Below are positions 1 through 48,244 of a DNA stretch of 48,244 nt, one piece after another. The DNA comes from an uncultured Bacteroidales bacterium (GTDB taxonomy: Bacteria; Bacteroidota; Bacteroidia; Bacteroidales; Bacteroidaceae). The position numbers and the translations under genes are program-made. The notes under the pieces are model-generated. The model did no database searches and was not told the DNA's origin. It worked only from the letters and a program-made list of their open reading frames with translations. The stretch lies in assembly GCA_902802265.1 (NCBI GenBank), contig CADCLN010000021.1:1-48244 (forward strand), given 5' to 3'. The first letter of the stretch is position 1; every line of letters begins with the position of its first letter.

Positions 1-1
1 T

Positions 2-118
2 TACAGCGTTGACCTCATCAAACGGCGCCGCATCCTGTTCAAGCCCAGCAAGAAGTTGATGCAGGAAATCCGCAAGGTGAAGAAAACCATTGTGGTGGAC
101 GAAGTCGAAGAACCGTAA
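2..118 (+). CDS. C-terminal end of an unidentified protein (partial)
   Basis: An open frame enters from outside the window and ends at a TAA at 116-118. The 38 visible residues are very basic at first (KRRR, KKL, KVKK) and acidic at the end (DEVEEP), which suggests a cytoplasmic tail or a C-terminal extension. No family can be named from this piece. The frame is supported by a good intrinsic terminator 41 nt downstream on the same strand. Confidence 0.6.
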   Translation, partial: YSVDLIKRRRILFKPSKKLMQEIRKVKKTIVVDEVEEP

Positions 119-130
119 GACCCCCTCTAA

Positions 131-190
131 CTCCCCCTTTAGGGGGAGGATTTTGTGATGGTCGGTTGTAGAGATACAGCCGACCTTTTT
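131..190 (+). terminator. Two consecutive hairpins, the second a rho-independent terminator
   Basis: A first hairpin pairs CTCCCCC (131-137) with GGGGGAG (142-148). A second, stronger one pairs GGTCGG plus TTGTA (160-170) with TACAG plus CCGACC (175-185) around a GAGA loop and is followed at once by five T. It most likely ends the transcript of the partial gene at the left edge. Confidence 0.75.
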
Positions 191-222
191 GTTGCAATGT
201 TGCAATGTTGCAATGTTGCAAC
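191..222. repeat. 8-bp tandem repeat, four units
   Basis: Four head-to-tail copies of GTTGCAAT (the last ends in C) follow the terminator directly. The array lies in the non-coding stretch between two convergent genes. Nothing in it suggests a function, and slippage is the simplest origin. Confidence 0.85.
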
Positions 223-245
223 AAGTTTTTTCCCTTTACCATTCG

Positions 246-361
246 TCCCTTTAACTTCCCTTTAACTTCCCTTCAACTTCCCTTTAACTTCCCTTCAACT
301 TCCCTTTAACTTCCCTTTAACTTCCCTTTAACTTCCCTTTAACTTCCCTTTAACTTCCCTT
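246..361. repeat. 11-bp tandem array (GGAAGTTAAAG family), about ten units
   Basis: Read on the minus strand, the unit is GGAAGTTAAAG, repeated about ten times with an occasional A-to-G change. The array begins right at the 3' end of the sirtuin gene: the sirtuin's last codons and TAA stop are made of the first repeat unit. Short arrays of the same 11-mer occur at 15859-15891 and 48119-48150. Confidence 0.9.
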
Positions 362-1054
362 TCTAAGCATTTCAACAAGTTTTTTCATGCCTTCGGATGC
401 ACCCGTCTGGAGGTGCGTGATGCCGAGGGAGGGGTCGTAGGACACGTCGGCGGGGTCGATGAGGTAGATTTTGCAGGCAGGGGGAGCGTAGTGCAGGAGT
501 CCTGCGGCGGGATAGACGACGAGGGAGGTGCCGATGACCACGAGGATGTCAGCCTGACTGACTTCGTGGATGGCGGGTTCGATCATGGGGACGGGTTCGC
601 CAAACCAGACGATGGCGGGGCGCAACTGCGAACCGTCTTTGGCTTGCTGCCCCATGTGGATGTCGAGATGTGGCTCGCGGAGGGTGACCACCTGGCTGGG
701 GTCGTTGGGATGGAGCGTGGAGGTGGCTTTCAGCAGTTCGCCGTGCAGATGGATGATGTGGCTGCTGCCGGCTCGTTCATGCAGGTCGTCCACGTTTTGG
801 GTAACGACGGTGACGGCGTAGTCCGTCTCCAGGCTGGCTACGAGCCGGTGTGCCAGGCAGGGGGAGGCTTGGAGCAGCTGGCGCCGCAGGCGGTTGTAGA
901 AGTTGATGACGAGTTCGGGGTCAGCCATGTAGCCCTGGATGCTGGCTACTTGTTCTACGGGGTATTTTTCCCATAGTCCGTCGCTGTTGCGGAAGGTGCT
1001 GATGCCGCTTTCTGCCGACATCCCTGCACCGGTAAGGAATACTAATTTTTTCAT
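350..1054 (-). CDS. cobB: NAD-dependent protein deacylase, sirtuin (CobB/SIRT5-like)
   Basis: A 234-residue, single-domain sirtuin that removes acyl groups from lysines using NAD+. It begins with the NAD-binding loop GAGMSAESGIS (residues 9-19) followed by FR. It then has TQNVDDLHERAG, the catalytic-His segment HLHGEL, WFGE and the late Rossmann motif GTSLVVYPA. The four zinc-binding cysteines of classical sirtuins are absent. In E. coli CobB the substrate pocket has Tyr-x-x-Arg, which binds succinyl or malonyl groups; here the segment reads FYNRLRRQ, so the Tyr is kept but a Leu stands where the Arg belongs, with Arg one place earlier. Acyl preference may therefore differ. The start ATG at 1054 precedes KKLVFLTGAG directly. 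A -7 box (TAACTTTG, 1174-1167) lies upstream. The stop codon falls inside the 11-bp repeat array. Confidence 0.93.
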   Translation of the reverse strand: MKKLVFLTGAGMSAESGISTFRNSDGLWEKYPVEQVASIQGYMADPELVINFYNRLRRQLLQASPCLAHRLVASLETDYAVTVVTQNVDDLHERAGSSHIIHLHGELLKATSTLHPNDPSQVVTLREPHLDIHMGQQAKDGSQLRPAIVWFGEPVPMIEPAIHEVSQADILVVIGTSLVVYPAAGLLHYAPPACKIYLIDPADVSYDPSLGITHLQTGASEGMKKLVEMLRKGS

Positions 1055-1086
1055 GGGTGTTTATTCTTTCTGAGCTGGGCGGAATA

Positions 1087-1131
1087 TCCGGTTTATCCGG
1101 TTTGTCCGGAATGTCCGGAATATCCGTTTTA
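1087..1131. repeat. 9-bp tandem array, TCCGGTTTA type, five units
   Basis: Five degenerate 9-bp units, each starting TCCG, lie between the divergent sirtuin and C10-peptidase genes. The period matches the other 9-bp arrays in this window (5506-5550, 19363-19425, 27749-27793), although the unit sequence differs. Confidence 0.8.
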
Positions 1132-1215
1132 ACAAAAAACTTCAAAGTCTGTGTGGTCTGTGGTGGCAAAGTTAAGGATTTTAGATGAAGAATGAAGAAT
1201 AAAGAATGAAGAATT

Positions 1216-1246
1216 TTTGTTAAATGAAGAAATTTTCCTATTTTTG
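1216..1246 (+). promoter_or_regulatory. Bacteroidetes-type promoter of the C10 peptidase operon
   Basis: TTTG at 1216-1219 and TATTTTTG at 1239-1246 are 19 nt apart, an exact fit to the Bacteroidetes housekeeping pattern TTTG-N19-21-TAnnTTTG. The ATG of the downstream gene is at 1264, so the leader would be about 10 nt. Confidence 0.8.
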
Positions 1247-1263
1247 CAAAAAATTTTTGTGCC

Positions 1264-2952
1264 ATGAAGATTTTTCTGTATTTTTTCGTGTTTTTCTTGG
1301 GTATCGAAACATTGTCGGCACAGGAGATGAGGGAACACAGGTGGCTGAGCAGAGAGAAGGTGCTGACCCCCATCCACAGCCGTCGGGGGGAGCGCGCGGC
1401 TGTGCAGAAGGTGTTGCCCCGCAGACAGGCCGATGCCCGACCGTCGGGAGGTGTGCCGCCGCTGCTTACCGACCACTGGGACCAGGAGGGTGTGCTGTGC
1501 AGCATGACGCCGCTGATGGACGGAAAACATGCCGCGGTGGGCTGTGTGGCTCTGGCTATGGCCGAGGTGATGCACAAGTGGGAACATCCGCTGCAGGGCA
1601 AGGGGATGCTGACCTACTACGACAGCCTGGGCTGCGGACAGGTGTTGACAGCCCGTTTCGAGGAGCACCGCTACGAGTGGGACAAGATGCTGGACCGGTA
1701 TGTGGAGGGTGAATATACCCAGCAGCAGGCCGATGCGGCAGCGTTGCTGTGCAGCGATTGCGGCATCAGCGTGCGCATGAAGTACGGCGCGTCGAGCGGA
1801 GCGGAGCCTGTGTGGCAAGCCATTGCCCTGCCCACGTATTTTGGCTACGACGAGGGGGTGCAGATGCTTTTCCGCGATTTCTATACGAGGGACGAGATAA
1901 CGGCGTTGCTGAAGCGGGAACTGGACGCAGGACGGCCTGTGCTGATTTCGGGATATAACTATGTGGGGGGTCATGCCTTCGTGATTGACGGCTACGACGA
2001 GCGGGACTGGTTCCACATCGTGGCGGGCAATCCTAACGGCGAGGGCGACGGATGGACGCCGCTGGACTGCATGGCTTTCGACATGCCCGAGTGGTACGAC
2101 GTGGATAGCCCTGAGTCGGGACTGAACCTGCTGCAGGTGTTTGTCACGGGCATTGTACCCGAGAATCACCCTGACGCCACGCATACCGAAACGCACGTCT
2201 TTGCCATGCGGGGAATGGAGGCGCTGAGCGAGTGTGTCCGTCGGACGGACAGCCTGACGTTCTGCGTGCACGAATTGTGCAATGTGGGGCGCAACCTGCA
2301 CAGCGACAGTGTGGCGGTGATGATGGTGAAGGACGGCGAGAGGGTGCAGCCTGTCTATACCTACGACCGCACCTTCCTGCTGGAGGAAGTGGACGACACG
2401 ACCTATACCGACACCGTCCGCTGCCTGCTGCCTGAAGGACTGGAGGCGGGCAGATATACGCTGCAACCCATGTTCCGCGATGGCGGCACATGGCAGGCGG
2501 TGAGGACTTGTACGGGCACGCCGAATGAGTTGCAGATGGATGTGACGGAGCAGACGGTCAGACTCTACACCGATTCGTCGAAGGTGGCGTATCTGACGCT
2601 GGAGGATTTTGAGGTGCCCGACCTGATTCTGAACGGCAGTGCACCCGACATCCGTCTGACGCTGAAGGCTCACAATGCGGAGTTTTCGGGACGCATCTAC
2701 CTCTACATGGAACCTATCGACGAGCGTTGCCAGGAGTTTTACCTGCTGCGGCAGGGGGTGACGATGCAGCCCGACGAGGTGAGCGTGCGCCGCATCCACA
2801 AGATGAAGGTGTATGCCCCGAAGACGGGCAAGTATCGGCTGCATTTCCTCTACGACAACAATCTGCTGGACGACAAGATGTATGAGTTGACACCCGAAAC
2901 CATCGAGGTGTCTGTACTGCATACGGGTGTGATTCAATGGGCACGAAGATGA
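1264..2952 (+). CDS. Secreted C10-family (streptopain/interpain-like) cysteine peptidase
   Basis: 562 residues with a signal peptide (hydrophobic residues 3-17, cleavage near LSA-Q20). The peptidase part carries the C10 hallmarks: W72-D-Q74 of the oxyanion region, VGCVALAMAEVM with the nucleophile Cys94, and GGHAFVIDGYD with the catalytic His237. After the His, family members normally have an H-x-N-W-G-W-G-G stretch; here residues 250-264 read FHIVAGNPNGEGDGW, so the usual Asn-Trp pair is replaced by Val253-Ala254. The enzyme may be weak, altered or inactive. Residues from about 300 to 562 are beta-rich and of unknown role. It is the first gene of a three-gene operon: its TGA overlaps the next gene's ATG (ATGA at 2949-2952). 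It would act in the periplasm or at the surface. Confidence 0.85.
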   Translation: MKIFLYFFVFFLGIETLSAQEMREHRWLSREKVLTPIHSRRGERAAVQKVLPRRQADARPSGGVPPLLTDHWDQEGVLCSMTPLMDGKHAAVGCVALAMAEVMHKWEHPLQGKGMLTYYDSLGCGQVLTARFEEHRYEWDKMLDRYVEGEYTQQQADAAALLCSDCGISVRMKYGASSGAEPVWQAIALPTYFGYDEGVQMLFRDFYTRDEITALLKRELDAGRPVLISGYNYVGGHAFVIDGYDERDWFHIVAGNPNGEGDGWTPLDCMAFDMPEWYDVDSPESGLNLLQVFVTGIVPENHPDATHTETHVFAMRGMEALSECVRRTDSLTFCVHELCNVGRNLHSDSVAVMMVKDGERVQPVYTYDRTFLLEEVDDTTYTDTVRCLLPEGLEAGRYTLQPMFRDGGTWQAVRTCTGTPNELQMDVTEQTVRLYTDSSKVAYLTLEDFEVPDLILNGSAPDIRLTLKAHNAEFSGRIYLYMEPIDERCQEFYLLRQGVTMQPDEVSVRRIHKMKVYAPKTGKYRLHFLYDNNLLDDKMYELTPETIEVSVLHTGVIQWARR

Positions 2953-3887
2953 AGAAGATAACTGTCCTGATACCCTGCCACAACGAGGAGGGTTGCCTGC
3001 CTGCACTCTACGAGGCGCTGGGCAGGGTGGCAGAGGTGAATGATGCCTATCGGTGGGAATGGCTGTTTGTCGATGACGGCAGCACCGACCAGACGTTGGC
3101 CTGTCTGCAGGAGATGGCCAGGAAGGACCCCAGGGTGTGCTATGTTTCGCTGAGCCGCAATTTCGGCAAGGAGAAGGCCATGCTGGCGGGTTTCGACTAT
3201 GCTCGGGGCGACGCTGTGGTCATCATGGATGCCGACCTGCAAGACCCTCCCGACCTGATCAGCGAGATGGTGCACTGGTGGGAATCGGGCTACGACGATG
3301 TCTATGCCCGCCGCACAGCCCGCGAGGGACAGGGATGGCTGCGACGGAAGATGAGCACTGCCTTCTACCGCCTGCTGCAAAGTTCCACCCAGATGGATGT
3401 GCTGCAGAATGTGGGGGATTTCCGTCTGATTGACCGCAAGTGTGTCGAAGCCCTGCGGCGGTTTCGTGAACAGGAACGCTACACGAAGGGGATGTTTGCC
3501 TGGATAGGATTCAGGAAGAAGGAACTGACCTACACACATGGGGTGCGACGTGTGGGCACTTCGTCGTGGGGATTCTGGAGCCTGCTGTCGCTGGCCATCA
3601 ACGGACTTACCTCCTTCACCGTCGTTCCGCTGCGATTCTCCACCCTGATGGGTTTGTTCGTCTCCCTGTTTGCCCTCATCCGCATGGTCTGGGTGTTCGT
3701 GAAGGCACTCATCTGGGGTGACCCCGTCGCCGGCTACCCTTCCCTCATGGTGGTCATCCTTTTTCTGGGCGGTGTGCAACTGCTTTCTTTAGGTATCATC
3801 GGCGAATATCTGGGACGTGTGTTCAACGAAACGAAGAACCGCCCTGTGTATATTGTCAACGAAACGAATATGGAACATGAGGCGTGA
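2949..3887 (+). CDS. Family 2 glycosyltransferase, polyprenyl-phosphate type (GtrB/DPM1-like), membrane-anchored
   Basis: 312 residues from the ATG at 2949, chosen because it overlaps the preceding stop (ATGA) and leads directly into KKITVLIPCHNEEG; an upstream ATG at 2937 is also in frame. The GT-A domain has IPCHNEE, FVDDGSTD, the sugar-nucleotide motif DADLQDPP and FRLIDRK, all typical of enzymes that move a hexose onto undecaprenyl or dolichyl phosphate. Two membrane helices near the C-terminus (about 220-245 and 257-285) anchor it in the inner membrane, as in GtrB. Its neighbours suggest it supplies a lipid-linked sugar to the following membrane protein. The 3' end overlaps the next gene by 11 nt. 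Confidence 0.9.
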   Translation: MKKITVLIPCHNEEGCLPALYEALGRVAEVNDAYRWEWLFVDDGSTDQTLACLQEMARKDPRVCYVSLSRNFGKEKAMLAGFDYARGDAVVIMDADLQDPPDLISEMVHWWESGYDDVYARRTAREGQGWLRRKMSTAFYRLLQSSTQMDVLQNVGDFRLIDRKCVEALRRFREQERYTKGMFAWIGFRKKELTYTHGVRRVGTSSWGFWSLLSLAINGLTSFTVVPLRFSTLMGLFVSLFALIRMVWVFVKALIWGDPVAGYPSLMVVILFLGGVQLLSLGIIGEYLGRVFNETKNRPVYIVNETNMEHEA

Positions 3888-5427
3888 AATAGCGGAATAT
3901 CGGTCCTTCCCCTGCCTCGTCTTCCTCTGGTGTGCCCTTTGGGGATTTCAGGGCGTGGATATGTCGGACGAAGGCTGGCTGCTTTCTGCCTATCAGCAGG
4001 CTTACCGCCATCCGGAAAGCGTGGAGTCGGTGTTTCTCTACTACAACGCTGTGGCGGTGGGTGGACTGTGGAACGCCCTGTTTGGCTGGATGGGCATGTA
4101 CGGTTTCCGTCTGCTCTATGCCCTCAACACAGCCCTGATAGCGGTGACTACCTGTCAGATACTCAAACCCTACGTCGGTCGCCGCATCGTCTTTGTCGGC
4201 ATCGGTCTTGTGCTGCTGGCACAGAATTTCGGTTGCATCGTCTTTCACCACAACCAGTTCACTCCCCTCCTGCTCAGCATAGCCATCCTGCTCTGGCAAC
4301 GTAAGCGGTATGCATGGGGAGGTGTGGTTTTCGGCATCAATTTTTTTACCCGACTGCCCAATATCACCCTCTCCGCACTGATTGTCCTGTTCCTTGTCCA
4401 TGCCTTTCGCCACAAAACCTTCAAGCCGCTTATCCAAGTGCTGGGCGGCATCGTCGGGGGGTGTATCGCTGTGCTGGCTTACATGGTCGCCGCAGGACAT
4501 CTGCACACGTTTCTGAACAGTGTATGGTCGCTGGGAGATGCCGCCCAGGTCTCCGACAGCACACACAACCTGAGCTATATGCTCGGCATCTACACCACCG
4601 ACTGGATTCATGTACTCCTCCAGATGCTCCTCCCCGTATGGCCTCTCTACGACTTTGTCACCTATCTCTATGCACTCAGCACGCTTGCCCTGCTCTATGC
4701 ACTCTGTCGGCATCGCCATGAAGAGGAGAAATTCGTCCTGCCTCTCGCCGCCCTTATCATCCTCTATGTTCAACCGCTGGGCAGCGATTTCGGCATCGGC
4801 AACATGGGTGTGTTCTCCATCTGGCTGGCAGTCCCCCTGTCGTGCGGAATTATTTATCAAGCACTGAAACCCTTCAGACTTTTTTTCTTCGTCATTCCGC
4901 TGGGCTATTACACTTATACCCAAGGCTGGGGACTGATCAGTTGCTGCATGTCCGACAACGGTGGTCGCTGGAACATGACCCACCGCATTCACCATCCGCT
5001 TGCCACCACTTTCACTACCGAGGCAAATATGCTGGCAGCCGACTCTCTACTCGCCGTACTGCCCCGATACGTACAGCCCGACGACTACCTGCTTTGCTAC
5101 CAAAACACACCCATGATTCATTACTACACCCACACTCGCCCTTATCTTTACAATCCCTGGCTATTCACCTACGATTCAGGCAATTTCCAAAAATGTATCG
5201 ACCGTTCTCAACGAGAAAACCCCACCCCTCCCGTCGTTGTCCGCGACAAAGGTGGTTATGCCACTTGGCGTGAATTTAACCCCGACTGGAACAATGACCA
5301 TGCCACCGACAGTTATCTTCACACTAACCGCAAAATCACCATCCTCAATGCTTTCCTCCGCAAACACCACTACCGCATAGCCTGGGAAAACACCGTTTTC
5401 CAGATACTGGTACCCGAAAAAGAATAA
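3877..5427 (+). CDS. Multi-pass membrane protein, possible GT-C-type glycosyltransferase
   Basis: 516 residues from the ATG at 3877 (MRREIAEYRS). A longer in-frame start at 3817 would lie deep inside the preceding gene and is less likely. About ten hydrophobic segments fill residues 15-350. Between the first two lies DMSDEGWLLSAY, an acidic motif in an external loop as seen in GT-C enzymes that use polyprenyl-phosphate sugars. The C-terminal 150 residues form a soluble domain. No named family could be assigned. Overlap with the GtrB-like gene suggests a pair in which one makes the lipid-linked sugar and the other transfers it outside the membrane. Oddly, the last codons and stop lie in a 43-nt segment that recurs inside the MBOAT gene (7648-7690). 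Confidence 0.75.
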   Translation: MRREIAEYRSFPCLVFLWCALWGFQGVDMSDEGWLLSAYQQAYRHPESVESVFLYYNAVAVGGLWNALFGWMGMYGFRLLYALNTALIAVTTCQILKPYVGRRIVFVGIGLVLLAQNFGCIVFHHNQFTPLLLSIAILLWQRKRYAWGGVVFGINFFTRLPNITLSALIVLFLVHAFRHKTFKPLIQVLGGIVGGCIAVLAYMVAAGHLHTFLNSVWSLGDAAQVSDSTHNLSYMLGIYTTDWIHVLLQMLLPVWPLYDFVTYLYALSTLALLYALCRHRHEEEKFVLPLAALIILYVQPLGSDFGIGNMGVFSIWLAVPLSCGIIYQALKPFRLFFFVIPLGYYTYTQGWGLISCCMSDNGGRWNMTHRIHHPLATTFTTEANMLAADSLLAVLPRYVQPDDYLLCYQNTPMIHYYTHTRPYLYNPWLFTYDSGNFQKCIDRSQRENPTPPVVVRDKGGYATWREFNPDWNNDHATDSYLHTNRKITILNAFLRKHHYRIAWENTVFQILVPEKE

Positions 5428-5594
5428 TAGAACGACCACGGATTACACAGATTTGGAAAGGAGTGCCCTAACGGGCAGAAATCTCACAAATCGTTCAAAT
5501 CTTAATTCGTTAAATTCGTCAAATTCGTCAAATTCGTTAAATTCGTAGTTCCCAAAAAATCCGAGTAATCCAAAAAATCTGTGTAATCTGTGGT
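5412..5594. repeat. Inverted-repeat element 1 (9-bp-unit family) with internal 9-bp array
   Basis: The left end ACCACGGATTACACAGATTT (5435-5454) and the right end (5575-5594, reverse complement ACCACAGATTACACAGATTT) match at 19 of 20 positions. Between them lies an array of five 9-bp units of TTCGTTAAA type (5506-5550). Sequence shared with element 2 starts earlier, at 5412, inside the coding region. The element fills almost the whole gap between two convergent genes, so a hairpin-terminator role is possible. Confidence 0.8.
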
Positions 5595-5600
5595 AGTGGT

Positions 5601-6515
5601 TCACCGCAGCCAATACAGCAGTTTTTTGGTCAGTTTGGTGGCTCCGTATTCGTTGAGGTGGTGGGAGTCGTAGAAGTCAGCGTCGAGAAAATCGGGATCG
5701 TCGGAGAAATCCATGTAATGAACATGGGGATGGCGGCGAAGTAGTTGGGCAAGGACGCTGTTGTTACGATCTACCTGTCGAGGCTGCTGATGTTCCAGAA
5801 AACGGGGAGACAAGGGAGTCGTGATAAGCAACACATTGACTCGTTGCTTGGCACAAAAATCCATGATGTCGTCGAGGTAAGCAATGTTGAGGGGAACAAG
5901 AGTGGTGTCGGCGTAGGTATTGTTGAAGGCTGCTTCAGCTCCGTTGTCCCAGTCATGTTCACGAGAACGGTAGGTAAAGTCGGTTCCCCAGCCGAGGGTG
6001 TCCCAGGTGGTGCAGTGAGAGGATTGCGGAGCGATGAGGTTGTTTTTCAGTTTTTCGACCAGAGCGTTTATGGAGGAAAATTCAAAGCCGTAGAAGCTGA
6101 TGCGGGGATGAATGTCGCAGTCCATATAAAGGCGGTAACGGATGGCGTTCCAACGTTCACGAGGCATACTTTCGAAGTCTTCGTAAAGGGAGAAATAGCT
6201 GTAGGGCAGGATAAGGTTGCGAAGGTGGGGCATGGGATAGTGGTGCAGCAGATAGTCGTCGTAACGGTAGGTCTGAGCCACTTGTGCCAGGTTGAAAGTT
6301 GTGTCGGACTGGGCAGTGAGGATGTTGGGATTAACGCCGTAGAAAGTGTGGCTGCTGCCGAGAATCAGGGTGCGGACTTGGGTGCTGTGACGTTGCATCC
6401 ATTGGTGTTTGTCACGCGAAGGATTGGGCAGATGTTCAACGTAGATTTCTGCCGCAATGAGGGGGATAAGGATGCAGAGGGAGAAGATGATGATATGTTT
6501 GAGAAAGTGTTTCAC
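5601..6515 (-). CDS. AlgJ/DltD-like SGNH-fold protein, partner of the MBOAT acyltransferase
   Basis: 304 residues with an N-terminal membrane anchor or signal (KHIIIFSLCILIPLIAAEIY). It shows an SGNH-hydrolase pattern: ILGSSHTFYGVNP has the Ser block, and DADFYDSHHLNEYG carries the C-terminal Asp and His. Proteins of this kind (AlgJ, AlgX, DltD and relatives) work outside the inner membrane with an MBOAT partner and move O-acyl, usually acetyl, groups onto an exported glycan. The gene starts 9 nt after the MBOAT gene's end, in the same operon, and is its last gene. Substrate unknown. Confidence 0.8.
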   Translation of the reverse strand: MKHFLKHIIIFSLCILIPLIAAEIYVEHLPNPSRDKHQWMQRHSTQVRTLILGSSHTFYGVNPNILTAQSDTTFNLAQVAQTYRYDDYLLHHYPMPHLRNLILPYSYFSLYEDFESMPRERWNAIRYRLYMDCDIHPRISFYGFEFSSINALVEKLKNNLIAPQSSHCTTWDTLGWGTDFTYRSREHDWDNGAEAAFNNTYADTTLVPLNIAYLDDIMDFCAKQRVNVLLITTPLSPRFLEHQQPRQVDRNNSVLAQLLRRHPHVHYMDFSDDPDFLDADFYDSHHLNEYGATKLTKKLLYWLR

Positions 6516-6524
6516 GGAAGGGGG

Positions 6525-7901
6525 TTAGAATTGGAAGTAGATGAATTGGGTCTTTTCGCCGCCATAGACAACGGTGATGACAAATAGAATGATGTAAAGG
6601 GCAAAACGGAGAGGTTGAGAGGATTGCCAACCGGTGGATTTCCATTGGAAGGGATGTGGGGAGTCTTTCATCTTCCATTCGGTAATCATGAGCAAAAGGA
6701 TGAGGGCTAAGGGCATCTTGCTGCATGAGGGGAGGGCAAGAAGATGGGGATTGAACATGCCGCTGAGGTAGTCGATGGCTACCTGCATATCGGGAGAACG
6801 GAAGATGACCCAACCAATGACGACAAAGAGGAAGGCAAGCCGACGAACAGGCAGGTAGTAGATGAGGGCATGGTAAAGTCCCCAGCAGACAAAGGTCCAG
6901 TTGCTGCCATGCCAAAGTCCGCTGAGCAAAAAGACGGCGAGGTTGTTGAGACGACGACGGACTTCACCCTTTCGGTTGCCACCCAGAGGGATATAGACGT
7001 AGTCTTTGAACCAACCCATCAGGGTGATGTGCCACCGACGCCAGAAGTCTTGCAGAGAGGTGGCAAAGTAGGGACGGTTGAAGTTGCGGGTAATGTGGAT
7101 GCCGAAGAGGCGTGCCGAACCCACAGCCATATCGCTGTAGCCTGAGAAGTCGCCGTAAATCTGGAAAGTGAAGTAGAGTGCTCCGAGCCAGAGTGTGGGC
7201 AAACTGACGGTGTCGTAGTGGGAAAAGACATAATCAACCTGTGGGGCACAGTTGTCGGCAATGAGCATCTTCTTGACAAGTCCCCAAAGGATGAGCCTCA
7301 TGCCTTCGGTAGCTTCCGTTTCGGAGAAGGTACGTTTTCGGGCAAACTGTGGCAGCAGGTTGCGACCACGCTCAATGGGACCTGCCACAAGCTGGGGAAA
7401 GAAGCAGATGAAGGTAAGGAAGTTGACGAATGATGGTGTCGGTCGCAATTCCCTTTTGTAGCAGTCAATGACGTAAGCTGAGAGCTGAAATGTGTAGAAG
7501 CTGATGCCGACAGGAAGAATGATGTGGAGTGTAGGCATATCGGCTTTGAAACCAACGGCAGACAGCAGTACGGCAAGGTTTTCGGCGAAGAAATTGAAGT
7601 ATTTGAAAATGCCGAGCACACCAAAGTTGATGAAGAGTAAAAAATAGACCCGAAAAGGAATAATAGAACGACCACGGAATACACATGTTTTTTTAGTCTC
7701 CAAAAATCCGTGGTTGAGAATGAGGTAGTTCACCAGACAAGTACCGACCATCAGTCCCAGACAGGGCACACTCCACCAACCATAGAAAACCATACTTGCC
7801 AGGAGCAGCACCCAGTTTTGGCTACGCTGTGAACGCATCGTCCAGTAGCAAGCAAAGACGATGGGCAGGAAGATGAGGTATGTGGTAGTGTTAAAGAGCA
7901 T
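6525..7901 (-). CDS. MBOAT-family O-acyltransferase (AlgI-like)
   Basis: 458 residues, many membrane segments. The family core is clear: ILPVGISFYTFQ (129-139), FFPQLVAGPIERG (167-179), IYGDFSGYSDMA (248-259), DFWRRWHITLMGWFKDYVYIPLGG (285-308) and the catalytic-His block LSGLWHGSNW with His331. It passes acyl groups, usually acetyl from acetyl-CoA, across the membrane to a glycan-modifying partner, here the next gene. Two oddities: the stretch between YHALIYYL and RRLAFLFVVIGW is shorter than usual; and residues about 70-85 (encoded near 7648-7714) derive from an intergenic repeat element, an apparent in-frame insertion ahead of FINFGVLGIFKYFNFF. It lies 6 nt after the upstream glycosyltransferase gene. 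Confidence 0.93.
   Translation of the reverse strand: MLFNTTTYLIFLPIVFACYWTMRSQRSQNWVLLLASMVFYGWWSVPCLGLMVGTCLVNYLILNHGFLETKKTCVFRGRSIIPFRVYFLLFINFGVLGIFKYFNFFAENLAVLLSAVGFKADMPTLHIILPVGISFYTFQLSAYVIDCYKRELRPTPSFVNFLTFICFFPQLVAGPIERGRNLLPQFARKRTFSETEATEGMRLILWGLVKKMLIADNCAPQVDYVFSHYDTVSLPTLWLGALYFTFQIYGDFSGYSDMAVGSARLFGIHITRNFNRPYFATSLQDFWRRWHITLMGWFKDYVYIPLGGNRKGEVRRRLNNLAVFLLSGLWHGSNWTFVCWGLYHALIYYLPVRRLAFLFVVIGWVIFRSPDMQVAIDYLSGMFNPHLLALPSCSKMPLALILLLMITEWKMKDSPHPFQWKSTGWQSSQPLRFALYIILFVITVVYGGEKTQFIYFQF
7648..7714. repeat. Inverted-repeat element 2, inside the MBOAT coding sequence
   Basis: 7648-7690 matches 5412-5454 at 39 of 43 positions, including the ACCACGGA end. The partner end (AATCCGTGGT, 7705-7714) lies shortly after, so a short hairpin element of the 9-bp family sits in an open reading frame. 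It adds roughly 10-15 residues to the MBOAT protein without a frameshift. Confidence 0.75.
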
Positions 7902-7907
7902 GGGCGT

Positions 7908-8762
7908 TTATTTCAAACTGGCATAGTAGCCCAGTTTGTATAGATTGAATAGTGCAAGGGAGGGGTGTGCCGACAGCAGGTTTTTCCTGATGAGTGGGGC
8001 AAAAAGTTTGTACACCCACTTGACAATCCATGAAAAAAGGGCATTACGATGGTAGATGCGGTTGATTTTCACCCGATCTCCTATTTCTTGACGGAAACGG
8101 AAGGCTGCACGAAGGGCTTCTTCCGATTTGCGGAGGAAGGTTTCATTGTCTTCAATGTCGTCGTTCATCAGTGGATTGTCTATGCCATAGACAGTAAATC
8201 CTGCCTGCTCCAGATCTTTGCCGAACTGCACATCCTCGTAGCCATAGCCATCGTAGCGTTCATCGAAGTGAACGGCGTGGGCAACGTCTCGTGTGATGAG
8301 GAATGAAAAAGATCGGAACTGTTCGCTGATATTGCCGTATTTGCGCTCGTAAGCTTTTTCATATTTCCAGCGTAGCATCCGTTGGGGGTCGTGCCACTGG
8401 TCAGGATGGGTCACACCGCCACAAACAACGGCGTGTTGCTGGGCAGCGGTGATGTACTTCTGCAAGAAATCGTCACGAACCACCTTGCCGTCGGCATCCA
8501 TGAACAGCAGCCAGTCGCCCTGTGCTTCATTCATCAGGAAATTACGTATGGCAGAACGCCCCACATTCTCTTTCCGACGAATGTAGCGGCAATGACTGAG
8601 TTCCGACACCTTCAGATTGGCTATCATGGAGACGGTGTCGTGACTGCCGTCTTCTGCCAAGATGATTTCGTAGGGAATCGGCAAACACTCCGCTTGTTGA
8701 TGGAGGCTTTGCACCAACGGATAGGCGTTGTAATCATGTGTTGGAATCAGGATGGAGAGCAT
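7908..8762 (-). CDS. Family 2 glycosyltransferase
   Basis: 284 residues, GT-A fold: MLSILIPTHDYN at the start, ILAEDGSHD, RRKENVGRSAIRN and the metal-binding DADGKVV, then GGVTHP and a FDERYDGYGYEDVQFG segment that resembles the C-terminal galactosyltransferase-like region of chain-elongating enzymes. No signal peptide; a hydrophobic amphipathic stretch near residues 245-260 may touch the membrane. It should act on the cytoplasmic face and add a sugar to a surface glycan. Its ATG overlaps the stop of the CotH gene by one base (TGATG), and the MBOAT gene follows after 6 nt. Donor and acceptor cannot be told from the sequence. Confidence 0.88.
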   Translation of the reverse strand: MLSILIPTHDYNAYPLVQSLHQQAECLPIPYEIILAEDGSHDTVSMIANLKVSELSHCRYIRRKENVGRSAIRNFLMNEAQGDWLLFMDADGKVVRDDFLQKYITAAQQHAVVCGGVTHPDQWHDPQRMLRWKYEKAYERKYGNISEQFRSFSFLITRDVAHAVHFDERYDGYGYEDVQFGKDLEQAGFTVYGIDNPLMNDDIEDNETFLRKSEEALRAAFRFRQEIGDRVKINRIYHRNALFSWIVKWVYKLFAPLIRKNLLSAHPSLALFNLYKLGYYASLK

Positions 8763-11383
8763 CAGCGCACAATATATTTCTTCCGACCCACAATATAGAT
8801 ACCACGAGGCAAGTTCATGGTGTGGATATTACCATAGCCCACACAGACTCCACTAACCGTATAGATATAGCCATCCTGGCTCGGTGGGTCGGCGGGAATA
8901 GCTGTCACGGAGGCTATTTCATACTGTGTGTCGAGCCATGTTTTGCGTTTCGCCAACCATGTCAGTAGGGTTCTCATGGTAGATTTCAGACTGATAGAGG
9001 GATGTTTCCAGCGTTCTGCATCCAGCAGGATGGAGGCTTCGGTTGCTTTCCATTCTTCCGTTCCTATACTCTCCACAAAATAGGTGTCAAGGTGCTGCAT
9101 AAGCGTCTTGCTTTGACGGCTCCACAAATCCCAATAACAGTCCGTAAATGCGGGGTTGGAAGATTTCATCAACAGGGTGAAATAGGTGTGTGTGCGGTGT
9201 GCCTCTGCCCAATCGCTGGTGACGCCAGCCATGGTGTCGAAGTCCCACAGGCAAGGAATGAACACTTTCGAAGAGTCTGCATCGTCCATTTTGGCAAAAA
9301 AGCAATTGGAAGTGCCGCTGTCGGAAATGCCCAAAATGTCTTGCCCTAAAAGCCATTTTGCCCATGTATCCACATCTAAATAACGGGGATAGGTACCATC
9401 CTGTATGGCTTCCTCCATCAGATTGAGTTGAGTCTGTACATTTTCAATAAAGGGGGCATCCACATCGTCTGCATCGGGATAACGGAAGGTGTATTGATAG
9501 CGCTTTCCGTTGATTAAGTCGGTGGTAAAACTCAGCGGTTCGTTCCACCAATATGGGTCGATTTCGGTGATGAAACCTGTCGTCGCATCTACATTGACAC
9601 GACACAGCGGATTACGCTTGATGGACTCCATCAGCATATAGACACCTTTGTAGTTGCCGTTGATTTCGACATTGCAAATGCGATAAGCGGGGGTATAGGG
9701 CATTCCGAGAAGTTCGTTCACCTTCAGCCCTACCAAGTTCTGAGCACTGAGGTCTATCAGAATCCATTCTGTGTCTTGATAGACATTGTCCTTGCCTCGG
9801 CACAGCAGATCGGCTTCTCTTCGCAAATTAAGTTTATAGGGTTTCTTTTCATCATAGGCACTGGTGTTGCCCCGAATCTTAATGGTCAGTCCGTTACCAA
9901 AGGCATCATACATTCCGCTGTCGTAGAGTGTATCACCAAGCTGTGTCATCGTAAGACGGCCAGGCACTTTGGTAGCGTTGGCAATGCCTTCACCCATGCT
10001 GCCTTCGGGATGTGTCACGTAGTCGCAAGTGGGTTCTTCGCCATTGACCGTCCGGATGTGCAACACTGGCAAAGAAAGACTGTCGCATCGAGTATCTGCC
10101 ACCTCGGGCTTTGTGGGACGGTAGTAAGCATCGAGAAAAGCCAATCGCTGGTCTATCCACTCGTAGATATAAGTTTCTTCGGCGGCAAAGTCAAGGTCTA
10201 TACCATCTACCCCACTCCATCGCTGGGTTTCCCTTTCGGCAACTCCTGTGGATCGGAACAAGTCGAAGTAGGTCTTGAAGTATTGTTTCAGCTTATCGGC
10301 CGTAAAGTAGGTTTGCCGCAGTTCGCTGTAGCGAGGTCCATAAATCTCGGCAGAGTCTGTTCGGGAAAAAAGCAGACGGGCATGAATTTGATGGTAAAGA
10401 TCCGTCCAGCGTTCTGCCGAAAGGGTGTCTGCCACAAAGTTTCTGCCCCAGGTGGCATCCATGTCCCAGGGTGTGACGGTGGCTTTTTGTCCTGGTTTGG
10501 TGATGTCGTAGAAAGAGACAATCGTGTTTTTGGCGGTATTGTCATTGCCGAGCATCAAATCGACCATCAGGAAGTAGTCAATCCAGACGGGGAAGTCGAT
10601 GTATGTCTCCAAGCTGTCGTCGATAGCCACGTCGGGAGCAAACGTAAGCCAATGGGACAGACGTGCCAGGGGACCCCAGTCGATGGGTTCTCCTTCTTCC
10701 ACATCGGGGTATTGCATTTCCCATCCGCACCACATCCGACTGTTGTTGTCGTAGGCATATTTACTTTCGTCAGGTTCCCACAAATAACAATGGGTTGTAG
10801 CCTTGTACATGACCCCTCGTACCGTGTTTTCCTTGAACTTTTTCAACTGCAGCTGCTTGCGGTCCACTTTCTCGGTCAGGCAATAGAGGCCTTCGTAGTT
10901 GCCGTTGAGATACACTTCCACAAATTTGCCGTGTGTGCCGTTGACCAGCCCTGGTTCCTGGGCAAAGTAATAGGGTTTGCGGGAGAAGTCCAGCCAAAGG
11001 TCTGTTGAGACACGGTTCCTCATGCGAGCCTTGTCGATGGTCATTGCATCCAGAATCCACGAGTTGTCGGAACGCATTCCCAGGAGTGACTTGTTCAGTT
11101 TACCGCCTTTCTCATCCTTCAGTTTGATGGCGTATGATTTCTTCTGATACCTCAACGACGTGGCTCCACGCCAACGGATGTCTGCCTGCATCACGGTGCC
11201 GTCATCCAGCTGGAATGTGCCGTCGCTGAACTGGGTTGACAATTTATCGGTGGTCAGATGGACAACGGGTAGCTGCTGAGTTTGGGCAAAAATGCAGGGT
11301 GTTGTCACCCCTGTCAGGACGACAACACAGACCAAACGTTTCACCCATCGATGTACGCAGGAGGTTATGTGGGAAACCGTCAT
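8762..11383 (-). CDS. Secreted protein with two tandem CotH-kinase domains
   Basis: 873 residues with a signal sequence (hydrophobic 17-33, IFAQ). CotH proteins are atypical secreted protein kinases, first described for B. subtilis spore-coat proteins. Two full copies appear here. Copy one (about 40-420) has IRWRGATSLRYQKKSYAIKL, VYLNGNYEGLYCLTEKVDR and the metal-binding PWDMDATWG (Asp307, Asp309). Copy two (about 495-840) has IKIRGNTSAYDEKKPYKLNL, VEINGNYKGVYMLMESIKR and LWDFDTMAG (Asp714, Asp716). Both keep the active-site pattern, so both could be active. The protein ends in a short sorting-like tail, LPRGIYIVGRKKYIVR. The ATG follows the porZ TAA with no gap, so the two are surely co-transcribed. 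Confidence 0.88.
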   Translation of the reverse strand: MTVSHITSCVHRWVKRLVCVVVLTGVTTPCIFAQTQQLPVVHLTTDKLSTQFSDGTFQLDDGTVMQADIRWRGATSLRYQKKSYAIKLKDEKGGKLNKSLLGMRSDNSWILDAMTIDKARMRNRVSTDLWLDFSRKPYYFAQEPGLVNGTHGKFVEVYLNGNYEGLYCLTEKVDRKQLQLKKFKENTVRGVMYKATTHCYLWEPDESKYAYDNNSRMWCGWEMQYPDVEEGEPIDWGPLARLSHWLTFAPDVAIDDSLETYIDFPVWIDYFLMVDLMLGNDNTAKNTIVSFYDITKPGQKATVTPWDMDATWGRNFVADTLSAERWTDLYHQIHARLLFSRTDSAEIYGPRYSELRQTYFTADKLKQYFKTYFDLFRSTGVAERETQRWSGVDGIDLDFAAEETYIYEWIDQRLAFLDAYYRPTKPEVADTRCDSLSLPVLHIRTVNGEEPTCDYVTHPEGSMGEGIANATKVPGRLTMTQLGDTLYDSGMYDAFGNGLTIKIRGNTSAYDEKKPYKLNLRREADLLCRGKDNVYQDTEWILIDLSAQNLVGLKVNELLGMPYTPAYRICNVEINGNYKGVYMLMESIKRNPLCRVNVDATTGFITEIDPYWWNEPLSFTTDLINGKRYQYTFRYPDADDVDAPFIENVQTQLNLMEEAIQDGTYPRYLDVDTWAKWLLGQDILGISDSGTSNCFFAKMDDADSSKVFIPCLWDFDTMAGVTSDWAEAHRTHTYFTLLMKSSNPAFTDCYWDLWSRQSKTLMQHLDTYFVESIGTEEWKATEASILLDAERWKHPSISLKSTMRTLLTWLAKRKTWLDTQYEIASVTAIPADPPSQDGYIYTVSGVCVGYGNIHTMNLPRGIYIVGRKKYIVR

Positions 11384-13735
11384 TTATTTTACAATCAAAA
11401 CCTTTGCACTCGCACCCTTCTTGCCATTCTCATCGGTTGCAAGAATGTAATAAACGCCAGAGGCAACTTGCTTTCCAGCGGTCGTGCGGCAGTTCCAGGT
11501 AAATTCACCGCCATTCGAAGTGCCTTCATAGACCAGTTTGCCAGCTGCATTGGCTATCTTCACATTGGTGTTGAAAGCCAAACCCGTGACACGAATCAGT
11601 CTCCTGTCTTCGGGACGGAGCGGATTGGGGTAAACCTTGAGGTTGTTCTTGTCGAGTTCACTTTGAGGATCTACTGCGTCGCTGATGAACGAACAAAGTC
11701 CCTGATCGGTAGAGAAAAAGACTTCGCCCGTCTCTCCATTGATTTCTATGTCGTTGATGTTGTCGGAAATCAGCGGCGAGTTGCTCTTTGTGAAGCGTTG
11801 CAATGTCTGTTGCCCGTCGGCACTAATCAGGTAGAGTCCGTCACCGCCAGTACCAATCCATTTGCGGTTAGCACCGTCCACAGCAACACAGGTCACCTTC
11901 ACACCGTTGAGCAAGTAGTCTGCCAAACCTGTACCATCTTCACGGTTGATTTTTATCTGAGTGAACTGGTATTTGGCATTGAAGATGTTTTCGGGGTCGA
12001 AAGAGGTAAACAGGCCGTGCTCTGTACCAAACCACATGGTGCCATCCAAGTCTTCAGCTATCGCATAAAATTCCGTAACCTCGTATGATTTTCCATCTTG
12101 ATTGTTAATGATATGATAGTATTTACTCTTGTCGTCATTCTGGGTATTGATGGTACCATTGGTGTTGATAACAAGCACGCCTGCATCGGCAGCACCCGTC
12201 GTCGAGCGGCGGCTGTTGATCCAAGCCCAGCCCCGTTTGTCGAACACAATGTGGTCAAACGTGGGGTGCTGCTTGATGTCATCGTAGTAATAGCCCACCC
12301 ATGTGCCGTTGGGCTTCATGATCCTGACAATGGTGTCGCACTGCTGGTTGCACATCCACAGATTTCCATCCTTGTCGTAATGGGCTGCTGTGGTGCGGAC
12401 GTAATAGTAATAATGCGAACTGTTGGGGCTCATGGTCTGAAGCGGGCAGCTGACATAATAACTGTCGGCCGTCTTGTATTTGTCATCCTTGTAGTAGGTA
12501 TGATGCTTCACCAGTTTGTAGTCTTTGTATTCATACAGACCTGAACGGAAGGTAGCAAGGAAATGGTGTTCCGAGTCAGAGGGGTCTTGCACCACATCCA
12601 CCACATTGGCAAAGGTCTTTGCCGGCACATTGGCAAGAGGCTCTTTCGTGTCGAATGAGGTCCATTTGCCATTTTCGTATTTCTCTGCCTGACCTTCATA
12701 CAACACTTCTGGATAGTAGTTGTTACCACCAGCCACGAGCAAACGGTTGCCATGCATGGTCATGCGGTAGCAGTGATTGCTCACAGGACTGTTTGGCGTA
12801 ACGTCACCCACCTTCACGGTGAATTCATCGCCACTGAGTGACATACCTACAAATCCGTTCACACCACAGGCTGCCCAGTAAGTGTTTCCCTTTTGAGCTA
12901 TACTCTGGATAGGGTAAGGAATGGTGTGTGTAGTGATGGTTCCTGCTTCGTTGAACGACTTGAACACATTCTGGTTCGTGGTGTAGTAAATTCTGTCACC
13001 ATTTTGGAACCAACTCGTCACTATATCCTGCGAAAGCAGCGTTTGCTTGTAGGGGTTTAGCGATTCAATCTTGTAGATGTTGTTTGCCAAGAAATAGTAT
13101 TGTTTGCCAATTTTCAAGATGCTTTTGAACGTGGTGTGATTTGCAATCTTCTCCCAATTGCCTGGGTCGAGCAGATTTTTCGACTGACTGCCACGGAACA
13201 CACCTCCCGTTGTTGCCGCCACGATGTATCCATCCGAAATGCAGATGCTCTTCACAGGGAAACCAAAGTAATAGAGGTTCTTGAAGATGCGCTGACGCAA
13301 GTCAAACTCTACAATACCGGAATTGGTCGAGACATACACTGTGCTCTCCTGCGTAATTACGTCGTTCAGCGTCTTGTCATCCAGAGTTTTGCTTTTCAGC
13401 TCTGAAATGTTGTAAGTCTCCCCATTCGTCGATAGCATATCAATGTTACCGTTCTCATAGAGCAGTAGCAGTTCATTCGTAGCGCTCGACAGTTGAATGT
13501 CGCGAATACCAAAATCGCTCAATGTGTGAGCCTTGTCGTAAGTCTCGATGCTCTGGTCCTCTGTGCCATAGCTGTAGAGGTCTCCGTTGGCAAGCACATA
13601 GATACGCCCACCCAGTTCCAAACACTTGGTGGGGTTGTGAAAAGAAGCATATACTTTCCAGTCAATCTTGTCTGCCCACGCCGCACACACTGTGGTCAAG
13701 GCAAATGAAATCAGTAATAAATATCGTTTTAACAT
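11384..13735 (-). CDS. porZ: T9SS protein PorZ-like: beta-propeller protein with a type IX CTD
   Basis: 783 residues with a signal peptide (MLKRYLLLISFALTTVCAAWA). Repeating short beta blades (for example NGNIDML, TNSGIVEFDL, TGGVFRG, DGTMWFGTEHGLF, WIGTGGDGLYLI) form two propellers. A T9SS C-terminal domain follows: KVYPNPLRPED, VKIANAAGKLVYEG, GKQVASGVYYIL, ending AKVLIVK. Length and layout match PorZ of Porphyromonas gingivalis (about 776 residues), a surface protein that hands anionic LPS to the PorU sortase. The alternative is another two-component-regulator-type propeller protein with a CTD. It heads a five-gene operon with CotH, glycosyltransferase, MBOAT and SGNH genes. No clear promoter could be placed; the gap to argS is filled by a tandem repeat. 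Confidence 0.8.
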   Translation of the reverse strand: MLKRYLLLISFALTTVCAAWADKIDWKVYASFHNPTKCLELGGRIYVLANGDLYSYGTEDQSIETYDKAHTLSDFGIRDIQLSSATNELLLLYENGNIDMLSTNGETYNISELKSKTLDDKTLNDVITQESTVYVSTNSGIVEFDLRQRIFKNLYYFGFPVKSICISDGYIVAATTGGVFRGSQSKNLLDPGNWEKIANHTTFKSILKIGKQYYFLANNIYKIESLNPYKQTLLSQDIVTSWFQNGDRIYYTTNQNVFKSFNEAGTITTHTIPYPIQSIAQKGNTYWAACGVNGFVGMSLSGDEFTVKVGDVTPNSPVSNHCYRMTMHGNRLLVAGGNNYYPEVLYEGQAEKYENGKWTSFDTKEPLANVPAKTFANVVDVVQDPSDSEHHFLATFRSGLYEYKDYKLVKHHTYYKDDKYKTADSYYVSCPLQTMSPNSSHYYYYVRTTAAHYDKDGNLWMCNQQCDTIVRIMKPNGTWVGYYYDDIKQHPTFDHIVFDKRGWAWINSRRSTTGAADAGVLVINTNGTINTQNDDKSKYYHIINNQDGKSYEVTEFYAIAEDLDGTMWFGTEHGLFTSFDPENIFNAKYQFTQIKINREDGTGLADYLLNGVKVTCVAVDGANRKWIGTGGDGLYLISADGQQTLQRFTKSNSPLISDNINDIEINGETGEVFFSTDQGLCSFISDAVDPQSELDKNNLKVYPNPLRPEDRRLIRVTGLAFNTNVKIANAAGKLVYEGTSNGGEFTWNCRTTAGKQVASGVYYILATDENGKKGASAKVLIVK

Positions 13736-13747
13736 AGAATGAAGAAT

Positions 13748-13835
13748 GAAGAATCATTTGTGTAATCTGAAAAATCTGAGTAATCTGTGGTGAAGAATCA
13801 TTTGTGTAATCTGAAAAATCTGAGTAATCTGTGGT
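13748..13835. repeat. Perfect 44-bp tandem duplication of 9-bp-family sequence
   Basis: 13748-13791 is repeated exactly at 13792-13835. Inside each copy, GTGTAATCT, GAAAAATCT and GAGTAATCT form a 9-bp series ending in CTGTGGT, the right end of the inverted-repeat family. Only right ends are present. Exact identity suggests a recent duplication. The array lies between argS and porZ and could separate their transcripts. Confidence 0.9.
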
Positions 13836-13866
13836 GAAGAATGTAGTAAATGGTAAACACATCTCT

Positions 13867-15687
13867 CTACATTCTCTCCGGCATCTCGATGCCCAGCAGA
13901 CCCATGCCCAACTTGGACACCTTGGCTACGGCCTTGGCCAGCGAAAGGCGGAACAGTCTCACATCGCTATTCGTCTCACCCAGGATGGTGAAGTCGTGGT
14001 AGAACTGGTTGAATTCCTTAGTCAGCTCGTAGCAGTAATTGCAGATGCCCGAAGGACTATAGTCTGTGCCGGCCTGTGCCACAGCTGCGGGGAATTGGCT
14101 CAGCTTCTGTATCAGCGTCGTCTCTTTTTCCGAGATGCTGATGCTGGTCGGCAGGGCTTCGGGTATTTCTATTCCCTGGTCGGCAGCCTTTCGGAGGATG
14201 CTCTGAATACGAGCGTAGGTATATTGGATGAACGGTCCTGTGTTGCCGTTGAAGTCTATCGATTCTTCAGGATTGAACAGCATGTTCTTTCGTGCATCCA
14301 CCTTCAGGATGAAATATTTCAGTGCACCCAGACCCACCATACGAGCTACTTCGCGAGCCTCAGCTTCAGGCATATCCAGCGTCTTCATCTTGTCGGCACT
14401 GGCTGTGTAGGCATCCTCTATCATGGCAGCCATCAGGTCGTCGGCATCCACCACAGTTCCTTCCCTGGACTTCATCTTTCCGTTGGGCAGCTCTACCATG
14501 CCATAAGAGAAATGCACCAGGTCCTTGCCCCACTTGAAGCCCAGACGGTCAAGCAAGATACTGAGCACCTGGAAATGGTAGTTCTGTTCGTTGCCCACCA
14601 CATATATCATCTTGTCGATGGGGTAATCCTCGTAGCGCAATTTCGCTGTACCAATATCCTGGGTCATATACACCGACGTGCCGTCGCTACGCAGCAGCAG
14701 CTTTTCGTCCAGTCCGTCGCTGGTAAGGTCTGCCCACACGGAACCATCTTCACGGCGGTAGAACAAACCCTTCTCTAAACCTTCGAGCACCTTCTGCTTA
14801 CCCTCCAGGTAGGTTTCCGATTCGTAGTAAATCTTGTCAAACGACACACCCATCATGCGGTAAGTCTCGTCAAATCCGGCATACACCCACTCGTTCATCT
14901 GTCTCCACAACGCACGCACTTCGGGGTCATTTTGCTCCCATTTTACCAGCATTTCATGAGCCTCCTTGATGAGCGGAGCCTCCTGCTTTGCCTTTTCCTT
15001 GGCTGCTTCAGCATCCATGCCGCTTGCCACATACTCTTTGGCAAGCGCTTCACACTCCGCACGGTAATGCTTGTCGAAAGCCACATAGTAGTCACCAATG
15101 AGGTGGTCGCCCTTCTTGCCGCTCGATGCAGGAGTTTCGCCGTTGCCATATTTCAACCAAGCCAGCATAGATTTGCAGATATGGATGCCACGGTCATTGA
15201 CAATGTTCGTCTTTACCACACGGTTGCCGCCAGCCTCCACAATCCGTGCCAGGGCAGAACCCAATAGGTTGTTGCGCACATGCCCCAGGTGGAGTGGCTT
15301 GTTGGTGTTGGGCGACGAGTATTCAATCATCACCAGCGGACTTTCGGCCGTGGCTTGCTTGAAGCCATACTGAGGTGTGGCGTTAATCTGGTTGAGCAGC
15401 GAAATCCACGGTGCATCGCTAATGACGAGGTTCAGGAAACCCTTCACCACGTTGAACTTGCTCACCACGTCGGGTAGCAGCTCTGTCAGCTTCTCACCTA
15501 TCTCCTGCCCCACCTGTTCGGGGCCTTTGCGTGCCGCCTTCACAAATGGGAACACAACCACCGTCAGGTGGCCTTCAAACTCAGCTTTAGTCTTCTGCAG
15601 CTGCACCTGCTTGGAGTCAGCCTCCATGCCGTACAGTTGCTTCACCGCAGCCTGCACGGCTTCTATAATTCTTTGCTCTATAGTCAT
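13867..15687 (-). CDS. argS: Arginyl-tRNA synthetase
   Basis: 606 residues, class I synthetase that charges tRNA-Arg. The N-terminal additional domain (about 1-110) recognises the tRNA D-loop. The HIGH-type signature is SSPNTNKPLHLGHVRNN near residue 130, followed by VVKTNIVNDRGIHICKSM. The KMSKS-equivalent is GKMKSREGTVVDADDL. The C-terminal anticodon-binding domain ends RLSLAKAVAKVSKLGMGLLGIEMPERM, as in other members. A -7 box (TATCTTTG) lies at 15790-15783, without a clear -33. The gene appears to be transcribed alone. Confidence 0.98.
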   Translation of the reverse strand: MTIEQRIIEAVQAAVKQLYGMEADSKQVQLQKTKAEFEGHLTVVVFPFVKAARKGPEQVGQEIGEKLTELLPDVVSKFNVVKGFLNLVISDAPWISLLNQINATPQYGFKQATAESPLVMIEYSSPNTNKPLHLGHVRNNLLGSALARIVEAGGNRVVKTNIVNDRGIHICKSMLAWLKYGNGETPASSGKKGDHLIGDYYVAFDKHYRAECEALAKEYVASGMDAEAAKEKAKQEAPLIKEAHEMLVKWEQNDPEVRALWRQMNEWVYAGFDETYRMMGVSFDKIYYESETYLEGKQKVLEGLEKGLFYRREDGSVWADLTSDGLDEKLLLRSDGTSVYMTQDIGTAKLRYEDYPIDKMIYVVGNEQNYHFQVLSILLDRLGFKWGKDLVHFSYGMVELPNGKMKSREGTVVDADDLMAAMIEDAYTASADKMKTLDMPEAEAREVARMVGLGALKYFILKVDARKNMLFNPEESIDFNGNTGPFIQYTYARIQSILRKAADQGIEIPEALPTSISISEKETTLIQKLSQFPAAVAQAGTDYSPSGICNYCYELTKEFNQFYHDFTILGETNSDVRLFRLSLAKAVAKVSKLGMGLLGIEMPERM

Positions 15688-15782
15688 TTCGTCCTATGTT
15701 TACTGTCATCAATAACGTAAAGAGGGCCTGTTTTCTTGTCTTATAGCACTCTTTTTCTCGCCTCTCTCCACACATTTCGCCG

Positions 15783-15790
15783 CAAAGATA
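15783..15790 (-). promoter_or_regulatory. -7 promoter element upstream of argS
   Basis: TATCTTTG on the minus strand fits TAnnTTTG and would give a leader of about 90 nt to argS. No TTTG lies at the right spacing, so only half the promoter is recognised. Confidence 0.5.
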
Positions 15791-15858
15791 CAACATTTTT
15801 TTCAAACCGCCACATTTCACCAAAGAAAACGTCGGATTGTTTTGAACAAACTTTGCCT

Positions 15859-15940
15859 GGAAGTTAAAGGGAAGTTAAAGGGAAGTTAAAGGGACGATAC
15901 TATTACTTCAGCCAGCATAACATTCGTCCCTTTAACTTCC
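15859..15940. repeat. 11-bp array joined to a perfect 17-bp inverted repeat
   Basis: Three units of GGAAGTTAAAG (15859-15891) run into GGACGA. The stretch GGAAGTTAAAGGGACGA (15881-15897) pairs perfectly with TCGTCCCTTTAACTTCC (15924-15940) across a 26-nt loop. Further degenerate CCCTTTAACTTCC copies follow to 15981. The same ATTCGTCCCTTTAACTTCC stretch opens the array near position 241. The hairpin lies after the acetylesterase gene and before argS, so it could work as a terminator. Confidence 0.85.
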
Positions 15941-15991
15941 AAGCAAAGCGATAACTTCCTTTTCATTCCCTTTAACTTCCAAGGTAATTTC

Positions 15992-17698
15992 CTACTTCAG
16001 CAGTTTTGCCGCTGGATGTTTCAAGGCTTTCAGTCCTTTGGCAACACTCTGTGCGTTGAGTTGGGCACCTTTCAGCGAAGTGTGTGTGTGGTCGTGGTTG
16101 AAATAGGCTGCGGCTTTTTCTTTCCCTAACTTGTCGAGGGCGTCAGCGGTGAGGTTGTGCACATCCACAAAGGCACATCCACATTCTTCGGCTATCTGCT
16201 TGTCCCACTGGGGTATGTATCGGTCGTTGCGACGCTCAATGTACTGCTTGCCCTGCTTTTCCTCAACGGGGTAGAAGGTGCCGCGCACTTCGCCCTTGCC
16301 TTCGTGCCATTCGTTGCGAGGTGTGAAGCTGAGCACAATGGGGATGGCTCCTTTTTCTTGGGCATCGCGTACCATCTTCTTGATATACCAACCGAAGGAG
16401 TAGATGACCTGATTCTTGCCGTTGGACTCCATGTGATAGACGTGGCTGGTGTCTTCGGCGCAGGCTATCACACCGCGTTCTTTCTGACGGTCGATGCCGC
16501 CGATGTCGTTGTGACCAAACTGAATGAGTACGTAGTCGCCAGGCTCCAGGGAGTTATAGACTTCTTCCCAACGACCTTCATCAAGGTAAGTGCGTGTGGA
16601 ACGGCCTGCCTTGGCTTGATTCTGGAAGACGCATTTCTTCTGATCGAACACGGTGTAGCCCTGACTGCCCCAGCCCCACATGCCGTCGGGGTTCTTGTCT
16701 TCGTTCTTGCCGGTAGAGTCGCCGCAGAGGAAGACCATGGGTTTGCCTTTCTCGCGTTTCTGGTCACAGCGTCGGGGTGTCACTTTGTCGTTAAGGAACG
16801 ACTTGAGGCGCACCAGCTGTGGGTCGTTGCTGGCTGCCACACCTTCAGCGGCACTTCGAGCATTCATCATGGCTCCGAAAGCAGAAGAGTGGATTTTATC
16901 AAGATAGAAGTGGTAGTCTGTTTTCCAGGGTCCATATTGCTCCAGCTTCTTGGCAGAGATGTCGTTCAGGTCGATGACTGGCACACACAGTTCCTTGCCG
17001 ATGGCGAAGATGGCTGGCGTGAAGTCAGCAAGTTTGCGCTGGATGGTCTTGCCGTCTGCTTCGTAGGCATTGCGTGGTGTCAGCGTGAAGAGCACGGGGA
17101 TGCCGCCCTTCATGCGCACTTCGTTGATGAAGCGACGGGTGTAGCCGCCGAAGGTATAGACGGTTTCCTGCTTTTTTCTTACCTTATTATATATAGAGAT
17201 GGAATCGTCTGTGATGGAGAGTTTGCCGTCGGGTCGGTAGCTGGATCGTGCACGGATACTGTCGATAGGACCGTTGTCGTTGTGACCCAGCTCCAGGAAG
17301 ACGTAATCGCCAGGGCGCACAGCTGCCACGACGGGTGCCCAAAGGTCGAGATAGAAAGTGCGGGGCGAGGTACCGCCGAGGGCATGGTTTTCCACCGTGA
17401 TTTTGTTTTCGTCGTAGTATTCGTGGGCATAGAATCCCCAACCCCACTGTCCGTTATCACCATTGCCACGGGTTCCTGTGCGCATGGTGCTGTTGCCTAC
17501 GAGGAACAACACAGGGTTGTTCCCTTTGCGGCTGCTGCCTGGTACGGGGCGAGCTTGGTTGGCAATGTCGATGGAATCTGCGGTAAGGTCACGCACGCCG
17601 TTGATGTCGAGCCAGATGTCGCCTTGTTCGTTCTTGTTCGTCTGTGCTGTTGCAGCCAAAGAGAATGCTGCCAATGTCAAGGTTAATAGGTGTTTCAT
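15992..17698 (-). CDS. Secreted protein with two rhamnogalacturonan-acetylesterase-like SGNH domains
   Basis: 568 residues with a signal peptide (MKHLLTLTLAAFSLAATAQ). Two SGNH esterase domains are joined in tandem. Domain one (about 60-300): LFLVGNSTMRTG with Ser70, LGGTSPRT, LELGHNDNG with Asn140, and LDKIHSS with Asp267 and His270. Domain two (about 318-565): FLCGDSTGKN with Ser328, KAGRSTRTY, IQFGHNDIGG, and NHDHTHTS with Asp536 and His539. Both keep the catalytic set. Such enzymes remove acetyl groups from pectin rhamnogalacturonan in the periplasm or at the surface. The gene follows queA by 33 nt and may share a transcript with the alpha-galactosidase gene upstream, a plausible pectin/galactan link. 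An AT-rich patch (TTATTATATATA, near 17182) codes for a small insertion in domain one. Confidence 0.88.
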   Translation of the reverse strand: MKHLLTLTLAAFSLAATAQTNKNEQGDIWLDINGVRDLTADSIDIANQARPVPGSSRKGNNPVLFLVGNSTMRTGTRGNGDNGQWGWGFYAHEYYDENKITVENHALGGTSPRTFYLDLWAPVVAAVRPGDYVFLELGHNDNGPIDSIRARSSYRPDGKLSITDDSISIYNKVRKKQETVYTFGGYTRRFINEVRMKGGIPVLFTLTPRNAYEADGKTIQRKLADFTPAIFAIGKELCVPVIDLNDISAKKLEQYGPWKTDYHFYLDKIHSSAFGAMMNARSAAEGVAASNDPQLVRLKSFLNDKVTPRRCDQKREKGKPMVFLCGDSTGKNEDKNPDGMWGWGSQGYTVFDQKKCVFQNQAKAGRSTRTYLDEGRWEEVYNSLEPGDYVLIQFGHNDIGGIDRQKERGVIACAEDTSHVYHMESNGKNQVIYSFGWYIKKMVRDAQEKGAIPIVLSFTPRNEWHEGKGEVRGTFYPVEEKQGKQYIERRNDRYIPQWDKQIAEECGCAFVDVHNLTADALDKLGKEKAAAYFNHDHTHTSLKGAQLNAQSVAKGLKALKHPAAKLLK

Positions 17699-17731
17699 TG
17701 TTATTGTTTTTTTAATCTATAAATCGTTTTG

Positions 17732-18916
17732 TCAAGGAATCAGCAGGGATGAGTCGCCGTAGCTGAGGAAGCGGAAGTCGTGGGCAAGGGCATAGTCGTA
17801 AATCTTGTGCCAGTCGCCGTTCACGAAGGCGGAAACCAGGAGCAGGAGTGTGCTCTGTGGCTGATGGAAGTTGGTGACCATACGTTCAACGATATGGTAG
17901 CGGTAGCCTGGAGCAATGATGATTTGGGTGGAGGCATGGAGCACATCGAGTTGATGACGATTCATGTAGTCGAGCAACTGCTGGAGTGCTTGCAAGGTGG
18001 GGATGTCTTCGGTTTCGTAAGGTATCCACTGAGGAACGTGAAGTTCTCCCGTCAATCCCATATAATACAAACTCTCTAAAGTACGGACAGAGGTGGTTCC
18101 AACGGCTGTAGCCTTGCCGCCGTGGGCAATGAGTTTCTCGATGGTTTGGCGGCGCACGGCAATGTGTTCGGTGTGCATGTCGTGACCGCCAATCTCTTCA
18201 CTTTTCACAGGTTTGAACGTGCCTGCACCGACATGGAGAGTGAGTTCTTCACGGTCAATGCCAGCAGCATCAAGGGCAGAGAGTACCCGATTCGTGAAGT
18301 GGAGCCCTGCTGTGGGTGCTGCCACAGATCCTTTTATCTTGGAATAAACCGTCTGATAGGTGCGTTTGTCCGACTCCTGTGTTTCGCGGTTGAGGTAGGG
18401 CGGAATGGGCAATTCGCCAACAGCATCCAAGATTTCTGCCCAAGTGTAGTTGCCGTTCCAGGTAAATTCGATGGTATGGCTGGTGCCATGCAGTCCCTTG
18501 CGTTCACAAGAGAGGGTGATAGTCTCTCCGTTAATGTCGATTTCGCGGTGAAGTGCGCCTTCTTTCCACTTCTTCAGATTACCCACCAAACAGTACCACT
18601 GCACAGCGTTTTTCTGCGAGAAGTTCAGCTGATAGTCATTAGGCAGGGCGGGTTCAAGACAGAAGACCTCGATGAGGGCACCTTGCCCTCCCTTCCTGAA
18701 ATGTAGTCGTGCCTGTATGACTTTCGTGTTGTTGAAAACCATCAGAGAACCGCTGGGGATATACTTGGGCAGTGAGGTAAAGACATCTTCGCTGACGACA
18801 CCTTTATTATATATAAGGAGTTTGCTGCTGTCGCGTTCAGCCAAAGGAAATTTGGCAATGCGTTCATCGGGCAGCGCATAGTTGTAGTCGGATATGTGGA
18901 TTTGTTGGGTTGTCAT
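17732..18916 (-). CDS. queA: S-adenosylmethionine:tRNA ribosyltransferase-isomerase QueA
   Basis: 394 residues. QueA moves the ribosyl part of S-adenosylmethionine to 7-aminomethyl-7-deazaguanine in tRNA and forms epoxyqueuosine. Family features in order: SDYNYALPDERIAKFPLAERDSSKLL at the start, FNNTKVIQARL, the central WNGNYTWAEILDAVGELPIPPYLNR, SVAAPTAGLHFT, LHVGAGTFKPV, MHTEHIAV, VGTTSVRTLES, NFHQPQSTLLLLVSAF and, at the end, FLSYGDSSLL. It starts at an ATG overlapping the birA stop (ATGA, 18916-18913), so the two are translationally coupled. Confidence 0.97.
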   Translation of the reverse strand: MTTQQIHISDYNYALPDERIAKFPLAERDSSKLLIYNKGVVSEDVFTSLPKYIPSGSLMVFNNTKVIQARLHFRKGGQGALIEVFCLEPALPNDYQLNFSQKNAVQWYCLVGNLKKWKEGALHREIDINGETITLSCERKGLHGTSHTIEFTWNGNYTWAEILDAVGELPIPPYLNRETQESDKRTYQTVYSKIKGSVAAPTAGLHFTNRVLSALDAAGIDREELTLHVGAGTFKPVKSEEIGGHDMHTEHIAVRRQTIEKLIAHGGKATAVGTTSVRTLESLYYMGLTGELHVPQWIPYETEDIPTLQALQQLLDYMNRHQLDVLHASTQIIIAPGYRYHIVERMVTNFHQPQSTLLLLVSAFVNGDWHKIYDYALAHDFRFLSYGDSSLLIP

Positions 18917-19707
18917 ATAATGAATTTTACTTCTTTAAATTCATAGCGGCAGATGTTTCCGTTTTCAAAGCGAAGAAGCAGGTGGCCTGTAGGTTCGATG
19001 TCGGCTATTTCGGCAAGGAACTCTCCACGCACATCGGCAAAAGTGTGAAAGCCATGGCGACGGTACAGGTGCTGCATATATTCTTGGCGAATGCTGTCTG
19101 CCTGTCCGTCATGAATTTGCTCGTAAAGCATGTTGAAGTTGGCAATGATGTCGCCGAGAATGGTTTCGCGGTCATGATCTCTGCCTGTCAGCTGCTTCAG
19201 GGAAACGGGATTGGGTGCATCGGAGAGAAACTCTGTCTGGTTTACGTTCAATCCTGTGCCGATGATGCAGTTGCTGATGTGCTTTCCCTGCAAGTCACAT
19301 TCGATAAGTGTACCGCAGATTTTACGGTCGCCGATATAAATGTCGTTGGGCCACTTGATTTTTATAGTTTCTATAGGGGCTATAGGGGCTATAGTATCTA
19401 TAGGGACTATAGGAACTATAGGAACTATCGCTTTTTGCAGGGCTTTCAAGACGGCTAAGGCGATGCACTGCGAGAGGATGAATTGCTGGCTGGGAGGCAG
19501 GAAGTCGGGGTGGCAGAGCAGGGAGAATGTCAGGTTCTTGCCTGGTTCAGACTCCCAATGATTGCCTACTTGTCCACGTCCTGCGGTTTGGGCTTCTGCC
19601 ACAACCAATGTCAGTCCGCTCAGTTCATCGCCAAACGAAAGCATGTCACGGATGAAGTTGTTGGTCGAATCCACCCGTGGCAGGTTGATGCGTGAAACAT
19701 TCTGCAC
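18913..19707 (-). CDS. birA: Biotin-protein ligase BirA with an expanded repeat insertion
   Basis: 264 residues, no N-terminal DNA-binding domain, so a plain ligase rather than a repressor. It attaches biotin to carrier proteins such as acetyl-CoA carboxylase BCCP. Motifs: RVDSTNNF, AEAQTAGRGQVGNHW (biotinyl-AMP loop), KIKWPNDIYIGDRKICGTL and GTGLNVNQ. Between the helix ALQKAI and KIKWPND sits a low-complexity insertion of about 21 residues (VPI and API triplets), encoded by 9-bp tandem units at 19363-19425; other BirA proteins pass directly from one to the other. The start is GTG at 19707, overlapping the TAG of the upstream alpha-galactosidase gene by one base. An ATG at 19700 is out of frame. 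Confidence 0.95.
   Translation of the reverse strand: MQNVSRINLPRVDSTNNFIRDMLSFGDELSGLTLVVAEAQTAGRGQVGNHWESEPGKNLTFSLLCHPDFLPPSQQFILSQCIALAVLKALQKAIVPIVPIVPIDTIAPIAPIETIKIKWPNDIYIGDRKICGTLIECDLQGKHISNCIIGTGLNVNQTEFLSDAPNPVSLKQLTGRDHDRETILGDIIANFNMLYEQIHDGQADSIRQEYMQHLYRRHGFHTFADVRGEFLAEIADIEPTGHLLLRFENGNICRYEFKEVKFII
19363..19425. repeat. 9-bp tandem repeat inside birA, seven units
   Basis: Seven units starting TATAG (types TATAGGGGC, TATAGGGAC, TATAGGAAC) run through the birA coding region. The unit length is a multiple of three, so gain or loss of units keeps the frame and only changes the number of Val/Ala-Pro-Ile triplets just before the catalytic KWPND motif. Confidence 0.9.
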
Positions 19708-21485
19708 TATTTTAACACCTTCTGTCCTTTGTGGATGTAAATGCCTTTGGTCGTAGGATTCTTTACCTTGCGGCCATCCAGTGTGTAGAAGCTGTTGTCT
19801 GTTGTCACGGACTGTACGGCAGGTCGGTTGATGCCCACGGTGAGACGGTCATTGTCGGCAGGACGCAGAGTCATGCAGTCAATGTTTGGCATCCAGGAAG
19901 AGCTACTCTTGTTGTAGAGGCGAATGACATTCTCGCCAGGCTCCAGTTCCACAGAGAGCGACTTGCTGCCTATGGTGCCCCAGCCGCCCGAATTGCATGA
20001 GAGAGTCTTTACGTCCTTGCCGTTGACATTGACGACAATATTGCGCGATTCTCCGGAAATATATTTGATAATCATGTTGTACTTTCCGCCCTGGTCGCTA
20101 TATACATTGCGCCATTGCAGGTCGTTTTTGGGGTCACTGCCCAACCATGTGGCTTGCATACCGCCGGAACAACTGCTGTTCGATTCGTAGATGGCCGATT
20201 TGTAAGCTTGGTTATTGAAGATTTCCTGATATTTGCCCAGATAAGCCGTTTCAGCTTCGTACAGCACACGCTCCAGACGCACATCGGCTTGCAGGCGATA
20301 GATGCGGGTGCCGTGGGCCGGTACGCTGACATTCATCGACTCTGTCATGGTGCCCAAGTCCTCCTTTTCATACAAATCGCGCACCAACACGTCGCCACCC
20401 AGGTCGAGGTCTTCAAACTTGATGCTCATGTCGGCTGCCTTGTCCGAAGGATTGTAGAAAGCCACGGCACGTGTCGTTCCATACAGATTTTCAATATCCT
20501 TCACCAGTACGTAGGTGTCACCCTTGTGCTGAACCACGTAAGCCTGCAGGCACAGCGAGTCTTGGTTCAGGGCAATCAGTTCGGTGTTTCTGAGCAGCGT
20601 CAGCGTGTTCGTATTGAGGTTTGACATATCGCAACCAATGAGCAGCGGACTTGCCATGATACACCACATGCCAAAGTGCGTGCGGTCTTCTTCCTTAGAA
20701 AGTCCACGTCCCACTTCCAGCATATCCATATCGTTGTAGTGACCGCCATAGCAATAAGCCGAGAGGTAGAGGTTCTGCTTCAGAATATCCTTCACCGAAC
20801 CCCACGAAGCATTGATGTCGCCCGTAGTACGCCAGCTGATGGCAATGTCGTGTACCCAGTTGCCAGGATAATCCCAACGGCACACATTCATGCGCACATC
20901 GGTTCTGCCCGTCTTCTCGATGGCAGCGGCAATCTGCTTGTAACGTGTCTCGGCATCAAGGTTCAGGTGTTCGCTGTTGTGATAATCCACACCGCCGCAG
21001 AAGTCCACCTTGATGAAGTCGAAGCCACATTCATTGAAGAAAAACTCGCAGTCCCTCTCGTCGTAGCCATACAGCCCCACATCGTGAGCAATGGTGTCGC
21101 CGCCGTGGTAGTTGCCGCAAGTGTTCTTGCCGCCATCGCTGTAGATGCCAGCCTTCATACCCAGTCGGTGAATATAGTTGACTACAGGCTGCAAGCCATT
21201 GGGGAAACGGGTCTTGTGAATGAGCAGTTCACCCGTCTTCTTGTTGCGGCCTCCAAAGTAACCGTCATCAATATTGATGTAAGTGTAGCCCGCCTTCAGC
21301 AATCCTTTCTGACGCATGGCAGCAGCCTGATTCTTAATAGTTTTTTCACTGATGTTCAGTCCGAAGGTGTTCCACGAACTCCAACCCATTGTAGGGCGAT
21401 CCTGTGCCATGGCAGCAGAAGCGCAGAAGCTTGCCAGCAGTGCCAATGTCTTGGGGCACAAAAGGTGTTTTCTGAGGTTTTTCAT
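19707..21485 (-). CDS. Alpha-galactosidase, family GH27, with a C-terminal carbohydrate-binding domain
   Basis: 592 residues from the ATG at 21485, chosen because a signal peptide follows (LCPKTLALLASFCASAAMAQ) and the longer frame adds an implausible leader. The GH27 barrel starts PTMGWSSWNTFG; nucleophile Asp161 lies in FIKVDFCGG and acid/base Asp223 in SWRTTGDI. INIDDGYFGGR, IYSDGG and CRWDYPGNW also fit. A beta-sandwich follows, then a CBM35-like domain (about 440-560, YEAETAYLGKYQEI to NIDCMTLRP). The protein ends YTLDGRKVKNPTTKGIYI then a KGQKVLK tail, the short tail seen on other secreted proteins here. It removes terminal alpha-galactose from plant galactans or raffinose sugars. It is first in a transcript with birA and queA. 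Confidence 0.93.
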   Translation of the reverse strand: MKNLRKHLLCPKTLALLASFCASAAMAQDRPTMGWSSWNTFGLNISEKTIKNQAAAMRQKGLLKAGYTYINIDDGYFGGRNKKTGELLIHKTRFPNGLQPVVNYIHRLGMKAGIYSDGGKNTCGNYHGGDTIAHDVGLYGYDERDCEFFFNECGFDFIKVDFCGGVDYHNSEHLNLDAETRYKQIAAAIEKTGRTDVRMNVCRWDYPGNWVHDIAISWRTTGDINASWGSVKDILKQNLYLSAYCYGGHYNDMDMLEVGRGLSKEEDRTHFGMWCIMASPLLIGCDMSNLNTNTLTLLRNTELIALNQDSLCLQAYVVQHKGDTYVLVKDIENLYGTTRAVAFYNPSDKAADMSIKFEDLDLGGDVLVRDLYEKEDLGTMTESMNVSVPAHGTRIYRLQADVRLERVLYEAETAYLGKYQEIFNNQAYKSAIYESNSSCSGGMQATWLGSDPKNDLQWRNVYSDQGGKYNMIIKYISGESRNIVVNVNGKDVKTLSCNSGGWGTIGSKSLSVELEPGENVIRLYNKSSSSWMPNIDCMTLRPADNDRLTVGINRPAVQSVTTDNSFYTLDGRKVKNPTTKGIYIHKGQKVLK

Positions 21486-21530
21486 CTTGCAATATTTGTT
21501 TATTTTGATATAAATGAAAATATTTGGTTG

Positions 21531-21568
21531 CAAAGGTACGACAAAAAGTGAAAAAAGCCTTAACTTTG
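21531..21568. promoter_or_regulatory. Two divergent -7 elements between the GH27 gene and rnhB
   Basis: TACCTTTG on the minus strand (21538-21531) faces the alpha-galactosidase gene; TAACTTTG on the plus strand (21561-21568) faces rnhB. Both fit TAnnTTTG. Neither has a TTTG at 19-21 nt spacing, so the promoters are only partly recognised. Confidence 0.5.
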
Positions 21569-21583
21569 TGCCAAAAATTTGTT

Positions 21584-22198
21584 ATGCTCTTACCTTATTA
21601 TCATAAAGACCTGGTAGAAGCGGGCCTGGATGAGGCTGGTCGTGGATGCTTGGCGGGCAGTGTATTTGCTGCCGCTGTGATATTACCGAAAGACTATTTC
21701 AACGAAAAACTGAACGACTCAAAGCAACTTACAGCCCGTCAACGCTCTGCACTGAGGATAGAGATTGAACGCGATGCCATCAGCTGGGCATTGGGCATTG
21801 TCACAGCCCAGGAAATCGACGAGATGAACATCCTGCGTGCCAGCATCACCGCCATGCACCGAGCCATCGACGCACTCACCGTCCGTCCGCAGGCACTCAT
21901 CGTCGATGGAAACCGTTTCTATCCCTACCAGAACCTGCCCCACACCACCATCGTAAAGGGCGACGGCAAATATCTCAGCATCGCTGCCGCCTCCATCCTG
22001 GCCAAGACCTATCGTGACGACTACATGGCAGAGCTGCATCAGCAATACCCCTTCTACGGCTGGAACCACAATGCAGGTTATCCCACAAAGGAACATCGAC
22101 AGGGCATCAAGGAACACGGCCCCTCGCCCCATCATCGCATGACCTTTAACCTCTTGGGCGCCACCCAGCTTGAACTCCCCTTCGACGATGGAAATTGA
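21584..22198 (+). CDS. rnhB: Ribonuclease HII
   Basis: 204 residues from the ATG at 21584 (MLLPYYHKDLVEAG). An in-frame codon at 21524 exists, but it would lie upstream of the -7 box at 21561. RNase HII cuts the RNA strand of RNA-DNA hybrids and starts removal of single ribonucleotides from DNA. The signature GLDEAGRGCLAG carries catalytic Asp-Glu (16-17). LNDSKQLTARQR, IVDGNRFYP, GDGKYLSIAAASILAKTYRD and the C-terminal GYPTKEH fit the family. The 3' end overlaps the next gene by 11 nt. Confidence 0.96.
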   Translation: MLLPYYHKDLVEAGLDEAGRGCLAGSVFAAAVILPKDYFNEKLNDSKQLTARQRSALRIEIERDAISWALGIVTAQEIDEMNILRASITAMHRAIDALTVRPQALIVDGNRFYPYQNLPHTTIVKGDGKYLSIAAASILAKTYRDDYMAELHQQYPFYGWNHNAGYPTKEHRQGIKEHGPSPHHRMTFNLLGATQLELPFDDGN

Positions 22199-23102
22199 CA
22201 AACTGACCAAACAGCTGCGGTTGCTTGAACTCCTGGTCGATGGCCAGCCGCGCACCAAAGAACAGCTCTGCGAGGAACTGGAACTTTCCCGACGCACCCT
22301 TTATCGCTACATGGAACTCTTCCGTGAGGCAGGCTTCCATGTCGTCATGACCAAACAAGCCTTCACCGTGAAACCCAGTTCGCCCTTCATTCAAAAGCTT
22401 ACAGCCCAGGTGAGGCTCAGCACCAGCGAACAAGTCACCATCCATAACCTCCTCGAAAAACAGGACGACAGCGACATGGCTGTGCGCAACCTGAAAGCCA
22501 AGTTCCGCGACACCTATGGCATGAAGTTCATCAACGATACTCCAGCCGACAAGAATGTGGCACAAAACACCGAACTGCTGCTGCGAGCCATTGCCCTGCG
22601 GCGGCAAGTATGCATCCGTGGATACTTCTCGCCCCACAGCCAGACACAGAGCGACCGTGTGGTCGAACCCTTCAAATTCTTGCAGGGCAGCCAAGAGATA
22701 CGTTGCTACGAACCAGCCAGCGAAATGTGCAAATCGTTCAAGCTTGTGCGCATGAAACAACGGGTGGAGATTCTGCCTACCCCCTGGCAACATGAACGCC
22801 AACACCGCACCTACTACACCGACATATTCGGCTTCTCTGGCGAAACCACCTACCGCATCAAACTCCGTATGGGCTACCTCTCAACCCATCTGCTCATGGA
22901 AGAATGCGGCGTGCAGCCCTACCAGCTTGTCGTCCTTGACGACACCCACTGGCTTTTCTCCACCCGCGTGTGCAGTATGCAGGGCATCGGACGCTTCGTT
23001 TTAGGACTCGCAGGCGACATCGACATCCTTGAAGGAGCAGAGTTGAAACAGTACATTAATGGTGTTTTGCAGAAATTAACAAAAATCGGCCAAGGAGAGT
23101 AG
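22188..23102 (+). CDS. WYL-domain transcriptional regulator with N-terminal HTH
   Basis: 304 residues from MEIDKLTKQ at 22188. A start at 22170 is possible, but 22188 matches the common MxIDKL opening and overlaps rnhB by 11 nt. Residues 1-60 form a winged helix-turn-helix of the DeoR/YafY type (KEQLCEELELSRRTLYRYMELF). The rest follows the WYL plan: IALRRQVCIRGYFSP, KFLQGSQEIRCYEP, FKLVRMKQRVEIL and, near the end, GIGRFVLGLAGDIDIL. Proteins with this fold sense nucleic-acid-like or other ligands and often control DNA-damage or defence genes. The target is unknown; no defence genes lie nearby. Confidence 0.88.
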   Translation: MEIDKLTKQLRLLELLVDGQPRTKEQLCEELELSRRTLYRYMELFREAGFHVVMTKQAFTVKPSSPFIQKLTAQVRLSTSEQVTIHNLLEKQDDSDMAVRNLKAKFRDTYGMKFINDTPADKNVAQNTELLLRAIALRRQVCIRGYFSPHSQTQSDRVVEPFKFLQGSQEIRCYEPASEMCKSFKLVRMKQRVEILPTPWQHERQHRTYYTDIFGFSGETTYRIKLRMGYLSTHLLMEECGVQPYQLVVLDDTHWLFSTRVCSMQGIGRFVLGLAGDIDILEGAELKQYINGVLQKLTKIGQGE

Positions 23103-23199
23103 ATTTCAGTAATTCTGTGCCATAATTTGTCGCGAAAAAGTTCGTTACTTTGCAGCGTGAAACAAAAAAGGAATCATTAACATTAAAAAATCACGCAAT

Positions 23200-23502
23200 A
23201 TGAAGACCCAAGTAACAACCTTCGCATCCCTGACTCACACGACAGTCGCTCCCCTCATGGCCATCACATCTCTTTCGCGCAGACTGGCAGAAACCGACTG
23301 CCTTCAGAACCTTTCCGAACTCTTTTCCGCTGTGCTCGAAGAAGACGTAAGCCCGATGCAGACCCTCTGCCTGCTCAATTCCGTCCTCTCCCTCTTCATG
23401 GTCGTGTTCCCCGTCGGCATACCCTTTCTGCTCCGCATCCTTTTCCTCGTCTGGTTTGTCCTCAGTCTGCTCCAGTGCCGACAAGCAGGTATGGGCAAAT
23501 AG
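23200..23502 (+). CDS. Small membrane protein of unknown function
   Basis: 100 residues: a polar, slightly amphipathic N-terminal half (to residue 55), then two hydrophobic stretches (LLNSVLSLFMVVFPVGIPFL and LLRILFLVWFVLSLLQC) likely to span the inner membrane. A possible -7 box (TTACTTTG, 23145-23152) lies upstream with a leader of about 40 nt, and a strong terminator follows 29 nt after the stop, so the reading on this strand is better supported than the opposite frame. No family recognised. It lies 97 nt after the WYL regulator gene and may be its target, but that is a guess. Confidence 0.6.
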   Translation: MKTQVTTFASLTHTTVAPLMAITSLSRRLAETDCLQNLSELFSAVLEEDVSPMQTLCLLNSVLSLFMVVFPVGIPFLLRILFLVWFVLSLLQCRQAGMGK

Positions 23503-23531
23503 GGATTTCACCCTCGCCGATATGATAAATC

Positions 23532-23574
23532 CCGCTGCAAATAGGAAAACTCCATTTGCAGCGGTTCTCTTTTT
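23532..23574 (+). terminator. Rho-independent terminator
   Basis: CCGCTGCAAAT (23532-23542) pairs perfectly with ATTTGCAGCGG (23554-23564), and a T-rich tract (TTCTCTTTTT) follows. It ends the transcript of the small membrane protein gene. Confidence 0.9.
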
Positions 23575-23586
23575 GCCGTAAATTTG
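23555..23586 (+). promoter_or_regulatory. Promoter within and after the terminator, likely for a small RNA
   Basis: TTTG (23555-23558) and TAAATTTG (23579-23586) are 20 nt apart, an exact Bacteroidetes promoter pattern. The -33 element lies in the right arm of the terminator. No open frame follows on this strand before the next hairpin. Confidence 0.6.
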
Positions 23587-23592
23587 CAGCGC

Positions 23593-23690
23593 AATTACAA
23601 AGTCAACACACTCTCTTTCTACTATATATTACACTTGATTTTATTGGTTTCTGAAGGCTGCCTTTCGTGAGAAACGCAGCCTTCTAATTT
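23593..23690 (+). ncRNA. Candidate small RNA of about 100 nt
   Basis: A promoter-like pair at 23555-23586 predicts a start near 23593. The next structure is a hairpin, GAAGGCTGC (23653-23661) with GCAGCCTTC (23676-23684), stem extended by TTTC/GAAA, followed by TAATTTTG. In between is an AT-rich, unstructured stretch without a start codon plus frame. The hairpin may also end the oppositely oriented lipoprotein gene, so the RNA is only a suggestion. Confidence 0.4.
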
Positions 23691-23778
23691 TGTCCCTGAA
23701 ACGGCCAACAACCGGCACAGTCAATTTTTCAAATCTTTTATCTTTAATATTTGTACGATTTGAAAGATTTGGCTGCGT

Positions 23779-24267
23779 TTATTGAATAAACTCATCCCAG
23801 CGACTGAACGTCTTCTTCGTGAGATCGAAGACATACTTGTGGTCGGTGTAGTCAAACATTTCGCCCTTGAACACAGACGAGTTAAGCTCTACATCGTTGA
23901 AGTAGATATAAACATCCCCCCAACCATCCGCCAGATAGCTGATGCGAACCTTGTCGTCCTCTATCTTCCAGGAAAACTCGGCATAATCCGTCTTCTCCGT
24001 CATGTGTTCATTCTTAAACTCCAGCTGATTGCCCATACCGCTCTTGTTATTGTTCCCCGCCGACAAGAAACGTATGACGGCATAGCCCCTTTCGTTGTTG
24101 AAGTCCCATTGCGAGTTATTCTTCTTGTAGCCAGAAATATAGCCCTGCCATTCGCCAATCAGATTGTTAGCCACTTCCTGTGGGTCCTTCTTGTCATCCT
24201 TCTTACAACTCACGTTGAGCAACGCAACTGTGGCAACCATGGCCACAAACAGAAAAATCTTTTTCAT
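23779..24267 (-). CDS. Small lipoprotein of unknown function
   Basis: 162 residues. The N-terminus MKKIFLFVAMVATVALLNVSC is a lipoprotein signal with the acylated Cys at residue 21, followed by the lysine/aspartate-rich linker KKDDKKD. The mature part has alternating hydrophobic residues and a WQGYISGYKKNNSQWDF start, like lipocalin-type or calycin-like beta barrels seen in Bacteroidales lipoproteins, but no family can be named with confidence. A full promoter stands upstream (24366-24336) and it is transcribed alone. Confidence 0.85.
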   Translation of the reverse strand: MKKIFLFVAMVATVALLNVSCKKDDKKDPQEVANNLIGEWQGYISGYKKNNSQWDFNNERGYAVIRFLSAGNNNKSGMGNQLEFKNEHMTEKTDYAEFSWKIEDDKVRISYLADGWGDVYIYFNDVELNSSVFKGEMFDYTDHKYVFDLTKKTFSRWDEFIQ

Positions 24268-24335
24268 TGAGTAGTTAATTATTTTAGTTATACATAAAAA
24301 ATTTCAATAAAAACGTATGCTATTAAATTGTTTTG

Positions 24336-24366
24336 CAAAGATAAAGACATTTCACGAAACGACAAA
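24336..24366 (-). promoter_or_regulatory. Promoter of the small lipoprotein gene
   Basis: On the minus strand TTTG (24366-24363) and TATCTTTG (24343-24336) are separated by exactly 19 nt. The ATG is at 24267, giving a leader of about 60 nt. Confidence 0.8.
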
Positions 24367-24416
24367 GAAAATCCGTAAAAACTTATTTCATTCAACCTTC
24401 GCAGGGTTCTCTTTGC

Positions 24417-24469
24417 CACAGATTACACGGATTTTTGCTTAAGAACCACAGATTACCCCAATTACCCAA
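24417..24469. repeat. Two same-direction ends of the 9-bp-unit repeat family
   Basis: CCACAGATTACACGGATTTT (from 24417) and ACCACAGATTACCCC (from 24446) are both left ends; no right end is seen nearby, so this is a degenerate or partial copy. It lies upstream of the lipoprotein promoter. Confidence 0.65.
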
Positions 24470-24598
24470 ATTTCTTCTTTTATTGCACAAATTAGAAAGC
24501 TCTCAGGGCTTTGGAAAAAACTTTTCCCCAGGTATTTTTTGAAGCAAAGTTACATTTTGATGTTAATAGGCTTGTAATCATTGGATTAAGCTTAAAAA

Positions 24599-24642
24599 AG
24601 TTACATTAAAGTTGCATGAAAGTTGCATGAAAGTTACACCAA
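24599..24642. repeat. 11-bp tandem array, AGTTGCATGAA type, four units
   Basis: Four units (AGTTACATTAA, AGTTGCATGAA twice, AGTTACACCAA) with an exact 11-bp period. The unit shares the AGTT core with the GGAAGTTAAAG arrays elsewhere in the window. Non-coding. Confidence 0.85.
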
Positions 24643-24693
24643 TTCAGTCATTTTATGGCGCAAATTTGTCAAACTTATAGCATACATCACTGG

Positions 24694-24847
24694 ATCAGTG
24701 GCACTACAGTGCTGTTGCGGTGGCACTGCATTACTGCTGCGGTGGCAAAGTTCTCTCGCTGCGGTAGCAATGCAGTGCTGCTGGAGTACGAAAGTTCTCC
24801 CACTACGGTAGCAATGCAGTGCCACCGCTGTGGGAGAACTTTCCCAC
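24694..24847. repeat. 22-bp periodic array A, seven degenerate units
   Basis: Seven consecutive 22-bp units in strict phase. Most share a GCGGTAGC or GCGGTGGC half, followed by one of two cores: AAAGTTCTC (units 3 and 5; the inverted form GAGAACTTT in unit 7) or AATGCAGTGC (units 4 and 6; a reversed form GCACTGCATT in unit 2). No unit is identical to another, so it is not a simple recent tandem repeat. The same cores and period occur at 41327-41612. It lies 3' of the 61-residue peptide gene. Confidence 0.85.
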
Positions 24848-24854
24848 TGAAGGC

Positions 24855-24890
24855 AACAGCCGAAGGCTCGTGAGGGAGTCTTCGGCTGTT
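24855..24890. terminator. Hairpin after the 61-residue peptide gene
   Basis: AACAGCCGAAG (24855-24865) and CTTCGGCTGTT (24880-24890) form a perfect 11-bp stem with a 14-nt loop, 23 nt past the stop of the peptide gene. No T tract follows on the minus strand, so it may be an RNA-stabilising or processing hairpin rather than a strict intrinsic terminator. Confidence 0.6.
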
Positions 24891-24912
24891 ACTATTAAAT
24901 GATGGTTTGTTC

Positions 24913-25098
24913 TTACCAGAGGTCGCCGTAGGCAGGTTCGTCTTCTACTTCCCCGCTATAGCCTCTTTCGCGAACATCGGCAGTTGTAACATTACCATTT
25001 GTTGTTGTTTTACCACTATACTTAAGTGAATCACATACCAGCTGGCAAATGTCGATAGATACTGTTTCGATTTGTGGCTTAATATATAACTTTTTCAT
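24913..25098 (-). CDS. 61-residue peptide of the MKKxYIKP type
   Basis: The start MKKLYIKPQIETVSIDICQL matches a pattern I know from many short, unnamed Bacteroidales proteins: Lys-Lys-x-Tyr-x-x-Pro, alternating hydrophobics, then a short hydrophobic or Cys-containing stretch (CQLVCDSLKYSG) and a polar, acidic tail ending EPAYGDLW. There is no signal peptide. Whether it is a precursor peptide, a chaperone or a regulator is unknown. It lies 44 nt downstream of the 701-residue secreted protein gene on the same strand, so the two are probably co-transcribed. Two cysteines (18 and 22) could matter for function. Confidence 0.7.
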   Translation of the reverse strand: MKKLYIKPQIETVSIDICQLVCDSLKYSGKTTTNGNVTTADVRERGYSGEVEDEPAYGDLW

Positions 25099-25142
25099 GT
25101 TTTGTATTCTATTTTAAAGAGTGAATAAATTTATTTCTACGA

Positions 25143-27248
25143 TTACTTGATGAAAAGCTTCTTGCCGTTCACGATATAGATACCTCTTGTTGGGTTCATT
25201 ACGCGCTGGCCGTTCAGGTTATAAATAGCAGCATTTGTAATGGCGTTTACGGCATCGTTGTTTTCAATTGCTGCAATGCCTGTAGCCTGACCACCTTCAA
25301 AGTCAATAGATACACGGCTCTTTGCACTTGAACTACTATTGGTTATCTTTGATAAATCAACATAAGCCTTGTTAGCTTCAACGGTTACATCAGAATCTAC
25401 TTGGTACAGTTCATTCTTGCTCAAAACATAGTAGTTTTCACCCTGTGGAGCTGTTGTGTTTGTAAATGTACCTACCAAACCATTGTTCAAAACAGGTGTG
25501 GTTATGTCACATTCACTAAAATCGGCACGGAAGAAGTGAACGTTGCCAACTGTAGGCTTATTATCGTCATAAGAACCTATTTCATCATACGACATATAGA
25601 AATAAGATTTTCCTGCTTCAAGTAATCCATCCACTCTCTCCAAAGTAATACCATTGTCTGTTTTTCCTGCAATACTATATACTAACGCTCCAGATACAGA
25701 AGCTTTGTAAGGAAGGCTAATTGTACCAAATTTACCTGTTACAGTATAATTACGTACAAGATTGCCGTTATGCTGAGATACATATTGTCCACCAAGCATA
25801 TTTGTTGACAAATAGCTTGTCAAATACACTTGTGAAAGATACACATTAGCATTTCCTCCATAATAACCATCTAAAGTGAGAGATTTAATCTTTGTAATGT
25901 CTAATCCCTTAGTAGTTTTTAAATAATTTAAATCTATACATAAGGCATTACGATTATTCCATTTATCTAAAACCATTCCTCTGAAACTATCATCGTGCGT
26001 ATTATCTGCATCAGTACATGAAACTCCATTATCATCTGTAAGATGAATCTTTGAACTAGTATTTGAAGCCGACTGTGATGTCGTTATTACTAAATAGTTC
26101 CAGTTAGATAAATCAACAGGCGTGTCAAAAGTCCAGCCACCAATTGAAAGCAATTTTGTTTCTGCATCATAGCCTGTAGCCTTAGAGAGTGCAAAAATTT
26201 TATCATTAGCAGGATTAACCGTCACGCTACTGAATTCAATCGATTTATACAATTTCAGATAGACTTGATCAGAATTCATTCCATCAACTTTCATCCAAGA
26301 AGCCCTTCCTTGCCCATCTGTAGCTTTACCTACATTTTGAAACGAGAATCCATTTTCCGAATCAAATGTTACATACCACAGACCGTAATTATTATCGTCC
26401 TGGCCATAAGTTTTACCATTCGATTGTGAGTTAGCAGATATACCAGCAAAAGTGATACCCCAAGTAGGCGTATTGATATAACAGCCACCGTCAATACCAG
26501 AATAATCTGTTCCATTCAAATTTTTTATGCGAATTCTGTAAATATTATTACCTTCTATACCAGAATCTTCTACCTTTTCCAACAAATATGTAAAGTATGC
26601 TGTATTGGGAATTGTCTGAACGCCACCATTTATTGAATTTTGACCATTGGCAAAATACATGGCTTTAGTACCATTGTCACTAATAACAAAAGTATTTCCA
26701 TTAGTGATATAATCTAATGATGTAATTTCATCAGTAAAACCATCATTACTTATCACGACAAAAGATTCATCAATATAAACATCTGTAATCACAACAGAAG
26801 CAGGATGTTTGTCGTCAATCGTAGAACCATTCTTGGCTGCAGTTGGACTCCAAATAGTAATATCTTTAATATTTGTAAAATCACAATTGGGATTAGCATT
26901 TCTAAGAGCAACAAGATTCACATTATTCTCTCCTGCAACAAGATTGTAATCTGCATATTTCTCAGATTTGTCTTTAATTCTCAGTCTTACCTTGTCAAGG
27001 TTTTCACTAAAATTTGACAAGGTGGCATGAATAGTCATATATGCTGTTATGTCACCAGAAGGAAGACCTGTCAATAGAATTTGCCAGCCATTAACCGCAG
27101 TAAAACCCATTGTATTGGTTTCTGAATTCCAAGTAGCCCCTGTTGCAACGGACAGAGAACCATACACTTTTTCTGCTTTCACAGAATTCATTCCCGCACC
27201 AACAACACACAGCACCAGTGCGAGCATTAATTTAGTAATTTTTCTCAT
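25143..27248 (-). CDS. Large AT-rich secreted protein, function unknown
   Basis: 701 residues with a signal peptide (MRKITKLMLALVLCVVGAGMNSVKA). The body is beta-rich and full of Asn, Ser, Thr and Gly, as in surface adhesin or glycan-binding proteins. Two stretches look alike (around 30-150 and 350-480: a beta sandwich with long DITKIKSLTLDGYYGG or NIKDITIWSPTA strands), suggesting an internal duplication. The end, ATGIAAIEN then AIYNLNGQRVMNPTRGIYIV and NGKKLFIK, is the short C-terminal tail common on secreted Prevotella proteins. The gene is clearly more AT-rich than its neighbours, which hints at transfer. A -7 box TACCTTTG lies at 27317-27310. It is followed by the 61-residue peptide gene. 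Confidence 0.85.
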   Translation of the reverse strand: MRKITKLMLALVLCVVGAGMNSVKAEKVYGSLSVATGATWNSETNTMGFTAVNGWQILLTGLPSGDITAYMTIHATLSNFSENLDKVRLRIKDKSEKYADYNLVAGENNVNLVALRNANPNCDFTNIKDITIWSPTAAKNGSTIDDKHPASVVITDVYIDESFVVISNDGFTDEITSLDYITNGNTFVISDNGTKAMYFANGQNSINGGVQTIPNTAYFTYLLEKVEDSGIEGNNIYRIRIKNLNGTDYSGIDGGCYINTPTWGITFAGISANSQSNGKTYGQDDNNYGLWYVTFDSENGFSFQNVGKATDGQGRASWMKVDGMNSDQVYLKLYKSIEFSSVTVNPANDKIFALSKATGYDAETKLLSIGGWTFDTPVDLSNWNYLVITTSQSASNTSSKIHLTDDNGVSCTDADNTHDDSFRGMVLDKWNNRNALCIDLNYLKTTKGLDITKIKSLTLDGYYGGNANVYLSQVYLTSYLSTNMLGGQYVSQHNGNLVRNYTVTGKFGTISLPYKASVSGALVYSIAGKTDNGITLERVDGLLEAGKSYFYMSYDEIGSYDDNKPTVGNVHFFRADFSECDITTPVLNNGLVGTFTNTTAPQGENYYVLSKNELYQVDSDVTVEANKAYVDLSKITNSSSSAKSRVSIDFEGGQATGIAAIENNDAVNAITNAAIYNLNGQRVMNPTRGIYIVNGKKLFIK

Positions 27249-27309
27249 TTTTGATTTGAAATTAAATTAAAAGTTTGATAATTAAATTTGGTTTTGCAAA
27301 ATTGTGGGG

Positions 27310-27317
27310 CAAAGGTA
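27310..27317 (-). promoter_or_regulatory. -7 promoter element of the 701-residue secreted protein gene
   Basis: TACCTTTG fits TAnnTTTG. A TTTA instead of TTTG lies 22 nt further upstream. The leader would be about 55 nt. From here to 27627 I see no feature I can support; short open frames there look random. Confidence 0.5.
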
Positions 27318-27627
27318 GCTGTTTTTTGAGGCTTATTTATAAAACACATGTATCATGTGCTTGTGTGCGTGATACACTACGAGTTTTGGAAACATAAGGG
27401 GAAGCATTTGTTACAAAATTGATAGTTTTGACGGAATGTTTTTTAAGGATTTTCCATCTTTTTTGTCTAATGAATTTAGGAACCAAGGATTTTCCAATGC
27501 AGCGAAATCGCTTATTCAAGCGGCATCTGTTGCCCTGCAGCAACCGTCCTTTTGTGGGTCAAATTCCTTAGAAAAGAAACCAAGAAAAACGAGGCAACAC
27601 AGTATGGCCTCGTTTACATTTATCAAA

Positions 27628-27737
27628 TACACGAAAGTTAAGGCTTTACAATTGCCGTTTCAATACACTGCACTTGATCATTCAACACACTGCACTTGGC
27701 GTTTCAAAACTTAACTCCTGTTCATTCAACTTTCGGA
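27628..27737. repeat. 22-bp periodic array C, five degenerate units
   Basis: Five units with exact 22-bp spacing. In units 2-5, a G at column 5 and TTCAA at columns 10-14 (27659-27663 and every 22 bp after) are invariant; the stretch ACACTGCACTTG joins the units. Similar sequence in the same phase occurs at 41547-41612. The first unit carries GAAAGTTAAGG, close to the 11-bp repeat. Non-coding. Confidence 0.8.
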
Positions 27738-27746
27738 AGTGACAAA

Positions 27747-27935
27747 ACCACAGATTACACAGATTACACAGATTTTTCAGATTACACAGATTTATCCGTT
27801 TAATCGTTACGCAGGAACTTGTTGTAATAGAAAACATATCGCTTTGCGATGATTAAACGAATTGAACGGATTTAGATATATCAACCCCTGTCTCAAAATA
27901 ATCTGTTGTCCTGAAAAATCTGTGTAATCTGTGGT
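27747..27935. repeat. Inverted-repeat element 3 (9-bp-unit family)
   Basis: The ends, ACCACAGATTACACAGATT (27747-27765) and its exact reverse complement (27917-27935), enclose 151 nt. The left end continues as five 9-bp units (CACAGATTA type, 27749-27793). The interior has no open frame of note. It lies 3' of the SGNH esterase gene. Confidence 0.88.
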
Positions 27936-27997
27936 GAAGAATGCGGGATGTTTTTGCAAAAAATGGTAAATGGTAAATGGTAAATAGTAAATAATAC

Positions 27998-28660
27998 TTA
28001 CTTTTGCATGTACTTCTTGAACCAGGCGGTGCCGACGGGGAGGAAGAGGTCGTGACCTGCGGCGTTGAGATGAGCCGTGTCGTTGGGACCCTGGAAATAC
28101 TGACGACGGAAGGCTTCGTCGCGTACCTGAATGACACACTTGGAGGTGTAGTTGCAAAGCACAGGGATGTGGTGGCGTTTGCACACCTTCTGGATGGTCT
28201 TGCAAACGGCTTTGAAGCCTGGACGGTCCACATACCACGGTGTGACGTAACCAATCTTGGCTTTGGGGCAGAGTTGCTCGATGCCCTGAATGAGGACTTC
28301 AAGCGAGTCGCGGAACATACGGAGCGAGTCGGGGTTGTCCTTCACCTTGTCGGCATCGTTGTGGCCTGCCAGAATGATGACGTAATCGGCTGTGGGGTCC
28401 ATGTCCTTGTAGCGTACCCACATGGCTGGACCGAAGTTGAACTTTCCGTCGTGGGTGCGGTCGAAAGCCACACAGGAACCATTACGCCCGTAGTTATTGT
28501 AGGTGAGACCGAGGTTCTGCGCCATCTTGTAGTGCCAGGCTTCTTCCTTGGGACGGCGGTGGTTGGCAACGTAGGAGTCACCAATGATGTTCAGCGTCTG
28601 TTGTGCAAAGGTGGACATGAAAAAGAAGGACGCGAAAAGAAAGGAGAGTTGTTTTTTCAT
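27998..28660 (-). CDS. Secreted SGNH/GDSL esterase-like hydrolase
   Basis: 220 residues with a signal peptide (MKKQLSFLFASFFFMSTFAQ). The four SGNH blocks are present: IIGDSYVANH with Ser29, GRNGS with Gly near 61, LAGHNDADK with Asn101, and GPNDTAHLN with Asp194 and His197. Such small enzymes usually deacylate sugars or other esters in the periplasm. A large inverted repeat separates the gene from the FKBP gene upstream, so it may have its own promoter. Substrate unknown. Confidence 0.85.
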   Translation of the reverse strand: MKKQLSFLFASFFFMSTFAQQTLNIIGDSYVANHRRPKEEAWHYKMAQNLGLTYNNYGRNGSCVAFDRTHDGKFNFGPAMWVRYKDMDPTADYVIILAGHNDADKVKDNPDSLRMFRDSLEVLIQGIEQLCPKAKIGYVTPWYVDRPGFKAVCKTIQKVCKRHHIPVLCNYTSKCVIQVRDEAFRRQYFQGPNDTAHLNAAGHDLFLPVGTAWFKKYMQK

Positions 28661-28681
28661 AGATGGATGGGGATTATATTT

Positions 28682-28749
28682 GAAACGAATTACCCTAATT
28701 TATATTCATCACACGAAGGAGATTAGGGACAATTAGGGCCATTCGTTTC
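28682..28749. repeat. 68-bp inverted repeat between the SGNH esterase and FKBP genes
   Basis: GAAACGAATTACCCTAATT (28682-28700) and AATTAGGGCCATTCGTTTC (28731-28749) pair at 17 of 19 positions across a 30-nt loop. The unit sequence differs from the ACCACAGATT family. It could be a hairpin terminator or a tiny inverted-repeat element. Confidence 0.75.
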
Positions 28750-28776
28750 AAAATACAGGTTCAAAAATAGAGATTT

Positions 28777-29385
28777 TTACAGCACTTTGATGAGTTCTAC
28801 ATCGAAGACAAGGGCTGAGAAGGGAGGAATCATGGCACCTGCTCCCCCTTCGCCGTATGCCAGCATATAGGGGATGTAGAAACGGAACTTGGAGCCTTCC
28901 TTCATCAGCTGTACACCTTCTGTCCAACCAGCGATGACTTGCTGGAGACCGAAGTCGGCTGGTGCGTTTCGTTTGTAAGAGGAATCGAAGACGGTACCGT
29001 CGATGAGACGTCCTTCGTAGTGGCAGCGCACGGTGTCGGTGGCTTTGGGCTGACGGCCGGTGCCTTCGGTGATCACTTCGTACTGCAGACCGCTCTTGGT
29101 CGTGGTGATGCCTGAACGTTTGGCGTTTTCAGCGAGGAACTGTTCACCCAGCTGTTTGGCGGCTTTGCCTGCTTCGGCAGCAGCGGCTTTCTGCTTTGCC
29201 TCCATGTCGGCGAAGAAGGTGTTGACTATCTGCTGGCCTTCCTGATGGCTGACCTTGAGGGGGTTGCCCTGCAGCACGTCGTTGATGGAGGCTGCAAAGT
29301 CGGTGATGTCGAGTTTGTCTTTCAGTCCCATCTGCAGCAGCTGATGACCGATGCCGAGACCGAGGGAATAAGAGAGTTTATCCAT
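28777..29385 (-). CDS. FKBP-type peptidyl-prolyl cis-trans isomerase (FklB-like)
   Basis: 202 residues without a signal peptide, so likely cytoplasmic. It has an N-terminal dimerisation region (MDKLSYSLGLGIGHQLLQMG to about residue 90, with an Ala/Lys-rich helix), then the FKBP domain: GLQYEVITEGTG, VRCHYEGRLIDGTVFDSSY, VIAGWTEGVQLMKEGSKFRFYIP, AYGEGG and FDVELIKVL. It speeds prolyl isomerisation and may act as a chaperone. In many Bacteroidales two such genes are in tandem; only one is here. Confidence 0.94.
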   Translation of the reverse strand: MDKLSYSLGLGIGHQLLQMGLKDKLDITDFAASINDVLQGNPLKVSHQEGQQIVNTFFADMEAKQKAAAAEAGKAAKQLGEQFLAENAKRSGITTTKSGLQYEVITEGTGRQPKATDTVRCHYEGRLIDGTVFDSSYKRNAPADFGLQQVIAGWTEGVQLMKEGSKFRFYIPYMLAYGEGGAGAMIPPFSALVFDVELIKVL

Positions 29386-29412
29386 TTTGTAAGTTGTTAT
29401 TTATTATTCATC

Positions 29413-29503
29413 ACCACAGATTGCACAGATTTTTCTGATTGCACAGATTAGAAAGCCTCATAGGACTCAAGAGAAAATCTGTGAAATTTGTGTAATCTGT
29501 GGT
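29413..29503. repeat. Inverted-repeat element 4 (9-bp-unit family)
   Basis: The left end ACCACAGATTGCACAGATTT (29413-29432) and the right end (29484-29503) match at 18 of 20 positions as inverted repeats. A second inner pair (CACAGATTAG and AAAATCTGTG) strengthens a hairpin. It fills the gap between korB and the FKBP gene. Confidence 0.85.
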
Positions 29504-29530
29504 TTTTATCACTACCGAAAGTTGAGTTGT

Positions 29531-30535
29531 TTATTTTACTTCCCAAATATCGTTGGTTTCGAGGAGTTCGGCAAAGTTGTGGTATTTCTTAGCGGCAGAC
29601 ACTTCTTCGATTTGTGCGTTGACGCAGTCGTCGTAGGTAGGTGCATCTACATCGCGGATGACGCCGAGGGCTACGGGGAAGCCATCGCCATTGCCCATGA
29701 GGGAGAGCTTCAGCTGGAGGGTGTTGTCCTGACAGTGGGCATCGTGAACAAGGATGTCCTTTTCGGTGATGCCGTCCTTGCCAATTTCAACGACTTTCAG
29801 TCCGAAGCCTTCCTGCACAAGACCGTATTCACGGTTTTCGCCAAAGATGAGCGGTTTGCCGTGTTCTACGTAGATAGCGTTCTTGGCACGGCCTTCTTTG
29901 CTATAGACAGCATCGTGGGTGCCGTTATTGAAGATGACACAATTCTGGAGGATTTCGCAGACAGCAGCGCCTTTGTGCTGGTAGGCTGCCTTGAGAATCT
30001 CCACCGTGCCAGGTGCATCGGTGGCAACGGCACGAGCAAAGAAGTGGCCGCGTGCTCCGAAGCAGAGTTCAGCGGGACGGAAGGGGTCTTCCACCGTGCC
30101 GTAGGGAGAAGATTTGCTGACGAAACCACGTGGACTGGTGGGGGAATACTGTCCCTTGGTGAGTCCATAGATGCGGTTGTTCAGCAGAATCATGTTGAGG
30201 TTGATGTTACGGCGGTTGGCATGGATGAAGTGGTTACCGCCAATGGCCAATCCGTCACCATCCCCGCTCACCTGCCATACGGCGAGTTTGGGGTTGACGA
30301 CTTTTGCACCGGTGGCGATGGCTGCTGCACGTCCGTGGATAGTGTTCATGCCGTAAGTGGCCATGTAGTGTGGCAGACGGGATGAACAGCCAATGCCTGA
30401 GATAACGGCTGTGTTCCAGGGCTCTACACCGATTTCTGCCATAGCTTTGTGAAGGGAGGCAAGGAAGAAGTGGTCTCCACATCCAGGACACCAACGTGGT
30501 TGTCCTTTCTTATAATCTTGTGCTGTATAACTCAT
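29531..30535 (-). CDS. korB: 2-oxoglutarate (2-oxoacid):ferredoxin oxidoreductase, beta subunit
   Basis: 334 residues. This subunit binds thiamine diphosphate: QPRWCPGCGDHFFLASL at the start, GIGCSSRLPHYM, and the TPP/Mg motif GDGDGLAIGGNHFIHANRRN, followed by NNRIYGLTKGQYSPTS. With KorA it converts a 2-oxoacid, probably 2-oxoglutarate, and CoA to the acyl-CoA and reduced ferredoxin, as in the anaerobic branched TCA pathway. The gene lies downstream of korA, but a 550-bp insert with a GxxExxY gene separates them, an unusual break in this pair. Confidence 0.93.
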   Translation of the reverse strand: MSYTAQDYKKGQPRWCPGCGDHFFLASLHKAMAEIGVEPWNTAVISGIGCSSRLPHYMATYGMNTIHGRAAAIATGAKVVNPKLAVWQVSGDGDGLAIGGNHFIHANRRNINLNMILLNNRIYGLTKGQYSPTSPRGFVSKSSPYGTVEDPFRPAELCFGARGHFFARAVATDAPGTVEILKAAYQHKGAAVCEILQNCVIFNNGTHDAVYSKEGRAKNAIYVEHGKPLIFGENREYGLVQEGFGLKVVEIGKDGITEKDILVHDAHCQDNTLQLKLSLMGNGDGFPVALGVIRDVDAPTYDDCVNAQIEEVSAAKKYHNFAELLETNDIWEVK

Positions 30536-30556
30536 AGTTTTCTATTATTTTACTTT

Positions 30557-30609
30557 AACAACGAATAATGATTTTTTTTAAACAACGGATTTCACGGATT
30601 AGACGGATT
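30557..30609. repeat. Left arm of the ~50-bp inverted repeats flanking the GxxExxY gene
   Basis: This arm starts AACAACGAATAAT and contains AACAACGGATTTCACGGATT (30581-30600). It matches the reverse complement of the right arm (31029-31079) along its whole length with a 2-nt indel in the T-rich centre. The inner part is built of CGGATT-type 9-bp units, related to the other inverted-repeat elements. It begins 22 nt upstream of the korB ATG. Confidence 0.88.
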
Positions 30610-30650
30610 TTCTTTTTTGGGGGGATACTTTGATAGCGGATTATAGGGAT

Positions 30651-31022
30651 TTATCCTATTGGGAAACGTTCTTTTACAAGTGATGCCTCGCCAAAGTTGA
30701 TTAGGAGTGCAAGATTGAAGCCTGCAATTCTGGCATAATTAATAGCTTGTGAACGATGTACGTCATCCAATTCTTTTACAGCCTTCAATTCGACTATAAT
30801 CTTGTCATAGCATATAAAGTCGGGTATAAATGTCCCTTCTAACACGATGCCTTTATAAATTGCATGAAATTCTGTTTCACGCTGAAAAGGTATGTCACGT
30901 TCAGCAAACTCTATTGCCAGAGCCTCTTGGTAAACCTTTTCGGTAAATCCTGGTCCCAGTTCATTGTGAACTTTCATTGCAGCTCCAATGATTTGATAGG
31001 TTTCCTGTTCGTATATTAACAT
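30651..31022 (-). CDS. GxxExxY-family protein with PD-(D/E)XK nuclease residues
   Basis: 123 residues, the usual family length, opening MLIYEQETYQIIGAAMKVHNELGPG. The name-giving motif is G25-F-T-E28-K-V-Y31. Beyond it lie Asp68 (IPDF), Glu78-Leu-Lys80 (VELKAV) and Gln92-x-x-x-Tyr96 (SQAINYA). E-D-ExK-QxxxY in this order is the active-site layout of RecB/Cas4-type PD-(D/E)XK nucleases, so a nuclease is likely; no activity is known to me. It has no signal peptide. It lies between korA and korB inside inverted repeats, on the same strand, and may be read from the korA promoter. Gene plus repeats look like one inserted unit (30557-31079). Confidence 0.9.
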   Translation of the reverse strand: MLIYEQETYQIIGAAMKVHNELGPGFTEKVYQEALAIEFAERDIPFQRETEFHAIYKGIVLEGTFIPDFICYDKIIVELKAVKELDDVHRSQAINYARIAGFNLALLINFGEASLVKERFPIG

Positions 31023-31028
31023 GACCTT

Positions 31029-31079
31029 AATCCGTTTAATCCGTGCAATCCGTTGTTTTTAAAATAATTATTCGTTGTT
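31029..31079. repeat. Right arm of the inverted repeats flanking the GxxExxY gene
   Basis: AATCCGTGCAATCCGTTGTT (31038-31057) is the inverted match (19 of 20) to the left arm; the match extends through ATTATTCGTTGTT. It ends 10 nt past the korA stop codon. No clear target-site duplication is visible at the outer edges. Confidence 0.88.
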
Positions 31080-31088
31080 ATACATTAA

Positions 31089-32939
31089 TTACTTATTTAT
31101 AATCTCTGTGAACGCATCGACCAGTTCGCTGACCACGAAGGGTTGGCCCTTCACTTGGTTGAACTTATACGGTGTGAAGTTGTCAACCTTCATGCGGAGC
31201 CAGCCAGCAAGCTGTCCCATGTTCTGTTCGGCAACCACCACTTTGGGGTATTTACCAAGGACGGCTGCGGTGTTCTTGGGCAGGGGGTTGATGAACTTGA
31301 AGTGAGCAAGGGCTACCTTCTTTCCAGCCTTGCGGAGTTCGTCCATGGCAGCGTGGAGGTGTCCATAAGTTCCACCAAAACCGACGATGAGGAGGTCGGC
31401 ATCGTCTTTGTCGCCCAGCACTTCGAGGTCGGGTACGGGAATCTTGTCAACCTTTTCCTGACGCAAGTGTGTCATCAGGTTATGGTTTTCGGGGTCTGTC
31501 GAGATAGCACCCGTCTTGTTGTCCTTCTCCAATCCGCCGAGGATGTGCTGGAAACCTTCACGACCAGGTACAGCCCAATAGCGTACCCCTGTTTCAGGAT
31601 TGCGGAGGTAAGGTGCCCATGAACCTTTCAATTCCTCAGGAACATAAGGAGGATTAATGGCAGGATAGTCTGCTAGGTTGGGCAATTTGAAGGCTGCTGA
31701 ACCATTGGCCACGTAGGCATCGGTCATCAGGATGACGGGCGTCATGTGTTCCAAAGCCATCTTGCTGGCAGCATACGCCGCATCAAAACAGTCGGTGGGT
31801 GAGGTGGCAGCTATGACGGGCATGGGGCTTTCTCCGTTTCGTCCGAAGAGAGCCTGCAAGAGGTCTGTCTGCTCGGACTTTGTAGGAAGACCTGTTGCCG
31901 GACCACCACGTTGTACGTCGAGTACGACAAGCGGCAACTCCATGATGACTGCCAGATTCATGGCTTCGCTCTTCAGGCAAATGCCTGGACCAGAAGTGGA
32001 AGTGACAGCCAAAGCACCGGCAAAGGAAGCGCCTACAGCAGAAGAGCAGCCAGCAATTTCGTCTTCACACTGCACGGTGGTTACACCCAGCGATTTGTGC
32101 TTGCTCAGTTCGTGCAGCACATCGGTAGCGGGTGTAATAGGATAAGAACCCAAATAAAGTTTCAGTCCGGCTTTTTCTGCAGCAGCAATGAAACCATAGG
32201 CTGTAGCCTTGTTGCCGGTGATGTCCATATAGCGGCCAGGCACTTTGTTCTTGGTTTCAATGCGATAGACGTTGGCAACCGAGCTGTGGGTATTATGTCC
32301 GTAGTCGTAGCCAGCCTGTATCACCTTGATGTTGGCTTCGGCCACGCCTGGTTTCTTGGCAAATTTCTCTTTGAGGAAGTTGAAGGCAATATCGAGATCG
32401 CGGTCGAAGAGCCAGCAGACCAAACCCAGTGCAAACATATTGCGGCACTTGAGCATGGCTTTCACATCCATTCCGCTGTCGACGAGACAATCCTTCACCA
32501 TCTGTGTGATAGGACAAGCAATGACGCGGTCGGGGTCGATACCCATTTCGCCCAGATAATCTTCAGTGGCAAAGGCAGCCTTCTTCAGGTCGGCAGCCTG
32601 GAATGAATCTGTGTCGATGATGATGGCTGCACCTGGCTTGGCATACTTGTACTGTGTCTTGAGTGCAGCAGCATTCATGGCCACCAACACATCACACTTG
32701 TCGCCTGGGGTATAAACCATGTCGGCACCGATGTGTACCTGGAATCCGCTCACACCCGTCAGCGATCCTTGTGGGGCACGGATGTCGGCGGGATAATCGG
32801 GAAATGTACTGATACTGTTACCTACAGTAGCTGAAACTGTAGAAAAAATGTTTCCGGCGAGCTGCATACCGTCGCCAGAGTCACCAGAAAAACGAACTGC
32901 CACTTCGGCCAGTTCTTTTACTTCTAATGTTTCTGCCAT
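31089..32939 (-). CDS. korA: 2-oxoglutarate (2-oxoacid):ferredoxin oxidoreductase, fused gamma-alpha subunit
   Basis: 616 residues from the ATG at 32939 (MAETLEVKELAEV); the longer frame to 32999 would reach back to the promoter. Residues 10-190 form the gamma-type domain (VAVRFSGDSGDGMQLAGN, FPDYPADIRAP, GVSGFQVHIG). The alpha domain follows with GNKATAYGFIAAAEKAGLKLYLGSYPITPATD, CEDEIAGCSSAVGASFAGA and VVLDVQRGGPATGLPTKSEQ. Late in the protein, VGFGGTYGHLHAAMDELRKAGKKVA belongs to the transketolase-C-like part. It works with KorB. A full promoter lies upstream. Confidence 0.94.
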   Translation of the reverse strand: MAETLEVKELAEVAVRFSGDSGDGMQLAGNIFSTVSATVGNSISTFPDYPADIRAPQGSLTGVSGFQVHIGADMVYTPGDKCDVLVAMNAAALKTQYKYAKPGAAIIIDTDSFQAADLKKAAFATEDYLGEMGIDPDRVIACPITQMVKDCLVDSGMDVKAMLKCRNMFALGLVCWLFDRDLDIAFNFLKEKFAKKPGVAEANIKVIQAGYDYGHNTHSSVANVYRIETKNKVPGRYMDITGNKATAYGFIAAAEKAGLKLYLGSYPITPATDVLHELSKHKSLGVTTVQCEDEIAGCSSAVGASFAGALAVTSTSGPGICLKSEAMNLAVIMELPLVVLDVQRGGPATGLPTKSEQTDLLQALFGRNGESPMPVIAATSPTDCFDAAYAASKMALEHMTPVILMTDAYVANGSAAFKLPNLADYPAINPPYVPEELKGSWAPYLRNPETGVRYWAVPGREGFQHILGGLEKDNKTGAISTDPENHNLMTHLRQEKVDKIPVPDLEVLGDKDDADLLIVGFGGTYGHLHAAMDELRKAGKKVALAHFKFINPLPKNTAAVLGKYPKVVVAEQNMGQLAGWLRMKVDNFTPYKFNQVKGQPFVVSELVDAFTEIINK

Positions 32940-32969
32940 ATTATTTGAGTTTATTACGTTTTTGCGCTG

Positions 32970-33000
32970 CAAAGTTCCGAAAACTTTACAAAATGACAAA
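32970..33000 (-). promoter_or_regulatory. Promoter of korA
   Basis: On the minus strand TTTG (33000-32997) and GAACTTTG (32977-32970) are 19 nt apart; the -7 box deviates from TAnnTTTG in the first base. The ATG is at 32939, a leader of about 24 nt. Confidence 0.7.
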
Positions 33001-33072
33001 ATAAAAGCCCCATTATTTGGCTTTATGCTTAAAAAAAGAGGTAAAACGGCAACATTTTGTACCGTTTTACCT

Positions 33073-33606
33073 TTATTGGATTATCATTTGTTTGGCAAAC
33101 TCCCATATCACCATGCCTGCCGTGGTGCTTACATTTAGCGAATGTTTTGTGCCGAATTGAGGAATTTCCAGACAACCGTCACACAGGTCAACGACCGCTT
33201 GCTTTACACCTTTTACTTCGTGTCCCAACACAATGGCATAGCCTCTCGCGGGATCTATCTGCAAATTCTGCAACATGGTTGAGCCTTCACACTGTTCTAT
33301 GCTATAAACAAAAAAGCCTTGTGCCTGCAAACTGCTTACAGCTTCTTCCGCCGTAGCGAAATGGTGCCACTCCACGGTTTCCTCTGCACCCAGTGCTGTT
33401 TTGTGGATTTCAGCGTGAGGAGGTTGTGCCGTAATGCCGCAGAGACAAATTTTCTCTATCCGAAAGGCATCCGCCGTGCGAAACACGCTACCTACATTAT
33501 ACATAGACCGCACATCGTCCAGCACGACTACCAGAGGCATTTTCTTCGAGGCTTTGAACTCTTCCACGTTCATGCGCCCCATTTCCGTTATCTTCAGTTT
33601 CCGCAT
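33073..33606 (-). CDS. TrmH/SpoU-family RNA 2'-O-methyltransferase
   Basis: 177 residues from the ATG at 33606 (MRKLKITEMGRMNVEEFK), the usual start of Bacteroidales homologues; an in-frame ATG at 33636 lies inside the upstream gene. SpoU knot motifs: motif 1 NVGSVFRTADAF, motif 2 IVLGHEVKGV, motif 3 IPQFGTKHSLNVSTTAGM. The enzyme methylates a ribose in tRNA or rRNA with S-adenosylmethionine; the target cannot be read from the sequence. It starts 17 nt after the end of the DUF4294 gene, in the same operon. Confidence 0.92.
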   Translation of the reverse strand: MRKLKITEMGRMNVEEFKASKKMPLVVVLDDVRSMYNVGSVFRTADAFRIEKICLCGITAQPPHAEIHKTALGAEETVEWHHFATAEEAVSSLQAQGFFVYSIEQCEGSTMLQNLQIDPARGYAIVLGHEVKGVKQAVVDLCDGCLEIPQFGTKHSLNVSTTAGMVIWEFAKQMIIQ

Positions 33607-33622
33607 TCCGTTTCTGTTTCCG

Positions 33623-34285
33623 CTACATTTGTCCACTTTCTATCAACAAGATAGCGCGTTCTGTCAAGCGGTCATCACATTCTGGGTCATACTCCTTCTT
33701 CAGGCTGGCACCAAACAGACTGGCAAACGCATTGTAGAAACCAGCCTTGAAACCACCCATGTAAGTTTTAATCAACTGATAGCTGGTCATGTCACACTGG
33801 CGGTCGATGAGCTTAATCAGCAATTTGCCTTGCGAAAAGGTCAGTTTCTTCAGCTTCGGGTAATACTGCGCCTTCAACTCCTTCTCCGACTTCTTCAGGT
33901 AAGCATCCTTTTCCTTCTTCGTCGGCAGCGAATCCAGGTGTGCAATCGTCCGATTCACCACTCCCTGAATTTCCACCGCAATGGGGTACACCTTCTTTAT
34001 ATTATTGGCAATCTTGTAATACTTCTTTGCCTGACGAGCATTTTTAAACACAAGCTTCTGGAAAACATACACATCAGCAAACATGAAGCTGGGAATCATT
34101 TCCCCGCCATCCTCCACCATGCCTGTATAATACATGGCATGAGAAAAAATGGGCGCACCTGTCATGTCTTGGTTCGTCTGTTCATCGGCCACCACTTGTC
34201 CTTTTGCATTTTCCGCATAGACAATCAGCAGCAAAATCATTGCCCATTTTTGACTTTGTCGAGCTAAACGTTCACACTTTGCCAT
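33623..34285 (-). CDS. DUF4294 family protein
   Basis: 220 residues from the ATG at 34285. A longer reading from a TTG at 34309 would overlap the -7 box. A hydrophobic segment (MILLLIVYAENAKG) acts as a signal peptide. The core GEMIPSFMFADVYVFQKLVFKNARQAKKYYKIANNIKKVYPIA is the DUF4294 signature, with conserved helices and LIKLIDRQCDMTSYQLIKTYMGGFKAGFYN later. Function unknown; members are restricted to Bacteroidetes and probably act in the periplasm. It leads the two-gene operon with the methyltransferase. Confidence 0.85.
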   Translation of the reverse strand: MAKCERLARQSQKWAMILLLIVYAENAKGQVVADEQTNQDMTGAPIFSHAMYYTGMVEDGGEMIPSFMFADVYVFQKLVFKNARQAKKYYKIANNIKKVYPIAVEIQGVVNRTIAHLDSLPTKKEKDAYLKKSEKELKAQYYPKLKKLTFSQGKLLIKLIDRQCDMTSYQLIKTYMGGFKAGFYNAFASLFGASLKKEYDPECDDRLTERAILLIESGQM

Positions 34286-34306
34286 TAAAATGCTGATTTT
34301 GGGCTG

Positions 34307-34314
34307 CAAAATTA
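34307..34314 (-). promoter_or_regulatory. -7 promoter element of the DUF4294 operon
   Basis: TAATTTTG (34314-34307) fits TAnnTTTG and lies 22 nt before the ATG at 34285. No TTTG at the usual distance. Confidence 0.5.
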
Positions 34315-34389
34315 CGAAGAAAATTACTTTCGTCCCCCTTTTTCACATTTTATATCATTTTATTTCATACTTTTTACACCAAATTATAT

Positions 34390-34397
34390 TAACTTTG
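34390..34397 (+). promoter_or_regulatory. -7 promoter element of the LamG-like protein gene
   Basis: TAACTTTG fits TAnnTTTG; T-rich sequence but no TTTG at -33. The leader to the ATG at 34463 would be about 58 nt. It is divergent from the DUF4294 promoter. Confidence 0.55.
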
Positions 34398-34462
34398 CAG
34401 CCAATAATCATTTATAGAACCAACTAACACAATTTATTAACCCATTAACCTTTTTCATTTTT

Positions 34463-37400
34463 ATGAAGAAAATGACCACCCTTCTCAGTGTCATGACACT
34501 TGCCGTCACGGCAAATGCCCAGACCACACTGCCCCGTGCAGTCTGCACTTTCGATTTCGAAGGTGTAACCAGCGCTGCCGACCTCAACGCAGAACAGGTA
34601 GGCGAAGGAGCCTTCCCTACTTCCGCCGACGCCAACTTCGGCACTTACTACCAGAACAAGCCCACCGTTAAGGAATGGGGCAAACATGCCAACTACCTCA
34701 TCATCCCCACCGACGGATTCCAGAAGGCTCAAAGCAAAGCCTCCAACGAGTTTACCCTGGCTTTCTGGGTGAACGGCTATGTAGCCAATGCCAACATTCA
34801 GGCTGTCAACCACTACTTCAGCTCACTCATTTCAGCCTACGGTGCCAATTCCTACAAGACATGGAGCTGGCCCGTGTTCAATGTTCGCACGCGCGGCAAT
34901 CTGCAAATCAACTGTGACGGCTGGAGCGACTACACCAACGAAGAGAACGTCAATGCAGTCGTCAAGGAAGACAACAGCTGGATTCTGACCGCCCAGACCG
35001 AAAGTGGAGAAAACGACGAAGCCGGCAACCCCATCATGGTCGATACCGACTTTGATGCCAACTGGCACTACGTCGCCATCGTCTTCTCTGGCGTCAATGC
35101 CAAATACTACATCGACGGCACTATCTGGAACGAATGGAATGCCACCAACAACAACTACGACTTCCCCAACCACATGAAGCCCCTCGATGCCCTCTATCTG
35201 GGCGACGGATCATGCTGGGATTGGAACGACCCCGATGGTGCATACGCCTTCGACGACATCAACTTCTATGCCACAGCCCTCTCTGCCGACCAGATAGACC
35301 TCATCATGAACATCAAGCGAGGCAACATCGGTGACGAAGAACGGCTTGCCATTGCTCAGGAACAACTGCAAACCACCATCGACAACGCCAGCGAGTTCCA
35401 GGCCATGCTCTCCGACGAAGGCTTTGGCAGCATGGCTGACGAACTGGGCGACTATCTGATGGAAATCGACCCATACAGCTTTGACAACATCGAAGCCATC
35501 CAAGCACAGATGGCAGAAATCAGCGGCAAGCAAGACACTTACAACGCCGTCGTCGAAGCATTCAATGCAGCCCAGCTGACCCTCAGCAATTACTATGACT
35601 ATTGCACCAACACAGCTTTCAGCGGAGCCGACGACTTCAATGCGGCCATCGTTGCTGCCTCCCTGTCCATCGAAGACCCCACATCTCTCCAGACCATTGC
35701 CACAGCCATGGCATCCCTCGAAGCAGCAAAGGTCAGCTACATCTTCACGCAGCAGGGCGACGTCATCAACGTGAGCAAAGTCATCAGCGCACCGTGGTTT
35801 GTAGAAGAAACCTACGAACCCACGGTTGAAGAAGACGGCACACTCACCTTCCCCGCAGACGCAGCAAGCCACCTCTCCAGCAAAGGCTGGACCATTGCCA
35901 GCTCTGAAAACCTGAGAGGCGCATCCGACTGCACCGTCTATTTCACTAACGGACGCAGCACCGCCAACGTTTGGCACAACTCCACCATCGTCGGCGGACA
36001 GCTCTACGTAGAGCAGACCATCACCGGACTGCCAGCAGGCTACTACGAACTCAGTGCCGATATGTCTTCATCCTCCGAACCCACCGACAACCACCTCTAT
36101 GCCATCAGCGGTGGCATCACCCGCGTGTCAGAAACGCCAGCCAGCTTCGGTCCCTGGGTGTCGGGCGACGACACCAGCGGTTCGTGGACCACACTTACCA
36201 CCGACAAAGTGCTTGTAGGCACCGACGGCACACTCACCATCGGAGCATCCTCCACCACCGACGGCACCCAGTACAAAGGCTGGTTCTGCGTCACCAACTT
36301 CCAACTGAAATACTACGGAGAAACTTACGACATGAGCGAAGACGTGACGTTGAAAGCCGACGAAGTACACGAAGCCATCCAGCAACTCATCCTGGCAGGA
36401 GACAGACGGGACGCCGAGACAGCATTGGAAGAAATACTCAACTCCAACGCCATCGACTACCTGAAAGTCGCCGACCTTACCGACCTGCTGAAAGACATCA
36501 ACACCACCCTCGCTACAGAAACCGCCTTCACGGCCGCCCAGACCATCCAGGAACTTATCAGCAAAGAAACCAGCGAAGCCGTGAAAAAAGTTTACACACT
36601 GGCCTACAGCACCATAGAGACAGCCCTGGAGAGCCAGACTGCCACCGTAAGCATCCTGCCACAGCTGCAGACACTCTCCGCAGCCTATATCCAGCTGGCC
36701 GACGCCACACGTGCTGCCCTGAATTGGGGCACAGCCGAAGCCACAGCTGCTGCCGAGACAGTCACCGACGGACTCACAGCCGACGACACTCAGGCTGTTC
36801 TCGACAAGGCTGAAGCCCTCTTCGACATGATGAAAGCAAGCATCACCCAGTTTGAAGCCAGCGAAGAGAATCCAAAAGAAATCACCGCACTCATCGGCAA
36901 TCCATCTTTCGCAGGCGACCTCCACGATGCTTGGACCATCGAGGGAACTTACGCCGTACAGCAAGCCGAGATTGAATTCTACAACGTCAACTTCAACCTC
37001 AGCCAGACACTTACCCATATGCCAGCCGGCAAATATATGCTCACCGCATCGGGTTTCTACCGCGACGGCAACGACTATGCTGCCATCATCAGTAGATACC
37101 ACACCCCGTTAGACATTGACGGAAACAGCAACACCACGGCATACGACCCGAATGCCAACGCCTACCTCTATGCACAGGCAGGCACACGCCGAAGCAGCAG
37201 GTCGCTCGTCTCCATTGCCAGCGACTCGCTCGTTGTCGGTTCCGAGGAAGACGATAGCTACTTCGACTACTACGGCAACGAGAACCACATTGTTACCGAT
37301 TTCACCTGTCTCGACAATACCGCCGATCCAGCCGTTTACTACCCCTACTGGATGTGGAATGCCTACTACATGATTACTAACCGCGGCCTTTACGCCGGCA

Positions 37401-37642
37401 ACCAGCTTACCTTCAACCTTGTCAAGGAAGCCGACCTCACCATCGGCGTACAGAAACAGACCACCATCAGCGGCGACTGGACCCTCCTCGACAACTTCCG
37501 TCTCTACTACTTAGGAGCTTCCGACGAGAAACCCGTCACGGTGGAAGACATCACCAACCTGATTGACCGTTATCTGAACTCGGATGGTGAAATCACCCTG
37601 GAAGACATTACGAATTTGATTGACCAGTTCCTGGAACAATAA
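34463..37642 (+). CDS. Large secreted LamG-like protein with dockerin-like C-terminal repeats
   Basis: 1059 residues, signal peptide MKKMTTLLSVMTLAVTANA. Residues 25-290 resemble a LamG/concanavalin-like sandwich (FTLAFWVNGY, WHYVAIVFSGVNAKYYIDG, DALYLGDG, AFDDINFYATALSADQIDLIM). A helical region follows (about 295-430), then a beta domain (about 470-630) opened by APWFVEETYEPTVEEDG, a second helical region (640-810) and another beta domain (about 830-1020). The last 37 residues hold two short dockerin/EF-hand-like repeats (VTVEDITNLIDRYL and ITLEDITNLIDQFL around NSDGE). Likely a surface glycan-binding or adhesive protein. It is the largest gene here and is transcribed alone. Confidence 0.85.
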   Translation: MKKMTTLLSVMTLAVTANAQTTLPRAVCTFDFEGVTSAADLNAEQVGEGAFPTSADANFGTYYQNKPTVKEWGKHANYLIIPTDGFQKAQSKASNEFTLAFWVNGYVANANIQAVNHYFSSLISAYGANSYKTWSWPVFNVRTRGNLQINCDGWSDYTNEENVNAVVKEDNSWILTAQTESGENDEAGNPIMVDTDFDANWHYVAIVFSGVNAKYYIDGTIWNEWNATNNNYDFPNHMKPLDALYLGDGSCWDWNDPDGAYAFDDINFYATALSADQIDLIMNIKRGNIGDEERLAIAQEQLQTTIDNASEFQAMLSDEGFGSMADELGDYLMEIDPYSFDNIEAIQAQMAEISGKQDTYNAVVEAFNAAQLTLSNYYDYCTNTAFSGADDFNAAIVAASLSIEDPTSLQTIATAMASLEAAKVSYIFTQQGDVINVSKVISAPWFVEETYEPTVEEDGTLTFPADAASHLSSKGWTIASSENLRGASDCTVYFTNGRSTANVWHNSTIVGGQLYVEQTITGLPAGYYELSADMSSSSEPTDNHLYAISGGITRVSETPASFGPWVSGDDTSGSWTTLTTDKVLVGTDGTLTIGASSTTDGTQYKGWFCVTNFQLKYYGETYDMSEDVTLKADEVHEAIQQLILAGDRRDAETALEEILNSNAIDYLKVADLTDLLKDINTTLATETAFTAAQTIQELISKETSEAVKKVYTLAYSTIETALESQTATVSILPQLQTLSAAYIQLADATRAALNWGTAEATAAAETVTDGLTADDTQAVLDKAEALFDMMKASITQFEASEENPKEITALIGNPSFAGDLHDAWTIEGTYAVQQAEIEFYNVNFNLSQTLTHMPAGKYMLTASGFYRDGNDYAAIISRYHTPLDIDGNSNTTAYDPNANAYLYAQAGTRRSSRSLVSIASDSLVVGSEEDDSYFDYYGNENHIVTDFTCLDNTADPAVYYPYWMWNAYYMITNRGLYAGNQLTFNLVKEADLTIGVQKQTTISGDWTLLDNFRLYYLGASDEKPVTVEDITNLIDRYLNSDGEITLEDITNLIDQFLEQ

Positions 37643-37658
37643 AAAAACATTCTGAAAA

Positions 37659-37690
37659 TTTGCACAAACAAGGCAAAGTTCGTATCTTTG
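37659..37690 (+). promoter_or_regulatory. Promoter for a non-coding transcript
   Basis: TTTG (37659-37662) and TATCTTTG (37683-37690) are 20 nt apart, an exact Bacteroidetes promoter. The next 330 nt on this strand have no convincing open frame. The box also lies in an inverted repeat, GGCAAAG/CTTTGCC (37672-37692). Confidence 0.75.
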
Positions 37691-37696
37691 CCGCGC

Positions 37697-37950
37697 AAAA
37701 CATTTATTGCAATAGAGCAATAAGAAAAAAGTCTTAATCCCTGAGCCTCCCCAAGCGCATTGCAGGTCGATTCCGTAGTCGATGCCCAAGTTGGAGGACA
37801 GGGATTTTTCTATCCGAATGGTCTGTTTAGGTTTCCTAATTGTAGCCGGGGCGGTGCCATAGTTCTTTTTACTCCCCAGAAAAGCACCGAAGAAATAGAG
37901 GGCACAAAGAACCCATGCTTGTTCCTTGTGCCCTCTCCTCATAGTTTTTC
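37697..37950 (+). ncRNA. Structured non-coding RNA candidate, about 250 nt (6S-like size)
   Basis: A full promoter predicts a start near 37697. Helices that can be drawn: ATTGC/GCAAT (37705-37720); AATCCCTG (37737-37744) with CAGGGATT (37799-37806), enclosing CCTCC/GGAGG and GCATTG/CGATGC; CGGTGC with GCACCG; and a long 3' hairpin, GAGGGCACAAAGAAC (37898-37912) with GTTCCTTGTGCCCTC (37921-37935), followed by TTTTT at 37945. Open frames on both strands look random. The length and stem-rich layout would suit a 6S RNA of the Bacteroidales type, but I cannot confirm the family. Confidence 0.5.
37898..37949 (+). terminator. Hairpin and T tract ending the ncRNA candidate
   Basis: A 15-bp stem with one mismatch and an 8-nt loop; a run of five T comes about 10 nt after the stem rather than directly, so termination may be less sharp. 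Confidence 0.55.
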
Positions 37951-37967
37951 TGTTCCTTTGTCTATTT

Positions 37968-38112
37968 ACCCATGTATTTCTTCTTGCCCTATATGCCAGA
38001 AAACCGCTACCTCGGCTACGCCGAGCTAACGACTCATTTCCAAATACACATTAATCAATGTTGTAATGTCATTCAGTGTCAGCACCCCGTCGCCGTCAAG
38101 GTCGTAGGGGGA
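37968..38112. repeat. 145-bp duplicated segment, copy 1
   Basis: Nearly identical to 39233-39377. It covers the last 29 or so codons (dockerin-like tail) of the 344-residue protein and about 60 nt beyond its stop, including the small palindrome CTCGGCTACGCCGAG. The conserved downstream part shows the duplication was of DNA, not just of a protein domain. Confidence 0.92.
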
Positions 38113-39060
38113 AGGGGAAGGGGAAGGAGGGTTTTTGCATTCAAGCAGAATGTCTGTGCCAACTATCGTGTAGATGCCAGGCTTGAAGCCAGGCACTTTT
38201 ACATTTATGATGTCAGGATACGAACTATAACTGTCAAACATATCTGGCAAGTCATGCCATGTCAACCTGATGCGGTTGTTCTCTGTAAAACAAAAAAGAT
38301 AATGGTAATATCCTCGCATATTCAAACATCCTGTAATATGCAAAGTGTCATCAATGAATTCATAGGAAAGAGAATTCCCCTTTTCAAAAGGAAAAGTCTT
38401 GTCTGTTCCAAACCACAGAGTTTTCATGTATTCTTTGTTATGTATGGGTAAATAATATCCATCTGCACCTACCACCAAATAACAGACCGAACTTTCCGCT
38501 ATAGAATCTATACTGTTCATATTCAGAAATCCTGTATATAATGAACCTATCCCCTCTATCCATACATCTTTCTTCTCTGGATTTTTGATATTTTTGAATT
38601 TCAGCATCTTGTTTTTTGTTTTATAGTATGAGTATGGGTCACTAAAGACACATGTGTCACCTACATCTTCTACCTGCATTACCGTTCCGTCAAGCATGGT
38701 AAAGTTGTCGCCAACGTTCAAACCAAAATCCATCACCAAATCTTCTGTTGACTTCTCAGAAGACCACAGGTACACCCTGTTTGCTTCTTGGCAATAATAA
38801 AATTCATACTTTTCTCGGGAAGGCATTAGTTTTGTGACATCAAATTTTGTGTATGTTTTCCCATTAAAATCATTTTTGTAAGAAGTTCTTATTGCGACAG
38901 TCTGACCTATCATTCCGTTCTGTGTAAGATAGGTGGTTGTCCACCGATCCAAGTTGTCAATAGCAAAAAAATTATTACTTTGTGCCCTTGCAAGGCTTGC
39001 GAAAATTAAACAGACACAGAGTAAGAAACTGTGCTGCAGGGTGGAAATATAGTTTTTCAT
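38026..39060 (-). CDS. Secreted protein with dockerin-like tail (paralogue A)
   Basis: 344 residues with a signal peptide (HSFLLCVCLIFASLARAQ). The body is beta-rich, with a repeated WIEGIGSLYTGFLNM-type block and a late VPGFKPGIYTIVG strand. A PSPSPSP linker leads to DLDGDGVLTLNDITTLINVY, a calcium-loop dockerin/EF-hand-like tail. Its neighbour at 39291-40469 shares the order of blocks (DVWIEGIGS/DTWIEGVGS, IDDTLHITG/LKDTLHVTG, VPGF-PGIY/IPGFLPGTY) and an identical tail, so the two are paralogues. Function unknown; likely at the cell surface. The gene is more AT-rich than the flanking core genes. Confidence 0.85.
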   Translation of the reverse strand: MKNYISTLQHSFLLCVCLIFASLARAQSNNFFAIDNLDRWTTTYLTQNGMIGQTVAIRTSYKNDFNGKTYTKFDVTKLMPSREKYEFYYCQEANRVYLWSSEKSTEDLVMDFGLNVGDNFTMLDGTVMQVEDVGDTCVFSDPYSYYKTKNKMLKFKNIKNPEKKDVWIEGIGSLYTGFLNMNSIDSIAESSVCYLVVGADGYYLPIHNKEYMKTLWFGTDKTFPFEKGNSLSYEFIDDTLHITGCLNMRGYYHYLFCFTENNRIRLTWHDLPDMFDSYSSYPDIINVKVPGFKPGIYTIVGTDILLECKNPPSPSPSPYDLDGDGVLTLNDITTLINVYLEMSR

Positions 39061-39079
39061 TTTTATTATGTTTTGATGG

Positions 39080-39241
39080 CTAATGGCTGTTGATTTCTAC
39101 TTTTGAATTAGTTATCGTGGTGTTCGGTTGCAAAATCACGGTATCGCCTTCAAGTTTTACATTGGCATTCTGAATAATGACATCACCTGTAGGCTTTGTG
39201 GTTGTCACATTAGTTCCCACCAGGATTGTTTCACCCACGTA
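39080..39241 (-). pseudogene. Orphan 3' fragment of the C25-peptidase-like C-terminal domain
   Basis: Read on the minus strand from 39241, 53 codons open with YVGETILVGTNVTTTKPTGD and run on to VEINSH and TAG. They match the C-terminus of the protein at 40459-41061 (same first 20 residues, then diverging). DNA identity is near-complete over 39166-39241 versus 40551-40626. The match stops exactly where the 145-bp duplicated segment begins, so the fragment was cut by recombination and has no start of its own. Confidence 0.8.
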
Positions 39242-39377
39242 TTTCTTCTTGCCCTATATGCCCGAAAACCGCTACCTCGGCTACGCCGAGCTAACGACTC
39301 ATTTCCAAATACACATTAATCAATGTTGTAATGTCATTCAGTGTCAGCACCCCGTCGCCGTCGAGGTCGTAGGGAGA
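39233..39377. repeat. 145-bp duplicated segment, copy 2
   Basis: Partner of 37968-38112. It carries the tail of the 392-residue paralogue and the same downstream sequence, ending abruptly at ACCCACGTA where the orphan C25-domain fragment begins. Confidence 0.92.
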
Positions 39378-40469
39378 GGGGGAATATTTACATTCCAAAT
39401 TCACAGGGGTAAAGTGCTTCGCCCGAATCATGTATGTTCCAGGCAGAAATCCAGGAATTTTTACATCAATCTTTTGCAGTGAAGAAGCATCTTGGGGGTA
39501 GGGAAAAGACAGGGCGTGTGTTATCCGCAGAGAAACATCGCTCTCCCTGATGCCGCATTCCATATAATATTCAGAAATGGGAATCAAGCTCTGAATGCCC
39601 GTCACATGAAGAGTGTCTTTCAGAAATTCATATTCCAGCGAGTCAAAACGCTCAAACTGCATGGACTCTATGATTTCGTTATATTCCTCCCGCGTCAAAT
39701 CCCTGCGGTTTACATGAGCAGTACGGAATGAAGGCCGATTCACATACTGGACAAAATGCCCGGAGAGTATAGACTCCTCGTCGTGAAGGTTTACACACAG
39801 CACATCCATATTCCGGATTCCATTTTCTGCCAAGAAAGACTGTGACAGGATGCCTGTATTTACAGACCCTACTCCTTCAATCCACGTGTCTTCAAATCCA
39901 GACCCGTCCGTTGCCTGTAAGCGTAGCATCTTCAATGACCTTTGCTTTTCTTGCGAAAGAGGGTAAAACGCATATTGTTCACAGTCATCTATGTAGCCCT
40001 CCTCTATCACCTTCATTCTTCTGTTCCCGTCAACAATAGTGATGTCATTCAGGTGCAGACCGAAATCAAACATTGTGACCGTCCTGTTTCGTTGCTTGTC
40101 GTACAGAGAAACCTGGTCTCCTGTTTGCTTGTAGAAGATGTACCTGTCCTCCATAAAGTTGGCGGAAACTTTCATTTTTGTGTATGTCCATCCATTTATC
40201 AGGCTGTCCCCCATGTCATATATGTGAAGGGCAGCGTTTCCCCCGTCTGCCAAGTTGCAGCGACAATACCAAAGTTTACTGTAGGGTTCATCCATATATC
40301 CATACTGACGGTCAGGATTCATGGGGATAACGTCAGCTTGTAAGTGCTGAACATTTATCAAAATATTGACCAAGAGGGAAAGCTTTATTCCATTAAGCAA
40401 TAATGCTATAGCGTTTCCGTATGAAATTTTTTTAAATGTATCCATTTTCTTGCAAAATTTATTCGTCAT
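39291..40469 (-). CDS. Secreted protein with dockerin-like tail (paralogue B)
   Basis: 392 residues from the ATG at 40469, which overlaps the stop of the upstream C25 remnant by 11 nt; a second ATG at 40445 (MDTFKKISYGN) is equally possible. Hydrophobic residues about 18-45 (NAIALLLNGIKLSLLVNILI) form a signal or anchor. The middle has beta-rich blocks shared with paralogue A, for example DTWIEGVGSVNTGILSQ. The C-terminus, YSPSPYDLDGDGVLTLNDIT then TLINVYLEMSR, is identical to paralogue A in the last 24 residues. Function unknown. Overlap with the remnant upstream suggests it was once the second gene of a peptidase operon. Confidence 0.8.
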   Translation of the reverse strand: MTNKFCKKMDTFKKISYGNAIALLLNGIKLSLLVNILINVQHLQADVIPMNPDRQYGYMDEPYSKLWYCRCNLADGGNAALHIYDMGDSLINGWTYTKMKVSANFMEDRYIFYKQTGDQVSLYDKQRNRTVTMFDFGLHLNDITIVDGNRRMKVIEEGYIDDCEQYAFYPLSQEKQRSLKMLRLQATDGSGFEDTWIEGVGSVNTGILSQSFLAENGIRNMDVLCVNLHDEESILSGHFVQYVNRPSFRTAHVNRRDLTREEYNEIIESMQFERFDSLEYEFLKDTLHVTGIQSLIPISEYYMECGIRESDVSLRITHALSFPYPQDASSLQKIDVKIPGFLPGTYMIRAKHFTPVNLECKYSPSPYDLDGDGVLTLNDITTLINVYLEMSR

Positions 40470-41061
40470 TGTTATTGATTTCTACATTTGAATTGATGAT
40501 GGTTGTTCCTGGATGTAGTTCTACGGATTCCGCTTTTATACTGACATCTGCATTCTGAATAAGTACGTCACCTGTAGGCTTTGTGGTTGTCACATTAGTT
40601 CCCACCAGGATTGTTTCACCCACGTATGTATGCGTTCCGTTGATAGTCTCATTCTGAATATACAAGTTTTTATAGAATGTGTATATGTATGGAATGCAGT
40701 TGTGTCTGTCGATACATATGATTACACTGTCAGCATTTGTTGCATATTCTTTGTAATTCCCAATATATGAATCCACAATGTTGCTTGACGGTGTATAAAA
40801 TGTAATTCTGTTATTTGTTCTGCTTCCACGAGTCTGTACAATGATATTCCCATTTTCATATTTTATAATAGGGGAATTAAATCCTTCTGGCCTTTCTGTA
40901 TATATCATCATAGAGGGATCTCCAAAACAATGAAAGAGCTCTTTTGTATATAAGACACAATCCTCATTATTGTTAGGGTGCGTATGTGTCATACCTATTT
41001 CTTCCATATACTCCATTCCTTGATCTAATATTCTCCCTAATTCATATTGCGGTGTAGCTTG
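40459..41061 (-). pseudogene. C-terminal remnant of a C25 (gingipain-like) peptidase
   Basis: The frame opens after a TGA at 41064-41062 and reads QATPQYELGRILDQGMEYME onward; an ATG at 41016 gives 185 residues. The stretch YTKELFHCFGDPSMMIYTERP resembles the end of C25 cysteine-peptidase domains (xLFGDPxMxxxTxxP), and the rest is a small beta domain ending ELHPGTTIINSNVEI. Catalytic His and Cys regions are missing, so this is a truncated gene or one cut by rearrangement. Upstream sequence is unrelated and holds a MITE. Family assignment rests on one motif and is moderately sure. Confidence 0.6.
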
Positions 41062-41116
41062 TCAAAAAGATTTTGGCTTTCATAATGTTAAGTTGTTTGA
41101 AGGGTTAATAAATTAT

Positions 41117-41215
41117 GAGTCCACTTGAAAAAGTCTTTTTAACGAAATTTGCCTTCTGACAATCAATTGGTTGAAAAGTCCAAAACCGCTATTTTTGACT
41201 TTTTCAAGTGGACTC
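41117..41215. mobile_element. 99-bp MITE with 19-bp perfect terminal inverted repeats
   Basis: GAGTCCACTTGAAAAAGTC (41117-41135) and its exact reverse complement (41197-41215) bound an element without coding capacity. Both sides carry AATTAT (41111-41116 and 41216-41221), a likely 6-bp target-site duplication. The inside contains a short palindrome, TCAATTGGTTGA-like. No transposase is in the window. The sequence differs from the ACCACAGATT inverted-repeat family. Confidence 0.88.
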
Positions 41216-41326
41216 AATTATTAATTATCAAAAATACGTTGCAAATATAAAGTTTCTTCTTGATTTGACCAAAGAAAAAAGGGATTTTATTTTAAGGTTT
41301 TAATGAACCCAAACCATGACTAGTCA

Positions 41327-41612
41327 CGTGGCATAGTTCTGCTACTGCCGGCGCAAAGTTCTCTCGCAGCCGTGGCAATGCAGTGCCGCCGCAGCGGGAG
41401 AACTTTGCGGGGGCAACGAGAGAACTGTGCGCCGGCGGTCAGAGAACTTTGCCACTGGAGTGGGAGAACTTTGCGCCGACTGCGGCAATGCTGTGGTTCT
41501 GTTTTAACATTTCGGCGGTTTCTTATCACAACTTAACAGTTGTCGATTCAAAACATGGCTGTTGTCTCTTCGAAACACGGCACTTATCGTTTCAAAACTT
41601 TGTGATGTGTTA
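41327..41612. repeat. 22-bp periodic array B, thirteen degenerate units
   Basis: Thirteen consecutive units hold exact 22-bp phase over 286 bp. Units 4-7 carry GAGAACTTTGC (one with GAGAACTGTGC) at the same columns; unit 2 carries the inverted form GCAAAGTTCTC; units 3 and 8 carry CAATGCAGTGC or CAATGCTGTG. From unit 10 on the units switch to a TTCAAAACA type that matches array C. Array A shares the first two core types. No open frame or promoter spacing explains it. Confidence 0.85.
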
Positions 41613-41802
41613 AAATGACTATCCGCAATCTAATACCAATAGATTTGTGACTCAATTCGCATGTAATTAAAGAATCACAGGTTATGCAAATTACATTGAT
41701 TTATCCAACGCGGATTGTCACGAATGAACCACGAACTTTAGAGCTCGGCAGAGCCAAAACTTGAATAGGTGAAATGAATCTTCAAAAAACGTCATGGAGA
41801 AC
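41613..41802. other. Non-coding stretch without recognised features
   Basis: Between array B and the murF-alr stop I see no hairpin with a T tract, no promoter pair and no supported open frame. A degenerate ATTACATTGATTTATCC stretch near 41690 may be a worn copy of the 9-bp-unit repeats. Confidence 0.5.
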
Positions 41803-44283
41803 CTAACTTTCCTGCACATAGACGTGCTGCACACGGTTGGAGATGCTTGTAAGCACTTCGTAGGGAATGGTTCCGATGGCGTCGCTGAGCACTGTAACGG
41901 GCAGGTCGTCACCAAAGATGACGGCATGGTCGCCCACACGGCAGTCGATGTCGGTCACATCAATCATGCAGACGTCCATGCAGATGTTCCCCACGTAGTC
42001 AGCCCGCTGTCCGTTCACCAGGCAGTAGCATTGGCGGTTGCCCAAACGGCGATTCAGTCCGTCGGCATATCCAATGGGGATGGCTGCAATGCGCGACGGA
42101 CGCTGCAACACGGTACGACGGCTGTAGCCAATGGAGTCGCCTGCTGGAACGTTGCGTATCTGGAGGATGGTTGTCTTCAGGGTCGCTACATTGTTTAATA
42201 TGGCATTCGTAGCGGGGTCGATGCCATAAAGACCCAAACCGAGGCGCACCATGTCGAGTTGCCACTGGGGGAAGTGCTGGATGGCGGCAGAGTTGCAGAT
42301 GTGGCGCAGTATCTTGTGGCTGTAGGCCTGCTGCAAGCAGCGGGAGGCTGCATCGAAGAGGGCGAACTGATGGCGGGAGAAGTCGTCGAACTGGGCTGAG
42401 TCGCTGCCCACGAAGTGGCTGAACACGGAGCAGGGCACCAAGGCTGTCTGCCGCTGCAAACGGCTGATGAGCCGTGGCATGTCTTCCAGCGGGTTGAATC
42501 CCAAGCGGTGCATACCGGTGTCGAGCTTGATGTGGACGGGAAAGTCGGTGATGCCGTGTTTTTCAGCGGCACGGATAAGGGCTTCGAGGATTTCGAAGGA
42601 GAACACTTCGGGTTCGAGCCGATGGTCGAAGAGCATCTTGAAGGATGTCGTTTCGGGGTTCATCACCATGATGTTGGCTGTGATGCCGGCACGGCGAAGG
42701 TCGGCACCTTCGTCGGCTACGGCAACGGCCAGATAGTCCACACCTGCATCCTGTAGTGTCTTGCTGGTTTCAAGTGCCCCCGTGCCGTAGGCTGAGGCTT
42801 TAACCATGCAGACTATCTTGGTCTGGGGGTCTTGTATGAAACTGCGGTAGTGGCGCAGGTTTTCCTGCAAGGCTGAGAGGTTGACTTCGAGGATGGTCTG
42901 GTGCACTTTGAGCGTGAGCAGGTCGGATATTTTGTCGAAATGGAACTGACGCGCTCCCTTGATGAGGATGAGTTCGTCGCGCAGCTGCTGAAAAAGCGGA
43001 CTGGCAAGAAATGCATCGGTGGAGTGGAAGGCATAATGCTCCATGGGGAAGCAGGAGGCACAGCGGCTGATTTCGTCGCCTACAAGGATTACTTTCCCGA
43101 TGCCGCGAGTGGCTGCCATCTGTGCCACCTGACTATAGAGGCTGCGTGGTGACAGGCCTGACTGGAGGATTTCGGAGAGGATGAGGGTAAGGTTTTGGGA
43201 CTGTGAAGTTTTGAGGTTTTGGGGCCTGGCATGGGACCGTCGCACCATGAAGTCAAGGGCGATGTCGAGGGAGTGGATATCGGAGTTGTAGGTGTCGTTG
43301 ATGAGGGTGCAGCCACGAATGCCTTCCTTGACTTCAAGACGCATGGCAACGGGTTCAAGATGTGACATCCGCTGACAGAGGGTTTCTGTATCTATGCCTC
43401 CCAACGCTATGACTGTTGCCACGCAAGTGATGCTGTTCTGGATGGCGGCATCGTCGATAAAGGGGATGGTGTAGGAATGGGTTTGCCCCTCAGCCTCGAA
43501 ATATATGGTGGCGGCACCCTCAGCTTTCTCTATGCGCAGCGGAGTAATCTGCTGGCGACGGATGGAGGGAGGCAGGAGCGAGGCACAGCGGTGGATGGTG
43601 GTGTCTTGGCTGCAAATCACCATTTTGTCGGCATGACGGAAGAGTTGCATCTTCTCCGAGCATTTGATGTCGTAAGAGAGGAAATTCTCTTGATGGGCAC
43701 TACCGAGATTGGTCATCACGCCGATGGTGGGGTGCAGTATTTGCTCCAGCCGTTCCATTTCGCCTGGCTGACTGATGCCTGCCTCAAAGATGGCGATGTC
43801 GTGGTGTGACGAAAGCAACCAGACGCTGAGGGGCACACCCACCTGGGAGTTGTAGCTGCGTGGAGAACGGCAGACGTTGTAGTCGGGGGAAAGCAGCTGG
43901 TAGAGCCATTCCTTCACCGTGGTCTTGCCGTTGCTGCCCGTGATGGCAATGACGGGTATCTGGAACTGGCTGCGATGCCATGCAGCCAGTTGCTGAAGGG
44001 CTTGCAGGGGGGAGGAGACGACGAGGAAGTTGCAGGAAGCGGAATGGGCTGGCGGTACTGAATAGTCAGCACCTTCTTCCACCACAAAATTCCTCACACC
44101 CCGTCGGATGAGTTGAGGAATGTATTTGTGCCCGTCGTTCTTGGGCGTTTTCAAGGCAAAGAAGAGGGTTTCTTCCGGAAAACTGAGTGACCGGCTGTCG
44201 ATAAGCAGCCAGTTGATGGTGGCATCGGTTGTGCCGATGCGTTTTGCGCCAATGACTTGGGCAATGGTGTTTATATTGTACAT
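41803..44283 (-). CDS. murF-alr: Bifunctional MurF-alanine racemase fusion
   Basis: 826 residues, an arrangement known in Bacteroidetes. The N-terminal part (1-450) is MurF, which adds D-Ala-D-Ala to the UDP-MurNAc tripeptide: MYNINTIAQVIGAKRIG, ATP loop ITGSNGKTTVKEWLYQLL, NLGSAHQENF and LINDTYNSDIHSLDIALDF. The C-terminal part (about 455-826) is a PLP-dependent alanine racemase: LEVNLSALQENLRHYRS, VKASAYGTGA with the PLP-binding Lys, IKLDTGMHRLGF, SHFVGSDSAQ, RLGLGLYG, GDSIGYSRR and NICMDVCMIDVTD. One protein thus makes D-Ala and uses its dipeptide in cell-wall synthesis. It is the last gene of the serB operon, 18 nt after the GSCFA gene. Confidence 0.97.
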   Translation of the reverse strand: MYNINTIAQVIGAKRIGTTDATINWLLIDSRSLSFPEETLFFALKTPKNDGHKYIPQLIRRGVRNFVVEEGADYSVPPAHSASCNFLVVSSPLQALQQLAAWHRSQFQIPVIAITGSNGKTTVKEWLYQLLSPDYNVCRSPRSYNSQVGVPLSVWLLSSHHDIAIFEAGISQPGEMERLEQILHPTIGVMTNLGSAHQENFLSYDIKCSEKMQLFRHADKMVICSQDTTIHRCASLLPPSIRRQQITPLRIEKAEGAATIYFEAEGQTHSYTIPFIDDAAIQNSITCVATVIALGGIDTETLCQRMSHLEPVAMRLEVKEGIRGCTLINDTYNSDIHSLDIALDFMVRRSHARPQNLKTSQSQNLTLILSEILQSGLSPRSLYSQVAQMAATRGIGKVILVGDEISRCASCFPMEHYAFHSTDAFLASPLFQQLRDELILIKGARQFHFDKISDLLTLKVHQTILEVNLSALQENLRHYRSFIQDPQTKIVCMVKASAYGTGALETSKTLQDAGVDYLAVAVADEGADLRRAGITANIMVMNPETTSFKMLFDHRLEPEVFSFEILEALIRAAEKHGITDFPVHIKLDTGMHRLGFNPLEDMPRLISRLQRQTALVPCSVFSHFVGSDSAQFDDFSRHQFALFDAASRCLQQAYSHKILRHICNSAAIQHFPQWQLDMVRLGLGLYGIDPATNAILNNVATLKTTILQIRNVPAGDSIGYSRRTVLQRPSRIAAIPIGYADGLNRRLGNRQCYCLVNGQRADYVGNICMDVCMIDVTDIDCRVGDHAVIFGDDLPVTVLSDAIGTIPYEVLTSISNRVQHVYVQES

Positions 44284-44301
44284 AAGCGATGGTAGGACGT
44301 T

Positions 44302-45186
44302 TTATGTTGTTGCGTTAGGGATAATGGTTCTATGTTGGGTTTGCTTCCATTTTTTCAGATTTTGCCGACATTGTTCGATGGTCTGTGGCGACATGTATGT
44401 TTGCAGGAAACGCTGCCAGATGTATTCGACGGCGAGAGGTGATGGATGCACCATGTCGTCAGCATAAAAACGGTAGTCGCGCAGTTCGTCCAACAGGATT
44501 TCGTAGGAGGGGAAATAACTGTAATGACCGTCGGACGACGGACCGTTCACCATTTCCTCGACGGCTTGCAGCAAAATACCCTTGCTGATTTGGTTCAGAT
44601 GCAGTCCGTCACGTTTGTGGCGAATAGGACTGACGGTGAAGATGATTTTCAGTTCGGGGTTGACGGAGGCAAGCAGATGGAGCAGCATTTGCCACTGGTC
44701 CACAATGTCGTAGGCTGTCAGCCGTTCTCGCTGAAAGAGGTTGTCGGGCTGTTTATGGCAGTTGGCGACAAGCATTCCAGTCTCTTTGAGCCGATAAATG
44801 ATGGCGGTACCGAAAGTGACCATCAGCACATTGGCTTTCCGCAGATAGTCTGCCGTGCAGCGGGTTGCTGCATCGACTCCCTGCAAAAGTTCGTCTTGGG
44901 TCGTGGCAGAAAAGCGGCTATGATGCAGCCATGAATGCCAAATGCCTGTGGCAGTGTCCTGAAAGACCTCCGTACACGTTTTTTCACTGATGCAACGCAG
45001 CAGCATGACGGCGATGCTGACGGGATTGTAAAGTGTGCCAAAGGGGTTTGACACGACTTGAAAGCCGCTTTCAGTCAGTTTGCTGCCCATTTCGTCGGCA
45101 AAGCAAGAACCCAGCAGCAGCAGTTTGTCGCCGTGCAAAATCTGGAACGACGGCTTGGGTATCTCGACAGGGGTTTGCAATTGCAT
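44302..45186 (-). CDS. GSCFA-domain protein
   Basis: 294 residues. The name motif is at 46-52 (LLLGSCFADEMGSKL), followed by NPFGTLYNP, TFGTAIIYR, the SPIRHKRDGL block and DDMVHPSPLAVEYIWQRF. The fold is SGNH-like with Ser in GSCF and Asp/His near the C-terminus, so an esterase or acyltransferase role is plausible, but the substrate is unknown. No signal peptide. It lies between DUF4250 (24 nt upstream) and murF-alr (18 nt downstream); the neighbourhood suggests a role in cell-envelope biology. Confidence 0.93.
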   Translation of the reverse strand: MQLQTPVEIPKPSFQILHGDKLLLLGSCFADEMGSKLTESGFQVVSNPFGTLYNPVSIAVMLLRCISEKTCTEVFQDTATGIWHSWLHHSRFSATTQDELLQGVDAATRCTADYLRKANVLMVTFGTAIIYRLKETGMLVANCHKQPDNLFQRERLTAYDIVDQWQMLLHLLASVNPELKIIFTVSPIRHKRDGLHLNQISKGILLQAVEEMVNGPSSDGHYSYFPSYEILLDELRDYRFYADDMVHPSPLAVEYIWQRFLQTYMSPQTIEQCRQNLKKWKQTQHRTIIPNATT

Positions 45187-45210
45187 GGTTTTTCGAGAGT
45201 TTTTGCAGTT

Positions 45211-45387
45211 TTACCAAAACTTGTTGTTTTCTTCGCTATATTCAAAACCTGCCCGTGCAAGACGCAGGCAGAGGTCGTCTCGGTCAACATCTTCAGCACG
45301 GCAAAGTTCGTCGAGCGTGGCATAAAAGTCACGCAGTTTCATGTTCACCACACTCAGCAGCATGATAGGGTCTTCGGGTAAATTCAT
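45211..45387 (-). CDS. DUF4250 family protein
   Basis: 58 residues from the ATG at 45387 (MNLPEDPIMLLSVVNMKLRD), which overlaps the MATE stop (ATGA at 45387-45384); a longer frame exists to 45420 but misses the family start. Conserved features: NLPEDPIMLLS, NMKLRDFY, LDELC and a C-terminal GFEYSEENNKFW. A small soluble helical protein of unknown function, common in Bacteroidetes and Firmicutes. Confidence 0.9.
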   Translation of the reverse strand: MNLPEDPIMLLSVVNMKLRDFYATLDELCRAEDVDRDDLCLRLARAGFEYSEENNKFW

Positions 45388-46718
45388 TGGTTTTGTATGA
45401 TTATTCGATTGGTTTTCCATCTAAATCTCAGTTGGTAGAGCAGACCCGCCGTGGTCAGTCCGAAAGGGAAACTCCACCAGACACCCACAGCCCCCATGCC
45501 ACAGGGGAAGGCCAACAGCCATGCCAGCGGAATACTGACCAGGGCGTAGGCCACAAAGGCCGAAATCATCATGGGTCTTACGTCCTGAATAGCCCGCAGC
45601 GAGTTGGCATATATCGTTTGCAGACAATCGCCCAGCTGGTAGCAGGCAAACGCTGGAAGCAGGGCGAGAAAGAGCAAGGTAACCTCCGGACTGGTCGTGA
45701 ACATACGGGCTATGGGGACACCAGCCAGCAAGATGGTCGATGTGATGACAACCGCAGCGAGAACCGACATCCAGAAAGCCGTGCGAGCCGTCCGCTGCAC
45801 TTCGTCCCATTCGTCCTGTCCTCGGAAATAGGCAATACGGATGGCAGCCGCTGCACCGACACCATAGTAAACCATAAAGCCAACGGTGGAGACCGTACAC
45901 ATCACCTGATGAGCAGCCAAAGCCGTAGCACCTATCCAGCCCATGAACAGGGCACAGACATTGAAAGAACCAGCCTCCAGACACATCTGCACAGAAATGG
46001 GTATGCCCAATCGCACCAGCAGCCACTGCCCCTTCGACGGATGTTCGCTGTATGCTTCTGCTTGCAAAAATTGCTCCGACTGCAGCAGGGCACCATATTT
46101 CAAGGCTAAGTGCAAAGCCACAGGCATCATGACCCTGGACAACAGGGTAGCCACTCCTGCTCCAAGCAACCCCCAGTCTAGGAGAAAGATGCAGACATAG
46201 TTCAACACAAGGTTGACCACATTGCTGCCAATCATCACCCACATCGGAGTCTTTGTGTCGCCCACGGCATCCGAAAACTGCTTCATGGAATTGAACAAAG
46301 CCAGAAACGGCAACGACACCAGCAGCACCAAGAAGTAGGGACGCATCAAGGGCAACAACTCTTCCGGCTGATGCAAAGCATCGAGATTGATATAGAGCAA
46401 CAAGAGCAGGACCACGACCACCACGCTGGTCAGCAGATTCACCACATTGCTGTCTCTCAACGTCTGCAACACCTTTCCGTAATCGCCACGGCTGAAATGC
46501 GATCCCACCACAGGAGTGGTGGCGTATGACATTCCCAAGAGCAGGTAAATGACAAAATTGAACACATTGTTCACAAATCCAGCCGCAGAGAGTTCCGATG
46601 TTCCATACTGCCCCACCATAATCGTGTCCGCCCAGCCTTGCAGAATACTGCCTAACTGGGCAATGACAATGGGGTATGCCAAATGGTAGATAGCCGAAAC
46701 TCTACTGCGCCCGTTCAT
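45384..46718 (-). CDS. MATE-family multidrug/cation antiporter
   Basis: 444 residues, twelve predicted membrane helices in two related halves. MATE landmarks: an N-terminal IVIAQLGSILQGWADTIMVGQYG, then LGMSYATTPVVGSHFSRGDYGKV, and LGIPISVQMCLEAGSFNVCALFMGWIG opening the second half. Such proteins export drugs or metabolites in exchange for Na+ or H+. Its ATG lies 17 nt inside the end of serB, and its stop overlaps the DUF4250 start, so translation is coupled on both sides. Substrate unknown. Confidence 0.93.
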   Translation of the reverse strand: MNGRSRVSAIYHLAYPIVIAQLGSILQGWADTIMVGQYGTSELSAAGFVNNVFNFVIYLLLGMSYATTPVVGSHFSRGDYGKVLQTLRDSNVVNLLTSVVVVVLLLLLYINLDALHQPEELLPLMRPYFLVLLVSLPFLALFNSMKQFSDAVGDTKTPMWVMIGSNVVNLVLNYVCIFLLDWGLLGAGVATLLSRVMMPVALHLALKYGALLQSEQFLQAEAYSEHPSKGQWLLVRLGIPISVQMCLEAGSFNVCALFMGWIGATALAAHQVMCTVSTVGFMVYYGVGAAAAIRIAYFRGQDEWDEVQRTARTAFWMSVLAAVVITSTILLAGVPIARMFTTSPEVTLLFLALLPAFACYQLGDCLQTIYANSLRAIQDVRPMMISAFVAYALVSIPLAWLLAFPCGMGAVGVWWSFPFGLTTAGLLYQLRFRWKTNRIIIQNQ

Positions 46719-47946
46719 CTAAGTAAGAATCTTTGAAACCGAGGAAATAGAGCACACCGTCCAGTCCGATGGTGTTGATGCTCTGCTGGGCATTGGCCAC
46801 CACACGGGGCTTGGCATGGAAAGCGATGCCCAACCCCGCTTCGCTCAGCATCGGCAGGTCGTTGGCACCGTCGCCCACGGCAATGGTCTGCTGCAAATCC
46901 ACCTTCTCCACCTGGGCTATCAACCTCAACAACTCTGCCTTGCGCCGACCATCGACGATTTCTCCCACATAGTTGCCCGTCAGGTGCCCTGTCTCGTCAA
47001 TCTCCAGTTCGTTGGCATAGACATAATCAATGCCATATTTCTTCTGAATATATTCGCCAAAGAAGGTAAAACCACCCGAAAGGATAGCAATCTTGTAGCC
47101 ATACCGCTTCAGCACATACATCAGCCGGTCCACACCCTCCGTAAACGGCAAGTTTTCTGCAATCTCCCGCATCACACTCACGTCCAGCCCCTTCAGCAAC
47201 TGACAACGGCGGGTAAACGACTCCTTGAAGTCAATCTCGCCCCGCATGGCACTCGCCGTAATGGCAGCCACCTGGTCATACACACCATGCTTTCGTGCCA
47301 ACTCGTCAATAACCTCTGCCTGTATCAGCGTAGAATCCATATCGAAGCAAATCAGCCGACGCATACGGCGATACATGTTATCCGTCTGGAACGAACAGTC
47401 AATCTCCAGCTCTTTCGACATACGGAGCAATTCGCCGTGCAGCTCCTCTTTGTCCTTCGGAGTGCCACGCACCGAGAACTGAATGCAGGCACGTGTTTTC
47501 TCCAGCGGATGCACAATGCTGGCACGCCCTGTCAGTCGCTTGATGCCGTCGATGTTCAGTCCCTGGTCAGCTATCAACCGTGTCACGGCACCAATTTGCC
47601 GAGCCTCCAACCGGCGTCCCAACACCGTCAGCATATAGCGATTTTTGCCCTGCCGAGCCACCCATGCCTCGTACTCATCCAGTGTGACAGGATAGAACTT
47701 GATGTTCACATTCAGTTCTGAAGCCTTGAACAGCAACTCCTTCATCACCCGTCCCGAATTTTCTTCTGCCACACGAATCAAGATACCCAAAGACAAGGTG
47801 GAATGGATGTCAGCCTGTCCGATGTCCTGAATGTGCACCCCGTAGCGAGTCAGGATTTCCATGATGCTTGCCGTCAGTCCAGGACGGTCTTCACCCGTGA
47901 TGCGCAGCAGCATCAACTCTTCACGGTTATCGTCTTTGTTTTCCAT
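46702..47946 (-). CDS. serB: Phosphoserine phosphatase with two N-terminal ACT domains
   Basis: 414 residues from the ATG at 47946; the in-frame TTG six bases upstream is less likely. Two ACT domains (about 10-80 and 95-185; LLRITGEDRPGLTASIMEIL opens the first) suggest amino-acid feedback. The HAD domain has nucleophile Asp in CFDMDSTLIQAEVIDELA, motif II ILSGGFTFFGEYI, KxxxL region GRRKAELL and motif III AVGDGANDLPML. It makes L-serine from phosphoserine, the last step of serine synthesis. It leads a five-gene operon (MATE, DUF4250, GSCFA, murF-alr) with a full promoter upstream. Confidence 0.96.
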   Translation of the reverse strand: MENKDDNREELMLLRITGEDRPGLTASIMEILTRYGVHIQDIGQADIHSTLSLGILIRVAEENSGRVMKELLFKASELNVNIKFYPVTLDEYEAWVARQGKNRYMLTVLGRRLEARQIGAVTRLIADQGLNIDGIKRLTGRASIVHPLEKTRACIQFSVRGTPKDKEELHGELLRMSKELEIDCSFQTDNMYRRMRRLICFDMDSTLIQAEVIDELARKHGVYDQVAAITASAMRGEIDFKESFTRRCQLLKGLDVSVMREIAENLPFTEGVDRLMYVLKRYGYKIAILSGGFTFFGEYIQKKYGIDYVYANELEIDETGHLTGNYVGEIVDGRRKAELLRLIAQVEKVDLQQTIAVGDGANDLPMLSEAGLGIAFHAKPRVVANAQQSINTIGLDGVLYFLGFKDSYLDERAQ

Positions 47947-48013
47947 TATCAATTCTTCATTTTATCATTCTATCCAAAAGATAAAACTCATAAACAAATC
48001 CATTTAATGGCCG

Positions 48014-48045
48014 CAAAGTTACACTTTTCTGAACGTATGACCAAA
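48014..48045 (-). promoter_or_regulatory. Promoter of the serB operon
   Basis: On the minus strand TTTG (48045-48042) and TAACTTTG (48021-48014) are 20 nt apart, an exact Bacteroidetes promoter. The leader to the ATG at 47946 is about 60 nt. Confidence 0.8.
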
Positions 48046-48118
48046 TGTTTTGCATATTTTTAGGAAACCCAGAAAAAAAACCCCAGAAAAAACTGGAGGG
48101 AATTGAAAGGAATGGAAG

Positions 48119-48150
48119 GGAAGTTAAAAGGAAGTTAAAGGGAAGTTAAC
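48119..48150. repeat. 11-bp array (GGAAGTTAAAG family), three units
   Basis: GGAAGTTAAAA, GGAAGTTAAAG and GGAAGTTAAC- in a row, preceded by looser purine-rich copies (GGAATTGAAAG near 48099). The rest of the region to the window end has no gene I can support. Confidence 0.85.
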
Positions 48151-48244
48151 CCACATTGCAAATGTGTAACATCCACACCTCTTAATAATTCATAAAATCT
48201 GCTTGTCCACAAGGGGATTCGTTCCGTTTTTCGCCTCTTCCCGT

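Follow-up and report, generated by a model that had tools for sequence, protein, structure and literature searches.

A nuclease-like GxxExxY gene inside inverted short-word arrays at the korA-korB junction of a rumen Prevotella-like bacterium: a candidate site-faithful, homing-like module

REP/RAYT sequences are dispersed intergenic palindromes that occur in many copies, and GxxExxY and S23 are, to our knowledge, widespread small protein families of unknown function; we know of no nuclease activity for S23. Nuclease genes that sit in intergenic gaps are found among the free-standing homing genes of T4-like phages (seg and mob, with mobE between nrdA and nrdB). For such phages, passages of one paper describe co-conversion of flanks and cite, by title, the replacement of one intergenic homing gene by another (PMC2988022). 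The 23S rRNA intervening sequence (IVS) with an S23 ORF likewise places a small ORF inside terminal inverted repeats. In Coxiella, according to passages of one report, RNase III excises this IVS, which holds an S23p ORF without known function, has a terminal stem of 28 bp and carries tandem heptamers ahead of S23p (PMC4990558). The locus described here, from a rumen Prevotella-like bacterium, is a tiny nuclease-like gene set in mirrored short-word arrays between two metabolic genes.

The module between korA and korB

The window, by which we mean the whole 48,244-nt stretch that was analysed, contains the inverted arms of about 53 and 51 bp that an earlier note had called near-identical; an inverted-repeat search recovered them as two overlapping pairs, one of 36 nt and 89% complementarity (30574-30609 with 31029-31064) and one of 20 nt and 95% (30556-30575 with 31061-31080). 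The left arm lies 20 nt from the korB start (30535) and the right arm 8 nt from the korA stop (31089). Family matches and coordinates agree with the note's account of a 123-residue GxxExxY gene between the arms that splits korA from korB (Table 1), and this gene is the sole family-matched gene there. Each arm holds three 7-nt units (ACGGATT / AATCCGT) at a pitch of 9 nt, separated by 2-nt spacers. The module thus occupies the intergenic korA/korB gap, not 23S rRNA, and Rfam gave no match in the window at the gathering threshold.

Table 1. Coordinates of the module, its neighbours and the gene-less arrays in the window
Feature	Coordinates	Strand	Basis or detail
Gene-less inverted array pair	5437..5592		word search
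Single-sided arrays, direct duplication (~44-nt stretch)	13764..13833		word search
Single-sided array	24417..24463		word search
Gene-less inverted array pair, CACAGATT/AATCTGTG unit	27749..27933		word search
Gene-less palindromic array of related unit (CACAGATT ... AATCTGTG), between korB and FKBP gene	29415..29501		word search
korB, 2-oxoacid:acceptor oxidoreductase beta subunit, host gene, downstream neighbour	29531..30535	-	family matches
Left arm (korB side)	30556..30609	+	ACGGATT at 30585-30591, 30594-30600 and 30603-30609; outer AACAACGAATAAT stretch
GxxExxY gene, 123 aa, PD-(D/E)XK (PDDEXK_3) nuclease-like	30651..31022	-	family profiles, conserved residues, model
Right arm (korA side)	31029..31080	+	AATCCGT at 31029-31035, 31038-31044 and 31047-31053; outer stretch with ATTATTCGTTGTTA end
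korA, 2-oxoacid:acceptor oxidoreductase alpha subunit, host gene, upstream neighbour	31089..32939	-	TIGR03710, E 1.8e-195

The gene is a member of the GxxExxY family by the curated cut-offs of both TIGR04256 (E 3.4e-41, 140.2 bits against a cut-off of 35) and PF13366, PDDEXK_3 (E 2.1e-39, 135 bits against 22). Residues E28, D68, E78-x-K80 and Q92-x-x-x-Y96, which had been read from the sequence as a PD-(D/E)XK layout, proved to be 99-100% conserved among 127 aligned relatives (E28 in 99%; Y31, D68, E78, K80, Q92 and Y96 in 100%). In the AF2 model of the protein (pLDDT 96), the closest fold in the PDB by Foldseek is 4ic1 (SSO0001, E 3.2e-4), which we take to be a Cas4; LHK-Exo (E 3e-3) and RecE and MGME1 (E near 0.03) follow, and the homing endonuclease I-Bth0305I ranks 22nd (E 0.053). 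This ranking fits a RecB/Cas4-type reading, as the earlier note had it, and conserved residues and model-based fold together place the protein among PD-(D/E)XK enzymes with a predicted Cas4/RecB-like fold. A sequence search of the PDB with the protein found no match; searched with the family profile, the PDB returned only T7 endonuclease I, weakly (E 0.039), which hints at branched-DNA substrates and to which we attach no evidential weight. The PADLOC defence HMMs gave no family at E 0.01, and a known anti-phage defence system was set aside on that ground.

The genus search covered 45 genomes, and the korA-korB junction was readable in 39 of these congeners. It is uninterrupted in 27, with a spacer of 16-18 nt (e.g., AAGAAAGGACATTCACT), and filled in 12, by ten GxxExxY modules, one S23/four-helix module and one hairpin insert. 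The window unit is an inserted module, as the earlier note had proposed, splitting a korA-korB pair that is otherwise adjacent. At the ends of the filled junctions compared, the 16-18-nt spacer with its AGAAAGGA-like stretch is missing, and by eye no target duplication was seen there. The note's further idea of a transposon-like insertion with target duplication did not hold up, since the spacer is replaced and gene modules mostly keep one site (56 of 61 pairs, below). What the kor junction displays is presence or absence at a fixed site, the pattern of free-standing homing endonuclease genes. The S23/four-helix gene at the junction of G037 (L055, a TIGR02436 match) has its own matched heptamer arms. 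In G019 (L068) the junction is filled by 159 nt that include a GC-rich inverted repeat (CCCCCAAAGGGGG); GxxExxY is not matched there.

A tree built on korA+korB for 95 records (67 carrying the gene, 26 empty and 2 other) needs 8 changes between filled and empty, only 2 of them forced by well-supported branches; frequencies cannot be read from it, since the gene itself was the route by which 57 of its records, all named, were found (7 of these repeat genus genomes). In congener G014, KorB is 98% identical to that of the window, but the GxxExxY protein (L038) only 62%. On the korA side of the kor junction, at a distance of 2-2.5 kb, a second GxxExxY gene is found in G010, G012, G015, G031 and G041 (loci such as L113, L114, L141, L119 and L078:642-1074), with CGATAATT or ACAATAATT arms; these second genes form their own clade with genes of G001, G008 and G020.

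Site fidelity and probable exchange between species

In a tree of 154 GxxExxY proteins, all kor-junction records but L071 form one group (66 of 67, or 59 of 60 distinct loci), and the kor label changes 2 times against 50 in shuffles, on a tree of few columns with many forks unresolved. Among distinct pairs of loci with gene identity of at least 80% (n = 61, with duplicate records removed and 3 further pairs set aside for short flanks), both flanks are homologous in 56, one in 2 and none in 3; for pairs away from kor at the same identity, both are homologous in 19 of 24. The duplicates, seven named records, were removed from this count and from the 1691 pairs below, and are still within both trees, the unit-type counts, the counts of 80 relatives and the comparison of gene and kor identities that singled out pairs such as L044/L047 and L200/L240. 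Copies at many unrelated sites, the mark of an insertion sequence or MITE, are not what the gene modules show (56 of 61 pairs share the site), and cut-and-paste transposition of the gene module is disfavoured by this fidelity, in tree labels and in pairs.

Genes that are 99-100% identical occur in species whose flanks are about 80-91% identical. In L044 and L047 (from G027 and G043), the genes are 100% identical and korA/korB 91% (third positions 0.78). Near-identity sets in some 50 nt before the end of korA, with one mismatch there, and continues through the module; in korB, 60 codons are without difference and identity stays at least 96% to about codon 120, then drops. The tract has a break in the outer right arm, where the two loci differ over a patch with identical stretches on either side. 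The same tract alters the end of KorA (TAYFNELLEK, against VEAFNEIINK in the empty relative L042) and the start of KorB (MSFTVQDYKK, against MAYTAQDFKK in L042). In L235 and L238 the gene is 98.9% identical, compared with 88%, and five distinct pairs combine gene identity of at least 97% with a flank below 93%.

Over the 1691 pairs of the 60 distinct kor loci, the gene reaches at least 97% in 3 and four equal-length korA/korB comparison windows in 0; the gene falls at least 20 points below the kor average in 132 pairs, the korA/korB windows in none. Only these two criteria (97% and -0.20) were used; an identity excess of +0.06 was rejected as a criterion, as a conserved korB window passes it in more pairs (358) than the gene does (11). 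L200 and L240 have kor genes 91.6% identical and GxxExxY genes 63% identical. The module of the window is itself 82-83% identical in DNA to those of L199 and L200, with kor genes only 73-75% identical. We infer from such mosaics transfer into the same site with co-converted flanks, as is the habit of homing endonuclease genes; by this evidence the modules appear to pass between species into one fixed site, in a homing-like manner.

Arms, unit words and gene-less arrays

Matched inverted arms were found at a score of at least 36 around 57 of 97 GxxExxY genes of the genus, and at a score of at least 26 around 68 (98 distinct genes were examined, 97 with both flanks, which is fewer than the genus matches). 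Mismatched upstream/downstream pairs of these genes reach 36 in 60 of 1940 cases, with a 99th percentile of 63 and a maximum of 118 that arises because related loci share units. Control ORFs reach 36 in 6 of 115 cases (maximum 45); three of the six are GxxExxY genes missed by the filter, two adjoin the arms of GxxExxY genes and the sixth falls in neither class. The arms of the window score 71 and are beyond chance. The 29 of 97 genes that score below 26 are without convincing arms; at 36 or above, 24 of the 97 match in direct orientation as well, and both arms of L235 are palindromic in their own right, over about 75 nt each. Of 80 GxxExxY genes in named relatives (7 records repeat genus genomes), 56 have their own arms, with a mismatched control that is high (232 of 1600) because most of the 80 share one unit type. 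The expectation that other GxxExxY genes would be flanked by inverted repeats was thus borne out for many such genes in the genus and in named relatives. The idea that the arms are one conserved repeat of the AACAACGGATT type had to be dropped: units vary from gene to gene (CGATAATT, CATGAATT, CACAGAAA, ACAATAATT, AAAAACAGAT and others) and agree between the arms of a locus.

Across the phylum, GxxExxY was matched in 152 of 296 Bacteroidota genomes, and arms are weaker (a score of 36 or above is reached by 11 of 30 genes and 30 of 870 mismatched pairs, one of 26 or above by 22 and 111 respectively), with units such as CACAGAG, CGCAAAG and CACGGAG. Of 34 stretches with a pattern match in a viral collection, 3 encoded a relative, one with arms (L349, score 52) and two without; phage as the main vehicle was rejected on these counts. 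L349 (IMGVR_UViG_3300013936_000198, classed as viral) carries a GxxExxY gene with CGGAATTAA arms at 9-nt pitch.

The units behave as candidate recognition words. With the pattern AC-N-[AG]-ATT imposed, which made 26 of 80 kor-type loci usable, the two variable unit bases agree across arms at 0.875, against 0.635 in shuffles (maximum 0.764 of 500), and the spacer bases at 0.365 against 0.401 shuffled. Without an imposed pattern, mismatches between kor-type arms recur at lag 9, 1.66-fold; self-identity of arms peaks at lag 9 for the kor type (0.55) and more broadly at lags 9-11 (0.35-0.42) for all GxxExxY genes of the genus. If arms were kept alike by lengthwise copying or pairing, the spacers should agree too; they do not, and copying of whole arms from one to the other is disfavoured. 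Sense-strand G-U pairing is preserved by arm changes about as often as it is broken (GxxExxY 76 versus 67; S23 22 versus 24). As G-U-compatible changes are in no clear excess, nothing here points to an RNA stem, and maintenance of the arms as such a stem is unsupported by this test. Units could be typed by their two variable bases (GG, GA or AG) in 55 of 67 records. Type changes 6 times along the GxxExxY tree and 14 times along the kor tree, both quick trees, against about 22 in shuffles, and the unit word appears, by this measure, to travel with the GxxExxY protein.

For S23 genes of the genus, matched arms reach 36 in 53 of 71 genes, against 36 of 1050 mismatched pairs (the 71 examined are fewer than the genus matches). 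Their units are mostly heptamers (e.g., AATTGAT, TTGACAG, AAATGAT), and self-identity of arms, in the first 29 genes, peaks at lags 7, 14 and 21 (0.60, 0.54, 0.45). Both flanks are homologous in 29 of 34 S23 pairs, one in 1 and none in 4. In 15 pairs chosen because their genes were alike, flanks were compared: L180 and L181 have genes 99.0% identical and flanks 77-91% identical in adjoining 75-nt bins (nearest bins 80% and 77%), and L194/L335 and L344/L345 likewise have alike genes and diverged flanks. S23 was matched in 114 of 148 Bacteroidota genomes, with weaker arms in the phylum (5 of 30 at 36 or above against 4 of 870; 12 of 30 at 26 or above against 24 of 870). Since S23 modules share both the anatomy and the site-faithful transfer, a nuclease may not be needed.

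In the window the word is matched 26 times at up to 3 mismatches, against 1.3 expected, in six clusters that lie in gaps between the main genes of the ORF list and in two single three-mismatch matches (1146 and 7673) within long ORFs. In the whole genome it is matched 239 times at up to 1 mismatch, against 0 for the reversed pattern; most of these matches cannot belong to the six GxxExxY genes of the genome, so the arms are part of a dispersed word family. The gap between korB and the FKBP gene, which holds one gene-less array (Table 1), measures 145 nt in the window genome (G000) and 16 nt, without the array, in G014, the only other examined locus with FKBP adjoining korB. In the genus, matches per genome range from 0 to 239 for AATCYGT and from 0 to 122 for AATTCGT, arms of gene modules included. 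Their summed count correlates with the number of GxxExxY genes (Spearman 0.70; 0.585 after genome size), with the number of S23 genes (0.53) and with genome size (0.51), figures whose p values are rough because the genomes are related and so not independent. The median count is 114.5 in the 10 genomes with a kor GxxExxY module versus 15 in the 27 kor-empty ones, and 8 in the 10 genomes without GxxExxY versus 30 in the other 35. The AATCYGT/AATTCGT ratio splits as expected, 2.5-7.7 with GG/AG-type kor modules (3) and 0.08-1.1 with the GA type (6), where G010, G012 and G016 were typed by eye, being untyped by rule, and the tenth module, that of G025, is built on a different unit. Upstream of the GxxExxY gene of L001 (contig C30 of G000) are tandem repeats of about 100 bp, each holding inverted AATCCGT-type units plus a CGCTCCGCG hairpin.

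Interpretation and comparison with known systems

We propose that the window carries a self-recognising, site-faithful mobile module driven by a homing-like GxxExxY nuclease, one of a large class, and judge from the sequences compared that this has an even chance of being right. On the class plan, one gene of about 120 codons is bracketed by inverted short-word arrays and would spread horizontally. The GxxExxY protein would bind its own 7-nt units, which here number three per arm and are spaced one per 9 nt, slightly less than one helical turn. Being a predicted nuclease of the Cas4/RecB-like kind, it would cut or process DNA at or near the site. Repair would then use a filled allele as the template and write its module into an allele that is empty or holds another insert, much as free-standing homing endonuclease genes are copied, and the gene-less dispersed arrays would be by-products or parasites of the recognition. 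That the nuclease drives the module by acting on the repeats, as the earlier note had suggested, is thus a supposition drawn from these patterns, and ordinary homologous recombination plus selection could be what moves it. A wider reading, to which we hold only tentatively and with some doubt, is of a Bacteroidota-wide class of homing modules in which a small protein reads its own iterated arms (GxxExxY with arrays at 9- to 11-nt pitch, the S23 four-helix protein with mostly 7-nt arrays), spreads from species to species into a single fixed intergenic location and gives rise to, or maintains, gene-less arrays that can number in the hundreds; the 23S rRNA IVS would be S23 members that came to lie in rRNA.

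The arms themselves might be the motor: inverted arrays would supply homology or hairpins for host recombination, which would swap any small gene, and the protein would bind the arms for autoregulation or protection. Unrelated GxxExxY and S23 proteins with the same anatomy and same-site transfer speak for this, and the 99.0% gene identity of L180/L181 between flanks of 77-91% makes unaided ordinary recombination seem unlikely. However, with spacers unmatched between arms no long perfect arm homology is maintained, and the adjoining bins of L180/L181 are themselves only 80% and 77% alike; we consider the explanation rather unlikely. Improbable, in our estimate, is an element of the IVS kind, in which arms pair in RNA, RNase III cuts, the operon stays expressed and spread is incidental. 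The Coxiella IVS, with its S23p ORF, 28-bp stem, tandem heptamers and RNase III excision as given in passages of one paper (PMC4990558), is its precedent, and it is common for the gene to be read in the same direction as both its neighbours (GxxExxY 66 of 86, S23 64 of 70, as raw counts). Yet G-U-keeping and G-U-breaking changes are nearly balanced, showing no sign of RNA pairing, three 7-nt units per arm are not demanded by pairing alone, and the kor module lies outside rRNA.

A domesticated gene under selection, for defence or repair for example, could be swapped as a mosaic allele with the arms as its operators; strict conservation of the active site is in keeping with this, and unit type fits the protein tree as operator co-evolution would have it. 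But the gene is patchy in relatives, with 8 changes of state at the kor site on the best tree, PADLOC has no match, and up to 239 word matches per genome exceed what operators of a few genes need, which makes this quite improbable. A conventional transposon with terminal repeats, its miniature derivatives being the dispersed arrays, would account for inverted ends, one gene, many gene-less copies and the korB-FKBP array present in G000 and absent in G014. The replaced spacer without visible target duplication at the kor site, modules that mostly stay at one site and units that vary from gene to gene leave it hardly credible; this reading is already disfavoured for the gene module only, not for the gene-less arrays.

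Should the homing-like reading be true, the GxxExxY and S23 families gain a role as proteins of self-recognising, site-faithful mobile modules, an abundant kind of intergenic repeat is explained, homing gains a chromosomal, intergenic form, and the 23S rRNA IVS is placed in a wider family. As each module carries several copies of its presumed recognition word, specificity becomes readable and testable directly. We found no earlier description of such modules in the open-licence literature searched, and within it the class is apparently undescribed.

The comparison with known systems can be made point by point. MITE-type palindromes such as BrickBuilt of P. gingivalis, like those of REP/RAYT, share with the window arrays an intergenic position, palindromic form and several to many copies; the window word is a 7-nt unit at 9-nt pitch and BrickBuilt, in the part of its description considered here, a 23-nt unit with IS-like ends (PMC4596501). 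Cas4/RecB-family PD-(D/E)XK nucleases offer the closest PDB fold, and the window protein has only 123 aa. The Coxiella heptamers, as described in passages of PMC4990558, are akin to the mostly 7-nt units of S23 modules in the genus, and going by that one paper the Coxiella 23S IVS looks like an S23 module in rRNA; five exact 23S words (a crude test) matched none of our collected loci. Unlike the IVS, the kor module is intergenic, encodes a nuclease-like protein and has units at 9-nt pitch. In its fixed address, patchy presence, flanking tracts and predicted nuclease fold the module resembles a free-standing homing gene, a likeness short of a claim to membership among homing endonucleases. The T4 enzymes are GIY-YIG or HNH and phage-borne, whereas PDDEXK_3 proteins in bacterial chromosomes are involved here; the passages on T4-like phages (PMC2988022) mention no iterated inverted arms, and here there are arms plus dispersed arrays. 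What sets the window module apart from free-standing homing genes is therefore its iterated, self-matching arms, its dispersed arrays and a plan shared with the unrelated S23.
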